Shown here piece after piece: positions 1-64,000 of a DNA stretch of 64,000 bases. Location: contig NZ_VFQE01000001.1 of the NCBI RefSeq assembly GCF_006717095.1, positions 1 through 64,000 on the forward strand. The letters are read 5' to 3'. Made by a program: the position numbers and the translations under genes. Position 1 is the first letter of the stretch. Each line of letters begins with the position of its first letter. The notes beneath the pieces were generated by a model. That model saw only the letters and a program-made list of their open reading frames with translations, searched no databases and had not been told where the DNA came from. This stretch comes from Blastococcus colisei. Lineage in GTDB: Bacteria > Actinomycetota > Actinomycetes > Mycobacteriales > Geodermatophilaceae.

Positions 1-1511
1 CGGAGCAGCCACCGGGTGATCGGGATGACCTGACCGGTCTCCTCGGCGACGGACAGGAAGGAGTCGGGAGGGAGCAGGCCGCGCTCGGGATGCTGCCAGC
101 GGACCAGGGCCTCCACGCCTCGACCGCGCCCGTGTCCAGGCGGACGACCGGCTGGTAGTGGACGACGAGCTGGTCGATCGCGTCGCCTCGCAGCCGCGTG
201 GCGACCTCCAGCCGCCAGCGCGCCGCCTCGCGGAGCCCGGGGAGAGAACAGGTGGACCCGGTCGCGTCGGAGCTCTTCGCCGCGAACATCGCGGCGTCGG
301 CGTCACTGAGCAGCTGGTGCGGGTCGCGCACGTCCGACCGGGACACGGCGACGCCGATGCTCGCCGACAGGGGAACGGAGATGCCGGACGCCGTGAACGG
401 CTGAGGTGAACGTCGTCTGCAGCCGGAAAGCCAGCGCCGCGGCCTCTGCCTGGTCGCAGTCGCGGGCGAGGACGACGAAACTGGTCGGCACCGAGCCGGC
501 CACACGGCGTCGCCCGGTCGCACCTGCTCGGCCAGGCGACCGCCCACCTCGCGCAGCAGCCGGTCGCCGAGCTGGTGGCCGAGGGAGTCGTTGACCGTCT
601 TGAACCCGTCGAGGTCCAGCACCAGCAGTGCGGTGCCCGGGGCGTCGGGGGAGCCCGACGCCAGCGCGTCGGCGGTCATGTCCAGCAACGTGGCTCTGTT
701 CGGCAGGCCGGTCAGCTCGTCGTGGCCCGCCCGCCAGGCGAGCGCCTGCTCGCCCCGCACCCGGTCGGTGATGTTCGTGTGGGTCACCACGATTCGTCGC
801 GACTCCGGAACCCGCGCGGCCTGCAGCCGGAACCAGCTGGTGAACGAGCCGAGCTGGGCGGAAGTACTCGTGGTCGAACGACCCGGGAGGACTCTCCGCG
901 GACTCGGCCTGCAGCCGGTGGAACGCGGCCGCGATCATGGCGTGGTCGCCGGGCCGCAGTCCTCGCGACATGCAGTCCAGATATCCGTCACCGACCCCGC
1001 CGGCGTCGATGTCGTTGCTGCGCAGCAGGTCGGCGTCGGCCTCCCAGGCTCGGTTGGTGACCAGGATGCGGCCGTCCTCGCCGACCAGGACGGTGGCCGT
1101 CGGCAGGGCCGCGAGGACTGCCGTGAGCTCGTGGAGCGCGGCCTCCCGCTGCTGGTCGGTGCGGTGCCGCGCGTCGATGTCCCGGAAGAAGACGGCGAGC
1201 CCGCCCGGGTCGGGAAACGCTCGCACGTCGTACCAGCGGTCCTGCGGCTCGTGGTAGTACTCGAACTGGCGGGGCTGCCGGTCGGCGAGGACGTCCCGGA
1301 AGTGCGTCTCGGCGATCGTCCCGCGCGAGGCCGGGAAGACATGGAACGCGTGGTGACCGAGCAGCTTCTGCGCTCGGCGCTCGAGCAGCCTCTCGGCCGC
1401 GGCGTTCAAGTACGTGAACCGGCCCTCGTGGTCGAGGCGGTAGACGGCATCGGGGACGCCGGCCAGCACGTCGGGCTGGCTTGGCCGCGGCCCGTCACCG
1501 TCTGGTTGCAC
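1..1511 (-). pseudogene. PAS-PAS-GGDEF-EAL cyclic-di-GMP protein, multiply frameshifted and cut by the window edge
   Basis: The minus strand encodes two PAS-type sensor domains, then a diguanylate cyclase start with DELTGLPNR and LDLDGFKTVND, then an EAL start reading VHYQPVV and later [14 protein letters not shown]. The reading frame breaks near 855-863, about 484-505, about 400-406 and about 125-135, so no continuous protein exists. The GGDEF signature itself reads as a degenerate GADQF across a break. Start is uncertain: GTG at 1511 is in frame with the PAS domains, while ATG at 1602 has a better GAGGAA ribosome site but would need one more shift. Family role is cyclic-di-GMP turnover. The clustering of indels at the window end allows either true gene decay or poor sequence at a contig end. 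Confidence 0.75.
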
Positions 1512-1627
1512 GCTCCCCCGCCTCGCCCGTTCGTCGTCCGCTCCAGGCGGAAATTCGGTACGGACCCGTCCGGCAGTGCCGCGGTCGCCCGGTGAATGAC
1601 ATCGAGAGTAGTTCCTCGGACGGGTGA

Positions 1628-3337
1628 TCAGACAGCCGCGATCGACGCCCGATCGACGATCGTGCCGGCCGCGGCACCGGCCGGGAGCATCCCGAGCGCG
1701 GCACCGCCGCGTTCGCCCAGGCGAGAGGCGCAGAAGGCATCCGCGACGGCCGTCGGCGCGTACCGCAGCAGCAGCGAGCCCTGGAGGCACAGCGCGAGAA
1801 GACCGGCGATTCGCCGCGCCCGGAACGGTAGCCCTTCCGCGTCCCCGAGCTCGGCGTGCAGCCGCTTCACCGCGTCGTCGAACCGCTCGTCCGCCCCGCG
1901 GGCGAGCTCGATCTCCGCGCTCACCGCGGCCAGCGTGTCCGAGGAACGCCCCATCGCGCGCAGCACGTCGAGCGCGATCACGTTGCCCGACCCCTCCCAG
2001 ATCGAGTTCAGCGGCGACTGCCGGTAGAGCCGCGGCAGCCCGGAGTCCTCGACGTACCCGTTGCCGCCCAGCACCTCCATCGCCTCGGCGACGACGCCCG
2101 GCGCCCGCTTGCACACCCAGAACTTCGCCGCGGCACCCGCCAGGCGCAGGAACGCCGACTCGCCCGAGTCCACCGCCGCCGCGAGCCGGATGGCCAGGGC
2201 GGTCGCCGCCTCGCTCTCCACGGCCAGGTCGGCCAGCACGTTCTGCATCAGCGGCTGGTCGACCAGCAGAGCGCCGAACGCCCGCCGGTGCCGGGCGTGG
2301 TGGATCGCCTGGGTGAGGGCGGCGCGCACCGTGGCGGCCGAGCCCAGGACGCAGTCCAGCCTGGTCATGTTGACCATCTCGATGATCGCCGGCACGCCGC
2401 GGCCGGGCTCGCCGACCAGCCAGCCCACCGTCCCGTCGAACTCCACCTCGCTGGAGGCGTTGGACCGGTCGCCGAGCTTGTCCTTGAGACGTTGCACGTG
2501 GAACACGTTCCGGCTGCCGTCCGGAAGTACCCGCGGGACGGCGAAGCACGACACGCCCTCCTCGAGCTGCGCCAGCACCAGGAACAGGTCGCTCATGGGC
2601 GCGGAGGTGAACCACTTGTGGCCCGTCAGGCGGTAGGACTCGTCCGGCTCGGCCACGGCGCGAGTGGTGTTGGCCCGGACGTCGGAGCCCCCTTGCTTCT
2701 CCGTCATCCCCATGCCGGCGATCAGCCCTCGCTTGGCCGACGGCTCGGTCAGTCCGAACTGGTAGGCCGTGGCGGTGAGCCCCGGCTCGTAGCGCGCCGC
2801 GAGCTCGGGGGTGCGGCGCAGCGCGGGGACGGCGGCGTAGGTCATGGTGATCGGACAGGCATGGCCCATCTCGTTCTGGGTCCAGCCGACATAGCCGACG
2901 GCGCGGCGCACGTGCGCGTGGGGAAAGCGCGTCGGGGCGGTGGGATCGGCGAACTGTGTCGGGGCGGCGGGGTGGGCGGACTGCGTCGGGGCGGTGGGGT
3001 GGGCGGACAGGGCAGCCCACGGTGCGCCGGCCAGGCCGTTCTCGACCGCCGTCCGCATCAGCTCGTGCCAGTAGGGATGGAACTCCACCTCGTCGATCCG
3101 GTGGCCGTAGCGGTCGTGGGTCCTGAGCTTCGGCGGATTCTCGTTGGCGACCCGGCCCCACTCCTGCGCCTGCTCGCTGCCGGCCAGCCGCCCCAGGTCG
3201 GCCAGCGAATGCAGCGTCGCCTCGTCGGCATGCCGCAGGCAGGCCTCGGCGAGCGCCGCGTCGCCGGCGATCGGATCGTGCCCGGCCGACGGCGGCACCT
3301 GGTTGGTCACCTCGTGCGTGGACCCCATGATCGACAC
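1628..3337 (-). CDS. aidB: AidB-family acyl-CoA dehydrogenase
   Basis: A 569-residue flavoprotein of the acyl-CoA dehydrogenase superfamily. The N-terminal segment (LAGSEQAQEWGRVANENPP, then FHPYWHELM) and the CPITMT motif match the AidB branch, which in E. coli is induced by alkylating agents and binds DNA; the physiological substrate is unsettled. GMTEKQGGSDVRANTT is the FAD-binding stretch, and SIWEGSGN carries the glutamate at the catalytic-base position. The start is GTG at 3337, with an in-frame ATG three codons later and no clear ribosome site. Residues about 111-137 are an in-frame 9-residue triplicate not expected in AidB, encoded by a 27-bp tandem repeat. It stands alone, downstream of a toxin-antitoxin pair on the same strand. 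Confidence 0.88.
   Translation of the reverse strand: MSIMGSTHEVTNQVPPSAGHDPIAGDAALAEACLRHADEATLHSLADLGRLAGSEQAQEWGRVANENPPKLRTHDRYGHRIDEVEFHPYWHELMRTAVENGLAGAPWAALSAHPTAPTQSAHPAAPTQFADPTAPTRFPHAHVRRAVGYVGWTQNEMGHACPITMTYAAVPALRRTPELAARYEPGLTATAYQFGLTEPSAKRGLIAGMGMTEKQGGSDVRANTTRAVAEPDESYRLTGHKWFTSAPMSDLFLVLAQLEEGVSCFAVPRVLPDGSRNVFHVQRLKDKLGDRSNASSEVEFDGTVGWLVGEPGRGVPAIIEMVNMTRLDCVLGSAATVRAALTQAIHHARHRRAFGALLVDQPLMQNVLADLAVESEAATALAIRLAAAVDSGESAFLRLAGAAAKFWVCKRAPGVVAEAMEVLGGNGYVEDSGLPRLYRQSPLNSIWEGSGNVIALDVLRAMGRSSDTLAAVSAEIELARGADERFDDAVKRLHAELGDAEGLPFRARRIAGLLALCLQGSLLLRYAPTAVADAFCASRLGERGGAALGMLPAGAAAGTIVDRASIAAV
2927..3007. repeat. Three tandem 27-bp units inside aidB
   Basis: Units at 2927-2953, 2954-2980 and 2981-3007 share the core gtcggggcggtggg. 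They encode three 9-residue copies of the form (S/F)A(H/D)P(T/A)APT(Q/R) on the minus strand, a Pro/Ala-rich surface insertion in the AidB N-terminal domain. The length of 27 bp keeps the frame. Confidence 0.85.
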
Positions 3338-3383
3338 CGTACGTGGCCGGGGACACAGCCGGGCGACACTCCCGAGGGGCGGG

Positions 3384-3752
3384 TCAGGCGGTCGAGCGGA
3401 GCCGCTCGGCGATCGACTCGACCGTCTCGACCCGTCCGGTCAGCACGTCGGTGACCAGGGCGATCGCCTCGTCATCCGTCAGCGTCGACGCCCGCCCGCG
3501 ACGAGCCAGGTACACCGCGGTCGCGGCCCAGCAGAACGGCCGGTTCCCGTGCACCAGCGGCGCCGTGGTGGCGAGGGAGTGCAGCAACGCCGCCGCCCGC
3601 TCCTCCACGCTGGGGTAGACGTCGTGTCCGAGCACGCGGGCCTCCACCCGGGCGAGGGCCGCACTGAGCAGTCCGAGGTCACGGACACGGACGTGCGGTC
3701 CGACCGTGCGCCGGGCGACCTCCAGGAGATCCTCGAGGCTCAGTCCTGCCAT
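3384..3752 (-). CDS. Doc-like (Fic-fold) toxin
   Basis: A 122-residue protein of the death-on-curing type, the kinase-active relatives of Fic proteins that inactivate EF-Tu in the prototype P1 Doc. The helix before the active loop (AAALLHSLATTAPLVHGNRPF, quoted in part: HSLATTAPLV and HGNRPF) matches the family pattern HxFxDGNKR, but the catalytic histidine position is shifted and Lys-Arg is replaced by Arg-Pro. Activity is therefore not certain. The start at 3752 overlaps the antitoxin end by 13 bp, the usual antitoxin-first operon. Partner is the ribbon-helix-helix protein upstream. Confidence 0.8.
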   Translation of the reverse strand: MAGLSLEDLLEVARRTVGPHVRVRDLGLLSAALARVEARVLGHDVYPSVEERAAALLHSLATTAPLVHGNRPFCWAATAVYLARRGRASTLTDDEAIALVTDVLTGRVETVESIAERLRSTA

Positions 3753-3952
3753 CGGCTCAGCTGCGCCACGGCGCCGGCGTAGCGGCCGAGCTCCTCGTCG
3801 ATCAGCACGGCGATCGGCACCTCCGGCTCCTGGGCCCGGATGTAGGCCTCCACCGCGCGCCGGGCGACGTCCTGCATCGAGGCGCCCTCGGCGCGCGCGC
3901 GACGCCGTAACGCATCGGTCTGCGCCTCGTTGAGTCGCAGTGTCATCGCCAT
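3740..3952 (-). CDS. Ribbon-helix-helix antitoxin of the Doc-like toxin
   Basis: A 70-residue protein beginning MAMTLRLNEAQTDALRRRA, the short beta strand plus helix of a CopG/MetJ-type DNA-binding domain. It is followed by a helix (QDVARRAVEAYIRA) and an acidic tail (VLIDEELGRYAGA) that would bind the toxin. Start ATG at 3952; an ATG two codons later at 3946 is possible. It precedes and overlaps the toxin gene. The perfect palindrome at 3993-4013, 41 bp upstream of its start, is a natural autoregulatory operator. Confidence 0.8.
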   Translation of the reverse strand: MAMTLRLNEAQTDALRRRARAEGASMQDVARRAVEAYIRAQEPEVPIAVLIDEELGRYAGAVAQLSRWQD

Positions 3953-3992
3953 GCCAGGTCGTCCCCCGAACGTCGTAGCGGTTCGTCCGTCA

Positions 3993-4013
3993 GTGGTATC
4001 AGCGTGATACCAC
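3993..4013. promoter_or_regulatory. Perfect 9-bp palindrome, candidate toxin-antitoxin operator
   Basis: GTGGTATCA, spacer GCG, TGATACCAC: perfect arms, AT-richer than its surroundings and just upstream of the antitoxin start. Ribbon-helix-helix antitoxins bind such palindromes to autorepress. The divergent gene at 4148 could share the control. Three GGTAACG direct repeats (about 4018, 4036 and 4064) follow on the plus strand. Confidence 0.65.
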
Positions 4014-4147
4014 GAACGGTAACGGCTCGATTTCGGTAACGCTCTGCAATCCCCCGAACAGGGGTAACGCTGTGACACGCCGCACAGCGGATTGGTGGTG
4101 CGCGATCGGGTAGCCCAGCGGACGGACTCGTCCATAACGTCCGCCGC

Positions 4148-5452
4148 ATGACCGGGACCACCGCGACCAGGAACGGCCTCGTGCCGTCGCCTGCCCGCTG
4201 GTCCTGGCTCCGCCGCATGACGGCCGTGTGTTTCCTGGGAGCCGGCGCCTACGCCTGCATCGCCGTCTCGACCGACGCCGCCGTCGCCGCCGTCGAAGAG
4301 CCGGCGGCCTCGGCGACGCACCACGAACCAGCGCCTGACCAGCGAACATCCCCCGCGTCGAGCACCACGGCCAGCTCTGGGACCACGACGACGACGACCT
4401 CGGCGACGGCCACGAGCCCGCAGCCGGAGAAGGCAGAATCCGAGCCGACGGAGCCCACGACGACGTCCGCGCACGCGGCGGAGGCCGCCGCCACGGCCGA
4501 GCCGGCTCCTGCTTCGACCACGTCCGAGTCGACGACGACCAGCTCCTCGACCAGCTCCTCGACCAGTTCCTCCAGCAGCTCCTCCAGCGGCTCCTCCACG
4601 AACTCGTCGAGCACCAGGACGACGACCACGACGAGCGACGGGACGACGACGTCGCAGACCGTCACCGCCACCTCCAGCAACGGGACGACGACGACGTCGG
4701 AGACCGTGACCACCACGTCCGGCAACGGGACGACGACGGAGACCGTCTCCACCACTCCGACCGGCGCCGACGCCACCACGCCGACCGACGAGACCGGCGC
4801 CGACGTCGCCACGCCGACCGACGAGACCGGCGCCGACGCCACCGGGACGCCGGAGTGCACCACCGGCGCGGCGACGGACACGGACGCCACCGCCGAGGAT
4901 GCCGACAGCGCCGTCCCGGCGGCTTCCGCCTGCCAGGCCACCCCGTCCACCGCAACCGTGACGCCGACGACGGCTCCAGGGATCCTGTGCGCGCCGGGGA
5001 CGACCGCCGGTCAGACGACGATCGCTGAACCGTCCGAGGCCGCAGCCACCGCTACCGCGGACGGTGCCGACGACGCCTCCCCGACCCGGGGCTCCTCGGC
5101 TGCCGCCGCACCGCAGCCGATCACTCCGGTGGCTCCGGTGACGACCACCGCAGCGCCGTCGGACCTGCTGGCCGAGCAGGTCGCCACCCCGGCCCCGCAG
5201 GCGCCCGCGAGCGCCCCGGTCGTGCCGCAGGCTCCGGCTCCCGCGCCGGCCACCACCACCACCGTCGGCGGCGGCAGCTGCAGCGGCCAGGGTGCGGGGC
5301 CGGGTTCCGCCAAGGCGGGCTCCGCGTCAGCCATCGCCGTCCTGGGCTCGCCCTTCGAGGTCTCCCTCGCAGTGAAGGACGCCGCGCCCGCTGCGCCGGC
5401 AGAGGGGTCACTCGCCACCGCGGCGATCGACCCCTCCGACCGGCCGGACTGA
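4148..5452 (+). CDS. Ser/Thr-rich secreted or surface protein
   Basis: A 434-residue low-complexity protein. Residues about 22-48 (RRMTAVCFLGAGAYACIAV and following Ala-rich residues) resemble a signal peptide or anchor after an Arg-rich n-region. Most of the rest is Thr, Ser, Ala and Pro with blocks of TTTT and SSSS and a repeated TDETGAD segment, which would suit an extended, possibly O-mannosylated wall spacer. No catalytic domain is visible and there is no C-terminal sorting motif. Start ATG at 4148 has no good ribosome site; ATG at 4217 is an alternative. It lies just upstream of the LAXTG protein and sortase, which suggests a surface role. I do not recognise a family. Confidence 0.6.
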   Translation: MTGTTATRNGLVPSPARWSWLRRMTAVCFLGAGAYACIAVSTDAAVAAVEEPAASATHHEPAPDQRTSPASSTTASSGTTTTTTSATATSPQPEKAESEPTEPTTTSAHAAEAAATAEPAPASTTSESTTTSSSTSSSTSSSSSSSSGSSTNSSSTRTTTTTSDGTTTSQTVTATSSNGTTTTSETVTTTSGNGTTTETVSTTPTGADATTPTDETGADVATPTDETGADATGTPECTTGAATDTDATAEDADSAVPAASACQATPSTATVTPTTAPGILCAPGTTAGQTTIAEPSEAAATATADGADDASPTRGSSAAAAPQPITPVAPVTTTAAPSDLLAEQVATPAPQAPASAPVVPQAPAPAPATTTTVGGGSCSGQGAGPGSAKAGSASAIAVLGSPFEVSLAVKDAAPAAPAEGSLATAAIDPSDRPD

Positions 5453-5602
5453 CGCCGCCGCTCCAGCGGCCAGCGTCCGTCCACAGGTGTGCCACGGGGG
5501 GCACATCACCGACCAAGTGCAGCCGCCCCAAGCGATCACCCATTCACCCTGCGCGTCACTTCATACCCAACGGTGGCGTGCACACTCGCAAAGGACACGC
5601 AC

Positions 5603-7159
<1,557 letters not shown>

Positions 7160-7163
7160 TCCA

Positions 7164-7249
7164 CCGGCCCGCCGCTCGAAGCACCAAGGGCGGCGGGCCG
7201 GGCTCCACCACCAGGACGTCGCCTGCCGGGAAGCAGTCCCCGGCAGGCG
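7164..7249 (+). terminator. Two consecutive GC-rich hairpins between surface protein and sortase genes
   Basis: Hairpin 1: CCGGCCCGCCGC at 7164-7175 pairs with GCGGCGGGCCGG at 7190-7201 (12 bp, 14-nt loop). Hairpin 2: CGCCTGCCGGG at 7220-7230 pairs with CCCGGCAGGCG at 7239-7249 (11 bp, 8-nt loop). No U tract, as is usual in high-GC actinobacteria. They could end or attenuate transcription so that the abundant substrate is made in excess over the sortase. Confidence 0.6.
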
Positions 7250-7301
7250 GCGTCCGCCCCGCATCTCAGCCGCACCGCCCCTCCGGCAGACAGGATCCGT
7301 G

Positions 7302-8171
7302 GTGAGCAGCGCAGTCGACGTCGAGACCCCGCCACGCGAGATCCGCCCGGACGCCGAGCCCCCTCGCCGCCGCGGCGACTCGATCCGGACCCTCGTCCGT
7401 GGCGTGGGACAGACCCTGATCACCTTCGGCCTCGTGGCTCTTCTGTTCGTGGTCTACGAGCTCTACGTGACCGACATCCTCGCCGCGCGGGAGCAGGACC
7501 AGCTCACCCAGCAGATCCAGGAGCAGTGGGCGGATCTGCCACCCGCGGACGCACCCACCGTCGGCCCACCCGAAGGCGCCCCAGCCCCGGCACCCGTCCC
7601 GGCCCCAGCCCCGGCACCCGCCCCGGCACCCGCCCCGGAGTCGATCCAGGCCGGTCTGGGTGATCCCTTCGCCGTGCTGCACATCCCGCGCCTGGGCGAC
7701 GACTACGAGCGCGTCGTCGTCGAGGGCACGGCCCAGGTGCAGCTCGCCCAGGGACCCGGCCACTACCTCGACACCGCCATGCCCGGCCAGGAGGGGAACT
7801 TCGCGGTCGCCGGCCACCGCATCGGCCGCGGCTCACCGTTCCTCGACCTGGACCGGATGCAGCCCGGCGACGCCATCGTCGTCGAGACGGCCAGCAACTG
7901 GTACGTCTACCGGGTGCTCGGCGACGCCGCCACGGGAGACTTCGGCACCGACCCGAGCGGGATCCCGGGCCTCCAGATCGTCCACCCGTCCCAGATCGAC
8001 GTCATCGCGGCGACGCCGGGCGGGGGCAATGCCTCCGGCGCATACCTCACGCTGACCACCTGCCACCCGAAGTACTCCGCCGCGCAGCGGCTGATCATCC
8101 ACGCCCGACTGGACGGCGCCCCACTGAGCAAGGCCGCAGCGCCGGACGGCCCGCCCGCGCTGAACGGCTGA
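7302..8171 (+). CDS. srtE: Class E sortase
   Basis: A 289-residue membrane transpeptidase that cleaves a LAXTG-like signal and joins the protein to the cell wall. An N-terminal cytoplasmic segment is followed by a membrane helix (about residues 38-58, TLITFGLVALLFVVYELYV). Next come an Ala-Pro linker and the catalytic beta barrel: IPRLGDDYERVVVEG, GHRIGRGSPF with the catalytic His, TLTTCHPKYS with the catalytic Cys and AAQRLIIHA with the Arg. GTG at 7302 has AGGA upstream; GTG at 7299 is adjacent. The preceding gene ends in an LAYTG sorting signal, the expected substrate, and the next gene is a tiny membrane protein. Confidence 0.92.
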   Translation: MSSAVDVETPPREIRPDAEPPRRRGDSIRTLVRGVGQTLITFGLVALLFVVYELYVTDILAAREQDQLTQQIQEQWADLPPADAPTVGPPEGAPAPAPVPAPAPAPAPAPAPESIQAGLGDPFAVLHIPRLGDDYERVVVEGTAQVQLAQGPGHYLDTAMPGQEGNFAVAGHRIGRGSPFLDLDRMQPGDAIVVETASNWYVYRVLGDAATGDFGTDPSGIPGLQIVHPSQIDVIAATPGGGNASGAYLTLTTCHPKYSAAQRLIIHARLDGAPLSKAAAPDGPPALNG

Positions 8172-8208
8172 ACCCACCCGCGCGACCGACCTGACCCGGA
8201 GTCCCTGC

Positions 8209-8367
8209 ATGTACACCTGGATCTGGCGGCACCTCCCCGGCAACACCGCGGCCAAGGCGATCGCCGCGCTGGTACTCGTGCTCGCGGTCGCCGTCCTGCT
8301 GCTCTTCGTCGTCTTCCCGGAGGTCGAGCCGATGCTGCCGTTCACGAACGTCACCGTCGCCGACTGA
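8209..8367 (+). CDS. Conserved 52-residue membrane protein beside the sortase
   Basis: Starts MYTWIWRHLPGNTAAKA, followed by one membrane helix (about residues 17-37) and an outer end FPEVEPMLPFTNVTVAD. ATG at 8209 with CGGAG upstream, 37 bp after the sortase stop. From memory, a similar tiny WRHLPG-plus-one-helix protein accompanies class E sortases and pabA/trpG in other actinobacteria such as Streptomyces. Its function is unknown; a role in holding or regulating the sortase is inference from context. Confidence 0.8.
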   Translation: MYTWIWRHLPGNTAAKAIAALVLVLAVAVLLLFVVFPEVEPMLPFTNVTVAD

Positions 8368-8382
8368 GCCCGGCCCGCCCGC

Positions 8383-9666
8383 TCAGGCCCCCGGACCACC
8401 GAGCAGCGACGAGCGCAGCAGGTGCATCGCCATCGTGACGGATCGTTCCCGGACGGCGGACCGTGTCCCGGGGAGCCGCAGGGCGCGGGCCGCACTCCCG
8501 TCCGGGCCGGCGACGCAGAGGTGCACCGTGCCCACCGGCTTGTCCGCGGTGCCGCCGTCGGGTCCGGCGACCCCGGTGATCCCGACGCCGACGTCCGCTC
8601 CGAACCGGGAGCGGGCACCTTCCGCGAGAGCCACGGCGACCTCCGGGCTGACCGCTCCGTGCTCGGCCAGCACCTCGGCCGGGACGTCGAGCAGCTGCTC
8701 CTTCGCCGAATTCGCGTACGCGGTGACGCCGCCGAGCACCCACGCCGACGAGCCGGGGCGCTCGGTCAGCCGTGCGGCCAGCAATCCGCCGGTGCACGAC
8801 TCTCCCGTCGCGACGGTCCACCCCCGGTCGGCGAACCCACGCGCGACGAGCTCGTCCAGGGTGGGGCCGGTGGAGAACAGCGTGTCGGCGTACTCGTCGG
8901 CGAGCACGGTCCCGAGCCGTTCGTAGGCGGGCTGCGCCGACGGCGGGAACCGGGTGACGATCTCCAGCTCGCCGTCGCGCAGGCAGGTGGTGATCTCCAG
9001 CCCGCCGAGATCCTCCTCGTGCCTGCGCAGCGTGAGGGCCAGCTGCGCCTCGAGCGTCCCCCACAGCCGGACGGTCTCCTGGCGCAGCTCCTCGGACCCC
9101 GCGAGCGCCACACGCATCGCGGGAGCAGCCACGGCGGCCGGCCACATGCCCTGCAGCTCCGACGGCGGCCCCGGCAGCACGAGGACCGTCGGTCCGTCGC
9201 GCCCCTCCCCCGGCGGCACCACGAGGCCTGGCGCCGTGCCGACCGGCTCCAGCACGGTGGCCCCCTCGGGAACCTGGGCCTGCTTGCGCACACCGGCCGC
9301 GGTCGCCGCCGGATCGGCGCGCCACCCGCGGCGGGCCATCAGCCGCTCGACGATCGCCGTGATGCGTTGCTCCAGGGCATGGTCGACCACTGATGGGCGG
9401 CCCTGGACGTCGCCCACCACCTGGGCGGTCAGGTCGTCAGCCGTCGGTCCGAGCCCGCCGGAGGTGATGACCAGGGTCACGCCCGTACCGGCCATGAAGC
9501 CCAGCGCGGCGCGGAGGTCCTCGGGCCGGTCCCCCACGACCACGACGTGGCCCACGTCGACGCCCAGGAGTCGTAGCTGCTCGGCCAACCAGGGGCCGTT
9601 GCGGTCCGCGACACGGCCGGTCAGGACCTCCGTCCCGGTGACGACGATGCCGGCGCGCGCACTCAC
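8383..9666 (-). CDS. cinA: CinA-family protein (nicotinamide-nucleotide amidase type)
   Basis: A 427-residue protein with an N-terminal MoCF/COG1058 domain ([19 protein letters not shown], then [13 protein letters not shown]) and a C-terminal CinA-C domain ([17 protein letters not shown], then [21 protein letters not shown]). The C domain deamidates NMN in pyridine-nucleotide recycling; the N domain relates to ADP-ribose pyrophosphatase activity in some bacteria. GTG start at 9666 chosen because the domain begins immediately there, although the open frame runs further. Convergent with the sortase operon, 15 bp apart. Confidence 0.9.
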
Positions 9667-9801
9667 GACGACGACCCTAGGGGCGCGGCCCACCGGGGCG
9701 CCTCGCAGGACCGTCGACCGGGCGCGGATACCGTGCGGGGGCAGTGGTCCGAGCGACGGACCACCGGAGTGTCCGACACCGAAGGATGCAGAGGAGGAGC
9801 C

Positions 9802-10539
9802 GTGAGTTCGTCCCATCCCCAGCTGCCCGGGGAGCCGACCGGCAGCAAGCCGCCGAGCACCCAGGAGATCCCCCTGGTGCAGCCGGCCACCGGCGCGACC
9901 GCCACTGCGCACCTGCCCCCGCACCCCGGCGCGACCCCGCCGGCGCCCGTGCAGCCGGTCGACACGCCCGCTCCCACCGGTCCCGTGGACTTCGTCCCCG
10001 GACCGCCCGGTCCGGGAACGTCACCTCCACCCCCGCCGCCGGCCCGCTCTGCGCCCGCCGCCGTGCCGGATCCCGCCCCGCCGGCCACCGCGGCAGCGCC
10101 CGTCCCCACCTGGCCCGAGACGCTCGAGTCCGAGCACGCGACCGAGGAGCGCCGGAGGAGGATCCGGGTGGGCGCTCCACGGGACCCTGCGACGGTCCTC
10201 GGCATCGGTCTGACCGTGCTGTCGGTCGTCCTGCTCGCGCTCGGGCTCACCATGCGCTGGGACGACCTCGAGTCGTACTGGCAGAGCATTCCGCTCTGGT
10301 CGGCGTTCGCGACGGTGTGCGCGCTCCTCGGACTGGCCGCATTCGTCGCCTTCGCCGTCGTGGGCCGGGTTCGGTCCGCACCTGCCTGGCGGGTGGCCGC
10401 CGCGGGACTGGTGGGCCTGGCGGTCTTCTGGCTGCTGGTCGTCCTGCCCGTCGTCGCCACCGACCGGGGTTTCGTGCTCACCGCCGCGCTGGCTGCCTTC
10501 GGCGGGGCGCTCTGGGTGGGTCCGCGCCAGGAGGACTGA
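9802..10539 (+). CDS. Proline-rich protein with four membrane segments
   Basis: A 245-residue protein. Residues 1-120 are Pro/Ala/Thr-rich and probably disordered ([18 protein letters not shown]). The C-terminal half has four likely membrane helices beginning [19 protein letters not shown] and ending near [15 protein letters not shown] at 9802 follows a very strong GAGGAGGAG ribosome site. No enzymatic motif is visible. The gene diverges from cinA and converges on a Ser/Thr kinase with only 9 bp between stops. I do not recognise a named family. Confidence 0.7.
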
Positions 10540-10548
10540 CGTCCGGGA

Positions 10549-12075
10549 TCAGCCCTTCCCGCCGTTCCCCCTGCCGTTGCCCCCGGGGTTCCCGTTGCCC
10601 TGACCGCCGGAGTTGCCGTTCCCGTTGCCACGGGCGTTGCCGTCGCCACGGCCGTTGCCGTTGCCGGCGGCGCCGCTGTCGCCGCCGGCGTTGCCGTTCC
10701 CGGATCCGCCGTCGGTCACGACTTCCGCGTCATCGGCGGAGTCGTCCGCCGCCCCGGGGACGGCGACCTCCGTCGACGACCCGGGCCCGGTGCCGTCCTG
10801 CGGCGCGGCCGGGACGTCGGGAACGGGCGCGACACGTGGCGCCACCGCGTACGACACGGTCACGAGCGCCCCCTCGGGGACCGCACCGGCGGGGGTCACG
10901 CCCGTGACCAGCCCGGGAGCCTGCGCCACGGTCTCCTCGGCCGACCGCTGCACGGACAACCCGAGGGCGCCGAGTTCGGCCTCGACCTCGGCCACGGGCC
11001 GGCCCACGTAGTCGTCGGCGACCAGCACCACCGGTGAGGACCCGGCCTCCTCCGCCACCGGCGGAGGAGCGCTGCCGATGAGCTGGGTGCCGGCGATGGC
11101 GATCCCGGCCCCGGCCAGCACCGCGGCGAGCGGCGCGAGGATCCGGGTCGCGCGGCGACGACGGGGAAGGAGTCCGGCCGCCACCGCGGCGAACTGCCGG
11201 GTTCCGCCGTCCTGCGGCGGGGGCGGGGTGAGCATGCGCCCGGCCAGCACGTCGGTGACCGCCTCCCAGAAGGCCGCCCCGTCGGCGAAACGGGCGGCAG
11301 GGTCCTTGAGGAGGGCCCGGTCGACCAGCCGACGGACGTTCTCCGGGACGTCGTCCGGTAGCGGGTCCGGGATGTCCCGCAGCTGCTTGAGCGCGATCTG
11401 CACGGGGTTCTCGCCGTCGAACGCGCGCCGTCCGGCCAGGCACTCGTAACCGATCACCCCGAGGGCGTAGACGTCGCTGGCGGGACCGGCCTTGCCGCCG
11501 GCGGCCTGCTCGGGGGAGAGGTACTGGGCGGTGCCGACCACCTGTCCGGTCTGGGTGAGCGGAACGCTGGACGCCGACCAGGCGATCCCGAAGTCGGTGA
11601 TCTTCACCGTGCCGTCGTCGCCCACCAGGATGTTGCCCGGCTTCACGTCCCGGTGCACGACGCCCGCGGCGTGCGCGGCCGCCAGCCCCGCAGCGGTCTG
11701 CTGCAGCAGGTCGAGCGTCGGTCCCACCGGGAGCCGCCGCTCGCGGGCCAACAGGTCGGAGAGCGCCTCACCCTCGACGAGCTCCATCACCAGGTAGGCG
11801 AGGTGCTCGGGGGCACCGTCACCGGCAGGAATCTCGCCGTAGTCGTGGAGGGCGGCGATGTTGCGGTGCGCCAGGCCGGCGGTGTGCCGGGCCTCGGCCC
11901 GGAAGCGCGCCAGGAACGTCGGGGTGCCGGTGTACTCGCTGCGCAGGACCTTCACCGCGACCGGCCGGTCGAGGAGGGTGTCGCGGGCCCGCCAGACCTG
12001 CCCCATCCCGCCGGTCGCCAGGGGGGAGAGGAGTTCGTAGCGGCCGCCGAGGACCCGCGTGTCCGGTTCCACCAC
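10549..12075 (-). CDS. Membrane Ser/Thr protein kinase with PASTA domain and Gly/Asn-rich tail
   Basis: A 508-residue Hanks-type kinase. GTG at 12075 has AGGAGG at good spacing. Kinase domain residues about 12-275: glycine loop TGGMGQVW, Lys42, HRDVKPGN with Asp143, DFG 161-163 and the activation-loop motif GTAQYLSPEQ. A membrane helix lies near 330-350, then one PASTA-like domain (VVLVADDYVGRPVAEVEAEL) and a tail of GNGN and RGDGN units. Outer domains of this kind sense muropeptides in PknB, but one copy alone may not. It sits 81 bp downstream of a second kinase on the same strand, apparently a tandem duplicate. Confidence 0.9.
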   Translation of the reverse strand: MVEPDTRVLGGRYELLSPLATGGMGQVWRARDTLLDRPVAVKVLRSEYTGTPTFLARFRAEARHTAGLAHRNIAALHDYGEIPAGDGAPEHLAYLVMELVEGEALSDLLARERRLPVGPTLDLLQQTAAGLAAAHAAGVVHRDVKPGNILVGDDGTVKITDFGIAWSASSVPLTQTGQVVGTAQYLSPEQAAGGKAGPASDVYALGVIGYECLAGRRAFDGENPVQIALKQLRDIPDPLPDDVPENVRRLVDRALLKDPAARFADGAAFWEAVTDVLAGRMLTPPPPQDGGTRQFAAVAAGLLPRRRRATRILAPLAAVLAGAGIAIAGTQLIGSAPPPVAEEAGSSPVVLVADDYVGRPVAEVEAELGALGLSVQRSAEETVAQAPGLVTGVTPAGAVPEGALVTVSYAVAPRVAPVPDVPAAPQDGTGPGSSTEVAVPGAADDSADDAEVVTDGGSGNGNAGGDSGAAGNGNGRGDGNARGNGNGNSGGQGNGNPGGNGRGNGGKG

Positions 12076-12156
12076 CGGCGTTCCTCCTGTCCTCGCCGAA
12101 CCCTTCCTTCCAGCCTGGCATCCAGCAGCACCGGCCACCTCCCGGGAGGGGCTTCG

Positions 12157-13800
12157 TCACTCGGGCGGTGGCGTCACCGTCGTGGAGGGCGAGGTCGCGG
12201 TGGTCGTGGACGTCGACGCGGACGTGGGGGTCTCGCTGCCGGTGCTCTGGCTCGTCGTGGGTGACGTCGTCGGCGTCGACCGGGAGGTGGTGGGCGTGCC
12301 CGCCAGGGTGGGGGTCGCCGGGGCGGAGGTCGCCGGGGCGGCGGTGCTGGGCGTGGTCCCGGGAGCCGGGTCCTCGACCGGTACCTGCTCCACCTCTTCC
12401 TGCACCGGGGTGGAACCGCCGCGCGCGGCGCCGGTGACCACCGGCCGGTCGGTTCCGCCCCCGCTCGCGGCGTTCCCCGTCGCGTACCGGACGACGACGG
12501 TGTCGCCGGGCGAGAGCGGCTGCCCGGCTGGTTCCACGCCGGTGACCTGGTCGGGGACGACGTCGTCGCGGGCCTCGCCGCGCGGCTGGACGTCGAGCCC
12601 CAGGCGGGTCAGCCGGCGCACGACCTCCTCGACGGGCCGGCCGATGTACTCGTCGGCGTCCAGCACGAGGCTGCCGCTGTTCCGCTGCTCGGCGGCCTCG
12701 GCGGGGGCGCCCGCGGTGTCGTCGGTGAGGGCCAGCAGCAGCGCGACCGCGATCCCTGCCCCGGCGAGGAGGCCCAGCAGCGGCAGCAGGAGCATGGCCG
12801 CCCGGTTCCTGCGCCGGCCGGCCGGAGGACGGGCGACCGTCCCCGTCCGCCGCGTCCCGGAGCCGGACGGCCGGGGAGAAGGGACACCGTCCGGGCCAGG
12901 GCCGCCCGGGACGAGGGCGCCCGCGGGGACCGCCACCGTGGGCGGGTACGGCGCCGGCGGCCGACCGGCCTGCACGTCGTCGATGGCCGCCACGAAGGCC
13001 GCGCCGTCCGGGAAGCGGGTGCTGGCGTCCTTGGCGAGGGCGCGACCGATCAGCGCGCGCACCTCGGCCGGCAGATCGCCGGGCAGCGGCTCGGGATCCT
13101 GACGGACCTGCTTGAGGGCGATCGTGACGGCGTTGTCGCCGGAGAACGCCGGCTGCCCGGCGAGGCACTCGTAACCGATGAGCCCGAGCGCGTAGACGTC
13201 ACTGGCCGGGGTGGCCGGGCGCCCCTCGGCCTGCTCGGGCGACAGGTACTGGGGCGTGCCGATGACCTGACCGGTCCGGGTGAGGGCGACGCTCCTGGCC
13301 GACCAGGCGATGCCGAAGTCGGTGATCTTCACGCTGCCGTCCGGACGGACGAGGATGTTCCCGGGCTTGACGTCGCGGTGGACCATCCCGGCGCGGTGCG
13401 CCTCGCCGAGACCGAACGCGGTCTGGCGCAGGAGGGAGAGAGTGACCTCCGTGCCCAGGGCCCCTTCGCGGGCGACGAGCGCGGACAGCGGCTCGCCCTC
13501 GACGAGCTCCATCACCAGGTAGGCGAGCGTCTCCCCCGTTCCGTCCTGCGCGGTCTCCTCGCCGTAGTCGAAGACGGCGGCGATGTTGGGATGGCTCAGG
13601 GAGGCGGCGTGCTGGGCCTCCGCGCGGAAGCGGGCCACGAACGTCGGGTCACCGGTGTACTCGCTGCGGAGCACCTTCACCGCGACCGGGCGCTGCAGCG
13701 CGAGGTCGTGCCCGTGCCAGACCTGGCCCATGCCACCGGCGGCGATCAACCGGTGCAGCTCGTAGCGGTCGCCCAGGCACCGTCGTCCTGGTTCGACCAA
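12157..13800 (-). CDS. Membrane Ser/Thr protein kinase with PASTA domain and Ser/Thr-rich tail
   Basis: A 547-residue kinase close to its downstream neighbour: both begin VEP, then LG(D/G)RYEL, and share Lys42 and GGMGQVW. HRDVKPGNILV and DFGIAWSARS mark the active site. A membrane helix lies near 345-365, then one PASTA domain (LVLDADEYIGRPVEEVVRRL) and a Thr/Ser/Pro tail after residue about 450 that could be a wall-spanning spacer. Start is TTG at 13800, since a stop codon lies two codons upstream in frame and GGGGAG precedes it. Probably co-transcribed with the following kinase. Confidence 0.9.
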   Translation of the reverse strand: MVEPGRRCLGDRYELHRLIAAGGMGQVWHGHDLALQRPVAVKVLRSEYTGDPTFVARFRAEAQHAASLSHPNIAAVFDYGEETAQDGTGETLAYLVMELVEGEPLSALVAREGALGTEVTLSLLRQTAFGLGEAHRAGMVHRDVKPGNILVRPDGSVKITDFGIAWSARSVALTRTGQVIGTPQYLSPEQAEGRPATPASDVYALGLIGYECLAGQPAFSGDNAVTIALKQVRQDPEPLPGDLPAEVRALIGRALAKDASTRFPDGAAFVAAIDDVQAGRPPAPYPPTVAVPAGALVPGGPGPDGVPSPRPSGSGTRRTGTVARPPAGRRRNRAAMLLLPLLGLLAGAGIAVALLLALTDDTAGAPAEAAEQRNSGSLVLDADEYIGRPVEEVVRRLTRLGLDVQPRGEARDDVVPDQVTGVEPAGQPLSPGDTVVVRYATGNAASGGGTDRPVVTGAARGGSTPVQEEVEQVPVEDPAPGTTPSTAAPATSAPATPTLAGTPTTSRSTPTTSPTTSQSTGSETPTSASTSTTTATSPSTTVTPPPE

Positions 13801-14154
13801 CGGAGGTCACTCCCCACCCTGTCCGGCCCTGCTCCGCGAAGGCCGCCACGATGCCGCCCGATGGGCCGACGCGCGTCGGGCCCCGGGGCACCTTGTCCAT
13901 TTCCGGCCCCCGCTACACATGCTGGACGAGGGCGGTGGGCGGACCGATCGGTCCGCTGGTGCGCTTCCGCTCACACCCCGGCGGGGACGGCGCGCCGACT
14001 GCACCCCGTGCGCAGCCCGCCACGCGGCAGGCGGTCTCGGCGGTGCGGCGGGTTCCACGTGGAACAGACGTCGGCTCCGGTCCCCCCGCACCACGGACCC
14101 GCGCATGGCAGGGTGGCCGAACCGGGCGACCGACAGAGAAGAGGCGGGACGACG
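13801..14154. other. Intergenic region between divergent kinase and enoyl-CoA hydratase genes
   Basis: About 354 bp with no convincing gene. It must carry promoters for both sides. The only clear element is the parS-like palindrome at 14052-14065. Confidence 0.6.
14052..14065. promoter_or_regulatory. parS-like ParB-binding site, copy 1
   Basis: GTTCCACGTGGAAC, a perfect 14-bp palindrome fitting the actinobacterial parS form GTTYCACGTGRAAC. Two identical copies lie at 28260 and 59350, and the window is origin-proximal as expected for parS. Confidence 0.8.
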
Positions 14155-14931
14155 ATGTCCGACACCGTGACCAGGGCCGACGACGGCGGCGTGGCCACCT
14201 TGACCATGCTGAGCTCCGGCCTCTCCCACGCCCTGCGGAACGACCTGCTGGCCGCCGTGCGCGAGGTGGCTGCGGACGAGTCGGTGCGGGCGGTGCTGCT
14301 GACCGGTTCCGGCCGGGCCTTCTGCGTGGGGCAGGACCTCGCCGAGCACATCGAGTCGCTGCGCGGGAATGCCGCGACCTCGCTCTCGGTCGTCGAGGAC
14401 GAGTACAACCCGCTGATCCTGGCGCTGTCGGCGCTGCGCGTCCCGATCGTCGTCGGTATCAACGGGGCGTGCGCCGGGGCCGGGCTCGGGATCGCGCTCG
14501 CCGGCGACCTGCGGGTGGCGGCGGCGGGGTCGAAGTTCACGACGGCGTTCGCCGGGGTGGGCCTGTCCAGCGACTCGGCGCTGGCCGCGCGGCTGGTGCA
14601 CTGCGTCGGCGGCTCGCGGGCGACGCAACTCCTGCTCACCCCCGAGCCCTTTCCCGCGGAGACCGCCGAGCAGTGGGGGCTGGTGCACCGTGTCGTCCCG
14701 GCCGAGCAGGTTCTCCCGGAGGCGCAGGCGCTGGCCGCGCGGCTGGCCAACGGCCCGACCGCGGCCTACCGGGCGATGAAGACGGTGCTGGCGACGGCGG
14801 CCACCGACACGCTGGAGGAGACCCTGGCGCTCGAGGCCCGGCTGCAGACGCGGCTGGGGCAGACGGCGGACCACCGCGAGGCGGTCGAGGCATTCCTGGA
14901 GAAGCGGGCGCCGGTCTTCACCGGTCGCTGA
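14155..14931 (+). CDS. Enoyl-CoA hydratase/isomerase family protein
   Basis: A 258-residue crotonase-fold enzyme. GRAFCVGQDL and GINGACAGAGLGIALAGDLR supply the two backbone NH groups of the oxyanion hole. The segment FAGVGLSSDSALAARL lacks the usual glutamate of true hydratases, so the reaction may be an isomerisation of the PaaG type. ATG at 14155 is preceded by GAGGCGGGA. It has no operon partner: the upstream gene diverges and the downstream one is on the other strand. Substrate cannot be read from the sequence. Confidence 0.85.
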   Translation: MSDTVTRADDGGVATLTMLSSGLSHALRNDLLAAVREVAADESVRAVLLTGSGRAFCVGQDLAEHIESLRGNAATSLSVVEDEYNPLILALSALRVPIVVGINGACAGAGLGIALAGDLRVAAAGSKFTTAFAGVGLSSDSALAARLVHCVGGSRATQLLLTPEPFPAETAEQWGLVHRVVPAEQVLPEAQALAARLANGPTAAYRAMKTVLATAATDTLEETLALEARLQTRLGQTADHREAVEAFLEKRAPVFTGR

Positions 14932-15063
14932 GCGCTCCGGGCCACGGCCACCGGCAGGCTCGGGTGAGCGCCGGTGGGCGGTTCTCCGCGGCCAGGACCG
15001 CGACGAGTGCACCTGCCGTCGGGGCGAGCTCCCCCACCCGGCGACAGGGCGTCAGGGGCTCCC

Positions 15064-15282
15064 TCAGCGGGAGAGCACGGCGCAGGCCGGGCAGACGTCG
15101 CGCGCGGCCACCGGCCACGAGTCCTCCGTCGACACCCGGGCCAGCGAGCCGCAGAGCGTGAGTTCGCAGGCGCCGTCCACCTCGGCCGGGGGACGGTGCA
15201 CCTCCACGGCGTGCCACAGCGCGGCGGTCGGTCCGTGCGCGCGACTGCGGGCGGCGACGAAGAGGGTCGTCTGCAGCATCAT
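15064..15282 (-). CDS. Small cysteine-containing conserved hypothetical protein
   Basis: A 72-residue protein starting MMLQTTLFVAARSRAHGPTAALWHA. Four cysteines sit in pairs (CELTLCG and VCPAC), suggesting a small zinc or disulfide knot. Two ATGs at 15282 and 15279 follow CCGAGG at proper spacing. Codon use matches neighbours. It faces the hydrolase gene across a short divergent promoter region. I do not recognise a function. Confidence 0.6.
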   Translation of the reverse strand: MMLQTTLFVAARSRAHGPTAALWHAVEVHRPPAEVDGACELTLCGSLARVSTEDSWPVAARDVCPACAVLSR

Positions 15283-15414
15283 GCGGAGAACCTCGGCACG
15301 GGAGCCGCCGAGGGTTAGGGCAACGGGAGCCGACCTCGCTCCGAAGGGTGAAGCCGTGGTGAGCCTGCGCTGTCCCGGGCCGCCGGGCAGGATGCGGTGC
15401 ATGGGGTGCAGAGC

Positions 15415-16053
15415 ATGGAACTGACCAAGCACGGCCACGCGTGCGTGACCCTCAGCGACGGGGACCGCAGCGTCGTCATCGATCCCGGCGCGTTCACCGA
15501 CCCCGCCGCCTTCGCCGGCGCCGGAGCCGTGCTCATCACCCACGAGCACCCCGACCACTTCGAGCCCGAGCGGCTGCGGGCGGCGCTGGACGCCGATCCC
15601 GCGCTGGAGGTGTGGACCACCGGGTCCGTGGCGGCCCGGCTCGAGGGGCTCGGTGGCCGGGTGCACGTCGTGGGCCACGGGGACGCCGTCACGGTGGCGG
15701 GGTTCGAGGTCCACGTCCACGGCGAGCTGCACGCGGAGATCCACCCCGACATCCCGCGGGTGGCCAACATCGGCTTCCTCGTGGACGGCCGGGTCTTCCA
15801 TCCCGGCGACGCGCTGACCGTGCCGGACGAACCCGTCGCGACGCTCCTGCTGCCGCTGCACGCGCCGTGGTCGCGCACCGCCGACGTCATCGACTACGTG
15901 CGGGCCGTCCACGCCGACCAGGCGTTCGCGGTGCACGACGGTCTGCTCAACGACACCGGCCTCGGCATCGTCGGCGGCCTGCTGGGCGAGCGCGGACCGG
16001 GTACGCCCACGCCCTTCAGCCGGCTGGCCCCGGGGGACACGGCCGAGCTCTGA
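15415..16053 (+). CDS. Metallo-beta-lactamase-fold metal-dependent hydrolase
   Basis: A 212-residue protein of the UlaG-like/YtnP group. MELTKHGHACVTL opens the fold; ITHEHPDHF is the HxHxDH metal site, and HPGDALT, PLHAPW and HDGLL supply later ligands. ATG at 15415 is preferred over GTG at 15400 because the conserved fold starts there. Substrate unknown. Single gene, convergent with the stress membrane protein at 16081. Confidence 0.88.
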   Translation: MELTKHGHACVTLSDGDRSVVIDPGAFTDPAAFAGAGAVLITHEHPDHFEPERLRAALDADPALEVWTTGSVAARLEGLGGRVHVVGHGDAVTVAGFEVHVHGELHAEIHPDIPRVANIGFLVDGRVFHPGDALTVPDEPVATLLLPLHAPWSRTADVIDYVRAVHADQAFAVHDGLLNDTGLGIVGGLLGERGPGTPTPFSRLAPGDTAEL

Positions 16054-16080
16054 GGCTCGCCCGGGCCCCCCGGGAACGGA

Positions 16081-16356
16081 TCAGCGGACGGCGCGGTTCG
16101 ACCGGCCCGCCATGCCCGCGTAGGCGCCGACCAGCACGATGGCCGCGATGACGGCGAGCACGAAGCCCAGGACGTTGAGCTCGAAGATGTCACCGGTGCC
16201 GAGCAGGCTGGCGATCCAGCCGCCGATGAGCGCTCCGAGCACGCCCAGCGCCAGGGTGGCGACGATGCTGATGCGCTGCTTGCCCGGGAGGATCAGCCGG
16301 GCGAGCGCACCGATGACGAGGCCGATCACGATGAGACCGAGGATGTCGAACAGCAC
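16081..16356 (-). CDS. GlsB/YeaQ/YmgE-family stress membrane protein
   Basis: A 91-residue protein with three membrane helices: LFDILGLIVIGLVIGALARL, a central glycine-rich helix (LALGVLGALIGGWIASLLG) and a C-terminal helix. LILPGKQR is the family signature between helices 1 and 2. GTG at 16356 follows AAGGAG. Family members are general-stress membrane proteins, older name transglycosylase-associated protein, though enzymatic activity has not been shown. Confidence 0.9.
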   Translation of the reverse strand: MLFDILGLIVIGLVIGALARLILPGKQRISIVATLALGVLGALIGGWIASLLGTGDIFELNVLGFVLAVIAAIVLVGAYAGMAGRSNRAVR

Positions 16357-16490
16357 AGCGTTCTCCTTCGTTCGACCGGCGAGCGCGGTCCCGGCACAGT
16401 GCCGGGTGTGCCGCCGGTGCACGACGGGAGTCCGTACCCGGAAGTCGATCACTGATGCACCGATCCCCCGAACGGGCGGACCGGATCGCG

Positions 16491-16964
16491 TCAGGCGGAG
16501 CGGCCGACCCGGTGCACGTGGGCCGGCACCTTGGCCAGCTCCGCGTCCACGGTCCGCTGCACCAGCCGCCGCAGTGCCCGGCGCTGGAGCTGCCGCACGA
16601 CCCGGCTGCCACCGGTCGGCTCGTGGGTGATGGTCATCGTCACCCGGGTGCCGCCGTCGCCGGTGCCGGCGAGTTCGATGCGCGTCGTCCACGTCTCGGG
16701 CGTGAGCCGCAGGCAGGTCGCCACGACGCGCGGGGGCTCCCACTCGACGATCTCGCCCTGAGGCGCCCCGGCGGCGGGCGCACCGTCGAGCCGGCCGGGG
16801 GCGCAGACGAACGTCGTCCCGACGCCCGGGGCACCGGAGTCCTCGCCCAGCACGTACGACACGTCGCAGACCGAGCAGTACGGCTCCAGGAGGGCGAGTG
16901 CCCGCCAGACCTCGGCGGGCGTCTCCGGGACGTCGCAGCTGCCGGCCGCGGTCGTGGCACTCAT
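16491..16964 (-). CDS. SRPBCC/START-like lipid-binding-fold protein
   Basis: A 157-residue protein of the polyketide-cyclase/dehydrase type: VPETPAEVWRALALLE at the start, GTTFVC and EIVEWEPPRVVATC in the sheet, TRVTMTITHEPTGG near the end and a long last helix (QLQRRALRRLVQRTVDAEL). Such helix-grip folds bind a hydrophobic ligand; which one is unknown. Its ATG overlaps the stop of the GntR regulator by 4 bp, so the two are translationally coupled and likely work together. Confidence 0.75.
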   Translation of the reverse strand: MSATTAAGSCDVPETPAEVWRALALLEPYCSVCDVSYVLGEDSGAPGVGTTFVCAPGRLDGAPAAGAPQGEIVEWEPPRVVATCLRLTPETWTTRIELAGTGDGGTRVTMTITHEPTGGSRVVRQLQRRALRRLVQRTVDAELAKVPAHVHRVGRSA

Positions 16965-17743
16965 CAGCGCCCGCCGACCGAGACCTCGAACTCGACCTGG
17001 CTGACGTCCGGCCGCAGCCGGGAGTAGCTGTGCACCAGCGGGCGGCCGGCGCTGTCGCGGACCGTCGTCCGGACGACGAGCAGCGGCGAGCCGGCGACGA
17101 CCCGCAGCAGGTCGGCCTCGTCGGGAGCGGCGGTGCCGACGTCGACCACGATCCGCGCGGTGGCCAGGTCGGCCTGGTACTCGCGGCGCAGGTAGTCGTA
17201 GAGCGAGCCCTCGCTGAAGTCCGCCTCGACGGCACCCCCGTACAGCGCGGCGGGCAGGAAGCTGTGCGCGACGTGGTTCGGTTCCCCGTCGACGCTGCGC
17301 AGCCGTTCCAGCTCGACGACGTCCGCCGTCCCCTCCAGGGACAGCTCGACCGCGACCGGGGCGGGGACGGGCACAACGCGCTGGGTGAGCACCTTCGTGC
17401 CCACCTGGGCGCCCTGCTCGCTCATCACCGAGTTGAAGCCGGCGATGCGGTGCACGAAGCTCTCGCGGTACTCGTGGCGGATGGCCGGGCGGGTGACGTA
17501 GGTGCCGCGGCCCTGCTCGCGTACGAGGTGCCCGTCGGCGACCAGTCCGTCGACCGCCCGCCGCAGCGTGATCCGGCTGACCCCGTACTCGGCGCACAGC
17601 ACCGGCTCCGGCGGCAGGAGCGTCAGCTCGGGCAGCGCGGCCACCCGACGCCGGAGGTGTTCCCGGACCGCCAGGTACTTGGGTCCGGAGACGGGGCTGA
17701 CCACGTCGCAAAGGTACGGGATTCCAAGACGTCTGGTCGTCAT
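16964..17743 (-). CDS. GntR/HutC-family transcriptional regulator
   Basis: A 259-residue regulator. Winged helix at residues about 20-90 (PPEPVLCAEYGVSRITLRRAVDGLVADGHL, in parts; REQGRGTYVTRP is the wing), then a UTRA effector domain with FVHRIAGFNSVM and LERLRSVDGEPN and the end SYSRLRPDVSQVEFEV. ATG at 17743 is the first start; residues 1-15 are atypical, so a later GTG near SPVSGPKYL is possible. Divergent from phosphofructokinase across 119 bp with two palindromes, so it may control pfk and itself. UTRA ligands are often phosphorylated sugars or histidine-pathway metabolites. Confidence 0.88.
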   Translation of the reverse strand: MTTRRLGIPYLCDVVSPVSGPKYLAVREHLRRRVAALPELTLLPPEPVLCAEYGVSRITLRRAVDGLVADGHLVREQGRGTYVTRPAIRHEYRESFVHRIAGFNSVMSEQGAQVGTKVLTQRVVPVPAPVAVELSLEGTADVVELERLRSVDGEPNHVAHSFLPAALYGGAVEADFSEGSLYDYLRREYQADLATARIVVDVGTAAPDEADLLRVVAGSPLLVVRTTVRDSAGRPLVHSYSRLRPDVSQVEFEVSVGGR

Positions 17744-17774
17744 GTCGTATGGGACGTCCGTCTCGTTCCGGCAT

Positions 17775-17786
17775 TTATGGCCATAA
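17775..17786. promoter_or_regulatory. TTATGGCCATAA palindrome in the gntR-pfk intergenic region
   Basis: Perfect 12-bp palindrome, extended to 20 bp with two mismatches (17771-17790). The same core forms a perfect 22-bp palindrome at 62348-62369. It is strikingly AT-rich for this genome. Confidence 0.55.
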
Positions 17787-17816
17787 GTGCAGCAGCTCGG
17801 CAGCAGAGTCGTCAGG

Positions 17817-17828
17817 ACGTCATGACGT
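17817..17828. promoter_or_regulatory. ACGTCATGACGT palindrome, candidate GntR operator
   Basis: Perfect 12-bp palindrome followed by ATGG, 35 bp before the pfk start. A related sequence, CGTCATGTCGTATGG, overlaps the gntR start codon at about 17739-17753. Two related sites flanking the divergent promoters suggest the operator of the GntR/HutC protein. Confidence 0.5.
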
Positions 17829-17862
17829 ATGGTCGGGTCTCGACCATCGAGGGAGAAGCTCG

Positions 17863-18891
17863 TTGCGCATCGGTGTCCTCACCGGCGGGGGCGACTGCCC
17901 CGGCCTCAACGCCGTCATCCGTTCCGTCGTCCGCACCGCCTCGGCCCACTACGGCAGCGACGTCGTCGGCTTCCGTGACGGCTGGCGGGGCCTGCTGGAG
18001 GACCGCACCACCCCGCTGGACATCGCCGCGGTCGACGGCCTGCTCACCCGCGGCGGGACGACGCTCGGCTCGGCCCGGGTGGCGCCGGAGCGGCTGAACG
18101 CCGAGCTGCCGCAGATGAAGGACGTGCTGGCCACCCACGGCATCGACGTGCTGATCCCCATCGGCGGGGAGGGCACGCTCACCGCCGCGCACCTGCTGTC
18201 GGAGGCCGGCGTCCCGGTCGTCGGGATCCCGAAGACGATCGACAACGACATCGACGAGACCGACCTGACCTTCGGCTTCGACACCGCCGTCAGCATCGCC
18301 ACCGAGATGATCGACCGGCTGCACACCACCGCCGAATCGCACCAGCGCGTCCTGCTGGTCGAGGTCATGGGGCGGCACGCGGGCTGGATCGCGCTGCACG
18401 CCGGGCTCGCGTCCGGCGCCCACCTCACGCTGGTGCCCGAGGAACCGTTCGACGTGGCGCAGGTCTGCCGGCTGGTGACCGAACGGTTCGAGCGCGGCGA
18501 CACCCACGTCATCGGCGTCGTGGCAGAGGGGGCGAGCCCGCTGCCCGGGACGATGGAGCTCCGCGACGGCGGGGTGGACGAGTACGGACACCGGCGGTTC
18601 ACCGGCGTGGCGCAGCAGCTGGGCGCCGAGCTCGAGCGGCGGACGGGCAAGGAGGTCCGCACGACCGTGCTGGGGCACGTCCAGCGCGGAGGCACCCCCA
18701 CCTCGTTCGACCGGGTCCTCGCCACCCGCTTCGGCCTGCACGCCACGATCGCCGCGCACGAGGGGCACCACGGTCAGATGGTCGCGTTGCGGGGAACCGA
18801 GATCGACCTCGTGCCCCTCGAGAAGGCGGTGGCCCGTCTCAAGACGGTCAGCGCGTCCCGCCTGGCCGAGACGGCCGCCTTCACCGGCTGA
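17863..18891 (+). CDS. pfkA: 6-phosphofructokinase
   Basis: A 342-residue glycolytic enzyme phosphorylating fructose 6-phosphate. LTGGGDCPGLNAVIR binds the nucleotide and GGEGTLTAAHLL is the phosphate-donor motif, where Gly after the acidic residue favours ATP over pyrophosphate. PKTIDNDIDETD holds the catalytic Asp, and MGRHAGWIALHAG and GHVQRGGTPTSFD bind sugar phosphate. Start TTG at 17863 after GGGAG; the open frame extends upstream through the palindromes but the fold begins here. Divergent GntR gene is the likely regulator. Confidence 0.93.
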   Translation: MRIGVLTGGGDCPGLNAVIRSVVRTASAHYGSDVVGFRDGWRGLLEDRTTPLDIAAVDGLLTRGGTTLGSARVAPERLNAELPQMKDVLATHGIDVLIPIGGEGTLTAAHLLSEAGVPVVGIPKTIDNDIDETDLTFGFDTAVSIATEMIDRLHTTAESHQRVLLVEVMGRHAGWIALHAGLASGAHLTLVPEEPFDVAQVCRLVTERFERGDTHVIGVVAEGASPLPGTMELRDGGVDEYGHRRFTGVAQQLGAELERRTGKEVRTTVLGHVQRGGTPTSFDRVLATRFGLHATIAAHEGHHGQMVALRGTEIDLVPLEKAVARLKTVSASRLAETAAFTG

Positions 18892-19055
18892 CCGGGCCCA
18901 CCACGTGCGACCGATGCCTGGTGGACCGCACGACTCCGTGCCCCGGATGAACGCACAACCGCTGGGTAGGGGCGCACAATGACCCGCTGCCATCGCTCTG
19001 CAGACCTCGGTGTGGTGACGGCGTGGGCCGACGGGGCAATGGAGGAACACCGATC

Positions 19056-19625
19056 GTGACCGAGACGCCGGACTGGCGTGCCCGACGATGGGCCGCCACC
19101 CATCAGCGGATCTACGGCACCGCGATCGAACTGTTCCTGGAGCACGGGTACGAGGCGGTGAACGTGGGCCAGATCGCCCGCGCGGCCGAGGTCTCGGTGC
19201 CGACGTTCTACGCGCACTACCCGTCCAAGGAACACCTGGTCATGCAGCTCCCCACCGCCGAGGAGATGACCGCCCTCGTCGCCGCCCTGCCGCCCGACCT
19301 CCCGCTGCGGGAACGCGTGCGGAATGCCGCGCTCCTTTGGGTGTCCACGTGGAGCCCCGAGGACCACGAGGCCACGCTGGTCCGGTGGCGGATCATCGCC
19401 GGCGTGCCGAGCCTGCGGACACGGGCCGCCGAGTTCGAACGGGTGACCGCCGGGCTGCTGTCCGACGCCCTGGCGGCGGAATCGGGCCGCCCGTTGCCGC
19501 CCGGGGACGCGATTGTCGTGAACGTCTACATGGCCACCTTCACCACGGCCGTGCTGGCCTGGGCCGACGGCAACGGCGAGCGCAAGCTCGAGGAGCTCAT
19601 CGACGAGGCCTTCGACGTCCTGTAG
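19056..19625 (+). CDS. TetR-family transcriptional regulator
   Basis: A 189-residue repressor. DNA-binding domain at residues about 12-58: IYGTAIELFLEHGYEAVNVG, QIARAAEVSVPTFYAHYPSKEHL. The all-helical C-terminal part (residues 75-185) would bind a ligand that cannot be named. GTG at 19056 follows GGAGG. The upstream 164 bp separates it from pfk, and it converges on the metallophosphoesterase, so its target is not obvious. Confidence 0.88.
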   Translation: MTETPDWRARRWAATHQRIYGTAIELFLEHGYEAVNVGQIARAAEVSVPTFYAHYPSKEHLVMQLPTAEEMTALVAALPPDLPLRERVRNAALLWVSTWSPEDHEATLVRWRIIAGVPSLRTRAAEFERVTAGLLSDALAAESGRPLPPGDAIVVNVYMATFTTAVLAWADGNGERKLEELIDEAFDVL

Positions 19626-19641
19626 GCCGGCGCACCGCAGC

Positions 19642-20961
19642 TCACCCGCGCGGTGAGCGCAGCTCGACCACCGTCACCTCGGGGCGGGCCCCCACCCGCA
19701 TCGGTGGACCCCAGTAGCCGGCCCCTGACGTGACGTACAGCTGGGTGTCCCCGTGCCGGGACAGTCCCTGGACGGCCGGCTGGTCGAGCCGGATCGCGTA
19801 GTCGAAGGGCCACAGCTGGCCGCCATGGGTGTGACCGGAGAGCTGGAGGTCGACCCCGGCGGCGCGGGCCTGCTCCACCTGCACCGGCTGGTGGGCCAGC
19901 AGCACGACCGGGACGTCGTCGTTCCGGCCGTCGAGCGCGGCGTCCAGGTCCGCCCCGTGACCGGGCAAGCCGAAGGACGCCGCCGTCCGGTCGTCGATCC
20001 CGGCCAGGTCGAAGGACGCCGTGCCGCGGCGGATCGCCACCCGCTCGTTGCGCAGCACGTCCACGCCGAGGGTGCCCAGGTGACGCAGCCAGGCGTTCGT
20101 GTCGACGAAGTACTCGTGGTTCCCGGTCACGAAGAACACACCCTGCGCGCTGACCAGGTCCGCCAGCGGCGCCGCCTCCTCGCGCAGCTCCGCGACCTCG
20201 CCGTCGACCAGGTCCCCGACGATCGCCACGACGTCCGGCTGCTGCTCGTTGACCAGCTCGACCAGCCGCTCGAACCGCCGTCCGCCGTAGGTCGCCGACA
20301 GGTGCCCGTCGGAGAACGTCACGATGCGCAGCCCGTCCAGCGCCGGATCCAGGTTCGCCAGCGTCACGGGGACCCGGCGGACGACGGGCGGGGAGTTCGC
20401 GAAGTACGCGCCGGCGCCTGCCGTGCCGAGCGCGACGACCCCGGCGGTCACGGCGAGGCCTCGAGCGAGGAACAGCCGCCGGGGAACTATGACATCGCCG
20501 TCCTGCCGGACGGCACCGCGGGCCATGACGTCGCCGTCCTGCCGGACGGCACCGCGGCCAGGTGCCGTTCCCCCGTCCGGCAGAGCCGCTTCGTCGAGGC
20601 TGCGCGGAGCCCTCCGGGCCCCACTCGCCTCGACCTGCCGGGTCCGTCGCGTGAGGTGCACGTTGCCGATCAGCCGCACCGGCTCGAGGACCAGCAGCGC
20701 GAGGAAGGCGTAGAAGGCGACGCCGAGCCAGCTGTAGGCGATCCAGTCCAGGGGCGCCGAGGCCTCGAGGGGGAGCGCGCGGCGCAGCCCGATCGCGAGG
20801 GCGGGGAGCAGCGCGAGGGCGAGGGTGAGCAGCGTCAGCCGACGCCTCAGCCGCCCGGGGCGGGTGGTGCTCCGCACCAGCCGCAACCACAGGTAGCCGT
20901 GCAGCAGCAGCATGGCCAGGAAGACGACGGTGGTGAAGCCGAGCAGGGCGATCAGCGACAC
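19642..20961 (-). CDS. Membrane-anchored calcineurin-like metallophosphoesterase
   Basis: A 439-residue protein. Three to four N-terminal membrane helices (residues about 3-20, 42-60 and 72-92), a linker with a 12-residue tandem repeat, another hydrophobic helix near 170-185, then a catalytic domain: SDGHLSATYGG, VGDLVDGEV, TGNHEYF, LLAHQP and SGHTHGGQLWP, the five metallophosphoesterase blocks. The family acts on phosphoesters outside the membrane, for example UDP-diacylglucosamine-like or cell-wall substrates (YkuE type). Start GTG at 20961. Convergent with the TetR gene. Confidence 0.88.
   Translation of the reverse strand: MSLIALLGFTTVVFLAMLLLHGYLWLRLVRSTTRPGRLRRRLTLLTLALALLPALAIGLRRALPLEASAPLDWIAYSWLGVAFYAFLALLVLEPVRLIGNVHLTRRTRQVEASGARRAPRSLDEAALPDGGTAPGRGAVRQDGDVMARGAVRQDGDVIVPRRLFLARGLAVTAGVVALGTAGAGAYFANSPPVVRRVPVTLANLDPALDGLRIVTFSDGHLSATYGGRRFERLVELVNEQQPDVVAIVGDLVDGEVAELREEAAPLADLVSAQGVFFVTGNHEYFVDTNAWLRHLGTLGVDVLRNERVAIRRGTASFDLAGIDDRTAASFGLPGHGADLDAALDGRNDDVPVVLLAHQPVQVEQARAAGVDLQLSGHTHGGQLWPFDYAIRLDQPAVQGLSRHGDTQLYVTSGAGYWGPPMRVGARPEVTVVELRSPRG
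20489..20560. repeat. Two tandem 36-bp units in the metallophosphoesterase linker
   Basis: Copies at 20489-20524 and 20525-20560 differ at few positions. Each contains CCGTCCTGCCGGACGG, a hairpin with 6-bp arms, and encodes the 12-residue unit ARGAVRQDGDVM on the minus strand. It may be a dispersed palindromic element captured in frame. Confidence 0.75.
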
Positions 20962-21034
20962 CGGCGCACCATCTGCTCGGCGTCCGTCACGTTCCCACTC
21001 TCCCAGGGTGCGGCGCGGGGATCGCGCAGACCCG

Positions 21035-22561
21035 CTACCGCGCGGCGTCCTTCAGCACCCGGCGCACCTGGGGCTCCAGCGTCCAGAACTCGCGCTCGGC
21101 CCGCTCGGCCCGGGCTTGTTCGAGCGCGTGCAGCCGGCCGAAGGTGAAGGAGTTCTCCCCGTCGGCGAAGGCGGCCACGCCCGACCGCCGGCAGAGCTCG
21201 CGGGTGACGACGGTGTCCTGCAGCTCCCCCAGCACCTTCTGCATCCGCTTCGCCGCCCGTGCCAGGGCTTTCGCGCCACCCAGCTCCGCGGCGGCGATCT
21301 CCGCGGCGTACCGGACGCGCTTGGCCGCCGTGCGCACGTCGTGCAGCGCCTCGTCCCGGTCGCCGTCGAGAGCGCGCCGGGCAGTGGCCATCCGGCGGCG
21401 CAGCCGGCGGACCGATCGCGCGACGGCGTCCTGGAGGACCGGCTCGAGCCGGTCGCCGGCGCGCTCGGCGAACGGGGGGTCGGCCAGCAGGTCGTGCAGC
21501 GCGTCCAGCAGCCGCAGGTAGCGCGGCTCGGCCATCGTCTCCAGGGCCCGGTCGAGTCCGGCCCGCTCCTCCCGCAGCTGCGACTGCTGCAGCCGGGCGG
21601 CCACCGGGCCCAGCACCAGCTCTGCGGGCTGCGCGGCCACGACCTCGCGCAGGTGGGCGAGGGCGACCTCGTCGTCCCGGGCCCGGGCCAGCTGCCCACC
21701 CAGCCAGGAGAGCTCCTCCCGCAGCGGATCGGTGGCCTCCCGGTCGAGGACGCCCCGGAACGCGGCGAGCGTGCTCCGCAGCCGGCGGGCGGCGACCCGC
21801 ACCTGGTGCACCGCGCCGGGCTGCTCGGTGCGCAGCAGCACGTCCGCGGCCTGGAGCGCCGCCACCTGCTCGCGGAGGGCCGACCGCACGAACTCCCCGG
21901 CCCGTGGGCCCTTCTTCCGCCGCTTCGCGGGCGCGCCGTCGTCCCCGATCAGCCGCCCGGCGAGCACCCGGCCGGCCTTGGACACGAACGCCGCCGGTCG
22001 AGCGCCGGCGGCGGTGAGCCGGTCGCCCACGACGGTCAGCAGCTCGACCCCGCCCTCCCCCAGCTCCACCTCCACCTCCCGCCAGGTCTGCACCTCGGTC
22101 GGCTGGTCGGGCTCGGCCGCCGGAACCGTTGCGGTCACGGTGTCGTCTGCGACCTCCGCGAGCAGCCGGCCGTCGGTGTCGCGAAGGGAGGTGACCACCC
22201 GCCGGGTACGCAGGGTGGCCACAGGAGCCGTCGGCGCCCCGCGCAGGAGGCCGACGACAGGCGCCGCCAGCGCCTGCGGCGGCTTCTTCCCCGAACGGCC
22301 CAGGGGGGCGTGCAGCTCTCGACGCGCGGAGCCCGCGGGGAGCTTGAGGTGCCAGCCGGCGTCGGGGCCGCCGGTCCGGCGGCGCAAGGTCACCCGCGCC
22401 CGCACGAGCCGCAGGTCCGCCGTGTCGTGGTAGACCGCCTCCAGCGCGTGCTCGACGGGCGGATCCACCCGCGCGACGCCGTCCAGCCCGTCCAGCGCCG
22501 GCAGGACGAATCCCTCGTCGACGTCGTACTTGGTCTCCATCTCGAGGTGCCCGCGAGTCAT
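21035..22561 (-). CDS. CYTH and CHAD domain protein (inorganic triphosphatase / polyphosphate-binding)
   Basis: A 508-residue protein. The CYTH domain (residues 1-205) opens METKYDVD with the ExExK signature of triphosphate tunnel enzymes, which hydrolyse inorganic triphosphate. The CHAD domain (residues about 225-500) has the His-rich helices HQVRVAARRLRS and HDVRTAAKRVRYAAEI that bind polyphosphate. ATG at 22561 follows GGGAGGGAGG. It diverges from the PRC-barrel protein at 22704. The pairing suggests polyphosphate metabolism. Confidence 0.9.
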   Translation of the reverse strand: MTRGHLEMETKYDVDEGFVLPALDGLDGVARVDPPVEHALEAVYHDTADLRLVRARVTLRRRTGGPDAGWHLKLPAGSARRELHAPLGRSGKKPPQALAAPVVGLLRGAPTAPVATLRTRRVVTSLRDTDGRLLAEVADDTVTATVPAAEPDQPTEVQTWREVEVELGEGGVELLTVVGDRLTAAGARPAAFVSKAGRVLAGRLIGDDGAPAKRRKKGPRAGEFVRSALREQVAALQAADVLLRTEQPGAVHQVRVAARRLRSTLAAFRGVLDREATDPLREELSWLGGQLARARDDEVALAHLREVVAAQPAELVLGPVAARLQQSQLREERAGLDRALETMAEPRYLRLLDALHDLLADPPFAERAGDRLEPVLQDAVARSVRRLRRRMATARRALDGDRDEALHDVRTAAKRVRYAAEIAAAELGGAKALARAAKRMQKVLGELQDTVVTRELCRRSGVAAFADGENSFTFGRLHALEQARAERAEREFWTLEPQVRRVLKDAAR

Positions 22562-22703
22562 GCCGGCCTCCCTCCCGGGCGGCCGCACGCTACGCCCGCA
22601 TCCTGCGAACCTAGGCGCGGCCATGTTCGGGGGCGACACGGGCTGGGCACCGCAGCTCCCGACGAACGCTCGACGGCGAGCGCCCTGCGGAAGGAGCATG
22701 CCC

Positions 22704-23531
22704 ATGCTGGACGAGCGAGAGGTCTCCGCGGCCATCGGGAGCACCGCCTACGACGCGAGCGGCCAGAAGATCGGCACCGTCGAGCACTTCTACGTCGACG
22801 ACCGCACGGGGGCGCCGTCCTGGGTGGCCGTCACCACGGGACTCTTCGGCACCCGCCGGTCCGTCGTCCCCGCGCTGGACGCCACCTTCACCGACGGCGG
22901 TCTGCGGCTGCCGGTCGCCGTCGAGGCGGTGAAGAACGCGCCCCACCTGAGCGGCGACCACCTGACGCCCGACGACGAGGCGGAGCTGCGCCGGTACTAC
23001 GGCGCCGGCAGCGCGACCGGCAGCGTGGCCGGGCCCGGCACCCGCCAGGAGGCGCCGGCCGCAGCTGCGCCGCCCACCGTGGAGATGCCGGCCGCGGCGG
23101 CCCCCCGGCCGCCGGCGAGCACCGACGACGGGGCGATGACCCGCAGCGAGGAGCAGCTGGTCGTCGACACCGAGCGGGTGGCCACCACCCGGGCGCGACT
23201 GGTCAAGTACGTCGTGACCGAGGAGGTGCAGATCACCGTGCCGATCCGGCGCGAGGAGATCCGCCTCGAGCAGGTGCCGATCGACGCCCCCGACGACGTC
23301 GACGAGGGCGAGACACTGCTGACCGACCGGCCGGCCGGGACGACGACGTCGGCCGGCCTGCCCGGCGAGATCGTCCTGCACACCGAGCGGCCGGTGGTGA
23401 CCGTGGAGGTCGTGCCGACCGAGCGGGTGCGGCTGCGCACCGAGCTGGTCCAGGGGCAGGAGACGGTGACCGGGCAGGTGCAGCGCGAGCAGATCGTCGT
23501 CGACACGGACGCCTCCCCCCGCGGCGCCTGA
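22704..23531 (+). CDS. PRC-barrel and DUF2382 stress-type protein
   Basis: A 275-residue protein. The N-terminal PRC barrel (IGSTAYDASGQKIGTVEHFY and TGLFGTRRSVVP) is followed by an Ala/Pro linker and DUF2382 (LVKYVVTEEVQITVPIRREE, RPVVTVEVVPTERVRL, REQIVVDTD). ATG at 22704 is favoured over ATG at 22698 because GGAG then lies 7-8 nt away. Such proteins are common in radiation- and desiccation-tolerant bacteria; the function is unknown. Convergent with the NhaA fusion. Confidence 0.88.
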   Translation: MLDEREVSAAIGSTAYDASGQKIGTVEHFYVDDRTGAPSWVAVTTGLFGTRRSVVPALDATFTDGGLRLPVAVEAVKNAPHLSGDHLTPDDEAELRRYYGAGSATGSVAGPGTRQEAPAAAAPPTVEMPAAAAPRPPASTDDGAMTRSEEQLVVDTERVATTRARLVKYVVTEEVQITVPIRREEIRLEQVPIDAPDDVDEGETLLTDRPAGTTTSAGLPGEIVLHTERPVVTVEVVPTERVRLRTELVQGQETVTGQVQREQIVVDTDASPRGA

Positions 23532-23538
23532 CCGCTCG

Positions 23539-26145
23539 TCAGCTGCGGGCCGGCCGCGCCGCCCCGAGCAGGTCGTCGGGGCCGGGGTCGACCAGCACCC
23601 GGCCGTCCGGGGCGACGACGACGGGCCGTTCCTCATCCAGCGCGTCGTTCTCGGCGAGCACGGCCCGTGCGGCCTCGTCGTCGGCCGGATCGAGCCACTG
23701 GTGGGCGATCCCGTGCTCGTCCAGCAGTGCCTGCAGCCGGGCACTGGCCGGCCACCGCGGATCGCCCACGACCCGCAGCCCGGAGGCCCGGCCGATCAGC
23801 ATCGCGCGGCGCAGCAGGAAGGCCCGCATGATCACGTCGGCCAGTTCGCGGTCGGCCGCCATCACCTCGCGCAGCCGCTGCACGGTCAGCGTCACCACCA
23901 CCCCGGGCGCGGCCGCGACCACCGATCGGACGGCGCGCTGCCCGGCGAGCATGTTGAGCCCGCCGAGGAACCGGCCCGGGCCGACCACGGAGACCACGCG
24001 CTGCTCGCCGCCGTCCCCCGGCTCCGGGTTCTCGACCACGGCGACGGTGCCCGTCAGCACCACGACGAAGTCCCACTCGCCGGCGCCGCCCCGCACCAGC
24101 ACCTCACCGGCGGTCGTCGACCGGCGGCGTCCGGCCCGCCGGAGGACGGCGAGCTGGCGGTCGTCCAGCCGCGGTGAGGCGCCGCTCAGGTCGGGTGTCT
24201 CGGCCAGGCCCTCGACGGCGGGCAGCCGGGCCGGCGGCGACAGCGGCACGGGCCGGCGTCCCGCCTCGGCGACCAGGGGCGCCACGGCGCGCTCAGCGGG
24301 CGTGCCGCGTGGATCGGTGCGGAGCAGGGCTGCCGCCAGCTCGTCCGTACCGGCCCGCCCCGCGTGGCGGAGCCCGTTGACGAAGAACGTGGGAGTGCCC
24401 TCGACACCGCTGGCCTCGGCGCCGACGACGTCGTTCCGGATCCGCTGACCGTGGGTGCCGTTCCCGAGCTCGCGGGCGAACCGTTCGAGGTCCAGGTCGA
24501 GGGCCGCCGCGTGCTCGAGCAGCCCCGCGGCGTCGAGCTCGTCCTGGTGGGCGAACAGTCGGTCGTGCATCTCCCAGAACCGGCCCTGCGCACCGGCGGC
24601 CTCGGCGGCGAGCTGGGCGCGGGGGTGCACCTCCAGCAGCGGCAGGTGCCGGAAGACATAGCGCAGGTCGTCCCCGAACCGGCTCCGCAGCTCGCTCACC
24701 ACCCCCGTGGCGCGGCCGCAGAAGGGGCACTCCATGTCGCCGTACTCGACCAGGGTCAGCGGGGCGTCGACCGGACCGCGGATGTGGTCGACGGCCGGGT
24801 CCACCGGCGGGTCGAGCTGGGCCGGCCGCTCCGGTGCGCTGCCTCCCCGGCCCAGCAGCCGGAAGAAGAGGGCTCCGAGGGCCGTCGAGACGACGGCGGC
24901 GCCCAGGATGCCGATGGTCGCCTCCTCCCGCAGGGCCTCGTCGTCGAAGGCCAGGTCGGTGACGAAGAGGGAGACGGTGAAGCCGAGGCCGGTGAGTGCG
25001 GCGCCGCTCCACACGCTGCCCAGGCTGATGCCGGGAGGCAGGACGCCCAGCCCCGTCCGGACGGCGAGGGTCGCGGCGAGCCCGACGCCGAGCAGCTTGC
25101 CCACCGCCAGCCCGACGAAGACCCCGATGGTGACCGGGGAGGTGAGCGCCCGCTCGACCAGCGCACCATCGATGCGCACGCCGGCATTGGCCAGCGCGAA
25201 CACCGGGACGACGACGTAGCTGCTCCACGGCACCAGGACCGCGCCGATCCGCTCGTTCGGGGAGATGGCGCGCTCCACGGACAGCTTCGCCTCGCGGGCC
25301 AGCGCGGGCTCCGGTGACTGCCGGAACGCCCGCGCCAGCGACCCGGCGCGCTCCACCTCGGCCCGGCGCGGGGGATAGGCGCTGACCAGCAGCCCCAGGA
25401 CGACCCCGCCGATGGTGGCGTGCACGCCCGACTCGTACATGGCCACCCACATCACCGCGCCCACGGCGAAGTAGGCCGGCCCCCGCCACACCTGCATGCG
25501 GGACAGCCCGATGAACGCCAGCACGCACAGGCCCGCGATGCCGAGCGCGACGGGGTCGATCTCGTCGGAGTAGAAGATCGCGATGGCGGTGAGAGCGCCG
25601 ATGTCGTCGACCACCGACAGCGACAGCAGGAAGACCCGCAGCTGGATCGGGCAGTGCCGGCCGAAGAGCGCCAGGGCGCCCAGGACGAACGCGGTGTCGG
25701 TGGCCATCGGGATGCCCCAGCCCACCGCACCGTCCCCGCCGGCGTTGATGGCCAGGTACAGCAGTGCCGGGATCACGAGGCCCGCGACCGCCGCCAGCGC
25801 GGGGACGGTCAGCCGGCTGCGCTGCACCAGCTCCCCCATGGAGAGCTCGCGACGCACCTCCATGCCGATCAGGAAGAAGAAGAACACCATCAGGCCGTCG
25901 TTGACCCAGTGCTGCAGGTCCATGGCGATCTCGGCGGTGCCGAACCGCAGGGCGAGCTCGGTGTGCCAGAGCCGCTCGTAGGAGCTCCCCCACGGCGAGT
26001 TGGCCCAGACGAGGGCGAGCAGGGTGGCCGCCACCATCAGGCCGGCGCCGGCGACGCCGGAGCGCATCAGCCTCCGTACGGGCGCGGACAGCTGCGCGGC
26101 GAGATGGGCCGACCCGGGGCGGCTCGCGCCGGCGACAGTGGTCAC
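23539..26145 (-). CDS. nhaA: NhaA Na+/H+ antiporter fused to DsbA-like, cyclic-nucleotide-like and glutaredoxin-like domains
   Basis: An 868-residue protein, twice the usual NhaA length. Residues 25-432 are NhaA: FFFFLIGMEVRREL, PMATDTAF and LSLSVVDDIGAL with Asp180-Asp181 matching the E. coli Asp163-Asp164 ion site. Residues 455-615 form a DsbA/thioredoxin-4 domain with C473-P-F-C476 and the cis-Pro loop EGTPTFFVNG. Residues 660-775 look like a cyclic-nucleotide-binding fold (GRFLGGLNMLAGQRAVRS) but lack the usual Glu of the phosphate cassette. Residues 795-862 resemble the small domain joining such folds to thioredoxin reductases (ARLQALLDEHGIAHQWLDPA, PVVVAPDGRVLVDP). GTG start at 26145. 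NhaA-DsbA fusions occur in actinobacteria; the extra C-terminal pair is the surprise. Confidence 0.9.
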   Translation of the reverse strand: MTTVAGASRPGSAHLAAQLSAPVRRLMRSGVAGAGLMVAATLLALVWANSPWGSSYERLWHTELALRFGTAEIAMDLQHWVNDGLMVFFFFLIGMEVRRELSMGELVQRSRLTVPALAAVAGLVIPALLYLAINAGGDGAVGWGIPMATDTAFVLGALALFGRHCPIQLRVFLLSLSVVDDIGALTAIAIFYSDEIDPVALGIAGLCVLAFIGLSRMQVWRGPAYFAVGAVMWVAMYESGVHATIGGVVLGLLVSAYPPRRAEVERAGSLARAFRQSPEPALAREAKLSVERAISPNERIGAVLVPWSSYVVVPVFALANAGVRIDGALVERALTSPVTIGVFVGLAVGKLLGVGLAATLAVRTGLGVLPPGISLGSVWSGAALTGLGFTVSLFVTDLAFDDEALREEATIGILGAAVVSTALGALFFRLLGRGGSAPERPAQLDPPVDPAVDHIRGPVDAPLTLVEYGDMECPFCGRATGVVSELRSRFGDDLRYVFRHLPLLEVHPRAQLAAEAAGAQGRFWEMHDRLFAHQDELDAAGLLEHAAALDLDLERFARELGNGTHGQRIRNDVVGAEASGVEGTPTFFVNGLRHAGRAGTDELAAALLRTDPRGTPAERAVAPLVAEAGRRPVPLSPPARLPAVEGLAETPDLSGASPRLDDRQLAVLRRAGRRRSTTAGEVLVRGGAGEWDFVVVLTGTVAVVENPEPGDGGEQRVVSVVGPGRFLGGLNMLAGQRAVRSVVAAAPGVVVTLTVQRLREVMAADRELADVIMRAFLLRRAMLIGRASGLRVVGDPRWPASARLQALLDEHGIAHQWLDPADDEAARAVLAENDALDEERPVVVAPDGRVLVDPGPDDLLGAARPARS

Positions 26146-26188
26146 CCCGGGAACGCTAGGACCCGGACGTCTCCGGAGGGAGTCCCCC

Positions 26189-26953
26189 TCAGTCCCCCCG
26201 GCGGTCGGGCAGGAACCTCAGCCGGTCGCGGGTGGCCGTGACCTCGGCGGCGTCGACGTCGGCCAGCACGATCGTCTCGACGCCGGCCGCGGTGGCCAGC
26301 AGCTCTCCCATGGGGCTGACGATCCGGCTGTCGCCGACGTGCTCGGTGCCGTCACCCGCGGTCCCGACCCGGTTGCAGCCGACGACGTAGGCCTGGTTCT
26401 CGATGGCCCGCGCCTGCAGCAGCGTCTGCCAGTGCAGGCGTCGCGGGCTGGGCCAGTTCGCCGGCACCAGGTAGACGTCGGTCTCCGGCGCGGCCTTCCA
26501 GAACACGTCGGCGAAGCGCAGGTCGTAGCAGATGAACGGCGTGATCCTCACACCGCCGATCTCGACGGTCACCGGCTTCTCCCCCGCCCGGAACCGCTCG
26601 TGCTCGCCGGCGTGGGTGAACGGGTGCAGCTTGCGGTAGCGGTGGGCGACGCCGTCGGGACCGGCCAGCACGAAGGAGTTGTAGGGCAACTGCTCCCCGG
26701 CGGCGATCTCCGGGCAGGTACCGCCCACCCACACCCCGTGCTCGGCGGCCTGACCGGCCAGGAACTGCGCCGACGGGCCATCCTCGGGCTCACCGATGCC
26801 CGGCGTCATGGTGAATCCGGTGCTGAAGGTCTCGGTGAGCAGCACCAGCTCCGCCCCTGCCCCGACCGCCCGGGCGACCTGCGGGGCCAGCCGCGCGAAG
26901 TTGGCCTCCCGGTCCTCCCAGACGATGTCGTGCTGCACCGCGGCAATCCTCAC
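26189..26953 (-). CDS. Nitrilase-superfamily omega-amidase candidate
   Basis: A 254-residue carbon-nitrogen hydrolase with the triad Glu41 (LLTETF), Lys108 (YRKLHPF) and Cys142 (FICYDLRF). NWPSPRRLHWQTLLQARAIENQ is typical of the YafV/Nit2 omega-amidase branch, which hydrolyses 2-oxoglutaramate and 2-oxosuccinamate. Its GTG start overlaps the aminotransferase stop by 4 bp (GTGA), so the two are made together. That supports a shared pathway in which the transaminase uses glutamine and the amidase pulls the reaction forward. Confidence 0.85.
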   Translation of the reverse strand: MRIAAVQHDIVWEDREANFARLAPQVARAVGAGAELVLLTETFSTGFTMTPGIGEPEDGPSAQFLAGQAAEHGVWVGGTCPEIAAGEQLPYNSFVLAGPDGVAHRYRKLHPFTHAGEHERFRAGEKPVTVEIGGVRITPFICYDLRFADVFWKAAPETDVYLVPANWPSPRRLHWQTLLQARAIENQAYVVGCNRVGTAGDGTEHVGDSRIVSPMGELLATAAGVETIVLADVDAAEVTATRDRLRFLPDRRGD

Positions 26954-28149
26954 GAGAGCCTCCTCAACCGCTCGACGGCGTCGCCCAGGACGGCGTCACT
27001 CTTGCAGAACGCGAACCGGACGAGGTGCCGGCCCAGGTGCGCGTGCTCCGGTGCGTAGAAGACCACGGTCGGAACGGCGACGACACCGGCGCGCTCCGGC
27101 AGCGCGCGGCAGAACGCCAGCCCGTCGCCGTCGGGCTGCACCGGCCGCACGTCGACCGTCGCGAAGTAGGTGGCCTCCGGGCTGATCACCGGCAGCCCGG
27201 CCTCGCGGAGCCCTCGCACCAGGACGTCCCGGCGGTACTGCAGGTCACGGGCTGCCCCGGCGAAGTACTCGTCCGGCAACGCCAGGCCGGCCGCGATGGC
27301 GGGCTGGAACGGACCGCCGTTGACGTAGGTGAGGAACTGCTTGGCGGTACGGACGGCGGAGACCAGGGGGGCGGGCCCGCAGATCCAGCCGATCTTCCAG
27401 CCCGTGACGTTGAAGGTCTTACCGGCGCTGCCGACCGTCAGCGTGCGCTCGCGCATCCCCGGGAGCGTGGCGATCGAGAGGTGCCCCTCCCCGTCGCCGG
27501 CCCCGTCGAAGACCAGGTGCTCGTAGACCTCGTCGGCGAGCACGAGCAGGTCGTGCTCCACGGCATGGTCGGCCAGCAGGGCGAGCTCCTCGCGGGTGAA
27601 GACCTTGCCCGTCGGGTTGTGCGGGGTGTTGAGCAACAGGACCTTCGTGCGCCCGGTGATCGCGGTCCGCAGGTCGGCGGGGTCGAACGTCCAGGGCCCC
27701 GCGCTGTCGCTCGGCGGATGCAGCGGCACCGGCCGGGCGACGCCCCCGGCCATGGCGATGCCTGCGGCGTAGCAGTCGTACATCGGCTCGAAGAGCACGA
27801 CCTCGTCGCCGGTCTCGATCAGCGCCAGGAGTGCTGCCGACAGCGCCTCCGTGGCCCCGGCCGTCACGAGGACCTCGCTGTCGGGGTCGTGGTGCAGGCC
27901 GCGGAACCGCCGGACGTGCCTGGAGACGGCGGTGCGCAGCTCGGGGATCCCGGGACCCGGCGGGTACTGGTCGGCGGCGGTGCCGATGGCGGCCCGGGCG
28001 GCGTCGAGCACCGCGGGCGGGCCGGGGTAGTCGGGGAACCCCTGGCCGAGGTTCACCGAGCCGGTGGCCACCGCGAGCGCGCTCATCTCGGCGAAGACCG
28101 TCGTCCCGAAGCCCTGCAGCCGGGCCGAGAGGTACGGGGCCCGGCTCAT
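26950..28149 (-). CDS. Class I/II PLP aminotransferase (glutamine transaminase / DapC type)
   Basis: A 399-residue fold-type I enzyme. NLGQGFPDYPGP at the N-terminus, TAGATEALSAALLALI, LLNTPHNPTGKVFTREEL, VLADEVYEHLVFDG and SAGKTFNVTGWKIGW with the PLP Lys. The group includes YbdL methionine aminotransferase, kynurenine aminotransferase and actinobacterial succinyl-DAP aminotransferase; annotation as DapC is common but uncertain. ATG at 28149 with GGAGGGAG just before. Coupled to an omega-amidase, which favours glutamine as amino donor. A parS-like palindrome lies 111 bp upstream. Confidence 0.88.
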   Translation of the reverse strand: MSRAPYLSARLQGFGTTVFAEMSALAVATGSVNLGQGFPDYPGPPAVLDAARAAIGTAADQYPPGPGIPELRTAVSRHVRRFRGLHHDPDSEVLVTAGATEALSAALLALIETGDEVVLFEPMYDCYAAGIAMAGGVARPVPLHPPSDSAGPWTFDPADLRTAITGRTKVLLLNTPHNPTGKVFTREELALLADHAVEHDLLVLADEVYEHLVFDGAGDGEGHLSIATLPGMRERTLTVGSAGKTFNVTGWKIGWICGPAPLVSAVRTAKQFLTYVNGGPFQPAIAAGLALPDEYFAGAARDLQYRRDVLVRGLREAGLPVISPEATYFATVDVRPVQPDGDGLAFCRALPERAGVVAVPTVVFYAPEHAHLGRHLVRFAFCKSDAVLGDAVERLRRLS

Positions 28150-28259
28150 CGCGCTCCCTCCAGGACGACCTGCACGCTGCGGTTCTTCTCGGCGGCCGCG
28201 GGCCACCGGGGCACACGGATCGGGGCGCGGACCATGCCGCCAGCCTGGCAGAGGCCTCG

Positions 28260-28273
28260 GTTCCACGTGGAAC
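28260..28273. promoter_or_regulatory. parS-like ParB-binding site, copy 2
   Basis: GTTCCACGTGGAAC, extended to a perfect 16-bp palindrome (28259-28274), in the gap between the aminotransferase start and the S4 gene. Confidence 0.8.
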
Positions 28274-28316
28274 CGTCCATGGCCGAGTCGCGAGCTCCTC
28301 GGGCCGCGCCGACCGG

Positions 28317-28532
28317 TCAGCCGATCCGGACGTCCTCCATGCCCTCGACCGAGACGACGTCGCCGCGGTGCAGCTGGCGGCCGCGGCGCTCCTCGGGCTC
28401 GCCGTTGACCCGGACGGCGCCGGAGAACAGCACGTCCTTCACCTGGGCGCCGGTCGGGACGGCGTCGACCAGCTTGAGCAGCTGACCGAGCCGGATGGTG
28501 TCCTCGCCAGGCCGCAGGTCGACGGTGCGCAT
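28317..28532 (-). CDS. S4-domain RNA-binding protein (YbcJ/YaaA type)
   Basis: A 71-residue single S4 domain: IRLGQLLKLVDAVPTGAQVK, then VLFSGAVRVNGEPEERRGRQL and GDVVSVEG. The alphaL motif binds structured RNA, probably rRNA or tRNA. ATG at 28532 lies 5 bp after the MOSC gene stop, so it ends an epimerase-MOSC-S4 operon. Length is normal for the stand-alone family. Confidence 0.9.
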   Translation of the reverse strand: MRTVDLRPGEDTIRLGQLLKLVDAVPTGAQVKDVLFSGAVRVNGEPEERRGRQLHRGDVVSVEGMEDVRIG

Positions 28533-28537
28533 GGCGC

Positions 28538-29269
28538 TCAGTCTGCCGACCCGTCGGGCACGAGGACGTCGCCGGTGCCGACGGAGCCGCCCCGGATGAC
28601 GGCCGCCCGCACGGCGAGCAGCCCGTCGCGCTCGCGGTGGATCGTCTTGAGCACCGAGGTGTCACGCGCGATGCCGCCGGGCTGCGGGCGGGTGGTCATG
28701 ACGCAGCGGGGGATCGGGATGCCGAACCGCAGCCGCACGCCGCCGAGCTCCGCCTCCTGCCCCCGCAGGTGCTCCTCGCCCTCGCCGTCCAGGACGACGT
28801 TGGCCCGGAACCGCCGGCGGTCCCACGTGCCGAGCGTGCCCGTCGAGACCAGCGACAGCCGGATGCGAGGGCTGTCGTGGAACGGTCCATGGGCGCCCTC
28901 CCACTGCAGCCACTCGGTGGGGTCGGGCTCCTCCTCGTCCACCGGCGTCTCGTAGGTCGGGGCCACGTCGCCGTCCTCGGCAGCGGCGCGCAGCTCCACC
29001 CGGCGGCCGAGCCAGCCCGAGAGGGTGTCGTCATCGGTGGTCACCGAGCCGTCGGGCAGGACCACCTCCACCCCGCCGTCGGCGCGCAGGCGGGCTGACC
29101 CGAAGAGCAGCTCGGGCACCCGCCGGGCGGTGAGGCCCAGGCCGGTGTCGCGGTCGAACAGCGCCCAGCGCCGGTCGCCGTCGATGCCGAGCGCACCGAT
29201 CTGCGCCTCGGCCAGCCGCTCTCCCTGCAGCGACTTGACCGGGTAGCGCCAGAGCTCGAGGACCCGCAC
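28538..29269 (-). CDS. MOSC-domain protein
   Basis: A 243-residue protein with MOSC N-terminal beta barrel (LWRYPVKSLQGERL, GDRRWALFD) and MOSC domain (RFRANVVLDG, and IPRCVMTTRPQPGG with the conserved Cys). The family binds sulfur or molybdenum cofactor and transfers sulfur or reduces N-hydroxylated compounds. GTG start at 29269, one base from the epimerase stop, implying coupled translation. Partner reductase not seen nearby. Confidence 0.9.
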   Translation of the reverse strand: MRVLELWRYPVKSLQGERLAEAQIGALGIDGDRRWALFDRDTGLGLTARRVPELLFGSARLRADGGVEVVLPDGSVTTDDDTLSGWLGRRVELRAAAEDGDVAPTYETPVDEEEPDPTEWLQWEGAHGPFHDSPRIRLSLVSTGTLGTWDRRRFRANVVLDGEGEEHLRGQEAELGGVRLRFGIPIPRCVMTTRPQPGGIARDTSVLKTIHRERDGLLAVRAAVIRGGSVGTGDVLVPDGSAD

Positions 29270-29270
29270 G

Positions 29271-30185
29271 TCAGCCCGCCGTCCAGGCCAGCGTCCAGAT
29301 GCCCGCCCACTCCTCGCCGGGCTCGAGGACGAGCAGGTCGACGCCGTCGGCCAGCGCGTTCGGCGGGCAGGTCATCGGCTCGACCGCCAGGGTCCGGCGC
29401 CACCGGCCCTCGGGGAGCACGTCGCCGCTGAACACCTGGAGCCAGGACCACGCGCCGTCGACCGCCAGCTCCAGCTCGCCCGCCGGACCGCGCAGCCGGG
29501 TCCGCGCCCAGCCGTCGTCGTCACGGACGAGGTCGGTGAGGGCATCGTCGAGGACGCGGTCACCGAGCCGGCCGACGGCGCCGTCGAACGGGGACCGGCG
29601 GCCCGTCGGCAGCCCGCCGTCGAGCTCCAGCACCGTGCGGACGGGCAGCGTCAGGTCGGCATCGCCGATGCCGCCGTCGTGCGACGCCCCGACCGACAGG
29701 TAGGGATGGAAACCGGCGCCGAACGGGGCGGCTTCCGTGCCGAGGTTGCGCACCCGCAGCGTCACGGTCAGCCGGCCGGGATCGAGCCGGTAGTCCACGG
29801 CGCCGGCCAGCCGGAACGGGTAGCCAGGATGCGGCTCCACGACGGTCCCCACGGTGGCGGCGTCGTCCGAGGTCTCGAGCGCCGTCCAGGGCTGCCAGGC
29901 GACGAGGCCGTGGATGGCGTGCGGCGCCTCGGGGGAGCCGACCTCCAGCTGCAGCTCCCGCCCCTGCCACGTCCACCGGCCGTCGCGGATCCGGTTGGGC
30001 CAGGGCAGGAGGACCGCACCCGGCCAGCCGTCGACGACCGTGCCCGCCGGATAGGCGTCGAGCACCTCCCAGTCCCCCACGGTCAGCCGGCGCATGCCGC
30101 CACCACGCAGGTCGACGGCGAGGCGGGCGGCGCCGGCGCTCAGCTGCACGTCGGTCGGCCGCTCGTCCGGCCATGTGTCAGGCAT
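29271..30185 (-). CDS. Aldose 1-epimerase family protein
   Basis: A 304-residue galactose-mutarotase-fold protein. LPWPNRIRDGRWTWQGRELQ and HAIHGLVAWQPW hold the substrate Arg and first His; GAGFHPYLSVG has the catalytic His, and a Glu lies in VEPMTCPPNAL. It interconverts alpha and beta aldose anomers. ATG at 30185. First gene of the epimerase-MOSC-S4 run. The promoter should lie in 30186-30300, which also carries the inverted GTCCACAGG pair. Confidence 0.88.
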   Translation of the reverse strand: MPDTWPDERPTDVQLSAGAARLAVDLRGGGMRRLTVGDWEVLDAYPAGTVVDGWPGAVLLPWPNRIRDGRWTWQGRELQLEVGSPEAPHAIHGLVAWQPWTALETSDDAATVGTVVEPHPGYPFRLAGAVDYRLDPGRLTVTLRVRNLGTEAAPFGAGFHPYLSVGASHDGGIGDADLTLPVRTVLELDGGLPTGRRSPFDGAVGRLGDRVLDDALTDLVRDDDGWARTRLRGPAGELELAVDGAWSWLQVFSGDVLPEGRWRRTLAVEPMTCPPNALADGVDLLVLEPGEEWAGIWTLAWTAG

Positions 30186-30270
30186 CTGTGCGACCTCCCC
30201 GTGTCCGCCTGTGCGTCAGCTCACCACAGTCGACCTCGGACGATCTCCGCTGCACCTCGGGAGTCCTGAT

Positions 30271-30299
30271 CCTGTGGACGGGAAGAAGTTGTCCACAGG
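30271..30299. promoter_or_regulatory. Inverted DnaA-box-like pair
   Basis: CCTGTGGAC at 30271-30279 and GTCCACAGG at 30291-30299 are exact inverted copies with an 11-bp spacer. The right half contains TTGTCCACA (30289-30297), the actinobacterial DnaA-box consensus. It could titrate DnaA, be a DnaA-regulated promoter, or act as a hairpin. Confidence 0.5.
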
Positions 30300-30340
30300 C
30301 CGTCTGAGCTTCTCTTTTCGTCGCACCGCCTCGCTATTCT

Positions 30341-30356
30341 TCGCTCATACGTTCGA
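30341..30356. promoter_or_regulatory. LexA (SOS) box candidate upstream of the HNH gene
   Basis: TCGCTCATACGTTCGA matches the actinobacterial LexA consensus TCGAACNNNNGTTCGA at 10 of 12 positions, with the right half perfect. It ends 30 bp before the DUF222-HNH start. Related 13E12-type genes in Mycobacterium carry SOS boxes. Confidence 0.5.
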
Positions 30357-30386
30357 TCAGTCGGTGCGAATGGCAGGTGCTGGGCG

Positions 30387-31613
30387 GTGTCGTCGTGGGT
30401 GTCGGTGCTCGAGCAGCTCGCCGAGCTGGATCCGGCCGACTTCGACCCCGACGACTTGTCCGACGAGCAGCTGCGCGGGGTCATCCCCTTGGCCCAGATC
30501 GGCATCAACCGGCTCACGGCGATGCAGACCCGGGCCGTCGGCGCCGGGGACGCCAGGCAGGTGCACACCGGCGACGGCATGGCGTCGATGAAGCCGTGGT
30601 TGACCGGGCACTGCCGGGTCTCCGGTCGCGAGGCGGCCGGGCTGGTGCGGGCCGGCCGGCGGCTGAGAGACCTCCCTGCGCTGGCGGCCGCCTACGCCGC
30701 CGGTGCGGTGACGCCTGCGCATGTCGCCGTGGTGACCACCGCAGTGACTCCCGAGCGGGTCGCGAAGGCCGCCGGGCAGGACATCGACCTGGGCTGGACC
30801 GATCAGATCCTCACGGATGCGGCGCTGGCGCTGGGTCCGGAGGACACCGCCCAGGCCGTCCGCCGTTGGGTGGCCGGCATCGACCCCGACGGCACCCTGG
30901 ACGACGCCGCCGGGCTGCCCCGGGTGTTCCGGATGGCGACGTCGGCCGGTGGACGCACGTACCTGTCCGGGCACCTGGATCCGGTCGGTGCCGAGACGGT
31001 GCACACGGCGCTGGAAGCGGTCATGAACGGTCACCGGCCGGCCGGTGACCGTCGCAGTTCCGCCGAGCGGCAGGGTGATGCCCTCGTCGAGCTGTGCCGC
31101 CAGGCGCTGCACGGCGACCAGTTGCCCGACGTGCGTGGGCAACGTCCACACGTGCGGGTCACCATCGACTGGATGGCACTGTGCGCCGAACGTGGGATGC
31201 CCGGCTTCGGCGCACTGTCCTTCGGAGGACCGATCAGCGCCGAGACCGCCCGCCGCATCGCCTGCGACGCCGGCGTCTCCCGGATCCTCACCGGCCCGAA
31301 CAGTCTGCCCACCGACGTGGGCCGGGAGCAGCGCACCGCCCCGGCGGGCATCCGTCGCGCCATCGAAGAGCGCGATCTGCACTGCGTCTTCACGGGCTGC
31401 ACCGCCCCGCCGGCCTGGTGCGACGTCCACCATGTCGATCACTGGGCATGGGGTGGAGAGACCTCCTGCGACAACGGCGCCCTGATCTGCGAACGGCATC
31501 ACACCGCCGTCCACGAGGGCGGCTTCCGGGTCGCTCGCGACCCCGGTACCACGGTCTGGCACACCTACCGCCCCGACGGATCGGAGATCCGGATACGGGG
31601 ATCGGGTCCATAG
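30387..31613 (+). CDS. DUF222 and HNH endonuclease domain protein (13E12 family)
   Basis: A 408-residue protein. Residues 1-300 are DUF222, with helices such as WLTGHCRVSGREAAGLVRAG and AYAAGAVTPAHVAVVT. The C-terminal HNH domain reads CVFTGCTAPPAWCDVHHVDH, then WGGETSCDNGALICERHH, with zinc cysteines and the catalytic histidine. GTG at 30387 is preceded by AGGTG. These genes are multi-copy in many actinobacteria and behave like a group of homing or repeat-associated nucleases. The target is unknown. It is likely SOS-inducible, given the upstream box. Confidence 0.88.
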   Translation: MSSWVSVLEQLAELDPADFDPDDLSDEQLRGVIPLAQIGINRLTAMQTRAVGAGDARQVHTGDGMASMKPWLTGHCRVSGREAAGLVRAGRRLRDLPALAAAYAAGAVTPAHVAVVTTAVTPERVAKAAGQDIDLGWTDQILTDAALALGPEDTAQAVRRWVAGIDPDGTLDDAAGLPRVFRMATSAGGRTYLSGHLDPVGAETVHTALEAVMNGHRPAGDRRSSAERQGDALVELCRQALHGDQLPDVRGQRPHVRVTIDWMALCAERGMPGFGALSFGGPISAETARRIACDAGVSRILTGPNSLPTDVGREQRTAPAGIRRAIEERDLHCVFTGCTAPPAWCDVHHVDHWAWGGETSCDNGALICERHHTAVHEGGFRVARDPGTTVWHTYRPDGSEIRIRGSGP

Positions 31614-31623
31614 CCCGACGATC

Positions 31624-31654
31624 GCGGTACCGGCCGTGAGCCAGCCGGCACCGC
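31624..31654 (+). terminator. Hairpin after the HNH gene
   Basis: GCGGTACCGGC at 31624-31634 pairs with GCCGGCACCGC at 31644-31654, one mismatch, 9-nt loop, 11 bp after the stop codon. Confidence 0.5.
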
Positions 31655-31782
31655 AGGGGTGACGGGTCGTGCGCACGGCGCGTGCCGGCGAGGACGAGAC
31701 TGGTCAGTGGCCAGGCGCTCGATCCGTACCGGGGCGGCGGCGCTTGTACCGTCAGCTGGACTGATCTCGACGAGGGAGCACC

Positions 31783-32940
31783 GTGCCGGTCGACCGCGAA
31801 CTGCCCACCCCCGAGGCCCACGACCTGCTGGCGCTGACCCGCGAGCTGGCCGACGCCGAGCTGGCGCCGAAGGCCGCGCAGTACGAGCGCGAGGAACGCT
31901 TTCCCCGCGAGGTGTTCCGCACCCTCGGGGACGCCGGGCTGCTGGGACTGCCGTTCGGCGAGGAGGTCGGCGGCGGCGGGCAGCCCTACGAGGTATACCT
32001 GCAGGTCGTCGAGGAGCTCGCCGCCCGCTGGGCCAGCGTCGCCCTCGGCGTCAGCGTGCACACCCTCGCCTGCTTCCCGATCGACCGGTTCGGCACCGAG
32101 GCCCAGCGCCGCGACCTGCTGCCCGAGATGGTGGGGGGCCGGCTGCTCGGCGCGTACTGCCTGTCGGAGGCGCACGCCGGCTCCGACCCGGCCGCCATGC
32201 GGGCGAGTGCCAAGGCGAGCGACGGCGGGTGGCTGGCCAACGGCGAGAAGGCCTGGGTCACCCACGGCGGGCACGCGGACTTCTACTCCACCTTCCTGCG
32301 CACCCCCGACGACGGTGAGCGGGGCATCTCCTGCTTCCACCTGACGCCGGACCTCGCCGGGTTCTCCCCCGCCAGGCCCGAGGAGAAGATGGGGCTGACC
32401 GGGTCGACGACGGCCGCGATCCGGCTGGACGACGTCCCCGTCCCCGCCGACCGGCTGGTCGGCGAACGCGGCCGCGGGCTGTCGATCGCCCTGGCCGCGC
32501 TCGACTCCGGCCGCCTGGGCGTCAGCGCCGTCGCCGTCGGGCTGGCCCAGTCCGCCCTCGACCTCGCCGTCCGCTACGCCGGCGAGCGGGAGGCGTTCGG
32601 CCGGCCGATCGTCGAGCACCAGGGAGTGGCGTTCCTGCTCGCCGACATGGCCGCCGCCGTCGAGTCCGCCCGCGCCGTGTACCTGGTCGCGGCCCGGCGC
32701 AAGGACGCCGGCAAGGAGTACGGGCGGCAGGCCAGCATCGCCAAGCTCGTGGCCACCGACGCCGCCATGAAGGTCACCACCGACGCCGTCCAGGTCCTGG
32801 GCGGCGCGGGGTACACCCGGGAGTTCCCCGCGGAGCGCTACATGCGCGAGGCGAAGGTCATGCAGATCTTCGAGGGCACCAACCAGATCCAGCGGATGGT
32901 CATCGGCAAGGCCCTCGCCCGCGAGGCCGCCGGAGGCTGA
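31783..32940 (+). CDS. Acyl-CoA dehydrogenase
   Basis: A 385-residue flavoprotein that oxidises acyl-CoA to the 2-enoyl form. N-terminal helices, then YCLSEAHAGSDPAAM and WVTHGGHADFY for FAD binding, GEREAFGRPIVEHQGVAFLL, QVLGGAGYTREFPAERYMR and MQIFEGTNQIQR with the catalytic Glu near residue 368. GTG at 31783 follows GAGGGAG. Length is typical of the short-chain/branched-chain group; exact substrate unknown. It may be co-transcribed with the next two plus-strand genes. Confidence 0.92.
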   Translation: MPVDRELPTPEAHDLLALTRELADAELAPKAAQYEREERFPREVFRTLGDAGLLGLPFGEEVGGGGQPYEVYLQVVEELAARWASVALGVSVHTLACFPIDRFGTEAQRRDLLPEMVGGRLLGAYCLSEAHAGSDPAAMRASAKASDGGWLANGEKAWVTHGGHADFYSTFLRTPDDGERGISCFHLTPDLAGFSPARPEEKMGLTGSTTAAIRLDDVPVPADRLVGERGRGLSIALAALDSGRLGVSAVAVGLAQSALDLAVRYAGEREAFGRPIVEHQGVAFLLADMAAAVESARAVYLVAARRKDAGKEYGRQASIAKLVATDAAMKVTTDAVQVLGGAGYTREFPAERYMREAKVMQIFEGTNQIQRMVIGKALAREAAGG

Positions 32941-32979
32941 TGCCCCCGTTCTGTCGGTGGGCGGGTGCAGCATTCGTGC

Positions 32980-33459
32980 ATGGCTGTCTTCGCCGACGTC
33001 GAGACCGAGGAACCGGCGTTCGCCGCCCGGGTGCGGGCGTCCTTCGACGCCCACCGGCACACGTTCCTCGCCACGCTGCGGGCCGACGGCTCCCCCCGCA
33101 TCAGCGGGATCGAGATGCACTTCGTCCTGGGTGAGCCGTGGCTGGCCGGCATGCCGGGGTCGGTGAAGTTCACCGACCTGCGCCGCGACCCGCGCTTCGC
33201 CCTGCACAGCGGCAGCTCCGAACCGGATGCGTTCGACGCCGACGCGAAGCTCAGCGGGCGCGCCATCCCGGTCACGGATGCCGCCGAGCGGACCCGGTAC
33301 GCGACAGCGGCCGGCATCCCCTCCGGGCACATGGGCTTCGAGCTGTTCCGCGTCGAGCTCGACCAGGTGGTGCTGGTCGCCCTGAACGAGGAGAAGACCG
33401 CCCTGGTCGTCTCCTCCTGGCGTCCGGGGCGAGGGTTGACCCGGACCACCCGCACCTGA
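32980..33459 (+). CDS. Pyridoxamine 5-phosphate oxidase-fold (split-barrel flavin) protein
   Basis: A 159-residue protein. FDAHRHTFLATLRADGSPRI and GIEMHFVLGEPWLAGMPGSVKFTDLRRDPRFALHSG (in parts) are the split-barrel strands and the arginine that contact FMN or F420 in this family. Start ATG at 32980, 39 bp after the dehydrogenase stop; a GTG at 32965 is in frame. The end ELFRVELDQVVLVALNEEK is typical. The cofactor and substrate are not determinable here. Confidence 0.82.
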   Translation: MAVFADVETEEPAFAARVRASFDAHRHTFLATLRADGSPRISGIEMHFVLGEPWLAGMPGSVKFTDLRRDPRFALHSGSSEPDAFDADAKLSGRAIPVTDAAERTRYATAAGIPSGHMGFELFRVELDQVVLVALNEEKTALVVSSWRPGRGLTRTTRT

Positions 33460-33551
33460 CGCCGCTCCGCGGGGGAACGCGTGGCGTCCGTCGGTGGACC
33501 GGGCCGCCCCTGACCGGCGAGACTGGGGACTTCCGCACCAGGAGAGCAGCG

Positions 33552-33995
33552 ATGCCCGAGCCCCATCTGCGCGCCGCGGACGCCGACCGTGCCGCCGTCG
33601 CCACCGCCCTCGGCCAGCACATGTCCGCCGGACGGCTGAGCGTGGAGGAATACGACGAGCGCCTCGCGCGGGCCTACGCCGCCAAGACCTACGGCGAGCT
33701 GGACGCGCTCACCGCCGACCTGCCCTCCGCCGTCCCGTCTGCCCGGCCGGACCCGCGGCCGGCCGCCGGCAGCACCTCGACGGTCGACCGGCACGGCGGC
33801 TGGGACGCCGACCCGCAATCGTGGCGGTCGTGGGCGACCACGTCGCTGATCGTGCTCACGATCTGGGCCGCGACCTCGCTGGCCAGCTGGGAGTTCCTCT
33901 ACTTCTGGCCGGTCTGGGTGATCGGCCCGTGGGGGGCGGTCCTGCTGGCACAGACCCTGACCCGCCGCGGCGACGGGCCCGGCCGGCTCACCTGA
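33552..33995 (+). CDS. DUF1707 membrane protein
   Basis: A 147-residue protein with an N-terminal DUF1707 (SHOCT-like) motif: LRAADADRAAVATALGQHMS and GRLSVEEYDERLARAYAAKT. A Pro-rich linker and two membrane helices follow (ATTSLIVLTIWAATSLASWE and the next with WPVWVIGPWGAVLLAQTL). ATG at 33552 after AGGAGAG. Role unknown; such domains often act as small regulatory or oligomerisation modules on membrane proteins. Confidence 0.85.
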   Translation: MPEPHLRAADADRAAVATALGQHMSAGRLSVEEYDERLARAYAAKTYGELDALTADLPSAVPSARPDPRPAAGSTSTVDRHGGWDADPQSWRSWATTSLIVLTIWAATSLASWEFLYFWPVWVIGPWGAVLLAQTLTRRGDGPGRLT

Positions 33996-34062
33996 CTTCG
34001 GCAGGGAAGCAGAGAACCCCGCCTCCGGGCGGACCGGGCGACGGGGTGCTGGTCGAACTGGG

Positions 34063-34145
34063 TGGGCAAGGGGGGAGTTGAACCCCCACGTCCTTTCGGA
34101 CACACGGACCTGAACCGTGCGCGTCTGCCATTCCGCCACTTGCCC
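34063..34145 (-). tRNA. tRNA-Leu (CAG anticodon)
   Basis: Acceptor stem GGGCAAG/CTTGCCC, a long variable arm (TGTCCGAAAGGACGT) as in class II tRNAs, and anticodon loop TTCAGGT reading CUG. T arm GGGGGTTCAACTCCCCC. The 3-prime CCA is not encoded (ACCC follows). Confidence 0.97.
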
Positions 34146-34332
34146 TGGCGCCCGACGAGATTAGCAGCCGGGAGCCGTCGCCCGGCCGGGGGGTGGGTCG
34201 TCGCGCGGCCGTTGCCCACGCCGTTCGGGGCCATATGACTCACCGGCGAGTTACCGGCCGGTCCGGCAGGCGTGTCCCGGCTACGATCACTGGTGGGACA
34301 CGGGACGGTCAGCCGAGTGCAGAGGAGCGACT

Positions 34333-35157
34333 GTGGGCGTGCTGCAGCGCTTCGAGCGCCGCCTCGAGGGCATGGTCGGGTTGGCCTTCGCCCGCCTCTT
34401 CAAGGGCAAGGTGCACCCGGCCGAGATCGCGCAGGCCCTCCAACGCGAGGCCGACGAGCAGCGCTCGGTCATGGGCGAGGGCCGCGTGCTCGCACCGAAC
34501 GTCTACGTCGTGACGCTGGGGCGCACCGATTTCGAGCACCTCGGGCAGTGGTCGGACCAGCTGGCCGGCGAGCTCGCCGACATGGTGTCCGAGCACATCG
34601 ACGACGAGGGCTACCAGGTCTTCGACAAGGTCACCGTCCGGCTCGAGCAGGACACCGACCTCCCCACAGGGGTCTTCGAGGTCAGCTCGCACGTCGCCGA
34701 CCCGGCCCGTCCCCCGTCGCGCGACGACTTCGCGGTCGCCGCTCCCCCGCGACCCCAGGCCGGTGCTCACCCACCGCTGCCGCCGCTGCCGCCGCTGCGT
34801 GGACGGATCGCCACCGACACCGGCAAGCAGGGCCCCTCGTTCACCGGCCGCGCGGGCAACCGTCCCGGCGTCACCCACGTCCTGGTCGTCGACGGCCCGG
34901 GCACCCGGCACGAGCTGTCCACCGGCCGGAACGTCATCGGCCGCGGCACGGAGGCCGACATCCGGCTGCCCGACACCGGGGTGAGCCGCAAGCACGTCGA
35001 CGTCGTCCTCGACGGCGGCACGGCGACCGTCGAGGACCTCGGTTCCACCAACGGCACGCTCGTGAACGGCCGGCGGGTCAGCCGGCATGCGCTCTCCGAC
35101 GGCGACGTCATCCGGATCGGCCACTCGGTGCTGGTGTACCGCCAGGACGGCCAGTGA
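34333..35157 (+). CDS. fhaA: FhaA: DUF3662 and FHA-domain protein
   Basis: A 274-residue protein. The N-terminal DUF3662 domain (VLQRFERRLEGMVGLAFARL, HPAEIAQALQREAD) and a Pro-rich linker lead to a C-terminal FHA domain that binds phosphothreonine: NVIGRGTEADIRLPDTGVSRKH, then DLGSTNGTLVNGRRV. In mycobacteria FhaA links PknB signalling to wall synthesis through MviN. GTG at 34333 after AGAGGAG. First gene of the operon running to pknB. Confidence 0.95.
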   Translation: MGVLQRFERRLEGMVGLAFARLFKGKVHPAEIAQALQREADEQRSVMGEGRVLAPNVYVVTLGRTDFEHLGQWSDQLAGELADMVSEHIDDEGYQVFDKVTVRLEQDTDLPTGVFEVSSHVADPARPPSRDDFAVAAPPRPQAGAHPPLPPLPPLRGRIATDTGKQGPSFTGRAGNRPGVTHVLVVDGPGTRHELSTGRNVIGRGTEADIRLPDTGVSRKHVDVVLDGGTATVEDLGSTNGTLVNGRRVSRHALSDGDVIRIGHSVLVYRQDGQ

Positions 35158-35161
35158 CAGG

Positions 35162-35208
35162 GCTGCGTCCTCGGTGACCGAGCTTGCGAGGTCACGCATG
35201 AACACAGC
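35162..35208 (+). repeat. Hairpin with GAGCTTGCGA loop between fhaA and fhaB (divergent copy)
   Basis: GGTGACC at 35173-35179 and GGTCAC at 35190-35195 pair around the loop GAGCTTGCGA (35180-35189), the same loop as the three elements at 45873, 52229 and 55648. An outer pairing GCTGCGT/ACACAGC has one mismatch. The arms are unrelated in sequence. Confidence 0.5.
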
Positions 35209-35250
35209 AGCGCCGCTCGTGGAGCCGGCGAGCGCCAGCGAGTCGGTGCA

Positions 35251-35718
35251 ATGAGCGAGATCGTCCTGCAGGTCTTCCGCTTCGGGTTCCTGCTGCTGCT
35301 CTGGCTGTTCATCTTCGCGGCCTTCCGCGTCGTGCGCGCCGACCTGTTCGGCGGTCGCACGGGCCGCGTGACCTCCGTGCCTCCCCGGGCCGCGGCGGCG
35401 GTCACGGGCAGGAAGCGCGGACACCGCGGCCCGAAGACCCTCGTGGTCACCGCCGGTCCGCTGACCGGCACGAAGATCACCCTCGGCGACCAGCCGATCC
35501 TCATCGGCCGGGCCGACGACTCGACCCTGGTGCTCACCGACGACTTCGCCAGTTCCCGCCACGCCCGCCTGACCAACCGGGGCGGCCAGTGGTACGTGGA
35601 GGACCTCGGCTCCACCAACGGCACCTACCTCGACCAGCAGCGCGTCCAGGGGCCGTTGCTGGTGGGTCCCGGTCAGCCGATCCGCATCGGGCAGACTGCC
35701 CTGGAGCTGCGTACGTGA
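35251..35718 (+). CDS. fhaB: FhaB (FipA): membrane-anchored FHA-domain protein
   Basis: A 155-residue protein with an N-terminal membrane helix (LQVFRFGFLLLLWLFIFAAF), a basic linker and an FHA domain: PILIGRADDSTLVLTDDFAS and SRHARL, then DLGSTNGTYLDQQRVQG. It binds phosphothreonine peptides and in mycobacteria partners FtsZ and division proteins. ATG at 35251. Between fhaA and pstP, its usual place. Confidence 0.95.
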   Translation: MSEIVLQVFRFGFLLLLWLFIFAAFRVVRADLFGGRTGRVTSVPPRAAAAVTGRKRGHRGPKTLVVTAGPLTGTKITLGDQPILIGRADDSTLVLTDDFASSRHARLTNRGGQWYVEDLGSTNGTYLDQQRVQGPLLVGPGQPIRIGQTALELRT

Positions 35719-35791
35719 GCACACGTGCCGGCTCCGACATGAGGACAGCCATCGGGCGCACGCGCCCCCCGAGCGGCAGCGAGGTGGATGC

Positions 35792-37201
<1,410 letters not shown>

Positions 37202-37241
37202 TGAGCGCCGCAGGCCCCGGATCCCCACCGGAGGTGTGGTG

Positions 37242-38657
37242 ATGGCCGGCCCGGAGACCGACCCCCGTGCACCCGCCGCGGGCACCGCCGTCCCCACGCG
37301 GCGGGGTACCGAGGCGGCCCTGCTCGGGTTCGCGGTGCTCATCACCGTCGTGGCGCAGGCCATCGTCGACCTGACGATCACCGGGTCACTGCGTCCGGAG
37401 ATGGCCGGGTTCAGCGCCTGGATCACCGCCCTGTGGGTGGTCGCGCACCTGGTCGTGCGCAAGTGGGCGTCCTACGCCGACCCGCTGCTGCTCCCCGCGG
37501 TCGCGCTCCTGGTGGGCCTCGGGCTCACGGTCATCCATCGCCTCGACCTCGCCGCCGGGCAGGTCGACAGCGACGTCACCCGTGAGGACGCCCCCGTCCA
37601 GCTGGTGTGGGCCACCCTCGGCGTCGCGCTCTTCGTCGCCTTCCTGGTGATCGTCCGCGATCACCGCACCCTCTCCCGCTACGCGTACACGCTCGCGCTG
37701 GGCGGTCTGGCGCTCCTCGCCATCCCGGCCGTGCTGCCGGCCTCCCTGTCGGAGGTCAACGGCGCCAAGATCTGGATCCGGGTGGCCGGCTTCTCCATCC
37801 AGCCCGGCGAGTTCGCCAAGATCTGCCTGATCGTCTTCTTCGCCGCCTACCTCGTGGACAAGCGCGACGTCCTCGCGCTGGCCAGCCGCCGGGTGGCCGG
37901 CCTCGAGCTCCCGCGCGGCCGTGACCTCGGGCCGGTCCTGGTCGCCTGGATCCTGTCCATCCTGGTGCTGGTCTTCGAGCGCGACCTCGGCAGCTCGCTG
38001 CTGCTGTTCGGGATCTTCGTCGTGATGCTCTACGTCGCCACCGAACGGTCCAGCTGGCTGCTCATCGGCGTCGGGCTGTTCGCCGGCGGCGCGTTCATCG
38101 CCTACAACGTCTTCGCGCACGTCCAGGCTCGCGTCGACACCTGGCTCGACCCCTTCGCCTACCAGGACGGGGCGGGCTACCAGCTGGTCCAGTCACTGTT
38201 CGGCCTCGGCACCGGAGGCATCTTCGGGGCCGGCCTCGGTGGCGGGCGACCCGACCAGGTGCCGGTGGCGAAGAGCGACTTCATCGCCTCGGCGGTCGGC
38301 GAGGAGCTCGGGCTCTTCGGCCTGGTCGCGGTGATCGTCGTCTACCTGATCCTCGTCGAGCGCGGCCTGCGGACGTCGCTGGTCGTGCGGGACGCCTTCG
38401 GCAAGCTGCTGGCCGCGGGCCTGGCCTTCGCCGTCGCGTGGCAGGTGTTCGTCGTCCTCGGCGGCGTCACCGGCCTGCTACCGCTCACCGGCCTGACGAC
38501 GCCGTTCCTGGCCTACGGCGGGTCGTCGCTGGTGGCCAACTTCGTGCTGGTCGCCCTGCTGGTCCGGATCAGCGATGCCGCCCGTCGCCCCGCCACGCCG
38601 CAGGCGGCCCCTCCGGTGCGCCTCGGTGACGCGCCCACCGAGGTCGTGACGCCGTGA
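37242..38657 (+). CDS. rodA: RodA/FtsW SEDS-family peptidoglycan glycosyltransferase
   Basis: A 471-residue membrane protein with about 12 helices that polymerises lipid II. PAVLPASLSEVNGAKIWIRV, FSIQPGEFAKICLIVFFAAY, GYQLVQSLFGLGTGGIFGAG and the end YGGSSLVANFVLVALLVRIS are SEDS signatures. ATG at 37242 follows GGAGG. The stop overlaps the pbpA start (GTGA), so translation is coupled to its transpeptidase partner. Confidence 0.95.
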   Translation: MAGPETDPRAPAAGTAVPTRRGTEAALLGFAVLITVVAQAIVDLTITGSLRPEMAGFSAWITALWVVAHLVVRKWASYADPLLLPAVALLVGLGLTVIHRLDLAAGQVDSDVTREDAPVQLVWATLGVALFVAFLVIVRDHRTLSRYAYTLALGGLALLAIPAVLPASLSEVNGAKIWIRVAGFSIQPGEFAKICLIVFFAAYLVDKRDVLALASRRVAGLELPRGRDLGPVLVAWILSILVLVFERDLGSSLLLFGIFVVMLYVATERSSWLLIGVGLFAGGAFIAYNVFAHVQARVDTWLDPFAYQDGAGYQLVQSLFGLGTGGIFGAGLGGGRPDQVPVAKSDFIASAVGEELGLFGLVAVIVVYLILVERGLRTSLVVRDAFGKLLAAGLAFAVAWQVFVVLGGVTGLLPLTGLTTPFLAYGGSSLVANFVLVALLVRISDAARRPATPQAAPPVRLGDAPTEVVTP

Positions 38658-40099
38658 ACGCACCCCTGCGCAAGGTCGCCATCAGCGTGCTGGTGCTGTT
38701 CACGCTGCTGATCATCAACGTCAACTACATCCAGGTGGTCCGCTCCGACGAGCTGCGCAACAACCGCTCGAACACCCGGGTGCTGGCCGCGGAGTACGAC
38801 CGGGAGCGCGGCGCGATCGTCGTCGCCGGCACCGCCATCGCCGAGTCGGTGCCCACCGACGGCCGGCTGAAGTACCTGCGGCAGTACCCCCAGGGCGAGT
38901 TGTACGCCGCGGTCACCGGGTACCACTCGCTGATCTACAACAACTGGCAGCTCGAGCGGGCCGAGAACGACGTGCTCTCCGGCTCCGACAGCCGGCTGAC
39001 CCTGCGCCGGCTGGCCGACCTGTTCACCGGCCGGGACCCGTCCGGCGGCGACGTCATCACGACCCTCGACCCCGAGACGCAGGTCGCCGCCATGGCCGGG
39101 CTGGAAGGCGTCACGGGCGCGGTCGTCGCGCTCGACCCGTCGACCGGCGCCATCCTCGCCATGGCCAGCACGCCGACCTACGACCCGGGACTGCTGTCCA
39201 GCCACGATCCGGAGGCCATCCGCGCGTACTGGGCGGAGCTCGAGGCCGCGGATCCCGATCCGCGGCTGAACCGGGCCATCGACGACAACTACCCCCCGGG
39301 CTCGCTGTTCAAGGTGATCGTCGCCGCCGCCGCCCTCGAGGACGGGCTGAGCCCGGACACGGTCGTGCCGGCCCCCCGCGAGTTGCCGCTGCCCGACAGC
39401 ACCCGGACCATCCCCAACTTCGGCGGCTCCGCCTGCAGCCCCAGCGGCGAGCAGTCGCTCCTCGATGCGCTCACCATCTCCTGCAACACCGCCTTCGCCC
39501 AGCTCGGGATCGATCTGGGCGAGGAACGGGTACGCGAGATGGCCGAGGCGTTCGGGATGGACGGCGAGGGTTTCGAGATCCCGCTGGGCGTCGCGCCCAG
39601 CGGCGTCGGCGACATCGTGGACGACGCCGCACTCGCGCAGACCTCGATCGGCCAGCGCGATGTCCGCATGACGCCGCTGCAGGCGGCACTGGTGGCGGCC
39701 ACGGTGGCCAACGACGGCGTCCAGATGAAGCCCTACCTGGTCGACGAGCTGCAGGCGCCCGACCTCACGGTGATCGACTCCACCGAGCCCGAGGAGTGGC
39801 GCGAGCCGATCTCCGCCGACGTCGCCGACCAGCTGACCGAGATGATGCGCAGCGTCGTCGAGAACGGGTCCGGCCGTGCCGCGCGCATCCCGGGCGTCGA
39901 GGTGGCGGGCAAGACCGGTACCGCCCAGGTCGCGCCGGACGTGCCCGACCACAACTGGTTCATGGGCTTCGCGCCCGCCGACGACCCGCAGATCGCCGTC
40001 GCCGTGTTCGTGGCCAACGGTGGCGGCACCGGCGGAGACATCTCCGCGCCGATCGCCCGCCAGGTGATGCAGGCCTACCTCGAGGGGCAGGGCGGCTGA
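38654..40099 (+). CDS. pbpA: PbpA: class B penicillin-binding protein
   Basis: A 481-residue DD-transpeptidase. An N-terminal membrane helix (ISVLVLFTLLIINVNYIQVV) and dimerisation region precede the catalytic motifs: SxxK in YPPGSLFKV (Ser215), SxN in SCNTAF and KTG in GKTGTAQ. It cross-links peptidoglycan with RodA; mycobacterial PbpA is phosphorylated by PknB. GTG at 38654 overlaps the rodA stop. Followed by pknA with a 1-bp overlap (TGATG). Confidence 0.95.
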   Translation: MNAPLRKVAISVLVLFTLLIINVNYIQVVRSDELRNNRSNTRVLAAEYDRERGAIVVAGTAIAESVPTDGRLKYLRQYPQGELYAAVTGYHSLIYNNWQLERAENDVLSGSDSRLTLRRLADLFTGRDPSGGDVITTLDPETQVAAMAGLEGVTGAVVALDPSTGAILAMASTPTYDPGLLSSHDPEAIRAYWAELEAADPDPRLNRAIDDNYPPGSLFKVIVAAAALEDGLSPDTVVPAPRELPLPDSTRTIPNFGGSACSPSGEQSLLDALTISCNTAFAQLGIDLGEERVREMAEAFGMDGEGFEIPLGVAPSGVGDIVDDAALAQTSIGQRDVRMTPLQAALVAATVANDGVQMKPYLVDELQAPDLTVIDSTEPEEWREPISADVADQLTEMMRSVVENGSGRAARIPGVEVAGKTGTAQVAPDVPDHNWFMGFAPADDPQIAVAVFVANGGGTGGDISAPIARQVMQAYLEGQGG

Positions 40100-41817
40100 T
40101 GGCGCTGTCCACCGGGAGCCTGCTGGCCGGCCGCTACGAGATCACCGCGCCGATCGCCGTCGGTGGCATGGGTGAGGTCTGGAAGGCGCGCGACCAGGTC
40201 TTGGACCGCATCGTCGCGGCGAAGGTGCTCAAGAGCGAGTTCACCGGTGATCCCAGCTTCCTCGCCCGGTTCCGCAACGAAGCCCGGCACACCGCGGCCC
40301 TGACCCACCCGAACATCGCCTCGGTCTTCGACTACGGCGAGACCGTCGACGACACCGGCACCCAGCAGCTGGCCTTCCTGGTCATGGAGTTCGTCGAAGG
40401 TCAGCCGCTGGTCACGATCCTGCACGAGGAGGGCGCCCTCCCCGTCGACTGGACGCTGCACGTGCTCAGCCAGTCCGCCGACGGGCTGTCGGCCGCCCAC
40501 CGCGCCGGTGTCGTGCACCGCGACATCAAGCCCGGCAATCTCATGGTCCGTCCCGACGGCGTGGTGAAGCTGACCGATTTCGGCATCGCCCAGGCCCGGG
40601 ACGCCACCCCGCTGACCCGCACCGGCATGGTGGTCGGGACGGCGCAGTACCTCTCCCCCGAGCAGGCGCAGGGCATGGAGGTCACCGCTGCCTCCGACGT
40701 CTACTCCCTCGGCGTGGTCGCCTACGAGTGCCTGACCGGAGCACGCCCGTTCGACGGCGCGTCGCAGGTCGCCATCGCCCTGGCCCACATCAACCGGCCG
40801 CCGCCGCCACTGCCCGGCCACGTCCCGCCGGCGGTCCGGCTGCTCGTCGAGCGCGCGCTGGCCAAGGACCCGGCTGACCGGTTCCCCGACGGGGGCGCCT
40901 TCGCCGAGGCCATCCGGCGCGTGGCCGCCGGTGGCACGTTCGCCCCGGTCGCCGGCCCGGTCACCGCGCCCACCCGGGTGGTCGCCGGTTCGGGCCTGGC
41001 GGACTCGCGCACCCAGGTCATCCCGGCCACGGGCCCCGGTGCGGTGGCCGGCGCCCGCCATGCCGGACCACCGACCGGCCCGGCCGGACCCATGCCGCCG
41101 CTGCAGGCGCCCCCCGAGGACGACGACGACTGGTACCCCGAGGACGACCCGGGCGATGGTCGCGACCGCCGGCGGACGTGGGCATGGCTCGCGGCTGCCC
41201 TCGTCCTGGTGCTGCTGCTGGGCGGCGGGGCCTGGTTCCTGCTGGGCAGCGGCAACCGGGGCGCGGACGACGACGCCCGCGCCACGACGTCCGCGACGTC
41301 CAGCTCCTCCTCCTCCGCCGCCGCCGCCGGGATCGTGCTGGACGCAGGCGCCTACGTCGGCCGCCCCGTCGAGGACGTCCGCGCCGACCTGGAGGCTGCC
41401 GGTCTCGTCGTCCTCGAGCCCGTCTCCGCCGACGAGGACCAGCTCGCGACCGCCGGCCAGGCCCTGGACGCGGGCGACGTCGCCGCCCTCGCCCCCTCCG
41501 GGGTCACGGTCCCTCCGGGCACCGAGGTCACCCTCTACGTCGCGGACGAGGCCTACGCGCCGGGGCAGGAGGACGACGAGGAGGTGGAGACGGCCGCGCC
41601 CGAGACGTCTGCCGCGCCCACCACCTCGGCTGCTCCCTCGTCCACGCCCGAGGCAAGCTCGCCGGAGGAGCCCGACGACAGCACCACGGCGACGTCCCCG
41701 ACGAACCTCGGCGGCACGGCGGACCCGGGGCCGACGGAACCGACCAGGTCGCCCACCGCGTCGGCCTCCGGTTCGCCCACCGATCCTGGGGCTGTTGAGG
41801 AGGACGTGGCTCCGTGA
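40099..41817 (+). CDS. pknA: PknA-position Ser/Thr kinase with one PASTA-like domain
   Basis: A 572-residue kinase. Residues 12-275: GGMGEVWKA, Lys42, HRDIKPGNLMV, DFGIAQARDATPL, GTAQYLSPEQ. A long linker with an acidic DDDDWYPEDDPGD segment, membrane helix at about 361-383, a Ser-rich stretch, one PASTA-like domain (IVLDAGAYVGRPVEDVRADL) and a Ser/Thr/Pro tail. Mycobacterial PknA lacks a PASTA domain, so this is a lineage difference. It resembles the two kinases at 10.5-13.8 kb. Start ATG at 40099 in the TGATG overlap with pbpA. Confidence 0.93.
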   Translation: MALSTGSLLAGRYEITAPIAVGGMGEVWKARDQVLDRIVAAKVLKSEFTGDPSFLARFRNEARHTAALTHPNIASVFDYGETVDDTGTQQLAFLVMEFVEGQPLVTILHEEGALPVDWTLHVLSQSADGLSAAHRAGVVHRDIKPGNLMVRPDGVVKLTDFGIAQARDATPLTRTGMVVGTAQYLSPEQAQGMEVTAASDVYSLGVVAYECLTGARPFDGASQVAIALAHINRPPPPLPGHVPPAVRLLVERALAKDPADRFPDGGAFAEAIRRVAAGGTFAPVAGPVTAPTRVVAGSGLADSRTQVIPATGPGAVAGARHAGPPTGPAGPMPPLQAPPEDDDDWYPEDDPGDGRDRRRTWAWLAAALVLVLLLGGGAWFLLGSGNRGADDDARATTSATSSSSSSAAAAGIVLDAGAYVGRPVEDVRADLEAAGLVVLEPVSADEDQLATAGQALDAGDVAALAPSGVTVPPGTEVTLYVADEAYAPGQEDDEEVETAAPETSAAPTTSAAPSSTPEASSPEEPDDSTTATSPTNLGGTADPGPTEPTRSPTASASGSPTDPGAVEEDVAP

Positions 41818-41971
41818 TCGCGGCTGCCTCGGCCTCCCCGGAAAGCGGGATCCGACCGACTAGGCTCGCCGTCGGCTCCCTGCCCGCAGGACACCCCGCC
41901 CGGCGGGGTTCCCGCCCGCTCGCCGAGGCCCTCGCCCGGACGACGCAACGCCCCGCCCGAGAGGACCTCCG

Positions 41972-43876
41972 ATGACCACGCCGCAGGTGCTCGGCGAGCG
42001 CTACGAGATCGGTGGCGTCCTGGGCCGGGGTGGCATGGCCGAGGTCCACCGCGGGCGCGACCTGAGGCTCGGCCGCGAGGTGGCCGTCAAGGTGCTGCGC
42101 AGCGACCTCGCCCGCGACCCGTCGTTCCAGGTGCGGTTCCGCCGCGAGGCGCAGGCCTCGGCGTCGCTCAACCACCCGGCGATCGTGGCCGTCTACGACA
42201 CCGGGGAGGACCGCACCAGCACGGGGGCGACCCCCTACATCGTCATGGAGTACGTCGAGGGCGAGACGCTGCGCGACGTGCTGCGCCGGGAGGGCCACCT
42301 CTCACCCGAGCGCGCGATGAGCCTGTCGGCCGACATCTGCGGCGCCCTCGACTTCAGCCATCGCAACGGCATCGTGCACCGGGACGTGAAGCCCGGAAAC
42401 GTGATGATCACGCCGCAGGGCACGGTCAAGGTGATGGACTTCGGCATCGCGCGGGCCGTGTCGGACTCCGCCGCCACGATGACCTCGACGGCGGCCGTCA
42501 TCGGCACCGCGCAGTACCTCTCCCCCGAGCAGGCCCGCGGGGAGAGCGTCGACGCGCGCTCGGACGTCTACTCCCTCGGCTGCATGCTGTACGAGCTCGT
42601 CACCGGGGCGCCGCCGTTCACCGGCGACTCCCCCGTCGCGGTGGCCTACCAGCACGTGCGCGAGGACCCGAAGCTGCCGTCGTCGATCAACCGGCAGATC
42701 CCGGCGGAACTGGACGCGATCCTGCTGAAGGCCATGAGCAAGAACCCGGCCAACCGGTACCAGTCGGCCGCCGAGATGCGCAACGACCTGCTCCGCGCGC
42801 TCGCGGGGCAACGGGTCGAGGCCACCCCGGTCATGGGGGACGCCGAGAAGACCACGATCCTCGCCGCCACGCCCGGAGCTCCCTACGGCGACGACCGTTG
42901 GGACGACGAGGACGAGCTCGACCGCAAGCGCAAGCGCCGCATCATCGCCGTCGTCTCGGTGCTGGCCGTCCTGCTCATCGGTGGAGCCATCGCCATCGCC
43001 GTCGCGATGAGCGGGGCCGAGCCGGAGACCCCGGTGACGGAACAGGTGCAGGTGCCCACGCTGGTCGGCCTGCCGGAGGCCGAGGCACGGCAGGCGATCA
43101 CCGACGCCGGCCTCGAGGTCGGTGAGGTGACCCCCCGGGAGACCGACGATCCGGCGCAGGTCGGCACCGTGCTGGAGTCCAACCCGGCCGCCGGAGCCCA
43201 GCGGGACGAGGGCACCGCGATCGATCTGGTCGTGGGGGTCGAGCCGGACGCGATCACCGTCCCCGACGTCGTGGGCTTCGACGAGGACCAGGCCGAAGCC
43301 GCCCTGGTGCAGGCCGGGTTCACCGGCAGCATCAACACCCGCCAGGTGGACTCCCTGGAGGAGGAGGGCACGGTGGCGACGGTCGAACCGGGCGTCGGCG
43401 AGTCGGCCGCCCCCGAGACGACCATCACCCTGGGCATCTCGACCGGAACCATCGACCTCCCCGACGTCACCGGTCGCGCCGAGGCGGAGGCCCGCGCCAT
43501 CCTGACGCAGGCGGGCTTCAGCGACGTGCAGATCAGCACCGAGCAGGTGGATTCGGCCGAGGCACCCGGCACGGTCCTCAGCACCACGCCCGGAGCGGCC
43601 AGCCCGGCCGGGAGGGACACCCGCATCGTCCTGCAGGTGTCCGGCGGGCCCGGCGACCTGGAGATGCCGGACCTCATCGGTCGTACCGAGGCCGCGGCAC
43701 GGCAGGCGCTCCAGAGCGCCGGCTTCACCGGGACGATCACGGTCACGCCGGTCGCCGCCGAACCCGCCGACGTCCCCGGGACGGTCGTGGAGACGACCCC
43801 GGCGGCCGGCGCGGCGGTGCCCGCCGGTCAGGCGATCACGCTGTTCATCGCCGAGGCCGTTCCCGACAGCGACTGA
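41972..43876 (+). CDS. pknB: PknB: Ser/Thr kinase with four PASTA domains
   Basis: A 634-residue membrane kinase, master controller of wall growth and division. Kinase residues 10-275: GRGGMAEVHRG, VAVKVLRSD, HRDVKPGNVMI, DFGIARAVSD, GTAQYLSPEQARG. Membrane helix near 322-346. Four PASTA domains each of about 66 residues, beginning VPTLVGLPEAEA, VPDVVGFDEDQA, LPDVTGRAEAEA and MPDLIGRTEAAA; these bind muropeptides and lipid II. ATG at 41972. Last gene of its operon, ending at a strong terminator. Confidence 0.97.
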   Translation: MTTPQVLGERYEIGGVLGRGGMAEVHRGRDLRLGREVAVKVLRSDLARDPSFQVRFRREAQASASLNHPAIVAVYDTGEDRTSTGATPYIVMEYVEGETLRDVLRREGHLSPERAMSLSADICGALDFSHRNGIVHRDVKPGNVMITPQGTVKVMDFGIARAVSDSAATMTSTAAVIGTAQYLSPEQARGESVDARSDVYSLGCMLYELVTGAPPFTGDSPVAVAYQHVREDPKLPSSINRQIPAELDAILLKAMSKNPANRYQSAAEMRNDLLRALAGQRVEATPVMGDAEKTTILAATPGAPYGDDRWDDEDELDRKRKRRIIAVVSVLAVLLIGGAIAIAVAMSGAEPETPVTEQVQVPTLVGLPEAEARQAITDAGLEVGEVTPRETDDPAQVGTVLESNPAAGAQRDEGTAIDLVVGVEPDAITVPDVVGFDEDQAEAALVQAGFTGSINTRQVDSLEEEGTVATVEPGVGESAAPETTITLGISTGTIDLPDVTGRAEAEARAILTQAGFSDVQISTEQVDSAEAPGTVLSTTPGAASPAGRDTRIVLQVSGGPGDLEMPDLIGRTEAAARQALQSAGFTGTITVTPVAAEPADVPGTVVETTPAAGAAVPAGQAITLFIAEAVPDSD

Positions 43877-43888
43877 ACCAGCTCCCTC

Positions 43889-43933
43889 GACGACGAAGGG
43901 CTCCTCCCCTGGCGGGAGGAGCCCTTCGTCGTC
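43889..43933. terminator. Strong 20-bp bidirectional terminator hairpin
   Basis: GACGACGAAGGGCTCCTCCC (43889-43908) pairs perfectly with 43914-43933 around a 5-nt CTGGC loop. It lies between the convergent ends of pknB and pabA/trpG, so it can stop transcription from both sides. Confidence 0.88.
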
Positions 43934-43951
43934 CCCCGGGCCGGGGCCGTC

Positions 43952-44614
43952 TCAGGCGATCGCGACCGTGAGGCGCCGCACGGCGGCCGAGGCGGCCTCG
44001 ACGACCTCCGGGTCGGTAGAGATCCCGCAGCCGGCCAGCCAGGTGGCCAGCATCCGGTGGCCACCCTCGGTGAGGACCGACTCGGGGTGGAACTGGACGC
44101 CCTCGACGGGCAGCTCCCGGTGCCGCAGGGCCATGACGATCCCCGACGGCGTCGCGCCGGTGACCTCCAGCTCGGCGGGCACGGTGGCCGGGTCGACGGC
44201 GAGGGAGTGGTACCGGGTGGCGGTGAAGGGCGACGGAAGGCCGGCCAGCACACCCTCGCCCTCGTGGACGACCTGGCTGGTCTTCCCGTGCAGCAGTTCC
44301 GGCGCGCGGACGACGTCGGCGCCGAACGCCTCGGCGACGGCCTGGTGCCCGAGACAGACCCCGAGCACCGGCGTCCCGGCCTCCGCCGCGGCCCGCACCA
44401 TCGGCACGCTCACCCCGGCGCCGGCGGGCGTCCCCGGCCCCGGGGACAGCAGCACCCCGGCGACGTCGAGGTCGGCGAGCTCGTCGACGTCGACGGCGTC
44501 GTTGCGCCGCACGATGCAGCGGACGCCGAGCTGGCCCAGGTACTGGACGAGGTTGTAGACGAAGCTGTCGAAGTTGTCGACGACCAGGACCGGACGGTCG
44601 GCGGCAGTGGTCAC
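43952..44614 (-). CDS. pabA: Glutamine amidotransferase of aminodeoxychorismate/anthranilate synthase
   Basis: A 220-residue class I amidotransferase that feeds ammonia to the partner chorismate enzyme. VDNFDSFVYNLVQYLGQLG at the start, LSPGPGTPAGAGVS, GVCLGHQAVAEAFG with the catalytic Cys, and QFHPESVLTEGG with His and Glu. GTG at 44614 after GAGAGGAA. Known at this position in actinobacteria as trpG/pabA. Minus strand, downstream of the DUF881 gene by 29 bp, so probably one transcript. Confidence 0.93.
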   Translation of the reverse strand: MTTAADRPVLVVDNFDSFVYNLVQYLGQLGVRCIVRRNDAVDVDELADLDVAGVLLSPGPGTPAGAGVSVPMVRAAAEAGTPVLGVCLGHQAVAEAFGADVVRAPELLHGKTSQVVHEGEGVLAGLPSPFTATRYHSLAVDPATVPAELEVTGATPSGIVMALRHRELPVEGVQFHPESVLTEGGHRMLATWLAGCGISTDPEVVEAASAAVRRLTVAIA

Positions 44615-44643
44615 GCTCGAGTTCCTCTCGTCCGGCGTCGGTC

Positions 44644-45408
44644 TCAACCGGAGGTGGCGAACTCCAGGTCCAGGGGCCCATCGTAGGCGGGCAACTCCAC
44701 CACCGGTCGCTCGCGCACGGTGAAGGTGAGCCCGAAAGCCTCCACGGCCTGCTGGAACACCGCGACCTGGGGGGAGGCGGCCAGCTGCGCCCGCACCGCG
44801 GAGGGGTCGGCGATGGCGGTGACGATGAACGGCGGCGAGTAGGTGCGGCCCTGCAGGAGGAGGGTGTTGCCGACGCAGCGCACCGCGCTGGTCGCGATCA
44901 GCCGCTCGTCCATGATGGCCACCCCGTCGGCCGCCGCCGCCCACACCGCGTTCACCACGGCCTGGACGTCGGACTGGTGGATGACGAGGTCGTCGGCGCT
45001 GGCGTTCACCGGCCGGCTGCCGTCCGGTCGGGAGGGGGCGTCGTCCAGGGTGATGACCACACCGGAGCCGGTGAGCGGCACCAGAGCCGCCGACAGCGCA
45101 CCCGCATCCCCGGCGGTCTGGGCGGCCGCCACGTCGCTGTTGCGGGACGCCGCCTGATCGGTGAGCCGCTCGACCTGCCGCTGGAGGTCACCGAGCTGGT
45201 CGCCCTGCTCGGCGATGACCGCGTTGCGCTGGTCGATGAGCTCCGAGAGCTCGGTGATCTCCCCTGCCCGGAGGTCCATGCCCTGGGCTGCCCGCCCGGA
45301 CGTGGCGAACAGCAGGCCGGCCAGGAGGGCCACGACCGGTACGAGGGCGCCCCAGGGGGAGAGCCGGCGCCCGCGGAGGACGCGGCCACGGAGCGACGAC
45401 CGGCTCAC
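44644..45408 (-). CDS. DUF881 membrane protein
   Basis: A 254-residue protein with an Arg-rich cytoplasmic start, a membrane helix (WGALVPVVALLAGLLFATSG), a coiled coil (LIDQRNAVIAEQGDQLGDLQRQ) and the DUF881 domain (GVVITLDDAP, and VWAAAADGVAIMDERLIATS). GTG at 45408 after GAGGAGG. Conserved beside crgA and linked by position with cell division or wall growth; mechanism unknown. Divergent from crgA across about 130 bp. Confidence 0.9.
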   Translation of the reverse strand: MSRSSLRGRVLRGRRLSPWGALVPVVALLAGLLFATSGRAAQGMDLRAGEITELSELIDQRNAVIAEQGDQLGDLQRQVERLTDQAASRNSDVAAAQTAGDAGALSAALVPLTGSGVVITLDDAPSRPDGSRPVNASADDLVIHQSDVQAVVNAVWAAAADGVAIMDERLIATSAVRCVGNTLLLQGRTYSPPFIVTAIADPSAVRAQLAASPQVAVFQQAVEAFGLTFTVRERPVVELPAYDGPLDLEFATSG

Positions 45409-45537
45409 GGGGCACCTCCTCGGGGATCTCCTGCGGCGCGACGGCATGTGCCACCGCCCCGACCTCCGATGGCAGCTTAGGCTGATACCAGTTCCGGCCG
45501 GCGGTGACAGCCCGGCCCACGGAAGGGAGTCCCCCCG

Positions 45538-45810
45538 GTGCCCAAGTCCAAGGTCCGCAAGAAGTCGGCCTACACGCCCCCCGAGGGCGTCCTCCAGGCG
45601 CGCTCGACGCAGCCGCGTGCCCTGCAGCCCAGCCCCCGGTGGTTCGCGCCGGTGATGGTCGGCCTGATGCTGATCGGCCTGCTGTGGATCGTCGTCTACT
45701 ACGTGGCGGGCGACCAGATCCCGTTCATGGTCTCGCTGTCGGCGTGGAACTTCGCGATCGGCTTCGGCGCCATGGTCGCCGGCCTGATCATGTCGATGCG
45801 CTGGCGTTGA
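45538..45810 (+). CDS. crgA: CrgA cell-division inhibitor/coordinator
   Basis: A 90-residue protein with two membrane helices (WFAPVMVGLMLIGLLWIVVYY and MVSLSAWNFAIGFGAMVAGLI) after a basic N-terminus (PKSKVRKKSAYTPPEG). In Streptomyces it delays division and in mycobacteria it recruits FtsZ and PbpB to the septum. GTG at 45538 after GGAAGGGAG. Ends at a perfect 14-bp terminator. Confidence 0.95.
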   Translation: MPKSKVRKKSAYTPPEGVLQARSTQPRALQPSPRWFAPVMVGLMLIGLLWIVVYYVAGDQIPFMVSLSAWNFAIGFGAMVAGLIMSMRWR

Positions 45811-45830
45811 AGCAGTACCCGACTCGACCG

Positions 45831-45863
45831 GAGGCCCCCGTCCCCTCGAGGGACGGGGGCCTC
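45831..45863 (+). terminator. crgA terminator
   Basis: GAGGCCCCCGTCCC (45831-45844), loop CTCGA, GGGACGGGGGCCTC (45850-45863): a perfect 14-bp stem 21 bp after the crgA stop. Confidence 0.85.
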
Positions 45864-45872
45864 TGTCGTTGA

Positions 45873-45927
45873 CCCCTGCAGGATCCGGCCGCGAGCGTGC
45901 GAGTGGCTGGGGGGCAGGGGGTCCTTT
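45873..45927. repeat. Two-stage hairpin element, copy A
   Basis: Outer arms CCCCTGC (45873-45879) and GCAGGGG (45914-45920); inner arms CCGGCCGC (45885-45892) and GTGGCTGG (45903-45910) with two G-U-type pairs; loop GAGCGTGCGA (45893-45902); then GTCCTTT. Shares loop, internal bulges and 3-prime TCCTT with copies at 52229 and 55648, while arm bases differ in a compensating way. Confidence 0.85.
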
Positions 45928-46373
45928 CGCTGTGCACAGACGAAAGTCTTCGTCCACAGGTCGACATGACGCTCCACCCCCAGGGTTGTCCACCGAGTGT
46001 GGAGAGACGGAACGGACCCGGCCTGCCCTGACCTGCGAAGACACCTGGCGTGGGGCGGATGTGACGCGAGGACCACGGAGGTAACTACAGCTGTGTGAGT
46101 CTGTCCCCAGCTGTGCATGGGGCTGTGGACGTGTCGACAAGGACGCACGGTCGAGGCGGTGACCCTGCGACCGCTGTACCCCTGCTGACCTGCACGGACA
46201 CGTGAGCCGGTGACGCACGGGACCGGCGGAACGGCGCAGCGAGCGGTACCGTTCCGTCCCTCGCCGGGGGCGATGGTCCACAGGGCGCATGTGGGGATCG
46301 GCACGAGGCCGGTCACGAGGATCACCGGCACCGGTCTGCCGCCGATCTCGCGCCCACCGCCGCGGAGACGCCG
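45928..46373. other. Non-coding region with several DnaA-box-like sequences
   Basis: No convincing gene. It holds TCGTCCACA (45950-45958), TTGTCCACC (45986-45994), TGTCGACAA (46132-46140, minus-strand box) and TGGTCCACA (46274-46282), each one mismatch from TTGTCCACA. Also palindromes CTGTGCACAG (45930-45939) and AGCTGTG repeats near 46088-46115. It is not the expected oriC position, which should be next to dnaN beyond the right edge. Confidence 0.45.
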
Positions 46374-46406
46374 CAGGGCGGCCGTCCACGCGGGACGACC
46401 GCCCTG
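46374..46406 (-). terminator. Hairpin downstream of the thiolase gene
   Basis: CAGGGCGGCCGTCC (46374-46387), loop ACGCG, GGACGACCGCCCTG (46393-46406), one mismatch, 17 bp beyond the thiolase stop on the minus strand. Confidence 0.65.
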
Positions 46407-46422
46407 AGAGCGGAGGAGAGCG

Positions 46423-47583
46423 TCAGGCGCCGATGAGCTCCAGGACGGTGGCGTTGGCCATGCCGCCGCCCTCGCACATCGTCTGCAGGCCGTAGCGGAC
46501 GCCGTGGGCCCGCATCTGGTGGATCAGGGTGGTCATGATGCGCGCGCCCGAGCCGCCCAGCGGGTGGCCGAGGGCGATCGCGCCGCCCCGCGGGTTCAGC
46601 CGCGCCGGGTCGGCACCGATGTCGGCCAGCCACGCCAGGGGGACCGGAGCGAAGGCCTCGTTGACCTCGTAGATGCCGATGTCGTCGATGGAGAGCCCGG
46701 AGCGGGCCAGGACCTTCTGGGTCGCGGGGATGGGTGCGGTGAGCATGATGACCGGGTCGTCCCCCGCCATCACCGTGGTGTGGATCCGCACGAGCGGGGT
46801 GAGCCCCAGCTCCCGGGCCTTCTCGCTGGTGGTCACCAGGAGCGCGGCCGCGCCGTCGGAGATCTGGCTGGCGTTGCCCGCGGTGATGACGCCGTCCTCC
46901 TTGAACGGGGTCTTCAGGGAGGCGAGCTTCTCCAGCGTCCCGCCGGGCCGGATGCCCTCGTCGGCGCTCACGACCGTGCCTCCCGGCGTCGTCACCGGCG
47001 CGATCTCCTCGTCGAACGCACCGTCGGCCTGCGCCTTGGCGGCCGACTCGTGCGAGGTCAGGGAGAACTCGTCGAGCTGCGTGCGGGAGAAGCCCCAGCG
47101 CTCGGCGATCATCTCCGCACCGATGCCCTGGTTCGGGTGGATGCCGCCGTAGCGCTCCATGTAGCGCGGGCCGAGCGGCTTCCCCGCCGACCCGTCGCCG
47201 CGGGCGGCACCCATCGGCACCCGGCTCATCGACTCGACGCCGCCGGCGACGACCACGTCGGCCTGGCCACTGATCACGGTGGCCGCGGCGAAGGCGACGG
47301 CCTGCTGGGAGGAGCCGCACTGGCGGTCGATCGTCGTGCCGCAGACGCTCTCCGGCCACCCGGCCGCGAGCGGCGCGTTGCGGCCGACGTTGAAGGTCTG
47401 CTCGCCGACCTGGCTCACGCAGCCCCAGAACACGTCCTCGACGACGGCCGGGTCGATGCCCGTCCGCTCGGCCAGCGCGGTCAGGACATGGGCGGAGAGG
47501 TCGACGGCGTGCACGCCGGACAGCCCTCCTCCGCGCTTGCCGACCGGGGTGCGCACGGCGGCACAGATGACGGCATCTCGCAT
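46423..47583 (-). CDS. Acetyl-CoA C-acyltransferase (thiolase)
   Basis: A 386-residue thiolase. AAVRTPVGKRGGGLSGVHAVD at the start, nucleophile Cys near residue 89 in RQCGSSQQAVAFA, NEAFAPVPLAWL, GGAIALGHPLGGSGARI with the His, and TMCEGGGMANA with the second Cys. It cleaves or joins acyl-CoA with acetyl-CoA. ATG at 47583 after GAGGAG. The beta-oxidation or degradative type is suggested by sequence style; the two acyl-CoA dehydrogenases in the window are not adjacent. Confidence 0.92.
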   Translation of the reverse strand: MRDAVICAAVRTPVGKRGGGLSGVHAVDLSAHVLTALAERTGIDPAVVEDVFWGCVSQVGEQTFNVGRNAPLAAGWPESVCGTTIDRQCGSSQQAVAFAAATVISGQADVVVAGGVESMSRVPMGAARGDGSAGKPLGPRYMERYGGIHPNQGIGAEMIAERWGFSRTQLDEFSLTSHESAAKAQADGAFDEEIAPVTTPGGTVVSADEGIRPGGTLEKLASLKTPFKEDGVITAGNASQISDGAAALLVTTSEKARELGLTPLVRIHTTVMAGDDPVIMLTAPIPATQKVLARSGLSIDDIGIYEVNEAFAPVPLAWLADIGADPARLNPRGGAIALGHPLGGSGARIMTTLIHQMRAHGVRYGLQTMCEGGGMANATVLELIGA

Positions 47584-47669
47584 GGTCGAACTCCTCGACG
47601 ACGGTCCGGGCGCCGAACGGTCAGCCCTGACCGATCGTAGGACTCCCCCGGGGATGGCACGCTGCGGCC

Positions 47670-48086
47670 ATGACGTGGACTCCACCGACGTGGGACACCG
47701 CTGCCACTGCCTCGCTGGGCGTGCTGCTGGCGGTGGGCGTTCCGGTCGTCGCCGACGCCCCTGGACGGATCCTGGCGGCTGCGGGCGCGATCCTGCTGCT
47801 CGGGCTGGCACTTCGCGACGTCGTCCTGCGTCCCCGGCTGTCCGCGAGCCACGACGGCGTCGTCGTCCGCACGCTCACCGGCGCGATCCGGCTGCCCTGG
47901 GCGGACGTGCGCGTGCGAGTGCGCGAGACCCGTCGCTTCGGGCTACGGGGCCGGACCCTGGAACTGGACACCGCCGCCGGCCCTCACGAGGACGGCTCGC
48001 TCATCGTCCTCGGTCGCCGCGACCTGGGCGCGGACCCCGAGACCGTGGCCCGCACCCTGTGGGAGCTGGACCCGAGGCCGCGCTAG
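47670..48086 (+). CDS. Membrane protein with bacterial PH domain
   Basis: A 138-residue protein: two helices ([17 protein letters not shown] and ILAAAGAILLLGLAL), then a beta-rich bacterial PH domain (LSASHDGVVVRTLTGAIRLP, WADVRVRVRETRRFGLRGRT). It corresponds in position to the PH-like gene next to crgA and ppiA in mycobacteria. Ends in a 4-nt convergent overlap with the rhomboid gene. Function unknown. Confidence 0.82.
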   Translation: MTWTPPTWDTAATASLGVLLAVGVPVVADAPGRILAAAGAILLLGLALRDVVLRPRLSASHDGVVVRTLTGAIRLPWADVRVRVRETRRFGLRGRTLELDTAAGPHEDGSLIVLGRRDLGADPETVARTLWELDPRPR

Positions 48087-48955
48087 AGCCCGAGCACCAC
48101 CAAGGTCGGAACCGTCAGCGCGACGACGAACAGCACCAGCCCGAATGCCGCCAGCCCCGCGATCTCCACGGGCCCCCGCCGGCGGGTCAGCACCAGGATC
48201 CCGGCCGTCAGCGCGCCGGCGACGAGCCCGCCGAGATGGCCGAGCAGCGAGATGCCGGGCAGGAAGCTGACGAACACGTTGATCAGCAGGAGGGTGAGCA
48301 GGCCGCGCAGGTCCTCCCGCCGGGCCAGCATGAGCACCCCGAGGGCGCCCAGCAGGCCGTAGATGGCCGCCGAGGCGCCGGCCACGGGCACGCGCGGATC
48401 GCCGAGCAGCTGGATCGCCACCGCCCCGCCGAGCGCCGACAGCAGGTAGAGCGTGAGGTAGCGCCATGGACCGAGCCGCCGCTCCAGTTCCGAGCCGAAG
48501 AGCAGCAGGGCGAGCATGTTCATCGCCAGGTGCACCGGTCCGATGTGCAGGAACGCGGCCGTCAGGACCCGCCACCACTCGCCGAGGAGCAACACCCCGT
48601 ACGGCCACTGGGACAGCGCGTCGAACACCGGCGACGCGTAGTTGTCCAGCGGAGACCGGCCGGCGAGGCCCGCCGACACCGCAGTCACCAGGAACATCGC
48701 GACGTTGGCCGCGATCAGGCCGAGGGTGATGACACCCCAGCGGCGCCCCGCCATCCGCACACCGCTGCCCCGACGGACGGGGCGGATGGAGGCCTGCCCC
48801 TCCCGGACGCACTCAGGGCACTGGAACCCCACCGAGGCAGGGATCATGCATTCCGGGCAGATCGGGCGGCCGCACCGCGCGCAGGAGATGCCGGTCGGCC
48901 GGTCCGGGTGCCGGTAGCAGGTGGTGGTGGGGGGCGCCGGCTGGTGCTCGGTCAG
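48083..48955 (-). CDS. Rhomboid intramembrane serine protease with N-terminal zinc-finger-like Cys motif
   Basis: About 290 residues if it begins at CTG 48955; the conservative ATG at 48847 gives 254. The longer frame adds CYRHPDRPTGISCARCGRP and ICPEC, a cysteine/histidine pattern that pairs with FQCPEC after the ATG, so the extension is probably real. Seven-helix rhomboid core: HIGPVHLAMNMLALL, GASAAIYGLLGALG with the catalytic Ser, and LLGHLGGLVAGALTAG with the catalytic His. No ATG or GTG is in frame; CTGA overlap with the ppiA stop suggests coupled start. Confidence 0.88.
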   Translation of the reverse strand: MTEHQPAPPTTTCYRHPDRPTGISCARCGRPICPECMIPASVGFQCPECVREGQASIRPVRRGSGVRMAGRRWGVITLGLIAANVAMFLVTAVSAGLAGRSPLDNYASPVFDALSQWPYGVLLLGEWWRVLTAAFLHIGPVHLAMNMLALLLFGSELERRLGPWRYLTLYLLSALGGAVAIQLLGDPRVPVAGASAAIYGLLGALGVLMLARREDLRGLLTLLLINVFVSFLPGISLLGHLGGLVAGALTAGILVLTRRRGPVEIAGLAAFGLVLFVVALTVPTLVVLGL

Positions 48956-49485
48956 CTGCGCTGCACCTCGACCGACTGGATGACGACGTCCTCGACCGGC
49001 TTGTCACCACGGGCGGTGGGTACGGCGGCGATCTTGTCGACGACGTCCCGGCCGGCCTGGTCGGCCACCTCGCCGAAGATCGTGTGCTTGCGGTTGAGGT
49101 GCGGGGTCGGGCCGACGGTGATGAAGAACTGGGAGCCGTTGGTGCCCGGGCCGGCGTTGGCCATGGCCAGCAGGTAGGGGCGGTCGAAGGACAGCTCGGG
49201 GTGGAACTCGTCGCCGAACTGGTAGCCCGGGCCACCGAAGCCCTGGCCGAGCGGATCGCCGCCCTGGATCATGAAACCGGAGATGACCCGGTGGAAGATC
49301 GTGCCGTCGTAGAGCTTGTCGGTGGTCTTCTGGCGCGTCTCGGGGTGCGTCCACTCGCGGGCGCCCTCGGCCAGGTCGGCGAAGTTGGCGACCGTCTTCG
49401 GCGCGTGGTCCGGGAAGAGGTCGACGGTGATGTCGCCGTGGTTGGTGTGCAGGACCGCGCGGCGGGCGGGAGTCGATTCAGTCAC
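48952..49485 (-). CDS. ppiA: Cyclophilin-type peptidyl-prolyl isomerase
   Basis: A 177-residue cytosolic cyclophilin that speeds proline cis-trans isomerisation. AVLHTNHGDITVDLFPDHAP, FHRVISGFMIQGGDPLGQGFGG (in parts) with the catalytic Arg, and AMANAGPGTNGSQFFIT. No signal peptide. GTG at 49485. It precedes and overlaps rhomboid, the same gene order as in other actinobacteria. Confidence 0.95.
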   Translation of the reverse strand: MTESTPARRAVLHTNHGDITVDLFPDHAPKTVANFADLAEGAREWTHPETRQKTTDKLYDGTIFHRVISGFMIQGGDPLGQGFGGPGYQFGDEFHPELSFDRPYLLAMANAGPGTNGSQFFITVGPTPHLNRKHTIFGEVADQAGRDVVDKIAAVPTARGDKPVEDVVIQSVEVQRS

Positions 49486-49666
49486 GACGCCCAGTCTCCC
49501 ACCGATCCGCGGGGCACCGCCGACCCGGGGACGGCGTCCCCTGCGAGGCAGTGAGCGTCTCGACGACGAGCAGCAGCCCGGAGGGCCGCCTGGTCTCCCA
49601 CCGCACCGAATCTCCGGGCGGTTCAGTCACATCCCCGCGGACCTGGCTCGATGAGGGAACGGCTTC

Positions 49667-50542
49667 TCATGCGGTGGCTTCTGCAAGGCCGGCGAAGACG
49701 ATGACGTTGGCCTGGTAGTCGCCGGTGTCCTCGTCGAAGGCTCCCCCACAGGTGATGAGCCTCAGACCCACCTCGTCGATGTCGCCGTAGACCTCGTCGG
49801 TCGGAAAGTCGCCTTTGGGATGCTCTTCGACCCGGTCGACCACGAAGGTCACGACGGTGCCGTCGGCGCGGTCGATGACGACGGTGTCCCCGCCGCGCAG
49901 CTCGCGCAGCCCGTAGAAGGCTCCGGGCTGGCCCTCCCAGTCGACGTGTGCGGCCAGGACGGCGGGTCCCAGCCGCCCTGGGGCAGGGCTGCCGTCGTAC
50001 CAGCCCACGGGGTAGGCGCCCGGCGGGACCTCCATGCTCCCGTCGCTCTCGAGGCCGAGATGCATGATCTCCGAGGTCATCCCCAGGGCCGGGATCTGGA
50101 CCCGGACCGGATCGCTGGCCGGCAGCTCACGGAGGCCGGCGGCCGGGGAGACCTGCCCAGGCGTCGCGGGCGTCGTGGTCGGCGCCGCGGTGACCGGTGC
50201 GGCAGCGACGGCCGACGGCACGGCCAGCCGGGCGGAAGGGCCGGTGTCCTGCGGGAGGAGGACCACCGCTCCGACGCCCGCGACGGCGAGCAGGACGGAG
50301 GCAGCGGTCCAGACGTGGCCGGCACGGGCCCGGTCGGTCCGGTCGGTCCGGGCGGCGCGGCGCGCGGCTCGTCCGTAGCGAGTGACGGCAGGTGGTCGGG
50401 CGAGAAGGTGCCGCACCCCTGCCTCGCCGACCGACGTCGGCACGCGCGGTGGTGGCGGCGGATACGGACCCACGATCCGCGCCACACCGCCCACCCCGGC
50501 CCCTGAGGGACCGAGGTGGGCGGTGTGCGCGCGGTCGAGCAT
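49667..50542 (-). CDS. Class F sortase
   Basis: A 291-residue sortase. Cytoplasmic Pro/Arg-rich start, a membrane helix (VWTAASVLLAVAGVGAVVLL), a Thr/Ala linker, then the catalytic domain: VQIPALGMTSEIMHLGL, VLAAHVDWEGQPGAF with the catalytic His, LRLITCGGAFDEDTGDY with the Cys, YQANVIVFAGL. ATG at 50542. It follows, on the same strand, a secreted CHRD-domain protein 11 bp away, its probable partner or substrate. Confidence 0.9.
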   Translation of the reverse strand: MLDRAHTAHLGPSGAGVGGVARIVGPYPPPPPRVPTSVGEAGVRHLLARPPAVTRYGRAARRAARTDRTDRARAGHVWTAASVLLAVAGVGAVVLLPQDTGPSARLAVPSAVAAAPVTAAPTTTPATPGQVSPAAGLRELPASDPVRVQIPALGMTSEIMHLGLESDGSMEVPPGAYPVGWYDGSPAPGRLGPAVLAAHVDWEGQPGAFYGLRELRGGDTVVIDRADGTVVTFVVDRVEEHPKGDFPTDEVYGDIDEVGLRLITCGGAFDEDTGDYQANVIVFAGLAEATA

Positions 50543-50553
50543 GTGCCTGGTGA

Positions 50554-51345
50554 TCAGGCAGTCGTGCGGGAGTTCCGCCGCGCGGCGAAGGCGGCGCCAC
50601 CGGCCGCGGTGAACGCGAGGCCGCCGAGGACGTAGGGCAGCGAGCCCGCCGCGTCGGTGGACGCGCTGCCGTCGCCGGCCGCGACCCCGCCGGCGGGGGT
50701 GGCCTTCAGGACGCCACACAGGGCGGGGTCGGTGGCCTCACCGGGCAGCGACGCGTCCAGGTCGGACACACCGCGGTTACCAGCGCTGTAGGTGCCGTTG
50801 CCGTCGTAGTCCACACCGTGGACGACGACGACAGCCTTGCCCGCGAGGATGGCCGTGGCGACCGCTTCGCTCACCTGGACGTCTCCGCGGGAGTACGAGA
50901 AGTTGTCACCGACGGGCATGCGGTCCACGGCCAGGCCGGACGTGGGGGAGGTGTCGCCCGAGGTGGTCAGCGACACCACGATCTCGCCGTAGGCCGGGCC
51001 ACCCTCGGTGGTGGTGAAGTGCTCGTGGGGATTGGTCTCGCCCGAGAGCGCCGCAGCGTTGTTGTCCGACGCCGTGGGGCACGCGTTGCGGGCCGCCTCG
51101 CCGAAGTGGATGTGCGCCGCGTGCGGCGCCCCCGCCAGCAGGCCCTGGGCCGCCAGGGTGAACGACAGGTTCGTGCCCGAGATCTGAGCGGTTGCCTGGC
51201 CGCTGGCGGTCACGGGGTTGACGGGCACGGGCGTCAGGTCGGCCCGGGCCGAGCCCTCCGCTGCGGCAGCGGGGCCCGCTGCCGCCAGCAGGGCGGTGAA
51301 GCCGACGATCGGGACGGTCAGGGCTGCGCGCGTGATGCGGTTCAC
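50554..51345 (-). CDS. Secreted CHRD-domain protein with C-terminal membrane anchor
   Basis: A 263-residue protein. Signal peptide (ITRAALTVPIVGFTALLAAAG, cut near AAAAEG), a CHRD-type beta domain (TASGQATAQISGTNLSFTLAAQ, GAPHAAHIHFGE, FTTTEGGPAYGEIVVSLTTS), and a C-terminal helix followed by RRNSRTTA. There is no canonical LPXTG; SLPYVLGG before the helix may be a variant. GTG at 51345 after GAGAGGTG. Operon-like with the class F sortase, so a wall-attached surface protein is inferred. Confidence 0.82.
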   Translation of the reverse strand: MNRITRAALTVPIVGFTALLAAAGPAAAAEGSARADLTPVPVNPVTASGQATAQISGTNLSFTLAAQGLLAGAPHAAHIHFGEAARNACPTASDNNAAALSGETNPHEHFTTTEGGPAYGEIVVSLTTSGDTSPTSGLAVDRMPVGDNFSYSRGDVQVSEAVATAILAGKAVVVVHGVDYDGNGTYSAGNRGVSDLDASLPGEATDPALCGVLKATPAGGVAAGDGSASTDAAGSLPYVLGGLAFTAAGGAAFAARRNSRTTA

Positions 51346-51773
51346 GGTGCACCTCTCATCGATGTCCCCGCGGAGCCGCTGGTGTGGGCGCCGTCGAGGC
51401 AGGTCTTCCACACCGGGTATCGGTGGCCGGTGGCCCTGCTGTGACCCGTCACGGGCAAAAAGATTGCGGGAAACAGTCTTTTGCGGCGCCAGTGAGCACT
51501 CGAGTGGTCGCTGTGAACTCGCCCGGGACCTGTTCTGCTGGGGCCTTCGAACCGTGGCGGGGAGCATGAGCCCGCCGCGGTAGCGGTGGCCCGCTCGGCG
51601 TACCGGTGACAGTCGTGGAACTGCTCGAGCCCGTTGCGGCAGCGTCCGATCACGGTGCGGCGTCGGCCGCTGAACACCCCGCGCCACGTCGCCGCCTGGC
51701 TACACCGAGCTGATCGGACACGCGTTGCCGCAGGGCGCCGCGCTGCGTGCGGTGTCCCGGCAAGACGCAGAAG
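51346..51773. other. Intergenic region upstream of the CHRD-sortase pair
   Basis: About 428 bp with no convincing gene. It should contain the promoter of the CHRD gene. I see no strong repeat, hairpin or known operator. Confidence 0.5.
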
Positions 51774-51846
51774 TGGAGACGAGGGGAATCGAACCCCTAA
51801 CCCCCGCCTTGCAAAGGCGGTGCTCTGCCAATTGAGCTACGTCCCC
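51774..51846 (-). tRNA. tRNA-Ala (TGC anticodon)
   Basis: Acceptor GGGGACG/CGTCTCC with one G-U pair, D arm AGCTCAATTGGCAGAGC, anticodon loop TTTGCAA and T arm AGGGGTTCGATTCCCCT. The 3-prime CCA is not encoded. Position after gyrA with tRNA-Ile is typical of actinobacteria. Confidence 0.98.
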
Positions 51847-51875
51847 TGAGCCGTCCCGAGGGGCGGCCGGGTGGT

Positions 51876-52019
51876 TCAGCGGGTGGTGGGCGTGCTGATC
51901 GCGTCGGGGCCCTTGGTGGCCTCGTGCCACAGGTCGGCCTCGGCCTTGCCGCTCGAGCGCTTCCGCACGGCGGCCAGGGCTCCGGCGGCGACGGCGGCCA
52001 GAGCCAGCTTCTTCAGCAC
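51876..52019 (-). CDS. DLW-39-type small protein
   Basis: A 47-residue protein: LKKLALAAVAAGALAAVRKR, then SSGKAEADLWHEATKGPD. It contains the DLW motif of a small family known between the tRNA genes downstream of gyrA in mycobacteria. GTG at 52019 after GAGGAGG. One short hydrophobic helix; function unknown. It lies between tRNA-Ile and tRNA-Ala on the same strand. Confidence 0.8.
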   Translation of the reverse strand: MLKKLALAAVAAGALAAVRKRSSGKAEADLWHEATKGPDAISTPTTR

Positions 52020-52117
52020 GCGGGGGACCTCCTCGACCGCTTCGGCGCACCGCCGGGACGGTGACCGATACGGCGCTCGGCGCCGGAGGCTGGTGCAACC
52101 GGCGAGGGACACACGGG

Positions 52118-52191
52118 TGGGCCTGGGAGGACTTGAACCTCCGGCCTCATCCTTATCAGGGATGCGCTCTAACCGCCTGAGCTACAGGCCC
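52118..52191 (-). tRNA. tRNA-Ile (GAT anticodon)
   Basis: Acceptor GGGCCTG/CAGGCCC, anticodon loop CTGATAA with GAT, T arm GGAGGTTCAAGTCCTCC. The 3-prime CCA is not encoded. Confidence 0.98.
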
Positions 52192-52228
52192 GTGAACCTC
52201 GAACAGTCTACGTGACGGGATGGAACGG

Positions 52229-52285
52229 CCTCGTCGCAGGGTCCCGCCACGAGCTTGCGAGTGGTGGGGGGCGACGAGGTCCTTT
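52229..52285. repeat. Two-stage hairpin element, copy B
   Basis: Outer arms CCTCGTCGC (52229-52237) and GCGACGAGG (52271-52279), perfect; inner arms CCCGCCAC (52243-52250) and GTGGTGGG (52261-52268) with one G-U-type pair; loop GAGCTTGCGA (52251-52260); then TCCTTT. It sits against the stop codon of the DUF3566 gene. Confidence 0.87.
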
Positions 52286-52286
52286 C

Positions 52287-53048
52287 TCAGTCGCGTTCGG
52301 AGAGCGTGAGCTCCAGACCGCCCACCAGATCGGAGCAGAGGTTGTAGATGAACGTCCCGACGGTGCAGAGCGCCGTCATCAGGACGATGTTGATCCCCCC
52401 GATGATCGCCGCGCCACCGAAGACCAGACCCGGGGTGACGACGTCGCCGCCCGTGTCCGACCCGGACGCCGAGCCGATCTGCCCGAAGAGGTCGTTGAGG
52501 GTGTCGAAGACGCCCAGGGAGTTGAGCACGCCGTAGAGGACGCCGACCGCGACCATCCAGATGAAGAACAGCGCGATCGACAGGACCAGCGAGATCTTCA
52601 GCGCCGACCAGGTGTCGATGTGGCGCAGTTGCAACCGGGCCCGACGGGGACCGCGGCCCCCGGGGCGCGACGGGCGGCGACCGCCGGAAGGGCGACCACC
52701 CACCCCCGTGTCGGCGCCCGCCTCGGCAGCGGCCTCCGGGGCCGAACCTGTCGTCGAGCCCCCCGCCGATCCCTTCGCCGCCTCCGGCGTCACGGCGGCG
52801 GAGCCCGCCGGCGGCGGCACCGGCGGAGCGCCTGCGGGCCCGCCGGCCGGCGGGTTGCCGGTGGCGGGGCCCTGCGCCCTCTGCGTGCCGGTCGTGGGGA
52901 TCGACTGCGTCCCCGTCGAGGGTCGGGACGGATCCGGGGCGCCGGCCGGGCCCTTGCCAGCGGGCGCGGCTCCCGACGACGCGGCTGTCGGCCCTCCGTC
53001 CCCGGCGGGGGACTCGGTGCGCACCGAACCCTGCGTCCGGTCGCTCAT
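52287..53048 (-). CDS. DUF3566 membrane protein
   Basis: A 253-residue protein. Residues 1-130 are Pro/Ala/Gly-rich and disordered. DUF3566 follows: RLQLRHIDTWSALKISLVLS, VLYGVLNSLGVFDTLNDLFG, and a second helix with VLMTALCTVGTFIYNLCSDL. It has two membrane helices. ATG at 53048 after GGGGAG. Position just downstream of gyrA is conserved; in mycobacteria this gene follows gyrA directly. Function unknown, perhaps division-related. Confidence 0.9.
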   Translation of the reverse strand: MSDRTQGSVRTESPAGDGGPTAASSGAAPAGKGPAGAPDPSRPSTGTQSIPTTGTQRAQGPATGNPPAGGPAGAPPVPPPAGSAAVTPEAAKGSAGGSTTGSAPEAAAEAGADTGVGGRPSGGRRPSRPGGRGPRRARLQLRHIDTWSALKISLVLSIALFFIWMVAVGVLYGVLNSLGVFDTLNDLFGQIGSASGSDTGGDVVTPGLVFGGAAIIGGINIVLMTALCTVGTFIYNLCSDLVGGLELTLSERD

Positions 53049-53126
53049 GCCAGTCTCCCCATCCCCGGGCGGCGCACGCCGCTCCCCAGCGTGGCCGGGC
53101 CGGTCACGCTGTGATCCAGGCCCAGA

Positions 53127-55595
53127 TTAGGCTTCGGGCTCGTCGTTGTCCGTCGTACGGGCGATTGCCACGATCGACACGTCCTCGGGCAAGTTCATGA
53201 GCTTGACACCCATCGTGGCGCGGTCCTTGTTGTGTCGCACGCCGTTCACCGGTGTCCGGATCACGCCGCCACCGGAGGTGATGGCGTACAGCTCGTCGCC
53301 GAGGGTCACCGCCAGGGCGCCCACCAGCGCGCCCTTGCGAGCCTTCGGATCGGCGGTGAGCACACCCTTGCCGCCGCGTCCCTGGTTCGGGTAGTTCTCG
53401 ATCCCGGTCCGCTTGGCGAAGCCGCGCTCGGTGGCGACGAGGACGTCGACACCCTCCTGCACGACCATCATCGACAGCAGCCGGTCGTCGTCGGACAGCG
53501 AGATGCCGCGGACGCCCTCGGTCGCCCGGCCCATCGGCCGCAGCGCGCTGTCGTCGGCCGTGAACCGGATCGACATCGCCTTGCGGGTCACCAGGAGCAG
53601 GTCCTGGTCCTGGTTGATGAGGACTGCCCCGACCAGCTCGTCGCCGTCGCGCAGGTTGATGGCGATCACGCCACCCTGGCGCGGGCTGTCGAAGTCGGTC
53701 AGTCGGGTCTTCTTGACCTGGCCCTTGGCGGTGGCCAGCGCCAGGTACGGGGCGACCGAGTAGTCCTTGATCTGCATGACCTGGGCGATCTTCTCGTCCG
53801 GCTGGAACGCGAGGATGTTCGCCACGTGCTGGCCGCGGGCCGTGCGGTTGGCCTCGGGCAGCTCGTAGGCCTTCGACCGGTAGACCCGGCCCTTGTTCGT
53901 GAAGAACAGGATCCAGTCGTGGGTGGAACCCACGAAGAAGTGGTCGACGATGTCGTCCTGCTTCAGGGCCGCACCCATCACGCCCTTGCCGCCACGGCGC
54001 TGCGAGCGGTAGAGGTCGCTCTTCGTCCGCTTCGCGTAGCCGGTGCGGGTGATGGTGACGACGACCTCCTCCTCCGCGATGAGGTCCTCCATCGAGACGT
54101 CGCCGTCGTTGGCGATGAACTGGGTGCGCCGGTCGTCGCCGTACCTCTCGACGATCTCGGCCAGCTCGTCGTGGATGATCTGCCGCTGCCGCTCGGGGGA
54201 GGCGAGGATCGCCTCGAGGTCGGCGATCTCCCGCTCGAGCTCGGCCAGCTGGTCGAGGATCCGCTGACGCTCGAGCGCGGCCAGCCGGCGCAGCTGCATG
54301 TCCAGGATCGCGACGGCCTGGATCTCGTCGATGTCGAGCAGCTCCATCAGCCCGCCGCGGGCGGCGTCGGCCGATTCGCTGTTGCGGATGAGCGCGATGA
54401 CGGCGTCGAGCTGGTCGAGGGCCTTGGCAAGACCGCGCAGGATGTGCGCGCGCTCCTCGGCCTTGCGCAGCCGGTAGCGGGTCCGCCGCTGGATGACCTC
54501 GATCTGGTGGTTGACGTAGAGCTTGACCAGCTCGTCCAGGCGCAGCGTCCGGGGGACGCCGTCGGCGATGGAGAGCATGTTGCAGCCGAACGTCGTCTGC
54601 AGCTGGGTGTGCTTGTAGAGGTTGTTCAGCACCACCTTGGCGACGGCGTCGCGGCGCAGGGTGATCACCAGCCGGCGACCGACCCGGTCGCTGGACTCGT
54701 CGGCGATCTCGCTGATGCCCTGCAGCCGGCCGTCCTTGACCGCCTCGGCGATGGACTCGGCCAGGTTGTCCGGGTTCACCTGGTACGGCAGCTCGGTGCA
54801 GACCAGCTGCACCCGCCCGCGGGAGTCCTCCTCGACGGTGACGACGGCACGCATGCGCACCGAGCCCCGGCCGGTCCGGTACGCGGAGTCGATGCCCTCG
54901 CGGCCGACGATCAGGCCGTACGTCGGGAAGTCCGGGCCCTTGATCCGCTCCATGCAGGCGGTGAGGGCTTCCTCGGGCTCGGCGTCCGGGTGCTCGAGGA
55001 TCCAGAAGACGGCCGCGGCCACCTCGCGCAGGTTGTGCGGGGGCATGTTGGTGGCCATGCCGACGGCGATGCCGGCGGAGCCGTTGATCAGCAGGTTCGG
55101 GATGCGCCCCGGCAGGACCAGCGGCTCCTGGTTCTTGCCGTCGTAGTTCGGCTGGAAGTCGACGGTCTCCTCGTCGATGTCCCGGAGCATCTCCATGGCC
55201 AGCGGGGTCAGCCGGGCCTCGGTGTACCGCATGGCGGCAGCCGGGTCGTTGCCCGGGGAGCCGAAGTTCCCCTGCCCGTCGACGAGCGGGTAGCGCATCG
55301 ACCAGGGCTGGGCCAGCCGCACGAGGGCGTCGTAGATCGACGAGTCGCCGTGCGGGTGGTAGTTACCCATGACCTCACCGACGACGCGCGCGCACTTGAC
55401 GTAGCTGCGGTCGGGTCGGAAGCCCTGGTCGTACATCGCGTAAAGCACGCGGCGGTGCACGGGCTTGAGGCCGTCGCGGACCTCGGGCAGGGCGCGGCCG
55501 ACGATCACCGACATCGCGTAGTCGATGTAGCTGCGCTGCATCTCCTGCTGGAGGTCGACCGGCTCGATGCGGTCACGCGCGGGGGTCTCGGTCAC
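53127..55595 (-). CDS. gyrA: DNA gyrase subunit A
   Basis: An 822-residue type IIA topoisomerase subunit that cuts and rejoins DNA. Catalytic Tyr124 in [10 protein letters not shown]. The quinolone pocket reads [10 protein letters not shown], with Ser85 and Asp89 at the E. coli Ser83 and Asp87 positions, the sensitive-type residues. The GyrA box QRRGGKG needed for wrapping DNA is at about residue 538. GTG at 55595. The downstream end of gyrB carries hairpin element C in the 109-bp gap. Confidence 0.97.
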
Positions 55596-55647
55596 GGTTC
55601 AGGTCTCCACGGTCGGGTGGGCGGTGCGGGATGCGGTCGCGTCCGAT

Positions 55648-55702
55648 CCCCTCGCAAGGCCCCGCTGCGAGCGTGCGAGCAGTGGGGGGCGAAGGGGTCC
55701 TT
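55648..55702. repeat. Two-stage hairpin element, copy C
   Basis: Outer arms CCCCTCGC (55648-55655) and GCGAAGGGG (55689-55697, one bulged A); inner arms CCCCGCTGC (55660-55668) and GCAGTGGGG (55679-55687) with one G-U-type pair; loop GAGCGTGCGA (55669-55678); then TCCTT. It is between gyrB and gyrA and reaches the gyrB stop codon. Confidence 0.87.
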
Positions 55703-55704
55703 CA

Positions 55705-58042
<2,338 letters not shown>

Positions 58043-59548
58043 GTGGCCTCCGACGCACCGAAGCTCTGCCTCGTCACCGGCGCGACCGGCTACATCGGCG
58101 GCCGGCTGGTCCCCGAGCTGCTGGCCGCCGGGCATCGCGTGCGGGTCATGACCCGCTCCCCCGAGCGCCTCCGGGGCCGGCCGTGGGCCGACCAGGTCGA
58201 GCTCGCCCGCGCCGATGCCACGGACGCCGATCAGGTCGCGGCGGCCTGCGCCGGGGTGGACGTCGTCTACTACCTGATCCACGCGCTGGGCGGGGGTACG
58301 GCCTTCGAGAACACCGACCGCCGCGCCGCCGAGGTCATGGCCCGGGCGGCGCGCGGCGCGGACGTGGGGCGCCTGGTCTACCTCGGCGCCCTCCGGCCGC
58401 AGGGGGAGGAACTGTCGCCGCACCTGCGCTCGCGGACCGAGGTCGCCGAGATCCTGCTCGCGTCGGGTGTCCCCACGGCCGTGCTGCGTGCCGCGGTCGT
58501 GCTGGGGTCGGGGTCGGCGTCCTTCGAGATGCTGCGGTATCTGACCGAGCGGCTGCCCGTCATGGTGACGCCGCGCTGGGTGCACAGCCGGATCCAGCCG
58601 ATCGCCGTCCGCGACGTGCTCAGGTACCTGGTCGGCTGCGCCCGGCTGCCCACCTCGGTGCACCGGGCGTTCGACATCGGCGGCCCGGACGTCATGACCT
58701 ACGCCGAGATGATGCAGCGGTACGCCGAGGTCGCCGACCTCCCCCGGCGCCGGATCCTGCCGGTCCCGTTCTTCTCCCCGTCGCTGTCCAGCCACTGGGT
58801 CGGGCTGATCACGCCGGTGCCGGCCGGGATCGCGCGCCCCCTGGTCGAATCGCTGCGCAACACCGTCGTCTGCAGCGAGCACGACATCGCCGTCCACGTC
58901 CCGGACCCTCCGGACGGCCTGCTCGGCTTCGACGAGGCGGTGCGCCTGGCGGTCGCTCGGGTCCGGGACTCCGCCGTCGCCACCCGCTGGTCGGGCGCCT
59001 CGGTGCCCGGCGCGCCGTCCGACCCGCTGCCCACCGACCCGGACTGGGCCGGCGGCAGCCTGTACGTCGACGAGCGGACGCGATCGACGTCGGCGGACGC
59101 CGCAACCCTCTGGCGGGTCGTGGAGGGCATCGGCGGGGACACCGGCTGGTACTCCTTCCCGCTGGCCTGGCGGGCGCGCGGCCGGCTGGACCGCATGGTC
59201 GGTGGGGTGGGCCTGCGCCGCGGGCGGCGGGACGCCCACGACCTTCTCGTCGGCGACGCCCTCGACTTCTGGCGGGTGGAGGAGCTCGACGAGGGCCGGC
59301 TGCTGCGGCTGCGCGCCGAGATGCGGTTGCCCGGGTTGGCCTGGTTGGAGTTCCACGTGGAACACGGCCGCGGAACCGACGGCGCGACCACGGACGAGGG
59401 AGGGAGCACCGTGCTGCGCCAACGGGCGACCTTCGCACCGCACGGCCTGGCCGGCCACGCCTACTGGTGGGCCGTGGCCGCCTTCCACGGGTTCGTCTTC
59501 GGCGGGATGGTGCGCGGGATCGTGCGGGCGGCCGAGCAGCGCAGCTGA
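58043..59548 (+). CDS. NAD(P)-binding SDR/NmrA-like protein with DUF2867 domain
   Basis: A 501-residue protein. Residues 5-290 form an atypical short-chain-dehydrogenase/NmrA fold: CLVTGATGYIGGRLVPELLA (GxxGxxG), VVYYLIHALGGG, RLVYLGALRP, RPQ-type loops and the FDIGGPDVMTYAEMMQRYAE region. Residues about 350-500 are DUF2867 (RGRLDRMVGGVGLRRGRRD, DFWRVEEL, GMVRGIVRAA). GTG at 58043 is my choice; GTG at 57920 would add a Pro-rich leader. A parS-like site lies inside the gene. It separates gyrB from dciA, an insertion relative to the usual order. Confidence 0.82.
   Translation: MASDAPKLCLVTGATGYIGGRLVPELLAAGHRVRVMTRSPERLRGRPWADQVELARADATDADQVAAACAGVDVVYYLIHALGGGTAFENTDRRAAEVMARAARGADVGRLVYLGALRPQGEELSPHLRSRTEVAEILLASGVPTAVLRAAVVLGSGSASFEMLRYLTERLPVMVTPRWVHSRIQPIAVRDVLRYLVGCARLPTSVHRAFDIGGPDVMTYAEMMQRYAEVADLPRRRILPVPFFSPSLSSHWVGLITPVPAGIARPLVESLRNTVVCSEHDIAVHVPDPPDGLLGFDEAVRLAVARVRDSAVATRWSGASVPGAPSDPLPTDPDWAGGSLYVDERTRSTSADAATLWRVVEGIGGDTGWYSFPLAWRARGRLDRMVGGVGLRRGRRDAHDLLVGDALDFWRVEELDEGRLLRLRAEMRLPGLAWLEFHVEHGRGTDGATTDEGGSTVLRQRATFAPHGLAGHAYWWAVAAFHGFVFGGMVRGIVRAAEQRS
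59350..59363. promoter_or_regulatory. parS-like ParB-binding site, copy 3 (inside a coding region)
   Basis: GTTCCACGTGGAAC, identical to the copies at 14052 and 28260, read in frame as FHVEH within the DUF2867 part of the gene. Confidence 0.78.
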
Positions 59549-59571
59549 CCGCCGTCCTCCCTCACCGTTCG

Positions 59572-59630
59572 GGGTCCTCCCTCAGCGTCGACCGCGAGGG
59601 AGGACCCATCGTGATCAGGTTTCCTGATCA
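59572..59630. terminator. Two hairpins between convergent genes
   Basis: Hairpin 1: GGGTCCTCCCTC (59572-59583) pairs with GAGGGAGGACCC (59596-59607), 12 bp. Hairpin 2: TGATCAGG (59612-59619), TTT, CCTGATCA (59623-59630), 8 bp. They lie between the plus-strand epimerase-like gene and the minus-strand gene at 59682, as a bidirectional terminator. Confidence 0.7.
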
Positions 59631-59681
59631 TCAGCGCGCGCGACCAGCGGCTGGGCGGCGGTGGTCAGCGGAACGGCCGGG

Positions 59682-60590
59682 TCAGTAGCCGGCGGCCAGC
59701 GCGCCGACGATCGCCGTCAGCAGCCGGGCGTGGTGCTCGATGAGCTGCGGCCGGTGCCCGTCGGGCCGGACCGCAGCCACGTGCCCACTGCCCGTCCAGA
59801 ACTCGTCCCCGTCGTCGGTGCCCAGCAGGAGCCCGTGGACGGCGGGGTCCCGGGCGAGGCGCTGCACCCGGGGCCCGTCCTCGGCGGCCAGCAGCTGCCA
59901 GCGGCTGTCGAACGCCTCGTCCCCGCTCATCACCGGTACCAGCCCACCGGTGCGGTGCTTCCACAACCGTGCCGGGGAGAGCCGTAGCACCGGCACCGCG
60001 CCGAGCAGCGGCGCCGCGGTGACCGCGTACTTCGCCACCCACTGCCGGCCGTAGGGATAGACGACGTCGAAGGCCACCAGTTCCACGGCGCCGGCCCGGC
60101 CGCGCAGCACCCCGGCCGGCCGCGCCTCCTTGCCCGGGCGGACCGGCGAACCGGCCAGGAGGTCGGCGAGGACCGCGTCCGCGGGACCGCTGCCGTCGGA
60201 GACCGTCCAGCCGTGCTGGAGCGCCCAGCCCTGCGCCCCGAGCTGGTCGCCCTCGTAGCTGAAGGCCCGCTCCATCTCGGGGTCCCGGGCCCGCTGCCGC
60301 GAACCGAACAGGCCGCCGCGGGGACGCTCAGGGGCCTCCGTCGTGGGTGGGGTGGGCGGCGCCCAGGACGGGTCCACGTCCGGCTGCCGTCCCCGGTCGG
60401 GGGTGGCATCGGGCAGGTCCCACCCCGGCGGCTGCCACGTACCGCCCTCCGCGGTGTGGTCGCTGTCCCGGGGTTGCTTGCGGCGGTCGGCGAAGTTGGG
60501 TTCGTCCGCCGGCTCGCTCCCCGAAAGATGGGAGGGCTCCTGCCAGTCGCTGCCGTCGTCGGCACCGTCGCGGTCGCGGGGGCTGCTCAT
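59682..60590 (-). CDS. Conserved hypothetical protein of unknown function
   Basis: A 302-residue protein. Residues 1-95 are acidic, Pro-rich and probably disordered. Residues 100-300 are a globular domain starting EMERAFSYEGDQLGAQGWAL and containing ARPAGVLRGRAGAVELVAFD, YGRQWVAKYAVTAAP and VLLLGTDDGDEFWTGSG-like strands. No membrane helix or known catalytic motif. ATG at 60590. It lies between dciA and gyrB, transcribed in the same direction as both; I do not recognise its family. Confidence 0.7.
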   Translation of the reverse strand: MSSPRDRDGADDGSDWQEPSHLSGSEPADEPNFADRRKQPRDSDHTAEGGTWQPPGWDLPDATPDRGRQPDVDPSWAPPTPPTTEAPERPRGGLFGSRQRARDPEMERAFSYEGDQLGAQGWALQHGWTVSDGSGPADAVLADLLAGSPVRPGKEARPAGVLRGRAGAVELVAFDVVYPYGRQWVAKYAVTAAPLLGAVPVLRLSPARLWKHRTGGLVPVMSGDEAFDSRWQLLAAEDGPRVQRLARDPAVHGLLLGTDDGDEFWTGSGHVAAVRPDGHRPQLIEHHARLLTAIVGALAAGY

Positions 60591-60655
60591 CGCTCCATCG
60601 TCCTCCCGGCGTCGCCCGGACCTCCAACGAGCCCGGCGCCGCCTGTCCACACGGC

Positions 60656-61156
60656 CTATCCGTACGTGTCCCGCGGCCCCCGCCCGCGCACCGAGCGCGG
60701 ACCCTTCTTCCAGCTGGGGGCCGTCGGTCCGACAACGCGCAGGCGGGTCACGACGTCCCCGCCGATCTGCGCACGCAGCTTGCCGAGGATGGTCGGCGCC
60801 AGCAGTCGCAGCTGCGTGGCCCAGGCCGTCGACTCGGCGATCACGAGCAGCTCGCCCTCGGTGAGCGTCTCCGGCCGGCAGTGCTCGGCGATGTCCGGGC
60901 CGACCAGCGCCGACCAGCGGCCGAACACCGCGCCGACCCGGGTGCGCTCGGACCAGTCCTGCTCCGTGACCAGCGAGTCCACCAGCCGGCCGAGCGGCTG
61001 GGGGTCGTCGGCGCCCGGCCCCGCGCCGGTCCACTTCCGCCGGGGACCGGCGATCCGCCGTCGCGTCGGCTGCGGGCGGGCGGCGGAGGCGGCCCGGGCC
61101 GCCTCCAGCGCGGCGCGGGCGATGTCGCTCGGGCGCGCCGGCCGGTCCTCGTTCAC
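60656..61156 (-). CDS. dciA: DciA-like DUF721 protein
   Basis: A 166-residue protein. Residues 50-150 are the DUF721 domain: [59 protein letters not shown]. DciA loads the replicative helicase in many bacteria and DUF721 members next to recF are its actinobacterial relatives. Basic and Pro-rich N- and C-terminal ends. Its start overlaps the recF stop by 4 bp (ATGA-type), so it is coupled to recF. Confidence 0.85.
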
Positions 61157-62328
61157 GAGGCCTCCTGTCCGGCCGCGGCCCCGTCCTTCACCAGGACGGC
61201 GAACCCGCCGCCCACCTCGACCCGGGCCCCGCGCAGCTCCTCCGGCACGTCGTCGAGCACCGCGGCGGTGATCAAGGTCTGCTCGGCGGATCCGGCCACC
61301 GCGGCCAGCGCCGCGCGCCGCTCGGCGTCCAGGGTCGCGAAGACGTCGTCCAGGATCAGGATGGGGTCCTCTCCGTCCCCCCTCAGGAGGGCGAAGGTCG
61401 CGAGCTTCAGCCCGAGCGCCAGTGACCAGGACTCCCCGTGGCTGGCGAACCCCTTGGCCGGCGATGGCCCCAGGTGGATGACGAGGTCGTCACGGTGCGG
61501 GCCGACCAGGGTCATGCCCCGGTCCAGCTCGTCGCCTCTCCGCTCGCCGATCCGCTCACGCATGGCGGCGGTCAGCTCACCGGCCGAGGGCGCGGGCGCT
61601 CCTGGGACGACCGCCGTCCCGTCGCCGGCGAGCGGCACCGTCGAGGTGTACCCCAGCGCGGCGACCGCAGCCCCTACGCCGGCGACGCCGGCGTAGGCCT
61701 CGGACAGGTGCGGGGCGAGGTCGGCGATCAGCTGCAGGCGCGCGGCCAGCAGCTGGCCACCGAAGTCGGTGAGGTGACCGTCCCAGACGTCGAGGGTCTC
61801 GATCGCCTTTCCCCGGGCCAGGCGAGCGGTCTTCAGCAGCGCGTTGCGCTGCTTGAGCACGCGGTCGTAGTCCGACCGCACGCCGGCCAGCCGCGGCGTA
61901 CGGGTGACCAGCAGCTCGTCGAGGAACCTCCGCCGTTCGGTGGGGTCGCCGCGCACCAGCGCGAGGTCCTCGGGCGCGAACAGCACCGTCCGCACCAGGC
62001 CCAGCAGCTCCCGGGGCCGCGGCAGCGGGCCGCGGTTGACGCGGACACGGTTCGCGCGGCCCGGGTTGATCTCGATCTCGACCAGCAGCTCCCGGTCCCC
62101 GCTGCGCAGCGCGGCCCGGACCACGGCCTGGCTGTCGCCGTGCCGGACCATCGGGGCGTCGCTGGACACCCGGTGACTGCTCATCGTGGCCAGGTAGCCG
62201 ACGGCCTCGACGAGGTTGGTCTTGCCCTCGCCGTTGCGGCCGACGAACACCGTGGGGCCGGGGCCGAGCGCGAGGTCGACCCGCTCCCAGCTGCGGAACG
62301 ACCCCAGTTGCAGGTGCCGGACGTACAC
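61153..62328 (-). CDS. recF: RecF recombination and repair protein
   Basis: A 391-residue SMC-like ATPase that loads RecA at gaps. [18 protein letters not shown] at the start, Walker [16 protein letters not shown], the [11 protein letters not shown] helix, [16 protein letters not shown] and Walker [17 protein letters not shown] at 62328 gives the canonical VYVRHL start; GTG at 62343 would add five residues (VPWAE) and has no ribosome site. Followed by dciA, preceded by gnd. Confidence 0.95.
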
Positions 62329-62347
62329 CTCAGCCCACGGCACCCGT

Positions 62348-62369
62348 GGCGTTTATGGCCATAAACGCC
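62348..62369. promoter_or_regulatory. Perfect 22-bp palindrome in the gnd-recF gap
   Basis: GGCGTTTATGGCCATAAACGCC, perfect over all 22 bp, with an AT-rich core shared with 17775-17786. It fills the short gap before recF. It could be a terminator/attenuator stem or a protein-binding site. Confidence 0.65.
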
Positions 62370-62388
62370 GCTGAGAGGTGTCGGCGGG

Positions 62389-63321
<933 letters not shown>

Positions 63322-63425
63322 GACGGCGTCCCCTCTCGGCGTTCTGTCCTGGTCGGTGGTTCGCGAAGTGGCTCAATCGTGCTGGCTCGCCGGGAGTTGC
63401 GCGAAAGGGAGCCGGCTCCGGCGGC

Positions 63426-64000
63426 TCAGCCGGGCAGCCGCACCGGCATGATCAGGTAGCGGTAGCTCCCGCTGCGCTCGGCCGGCTTCTCCGGCCGGCC
63501 GTCGTCGGCGGCCGGCTCCTCGACGCCGGAGAGCACGGCCGGCTTGAGCGGGCTGGTGAAGTCCATCCGCGCCCGCTCGCTGTGCACCGCGGCCAGTCCG
63601 TCGAGCAGGAACGTCGGGTTGAAGCCGATGGTCAGCGGCTCGCCGTCGAACTCGACGTCGCAGCGCTCCTCGGCCTGCCCCTCCTCGTCGCTGCCGCCGG
63701 CGCGCAGGGTGACCTGCCCGGGGGTGAACTCGCAGCGCAGCGGCGTGCCGCGCTCGGCTACCAGGGCCACGCGCTTGGCGGCGTCGGTGAACAGTCCCAC
63801 CGGCAGCGTGGCGTGCGAGTTCGACTCGTTGGGCATGATCGCGCGGTACTTCACGAACTCCGCGTCGAGCAGGCGCGTCGTCGTCTGCCGGTCCTTGCCC
63901 GACAGGCCGAGGATCCCCTCGCCGGAGCTGCCGGACGCCAGCGAGAGCACGATCTCCGGCCCGCTGGTCAGCGTCTTGGCCGCGTCGGCCAGGGTGCGGG
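63426..64000 (-). CDS. dnaN: DNA polymerase III sliding clamp (beta), C-terminal part only
   Basis: The last 190 or so residues of the beta clamp; the gene runs past the right edge. VLSLASGSSGEGILGLSGKD and LLDAEFVKYRAIMPNESNSH are the second domain; ERCDVEFDGEPLTIGFNPTF, DFTSPLKPAVLSG and the end YRYLIMPVRL are the third. It tethers polymerase to DNA. Its place beside gnd and recF fixes the orientation of the origin-proximal block and puts oriC and dnaA beyond the right edge. Confidence 0.95.
   Translation of the reverse strand, partial: RTLADAAKTLTSGPEIVLSLASGSSGEGILGLSGKDRQTTTRLLDAEFVKYRAIMPNESNSHATLPVGLFTDAAKRVALVAERGTPLRCEFTPGQVTLRAGGSDEEGQAEERCDVEFDGEPLTIGFNPTFLLDGLAAVHSERARMDFTSPLKPAVLSGVEEPAADDGRPEKPAERSGSYRYLIMPVRLPG

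What the first reader, a model, noticed from the sequence alone, without database searches (positions are those of the whole stretch)
45873..55702. Dispersed two-stage hairpin element with invariant loop and covarying arms
Copies A (45873), B (52229) and C (55648) share one design. It has outer arms of 7-9 bp, a short AGG-type bulge, inner arms of 8-9 bp, the loop GAGC(G/T)TGCGA, a GG or GGG bulge and a 3-prime TCCTT. The outer arms differ between copies (CCCCTGC, CCTCGTCGC, CCCCTCGC), yet each pairs with its own partner. Compensatory change with a fixed loop points to selection for structure, or to a REP-type palindrome moved by a transposase. Each lies against a gene 3-prime end (crgA terminator, DUF3566 stop, gyrB stop). 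I recall no published name for it.
Basis: seen in the sequence. Interest (0 to 1): 0.85.

Follow-up and report, generated by a model that had tools for sequence, protein, structure and literature searches.

The report
Orphan REP-like hairpins at stop codons
The three hairpins are copies of a short mobile DNA palindrome found dozens of times per genome in one family of soil bacteria, usually set right against the stop codon of a gene, in genomes where the usual enzyme that moves such palindromes was not found.

Summary
A covariance model from 17 copies finds 80 copies in the window's genome (E<=0.01) and matches 101 of 112 genomes of its family, which I take to be Geodermatophilaceae from record titles. 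Arms covary: the variable 5-nt outer arm matches its own partner exactly in 73 of 94 scorable copies, 5 after shuffling. The element is mobile: copies are nested in copies, and the gyrA-gyrB site is occupied in 9 of 14 congeners, in both orientations and two subtypes. In 48 of 70 own copies an end lies within 6 nt of a stop codon, 18 expected. One strand folds better in 68 of 74 copies, mostly not the mRNA strand. It works like a REP palindrome but has no GTAG or CGTC tag, is longer, and no Y1/RAYT transposase was found in 112 family genomes. Best reading: an orphan REP-type family mobilised in trans by an unidentified activity acting on one folded strand and placed at gene ends. The enzyme, the insertion chemistry and any host benefit are not shown.

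The parts
45869..45927 (+). Copy A, 58 nt past the crgA stop codon; 5' foot worn
   Evidence: (59.9 bits)
52225..52285 (+). Copy B, intact; 3' end 1 nt from the DUF3566 stop codon (gene on the minus strand)
   Evidence: (87.4 bits)
55643..55703 (+). Copy C between gyrB and gyrA; 3' end 1 nt from the gyrB stop codon (gene on the minus strand); outer arm imperfect
   Evidence: (75.8 bits)
52209..52226 (+). Upstream leader of copy B, a worn form of GTGACGTGCTGGAAC that precedes a minority of copies (long form of the element)
   Evidence: B scores 13 of 15; 13 of 74 own copies score 11 or more, 3 of 74 at control offsets
55705..55707 (-). gyrB stop codon TGA abutted by copy C

Best explanation
A REP-type, non-autonomous mobile palindrome of Geodermatophilaceae, 55 nt from foot to foot (61-position model). 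One strand folds into an 11-bp outer stem, an unequal internal loop (5 nt / 2 nt), an 8-bp inner stem with a conserved G.T pair, and the loop GAGC..GCGA. SHOWN: high copy number, lineage restriction, covariation, insertion polymorphism and nesting, placement within a few nt of stop codons, strand asymmetry, no detectable Y1/RAYT transposase. INFERRED: a protein acting in trans recognises the folded plus strand by its fixed loop and wobbles while the outer arm may vary as long as it pairs; copies are inserted at gene ends; variants that still fold are the ones that spread, which leaves a pool of covarying arms. At a stop codon an insertion does little harm because the stop is kept or re-formed at the junction. 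Any effect on mRNA decay or translation would be secondary.
For: 80 own copies; 101 of 112 family genomes but only 2 others, with 1-2 hits each, beyond the 18 relatives that matched in a 150-genome order sample. Covariation. Copies inside copies: L019:17034, L058:5025, L029, L016, L087:7419, L095:4857, G015 C23:115856. gyrA-gyrB site: 8 of 13 congeners occupied, 5 empty, both orientations, two subtypes. 7 of 19 occupied ortholog pairs are in opposite orientation. 48 of 70 own and 81 of 108 named copies within 6 nt of a stop, uniform placement 18.3 and 35.6. G.T against A.C departures 35 v 13 and 51 v 12. Plus strand more stable in 68 of 74 as RNA, 64 of 74 as DNA; in 45 of 74 both neighbouring genes run antiparallel to it.
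Against: No mobiliser was found. Very close empty sites, target duplications and within-species movement were not seen. Two ortholog pairs have near-identical elements in 77-88% identical flanks (L014/L099, L093/L119) and L080/L136 nearly so, which fits host constraint or recent conversion as well. Model R1 accepts G.U, which biases the strand counts. Copies are not independent of one another in the placement counts.
Confidence: 0.65

Rival explanations
1. A host RNA element: the hairpin is kept as a terminator, mRNA 3'-end stabiliser or translation modulator directly after stop codons, and covariation reflects selection on that RNA.
For: Placement within 6 nt of stops; stable folds on both strands; 4 of 74 own copies lie between divergent genes; E. 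coli REPs within 15 nt of stops are reported to regulate translation (PMC12306157, passages). L037/L133 differ by two double changes and no breaking change.
Against: In 45 of 74 copies the mRNA carries the weaker-folding strand. Congeners lack the element at gyrB and other genes, and the element changes orientation and subtype there. G005 has one weak copy while its sister G007 has 134.
Confidence: 0.2
2. Covariation made by quasipalindrome correction: template switching copies one arm onto the other, so arms match without selection.
For: It makes both arms match in one step (mechanism recalled). Slippage-like tandem arrays of element parts exist (L129, L118, L086, L114).
Against: It should erase the conserved G.T pairs and the unequal internal loop. 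The G.T pairs stand in 42 and 36 of 53 own copies and in 107 of 117 and 108 of 121 named copies, and never appear as A.C.
Confidence: 0.12
3. A relic family: copies were spread by a RAYT that has since been lost, and only decay and conversion go on now.
For: No Y1 or RAYT in 112 genomes. Worn copies exist, e.g. A, C, and a deleted remnant at site B in G015.
Against: The element is abundant in many genera of the family (9 of 12 genera) with insertion differences between congeners, so the loss would have to be late and repeated everywhere.
Confidence: 0.15

Closest known systems
GTAG-tagged REP elements moved by RAYT (TnpA-REP)
   Same: High-copy short palindromes near gene 3' ends; termini can supply stop codons; stem irregularity; one strand recognised (PMC3733652 section 15; PMC8266576 passages)
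   Different: No fixed GTAG at the 5' foot; 55-61 nt against 20-40; two-stage stem; no Y1/RAYT in 112 family genomes
CGTC-tagged REP elements
   Same: High copy, beside gene 3' ends, no dedicated transposase known (PMC3733652 abstract and sections 6, 15, 16)
   Different: No CGTC tag; stems of 11 and 8 bp in two stages instead of one of 8-9 bp
IS200/IS605-type subterminal hairpins and their non-autonomous derivatives
   Same: Strand-specific folded DNA as the recognition site (recalled and PMC8266576 passages)
   Different: No Y1 transposase found; left and right ends not defined
Integron attC sites
   Same: Folded single-strand site behind a stop codon, structure kept while sequence varies (recalled)
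   Different: Copies sit at ordinary chromosomal genes such as gyrB; no cassette array was seen; integron integrase was not searched for

Membership tests
GTAG REP (RAYT-associated) | GTAG tetranucleotide at the 5' foot | tested here: not met
   5' flank base counts over 158 copies show only a C preference (76%) at the last position
GTAG REP (RAYT-associated) | RAYT (Y1) transposase in the genome | tested here: not met
   PF01797 0 of 112 and NF047646 0 of 112 family genomes; both ring in E. coli
GTAG REP (RAYT-associated) | 20-40 bp palindrome | tested here: not met
   55 nt foot to foot, 61-position model
REP in the broad sense | Many dispersed copies, mostly extragenic and near gene 3' ends | tested here: met
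   80 own copies; 70 of 74 placed copies have a gene 3' end beside them
REP in the broad sense | Irregular stem with conserved mismatch or bulge, one strand distinguishable | tested here: met
   Two conserved G.T pairs, 5/2 internal loop, plus strand folds better
REP in the broad sense | Mobility | tested here: met
   Nested copies and occupied/empty sites; movement itself not observed
REP in the broad sense | Head-to-head or tail-to-tail dimers (BIME) | not tested
   Tandem and nested copies were seen; dimers were not counted
CGTC REP | CGTC tag | tested here: not met
   No such tag in the flank counts
CGTC REP | No associated transposase gene | tested here: inconclusive
   No Y1/RAYT; 305 neighbouring genes clustered, no shared candidate; other transposase classes not searched
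Rfam families | Match to a curated family | tested here: not met
   No match over B or C at E<=1 in window 45000-56500; a sub-threshold sbcD match (45732-45870, E 0.17) overlaps A by 2 bases

The most novel reading that the evidence does not exclude
The family is mobilised by a single-strand DNA transposition system unrelated to Y1/HUH RAYTs, one that sets copies at gene ends in either orientation and is active across most of Geodermatophilaceae.
Probability: 0.3. Interest if true: 0.82.

Novelty: new variant of a known kind. Interest (0 to 1): 0.58.

Why it matters
REP palindromes are usually explained by RAYT transposases. Here a REP-like family is present in 101 of 112 genomes of a bacterial family with no such enzyme found and with near-nucleotide placement at stop codons. 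Sister species with 1 and 134 copies make a direct test possible: compare gene content to find the mobiliser, and compare expression with and without copies. It also warns against reading covariation as proof of an RNA function.

Tried and rejected
RAYT/Y1 as mobiliser: PF01797 0 of 1 own, 0 of 16 genus, 0 of 112 family; NF047646 0 of 112. Other transposase classes were not searched.

A gene recurrently flanked by copies, as RAYT genes are: 305 neighbouring genes from own and named loci were clustered, 27 of them flanked on both sides. The largest cluster (7 genes) was held together largely by the element's own translation read into gene ends (six of the seven carry it), not by a shared enzyme. 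Four of those seven and two other neighbours were scanned with Pfam: five match ordinary host families (MscL, AAA/Mg-chelatase, MFS, short-chain dehydrogenase, Zincin_2) and one matches nothing.

Terminator as the main role: orientation and fold-strand data disagree.

A fixed DNA target motif: stops of all three types are hit and spacing varies by several nt, so no simple motif was accepted. A C and G preference 3' of the element was not pursued.

Literature: searches gave no description of this element or of REPs in Geodermatophilaceae. The library holds open-licence PMC papers only.

Dropped rows: one search used 38 of the 54 candidates (16 judged by eye to be chance, worn or composite); one search used 17 of the 38, chosen for near-equal length; 6 of 80 own copies were not held and so not placed; one search scored 94 of 177 copies (16 of 53 own, 78 of 124 named: those with both arm anchors), perfect in 11 of 16 and 62 of 78; one search left out loci not scanned with R1, counted element-partner entries (so a site can recur), and includes at least one pair that is probably not orthologous (L029:9909/L091, matched through nested element sequence). 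Copy counts per genome are lower bounds: at most 150, 36 or 48 first-look candidates were scored per genome. The gene finder is home-made (codon usage) and some starts are wrong.

The two genomes outside the family with hits (G073, G083) may be contamination or transfer; both sequences lie near contig starts and this was not resolved. One genome search was left unused.
Full report
THE OBSERVATION. Copies A, B and C are present as described and fold better than shuffled sequence (z -2.35, -3.88, -2.45). The exact loop GAGCKTGCGA occurs 78 times in the 5.16-Mb genome against 39 for the reversed control pattern. Of the 78 sites, 40 sort with this element by a loose filter, 29 belong to a second repeat family and 9 to neither. 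An alignment of 17 copies gave an 11-bp outer stem, a 5-nt/2-nt internal loop, an 8-bp inner stem and the GAGC..GCGA loop: 95.6% of cells paired, 9 pairs with changes on both sides, 41 cells changed on both sides against 11.5 in shuffles. The covariance model R1 finds 86 places at E<=0.1 and 80 at E<=0.01 in the own genome; at most 150 first-look candidates are scored per genome.

COVARIATION IN OTHER GENOMES. In 122 distinct copies from named genomes (not used to build the model, though found and aligned with it), 97.5% of cells pair and 240 cells changed on both sides against 64.7 in shuffles; sliding the partner by 1-3 columns gives at most 22. The 5-nt variable outer arm matches its own partner exactly in 73 of 94 scorable copies (11 of 16 own, 62 of 78 named); shuffled partners give 5.0 on average, 12 at most. 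The pattern that fetched the named loci left the 3' arm free and did not include the 5' arm.

WHERE IT OCCURS. The 80 listed are titled Geodermatophilus, Blastococcus, Modestobacter, Trujillonella, two unnamed Geodermatophilaceae, and one 'UNVERIFIED_ORG: Bacillus sp. AZ43'. That the window belongs to this family is inferred from these titles and from orthologous stretches shared with those loci. Copy number differs sharply between sisters: 1 in G005 and 134 in G007.

IT IS MOBILE. Copies lie inside copies (L019:17034, L058:5025, L029, L016; L087:7419, L095:4857; G015 C23:115856). Tandem arrays occur (L129, L118, L086, L114), one with a 66-bp period (G121). The gyrA-gyrB site was in hand for 13 of 15 congeners: 8 occupied, 5 empty; with the own copy, 9 of 14. 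Occupied sites show plus and reversed orientation and two stem subtypes, so I infer at least four insertions unless copies invert or are converted (tree, midpoint-rooted). Among 19 occupied pairs taken as orthologous, 7 are in opposite orientation; the 12 in the same orientation show 24 double, 11 one-sided and 6 breaking changes. In 32 further entries the partner has no R1 hit, and some hold insert-sized sequence that may be a decayed copy. Site C itself is worn in both own and G015 copies, and G015 keeps only a remnant at site B.

STOP CODONS. Of 80 own copies 74 could be placed; 70 have a gene 3' end beside them and 48 lie within 6 nt of its stop codon, against 18.3 for uniform placement in the same gaps (maximum 27 in 2000 trials). 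In named genomes the figures are 81 of 108 against 35.6, maximum 47. The 3' end of the element is the usual near end: 44 of 61 own on that side, 11 of 25 on the other. Tandem and orthologous copies are counted singly, so these counts are not fully independent. All three stop codons are used (listing), and at gyrB the stop differs among relatives, always after FLDV. Some insertions fall just before the stop and add a tail such as KDPxAPHHSQARGG to the protein (L110 MscL-like, L144, L153). In own C1:77904 and G015 C23:115856 the stop seems to have been re-formed at the junction (my reading).

WHICH STRAND MATTERS. Outside two conserved G.T pairs, departures on one side give G.T more often than A.C: 35 v 13 in own, 51 v 12 in named copies (binomial p 0.002 and 7e-7). 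The conserved G.T pairs are replaced by G-C, A-T or other mismatches but never by A.C. The plus strand is more stable in 68 of 74 copies as RNA and 64 of 74 as DNA. In 45 of 74 both neighbours run antiparallel to that strand, so their mRNA holds the poorer fold. This favours recognition of one strand as single-stranded DNA over an mRNA function. Caveat: R1 accepts G.U, which biases what is found.

THE MISSING ENZYME. Y1_Tnp (PF01797) and the RAYT model NF047646 find nothing in 112 family genomes, while both ring in E. coli. Genes beside copies gave no shared candidate. Other transposase classes were not searched.

COMPARISON. REPs are reported to lie close to gene 3' ends, GTAG REPs often to provide the stop codon TAG, and CGTC REPs to lack a dedicated transposase (PMC3733652: abstract, passages and sections 6, 15, 16 read). 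TnpA-REP is reported to act on one folded strand, and in E. coli to need the stem irregularity (PMC8266576, passages). E. coli REPs within 15 nt of stops are reported to regulate translation (PMC12306157, passages). A survey of HuH endonucleases (PMC6006769) was seen in passages only; it reports that 57.2% of 1354 species encode no such gene. The present element works like these REPs, but the GTAG, CGTC, length and RAYT criteria were tested and not met. I call it a REP-like orphan family, a new variant of a known kind.

WHAT IS NOT SHOWN. The enzyme, insertion chemistry, target duplication, activity within a species, and any host benefit. In-place compensatory change is suggested by one pair (L037/L133: two double changes, none breaking) but could be replacement by a new insertion. 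Near-identical elements in diverged flanks (L014/L099, L093/L119, L080/L136) would also fit host constraint.

Noticed in passing
window 35174-35243; L025:9906-10060, L038:18038-18192, L064:10001-10078: A second repeat family with the same loop: hairpin TGACC-GAGCTTGCGA-GGTCA plus a second hairpin GACGAGCGCCAGCGAG about 50 nt on, in 77-bp tandem units in places. TGA stands in the 5' arm of 29 of 29 copies by the filter used; arms next to the loop are exactly complementary in 20 of 29.
   Followed up: partly
L110:740-1192, L144:3974-4618, L153:4487-4768: The element read on its minus strand codes for KDPxAPHHSQARGG-type tails that form C-termini of ordinary proteins.
   Followed up: partly
L106:5692-5752: A copy lies inside a stretch that aligns as coding sequence with L137 and L010; the gene looks like a DUF222/HNH type to me (recalled; the Pfam call failed).
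   Followed up: no
L138 (SPQJ01000029.1): A record titled UNVERIFIED_ORG: Bacillus sp. AZ43 carries the element; probably a mislabelled Geodermatophilaceae genome.
   Followed up: no
gyrB 3' end, window 55705-55707 and L193-L205: The gyrB stop codon varies freely (TGA, TAA, TAG) among 14 congeners while the protein always ends in FLDV.
   Followed up: partly
upstream of copies, e.g. window 52209-52226: A 15-nt leader GTGACGTGCTGGAAC precedes a minority of copies (11 or more of 15 matches in 13 of 74 own; 3 of 74 at control offsets), so a longer form exists.
   Followed up: partly
L255, L258 (G073) and L256 (G083): Two genomes outside the family carry 1-2 good copies; L255 and L256 lie near contig starts, so contamination is possible.
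   Followed up: partly
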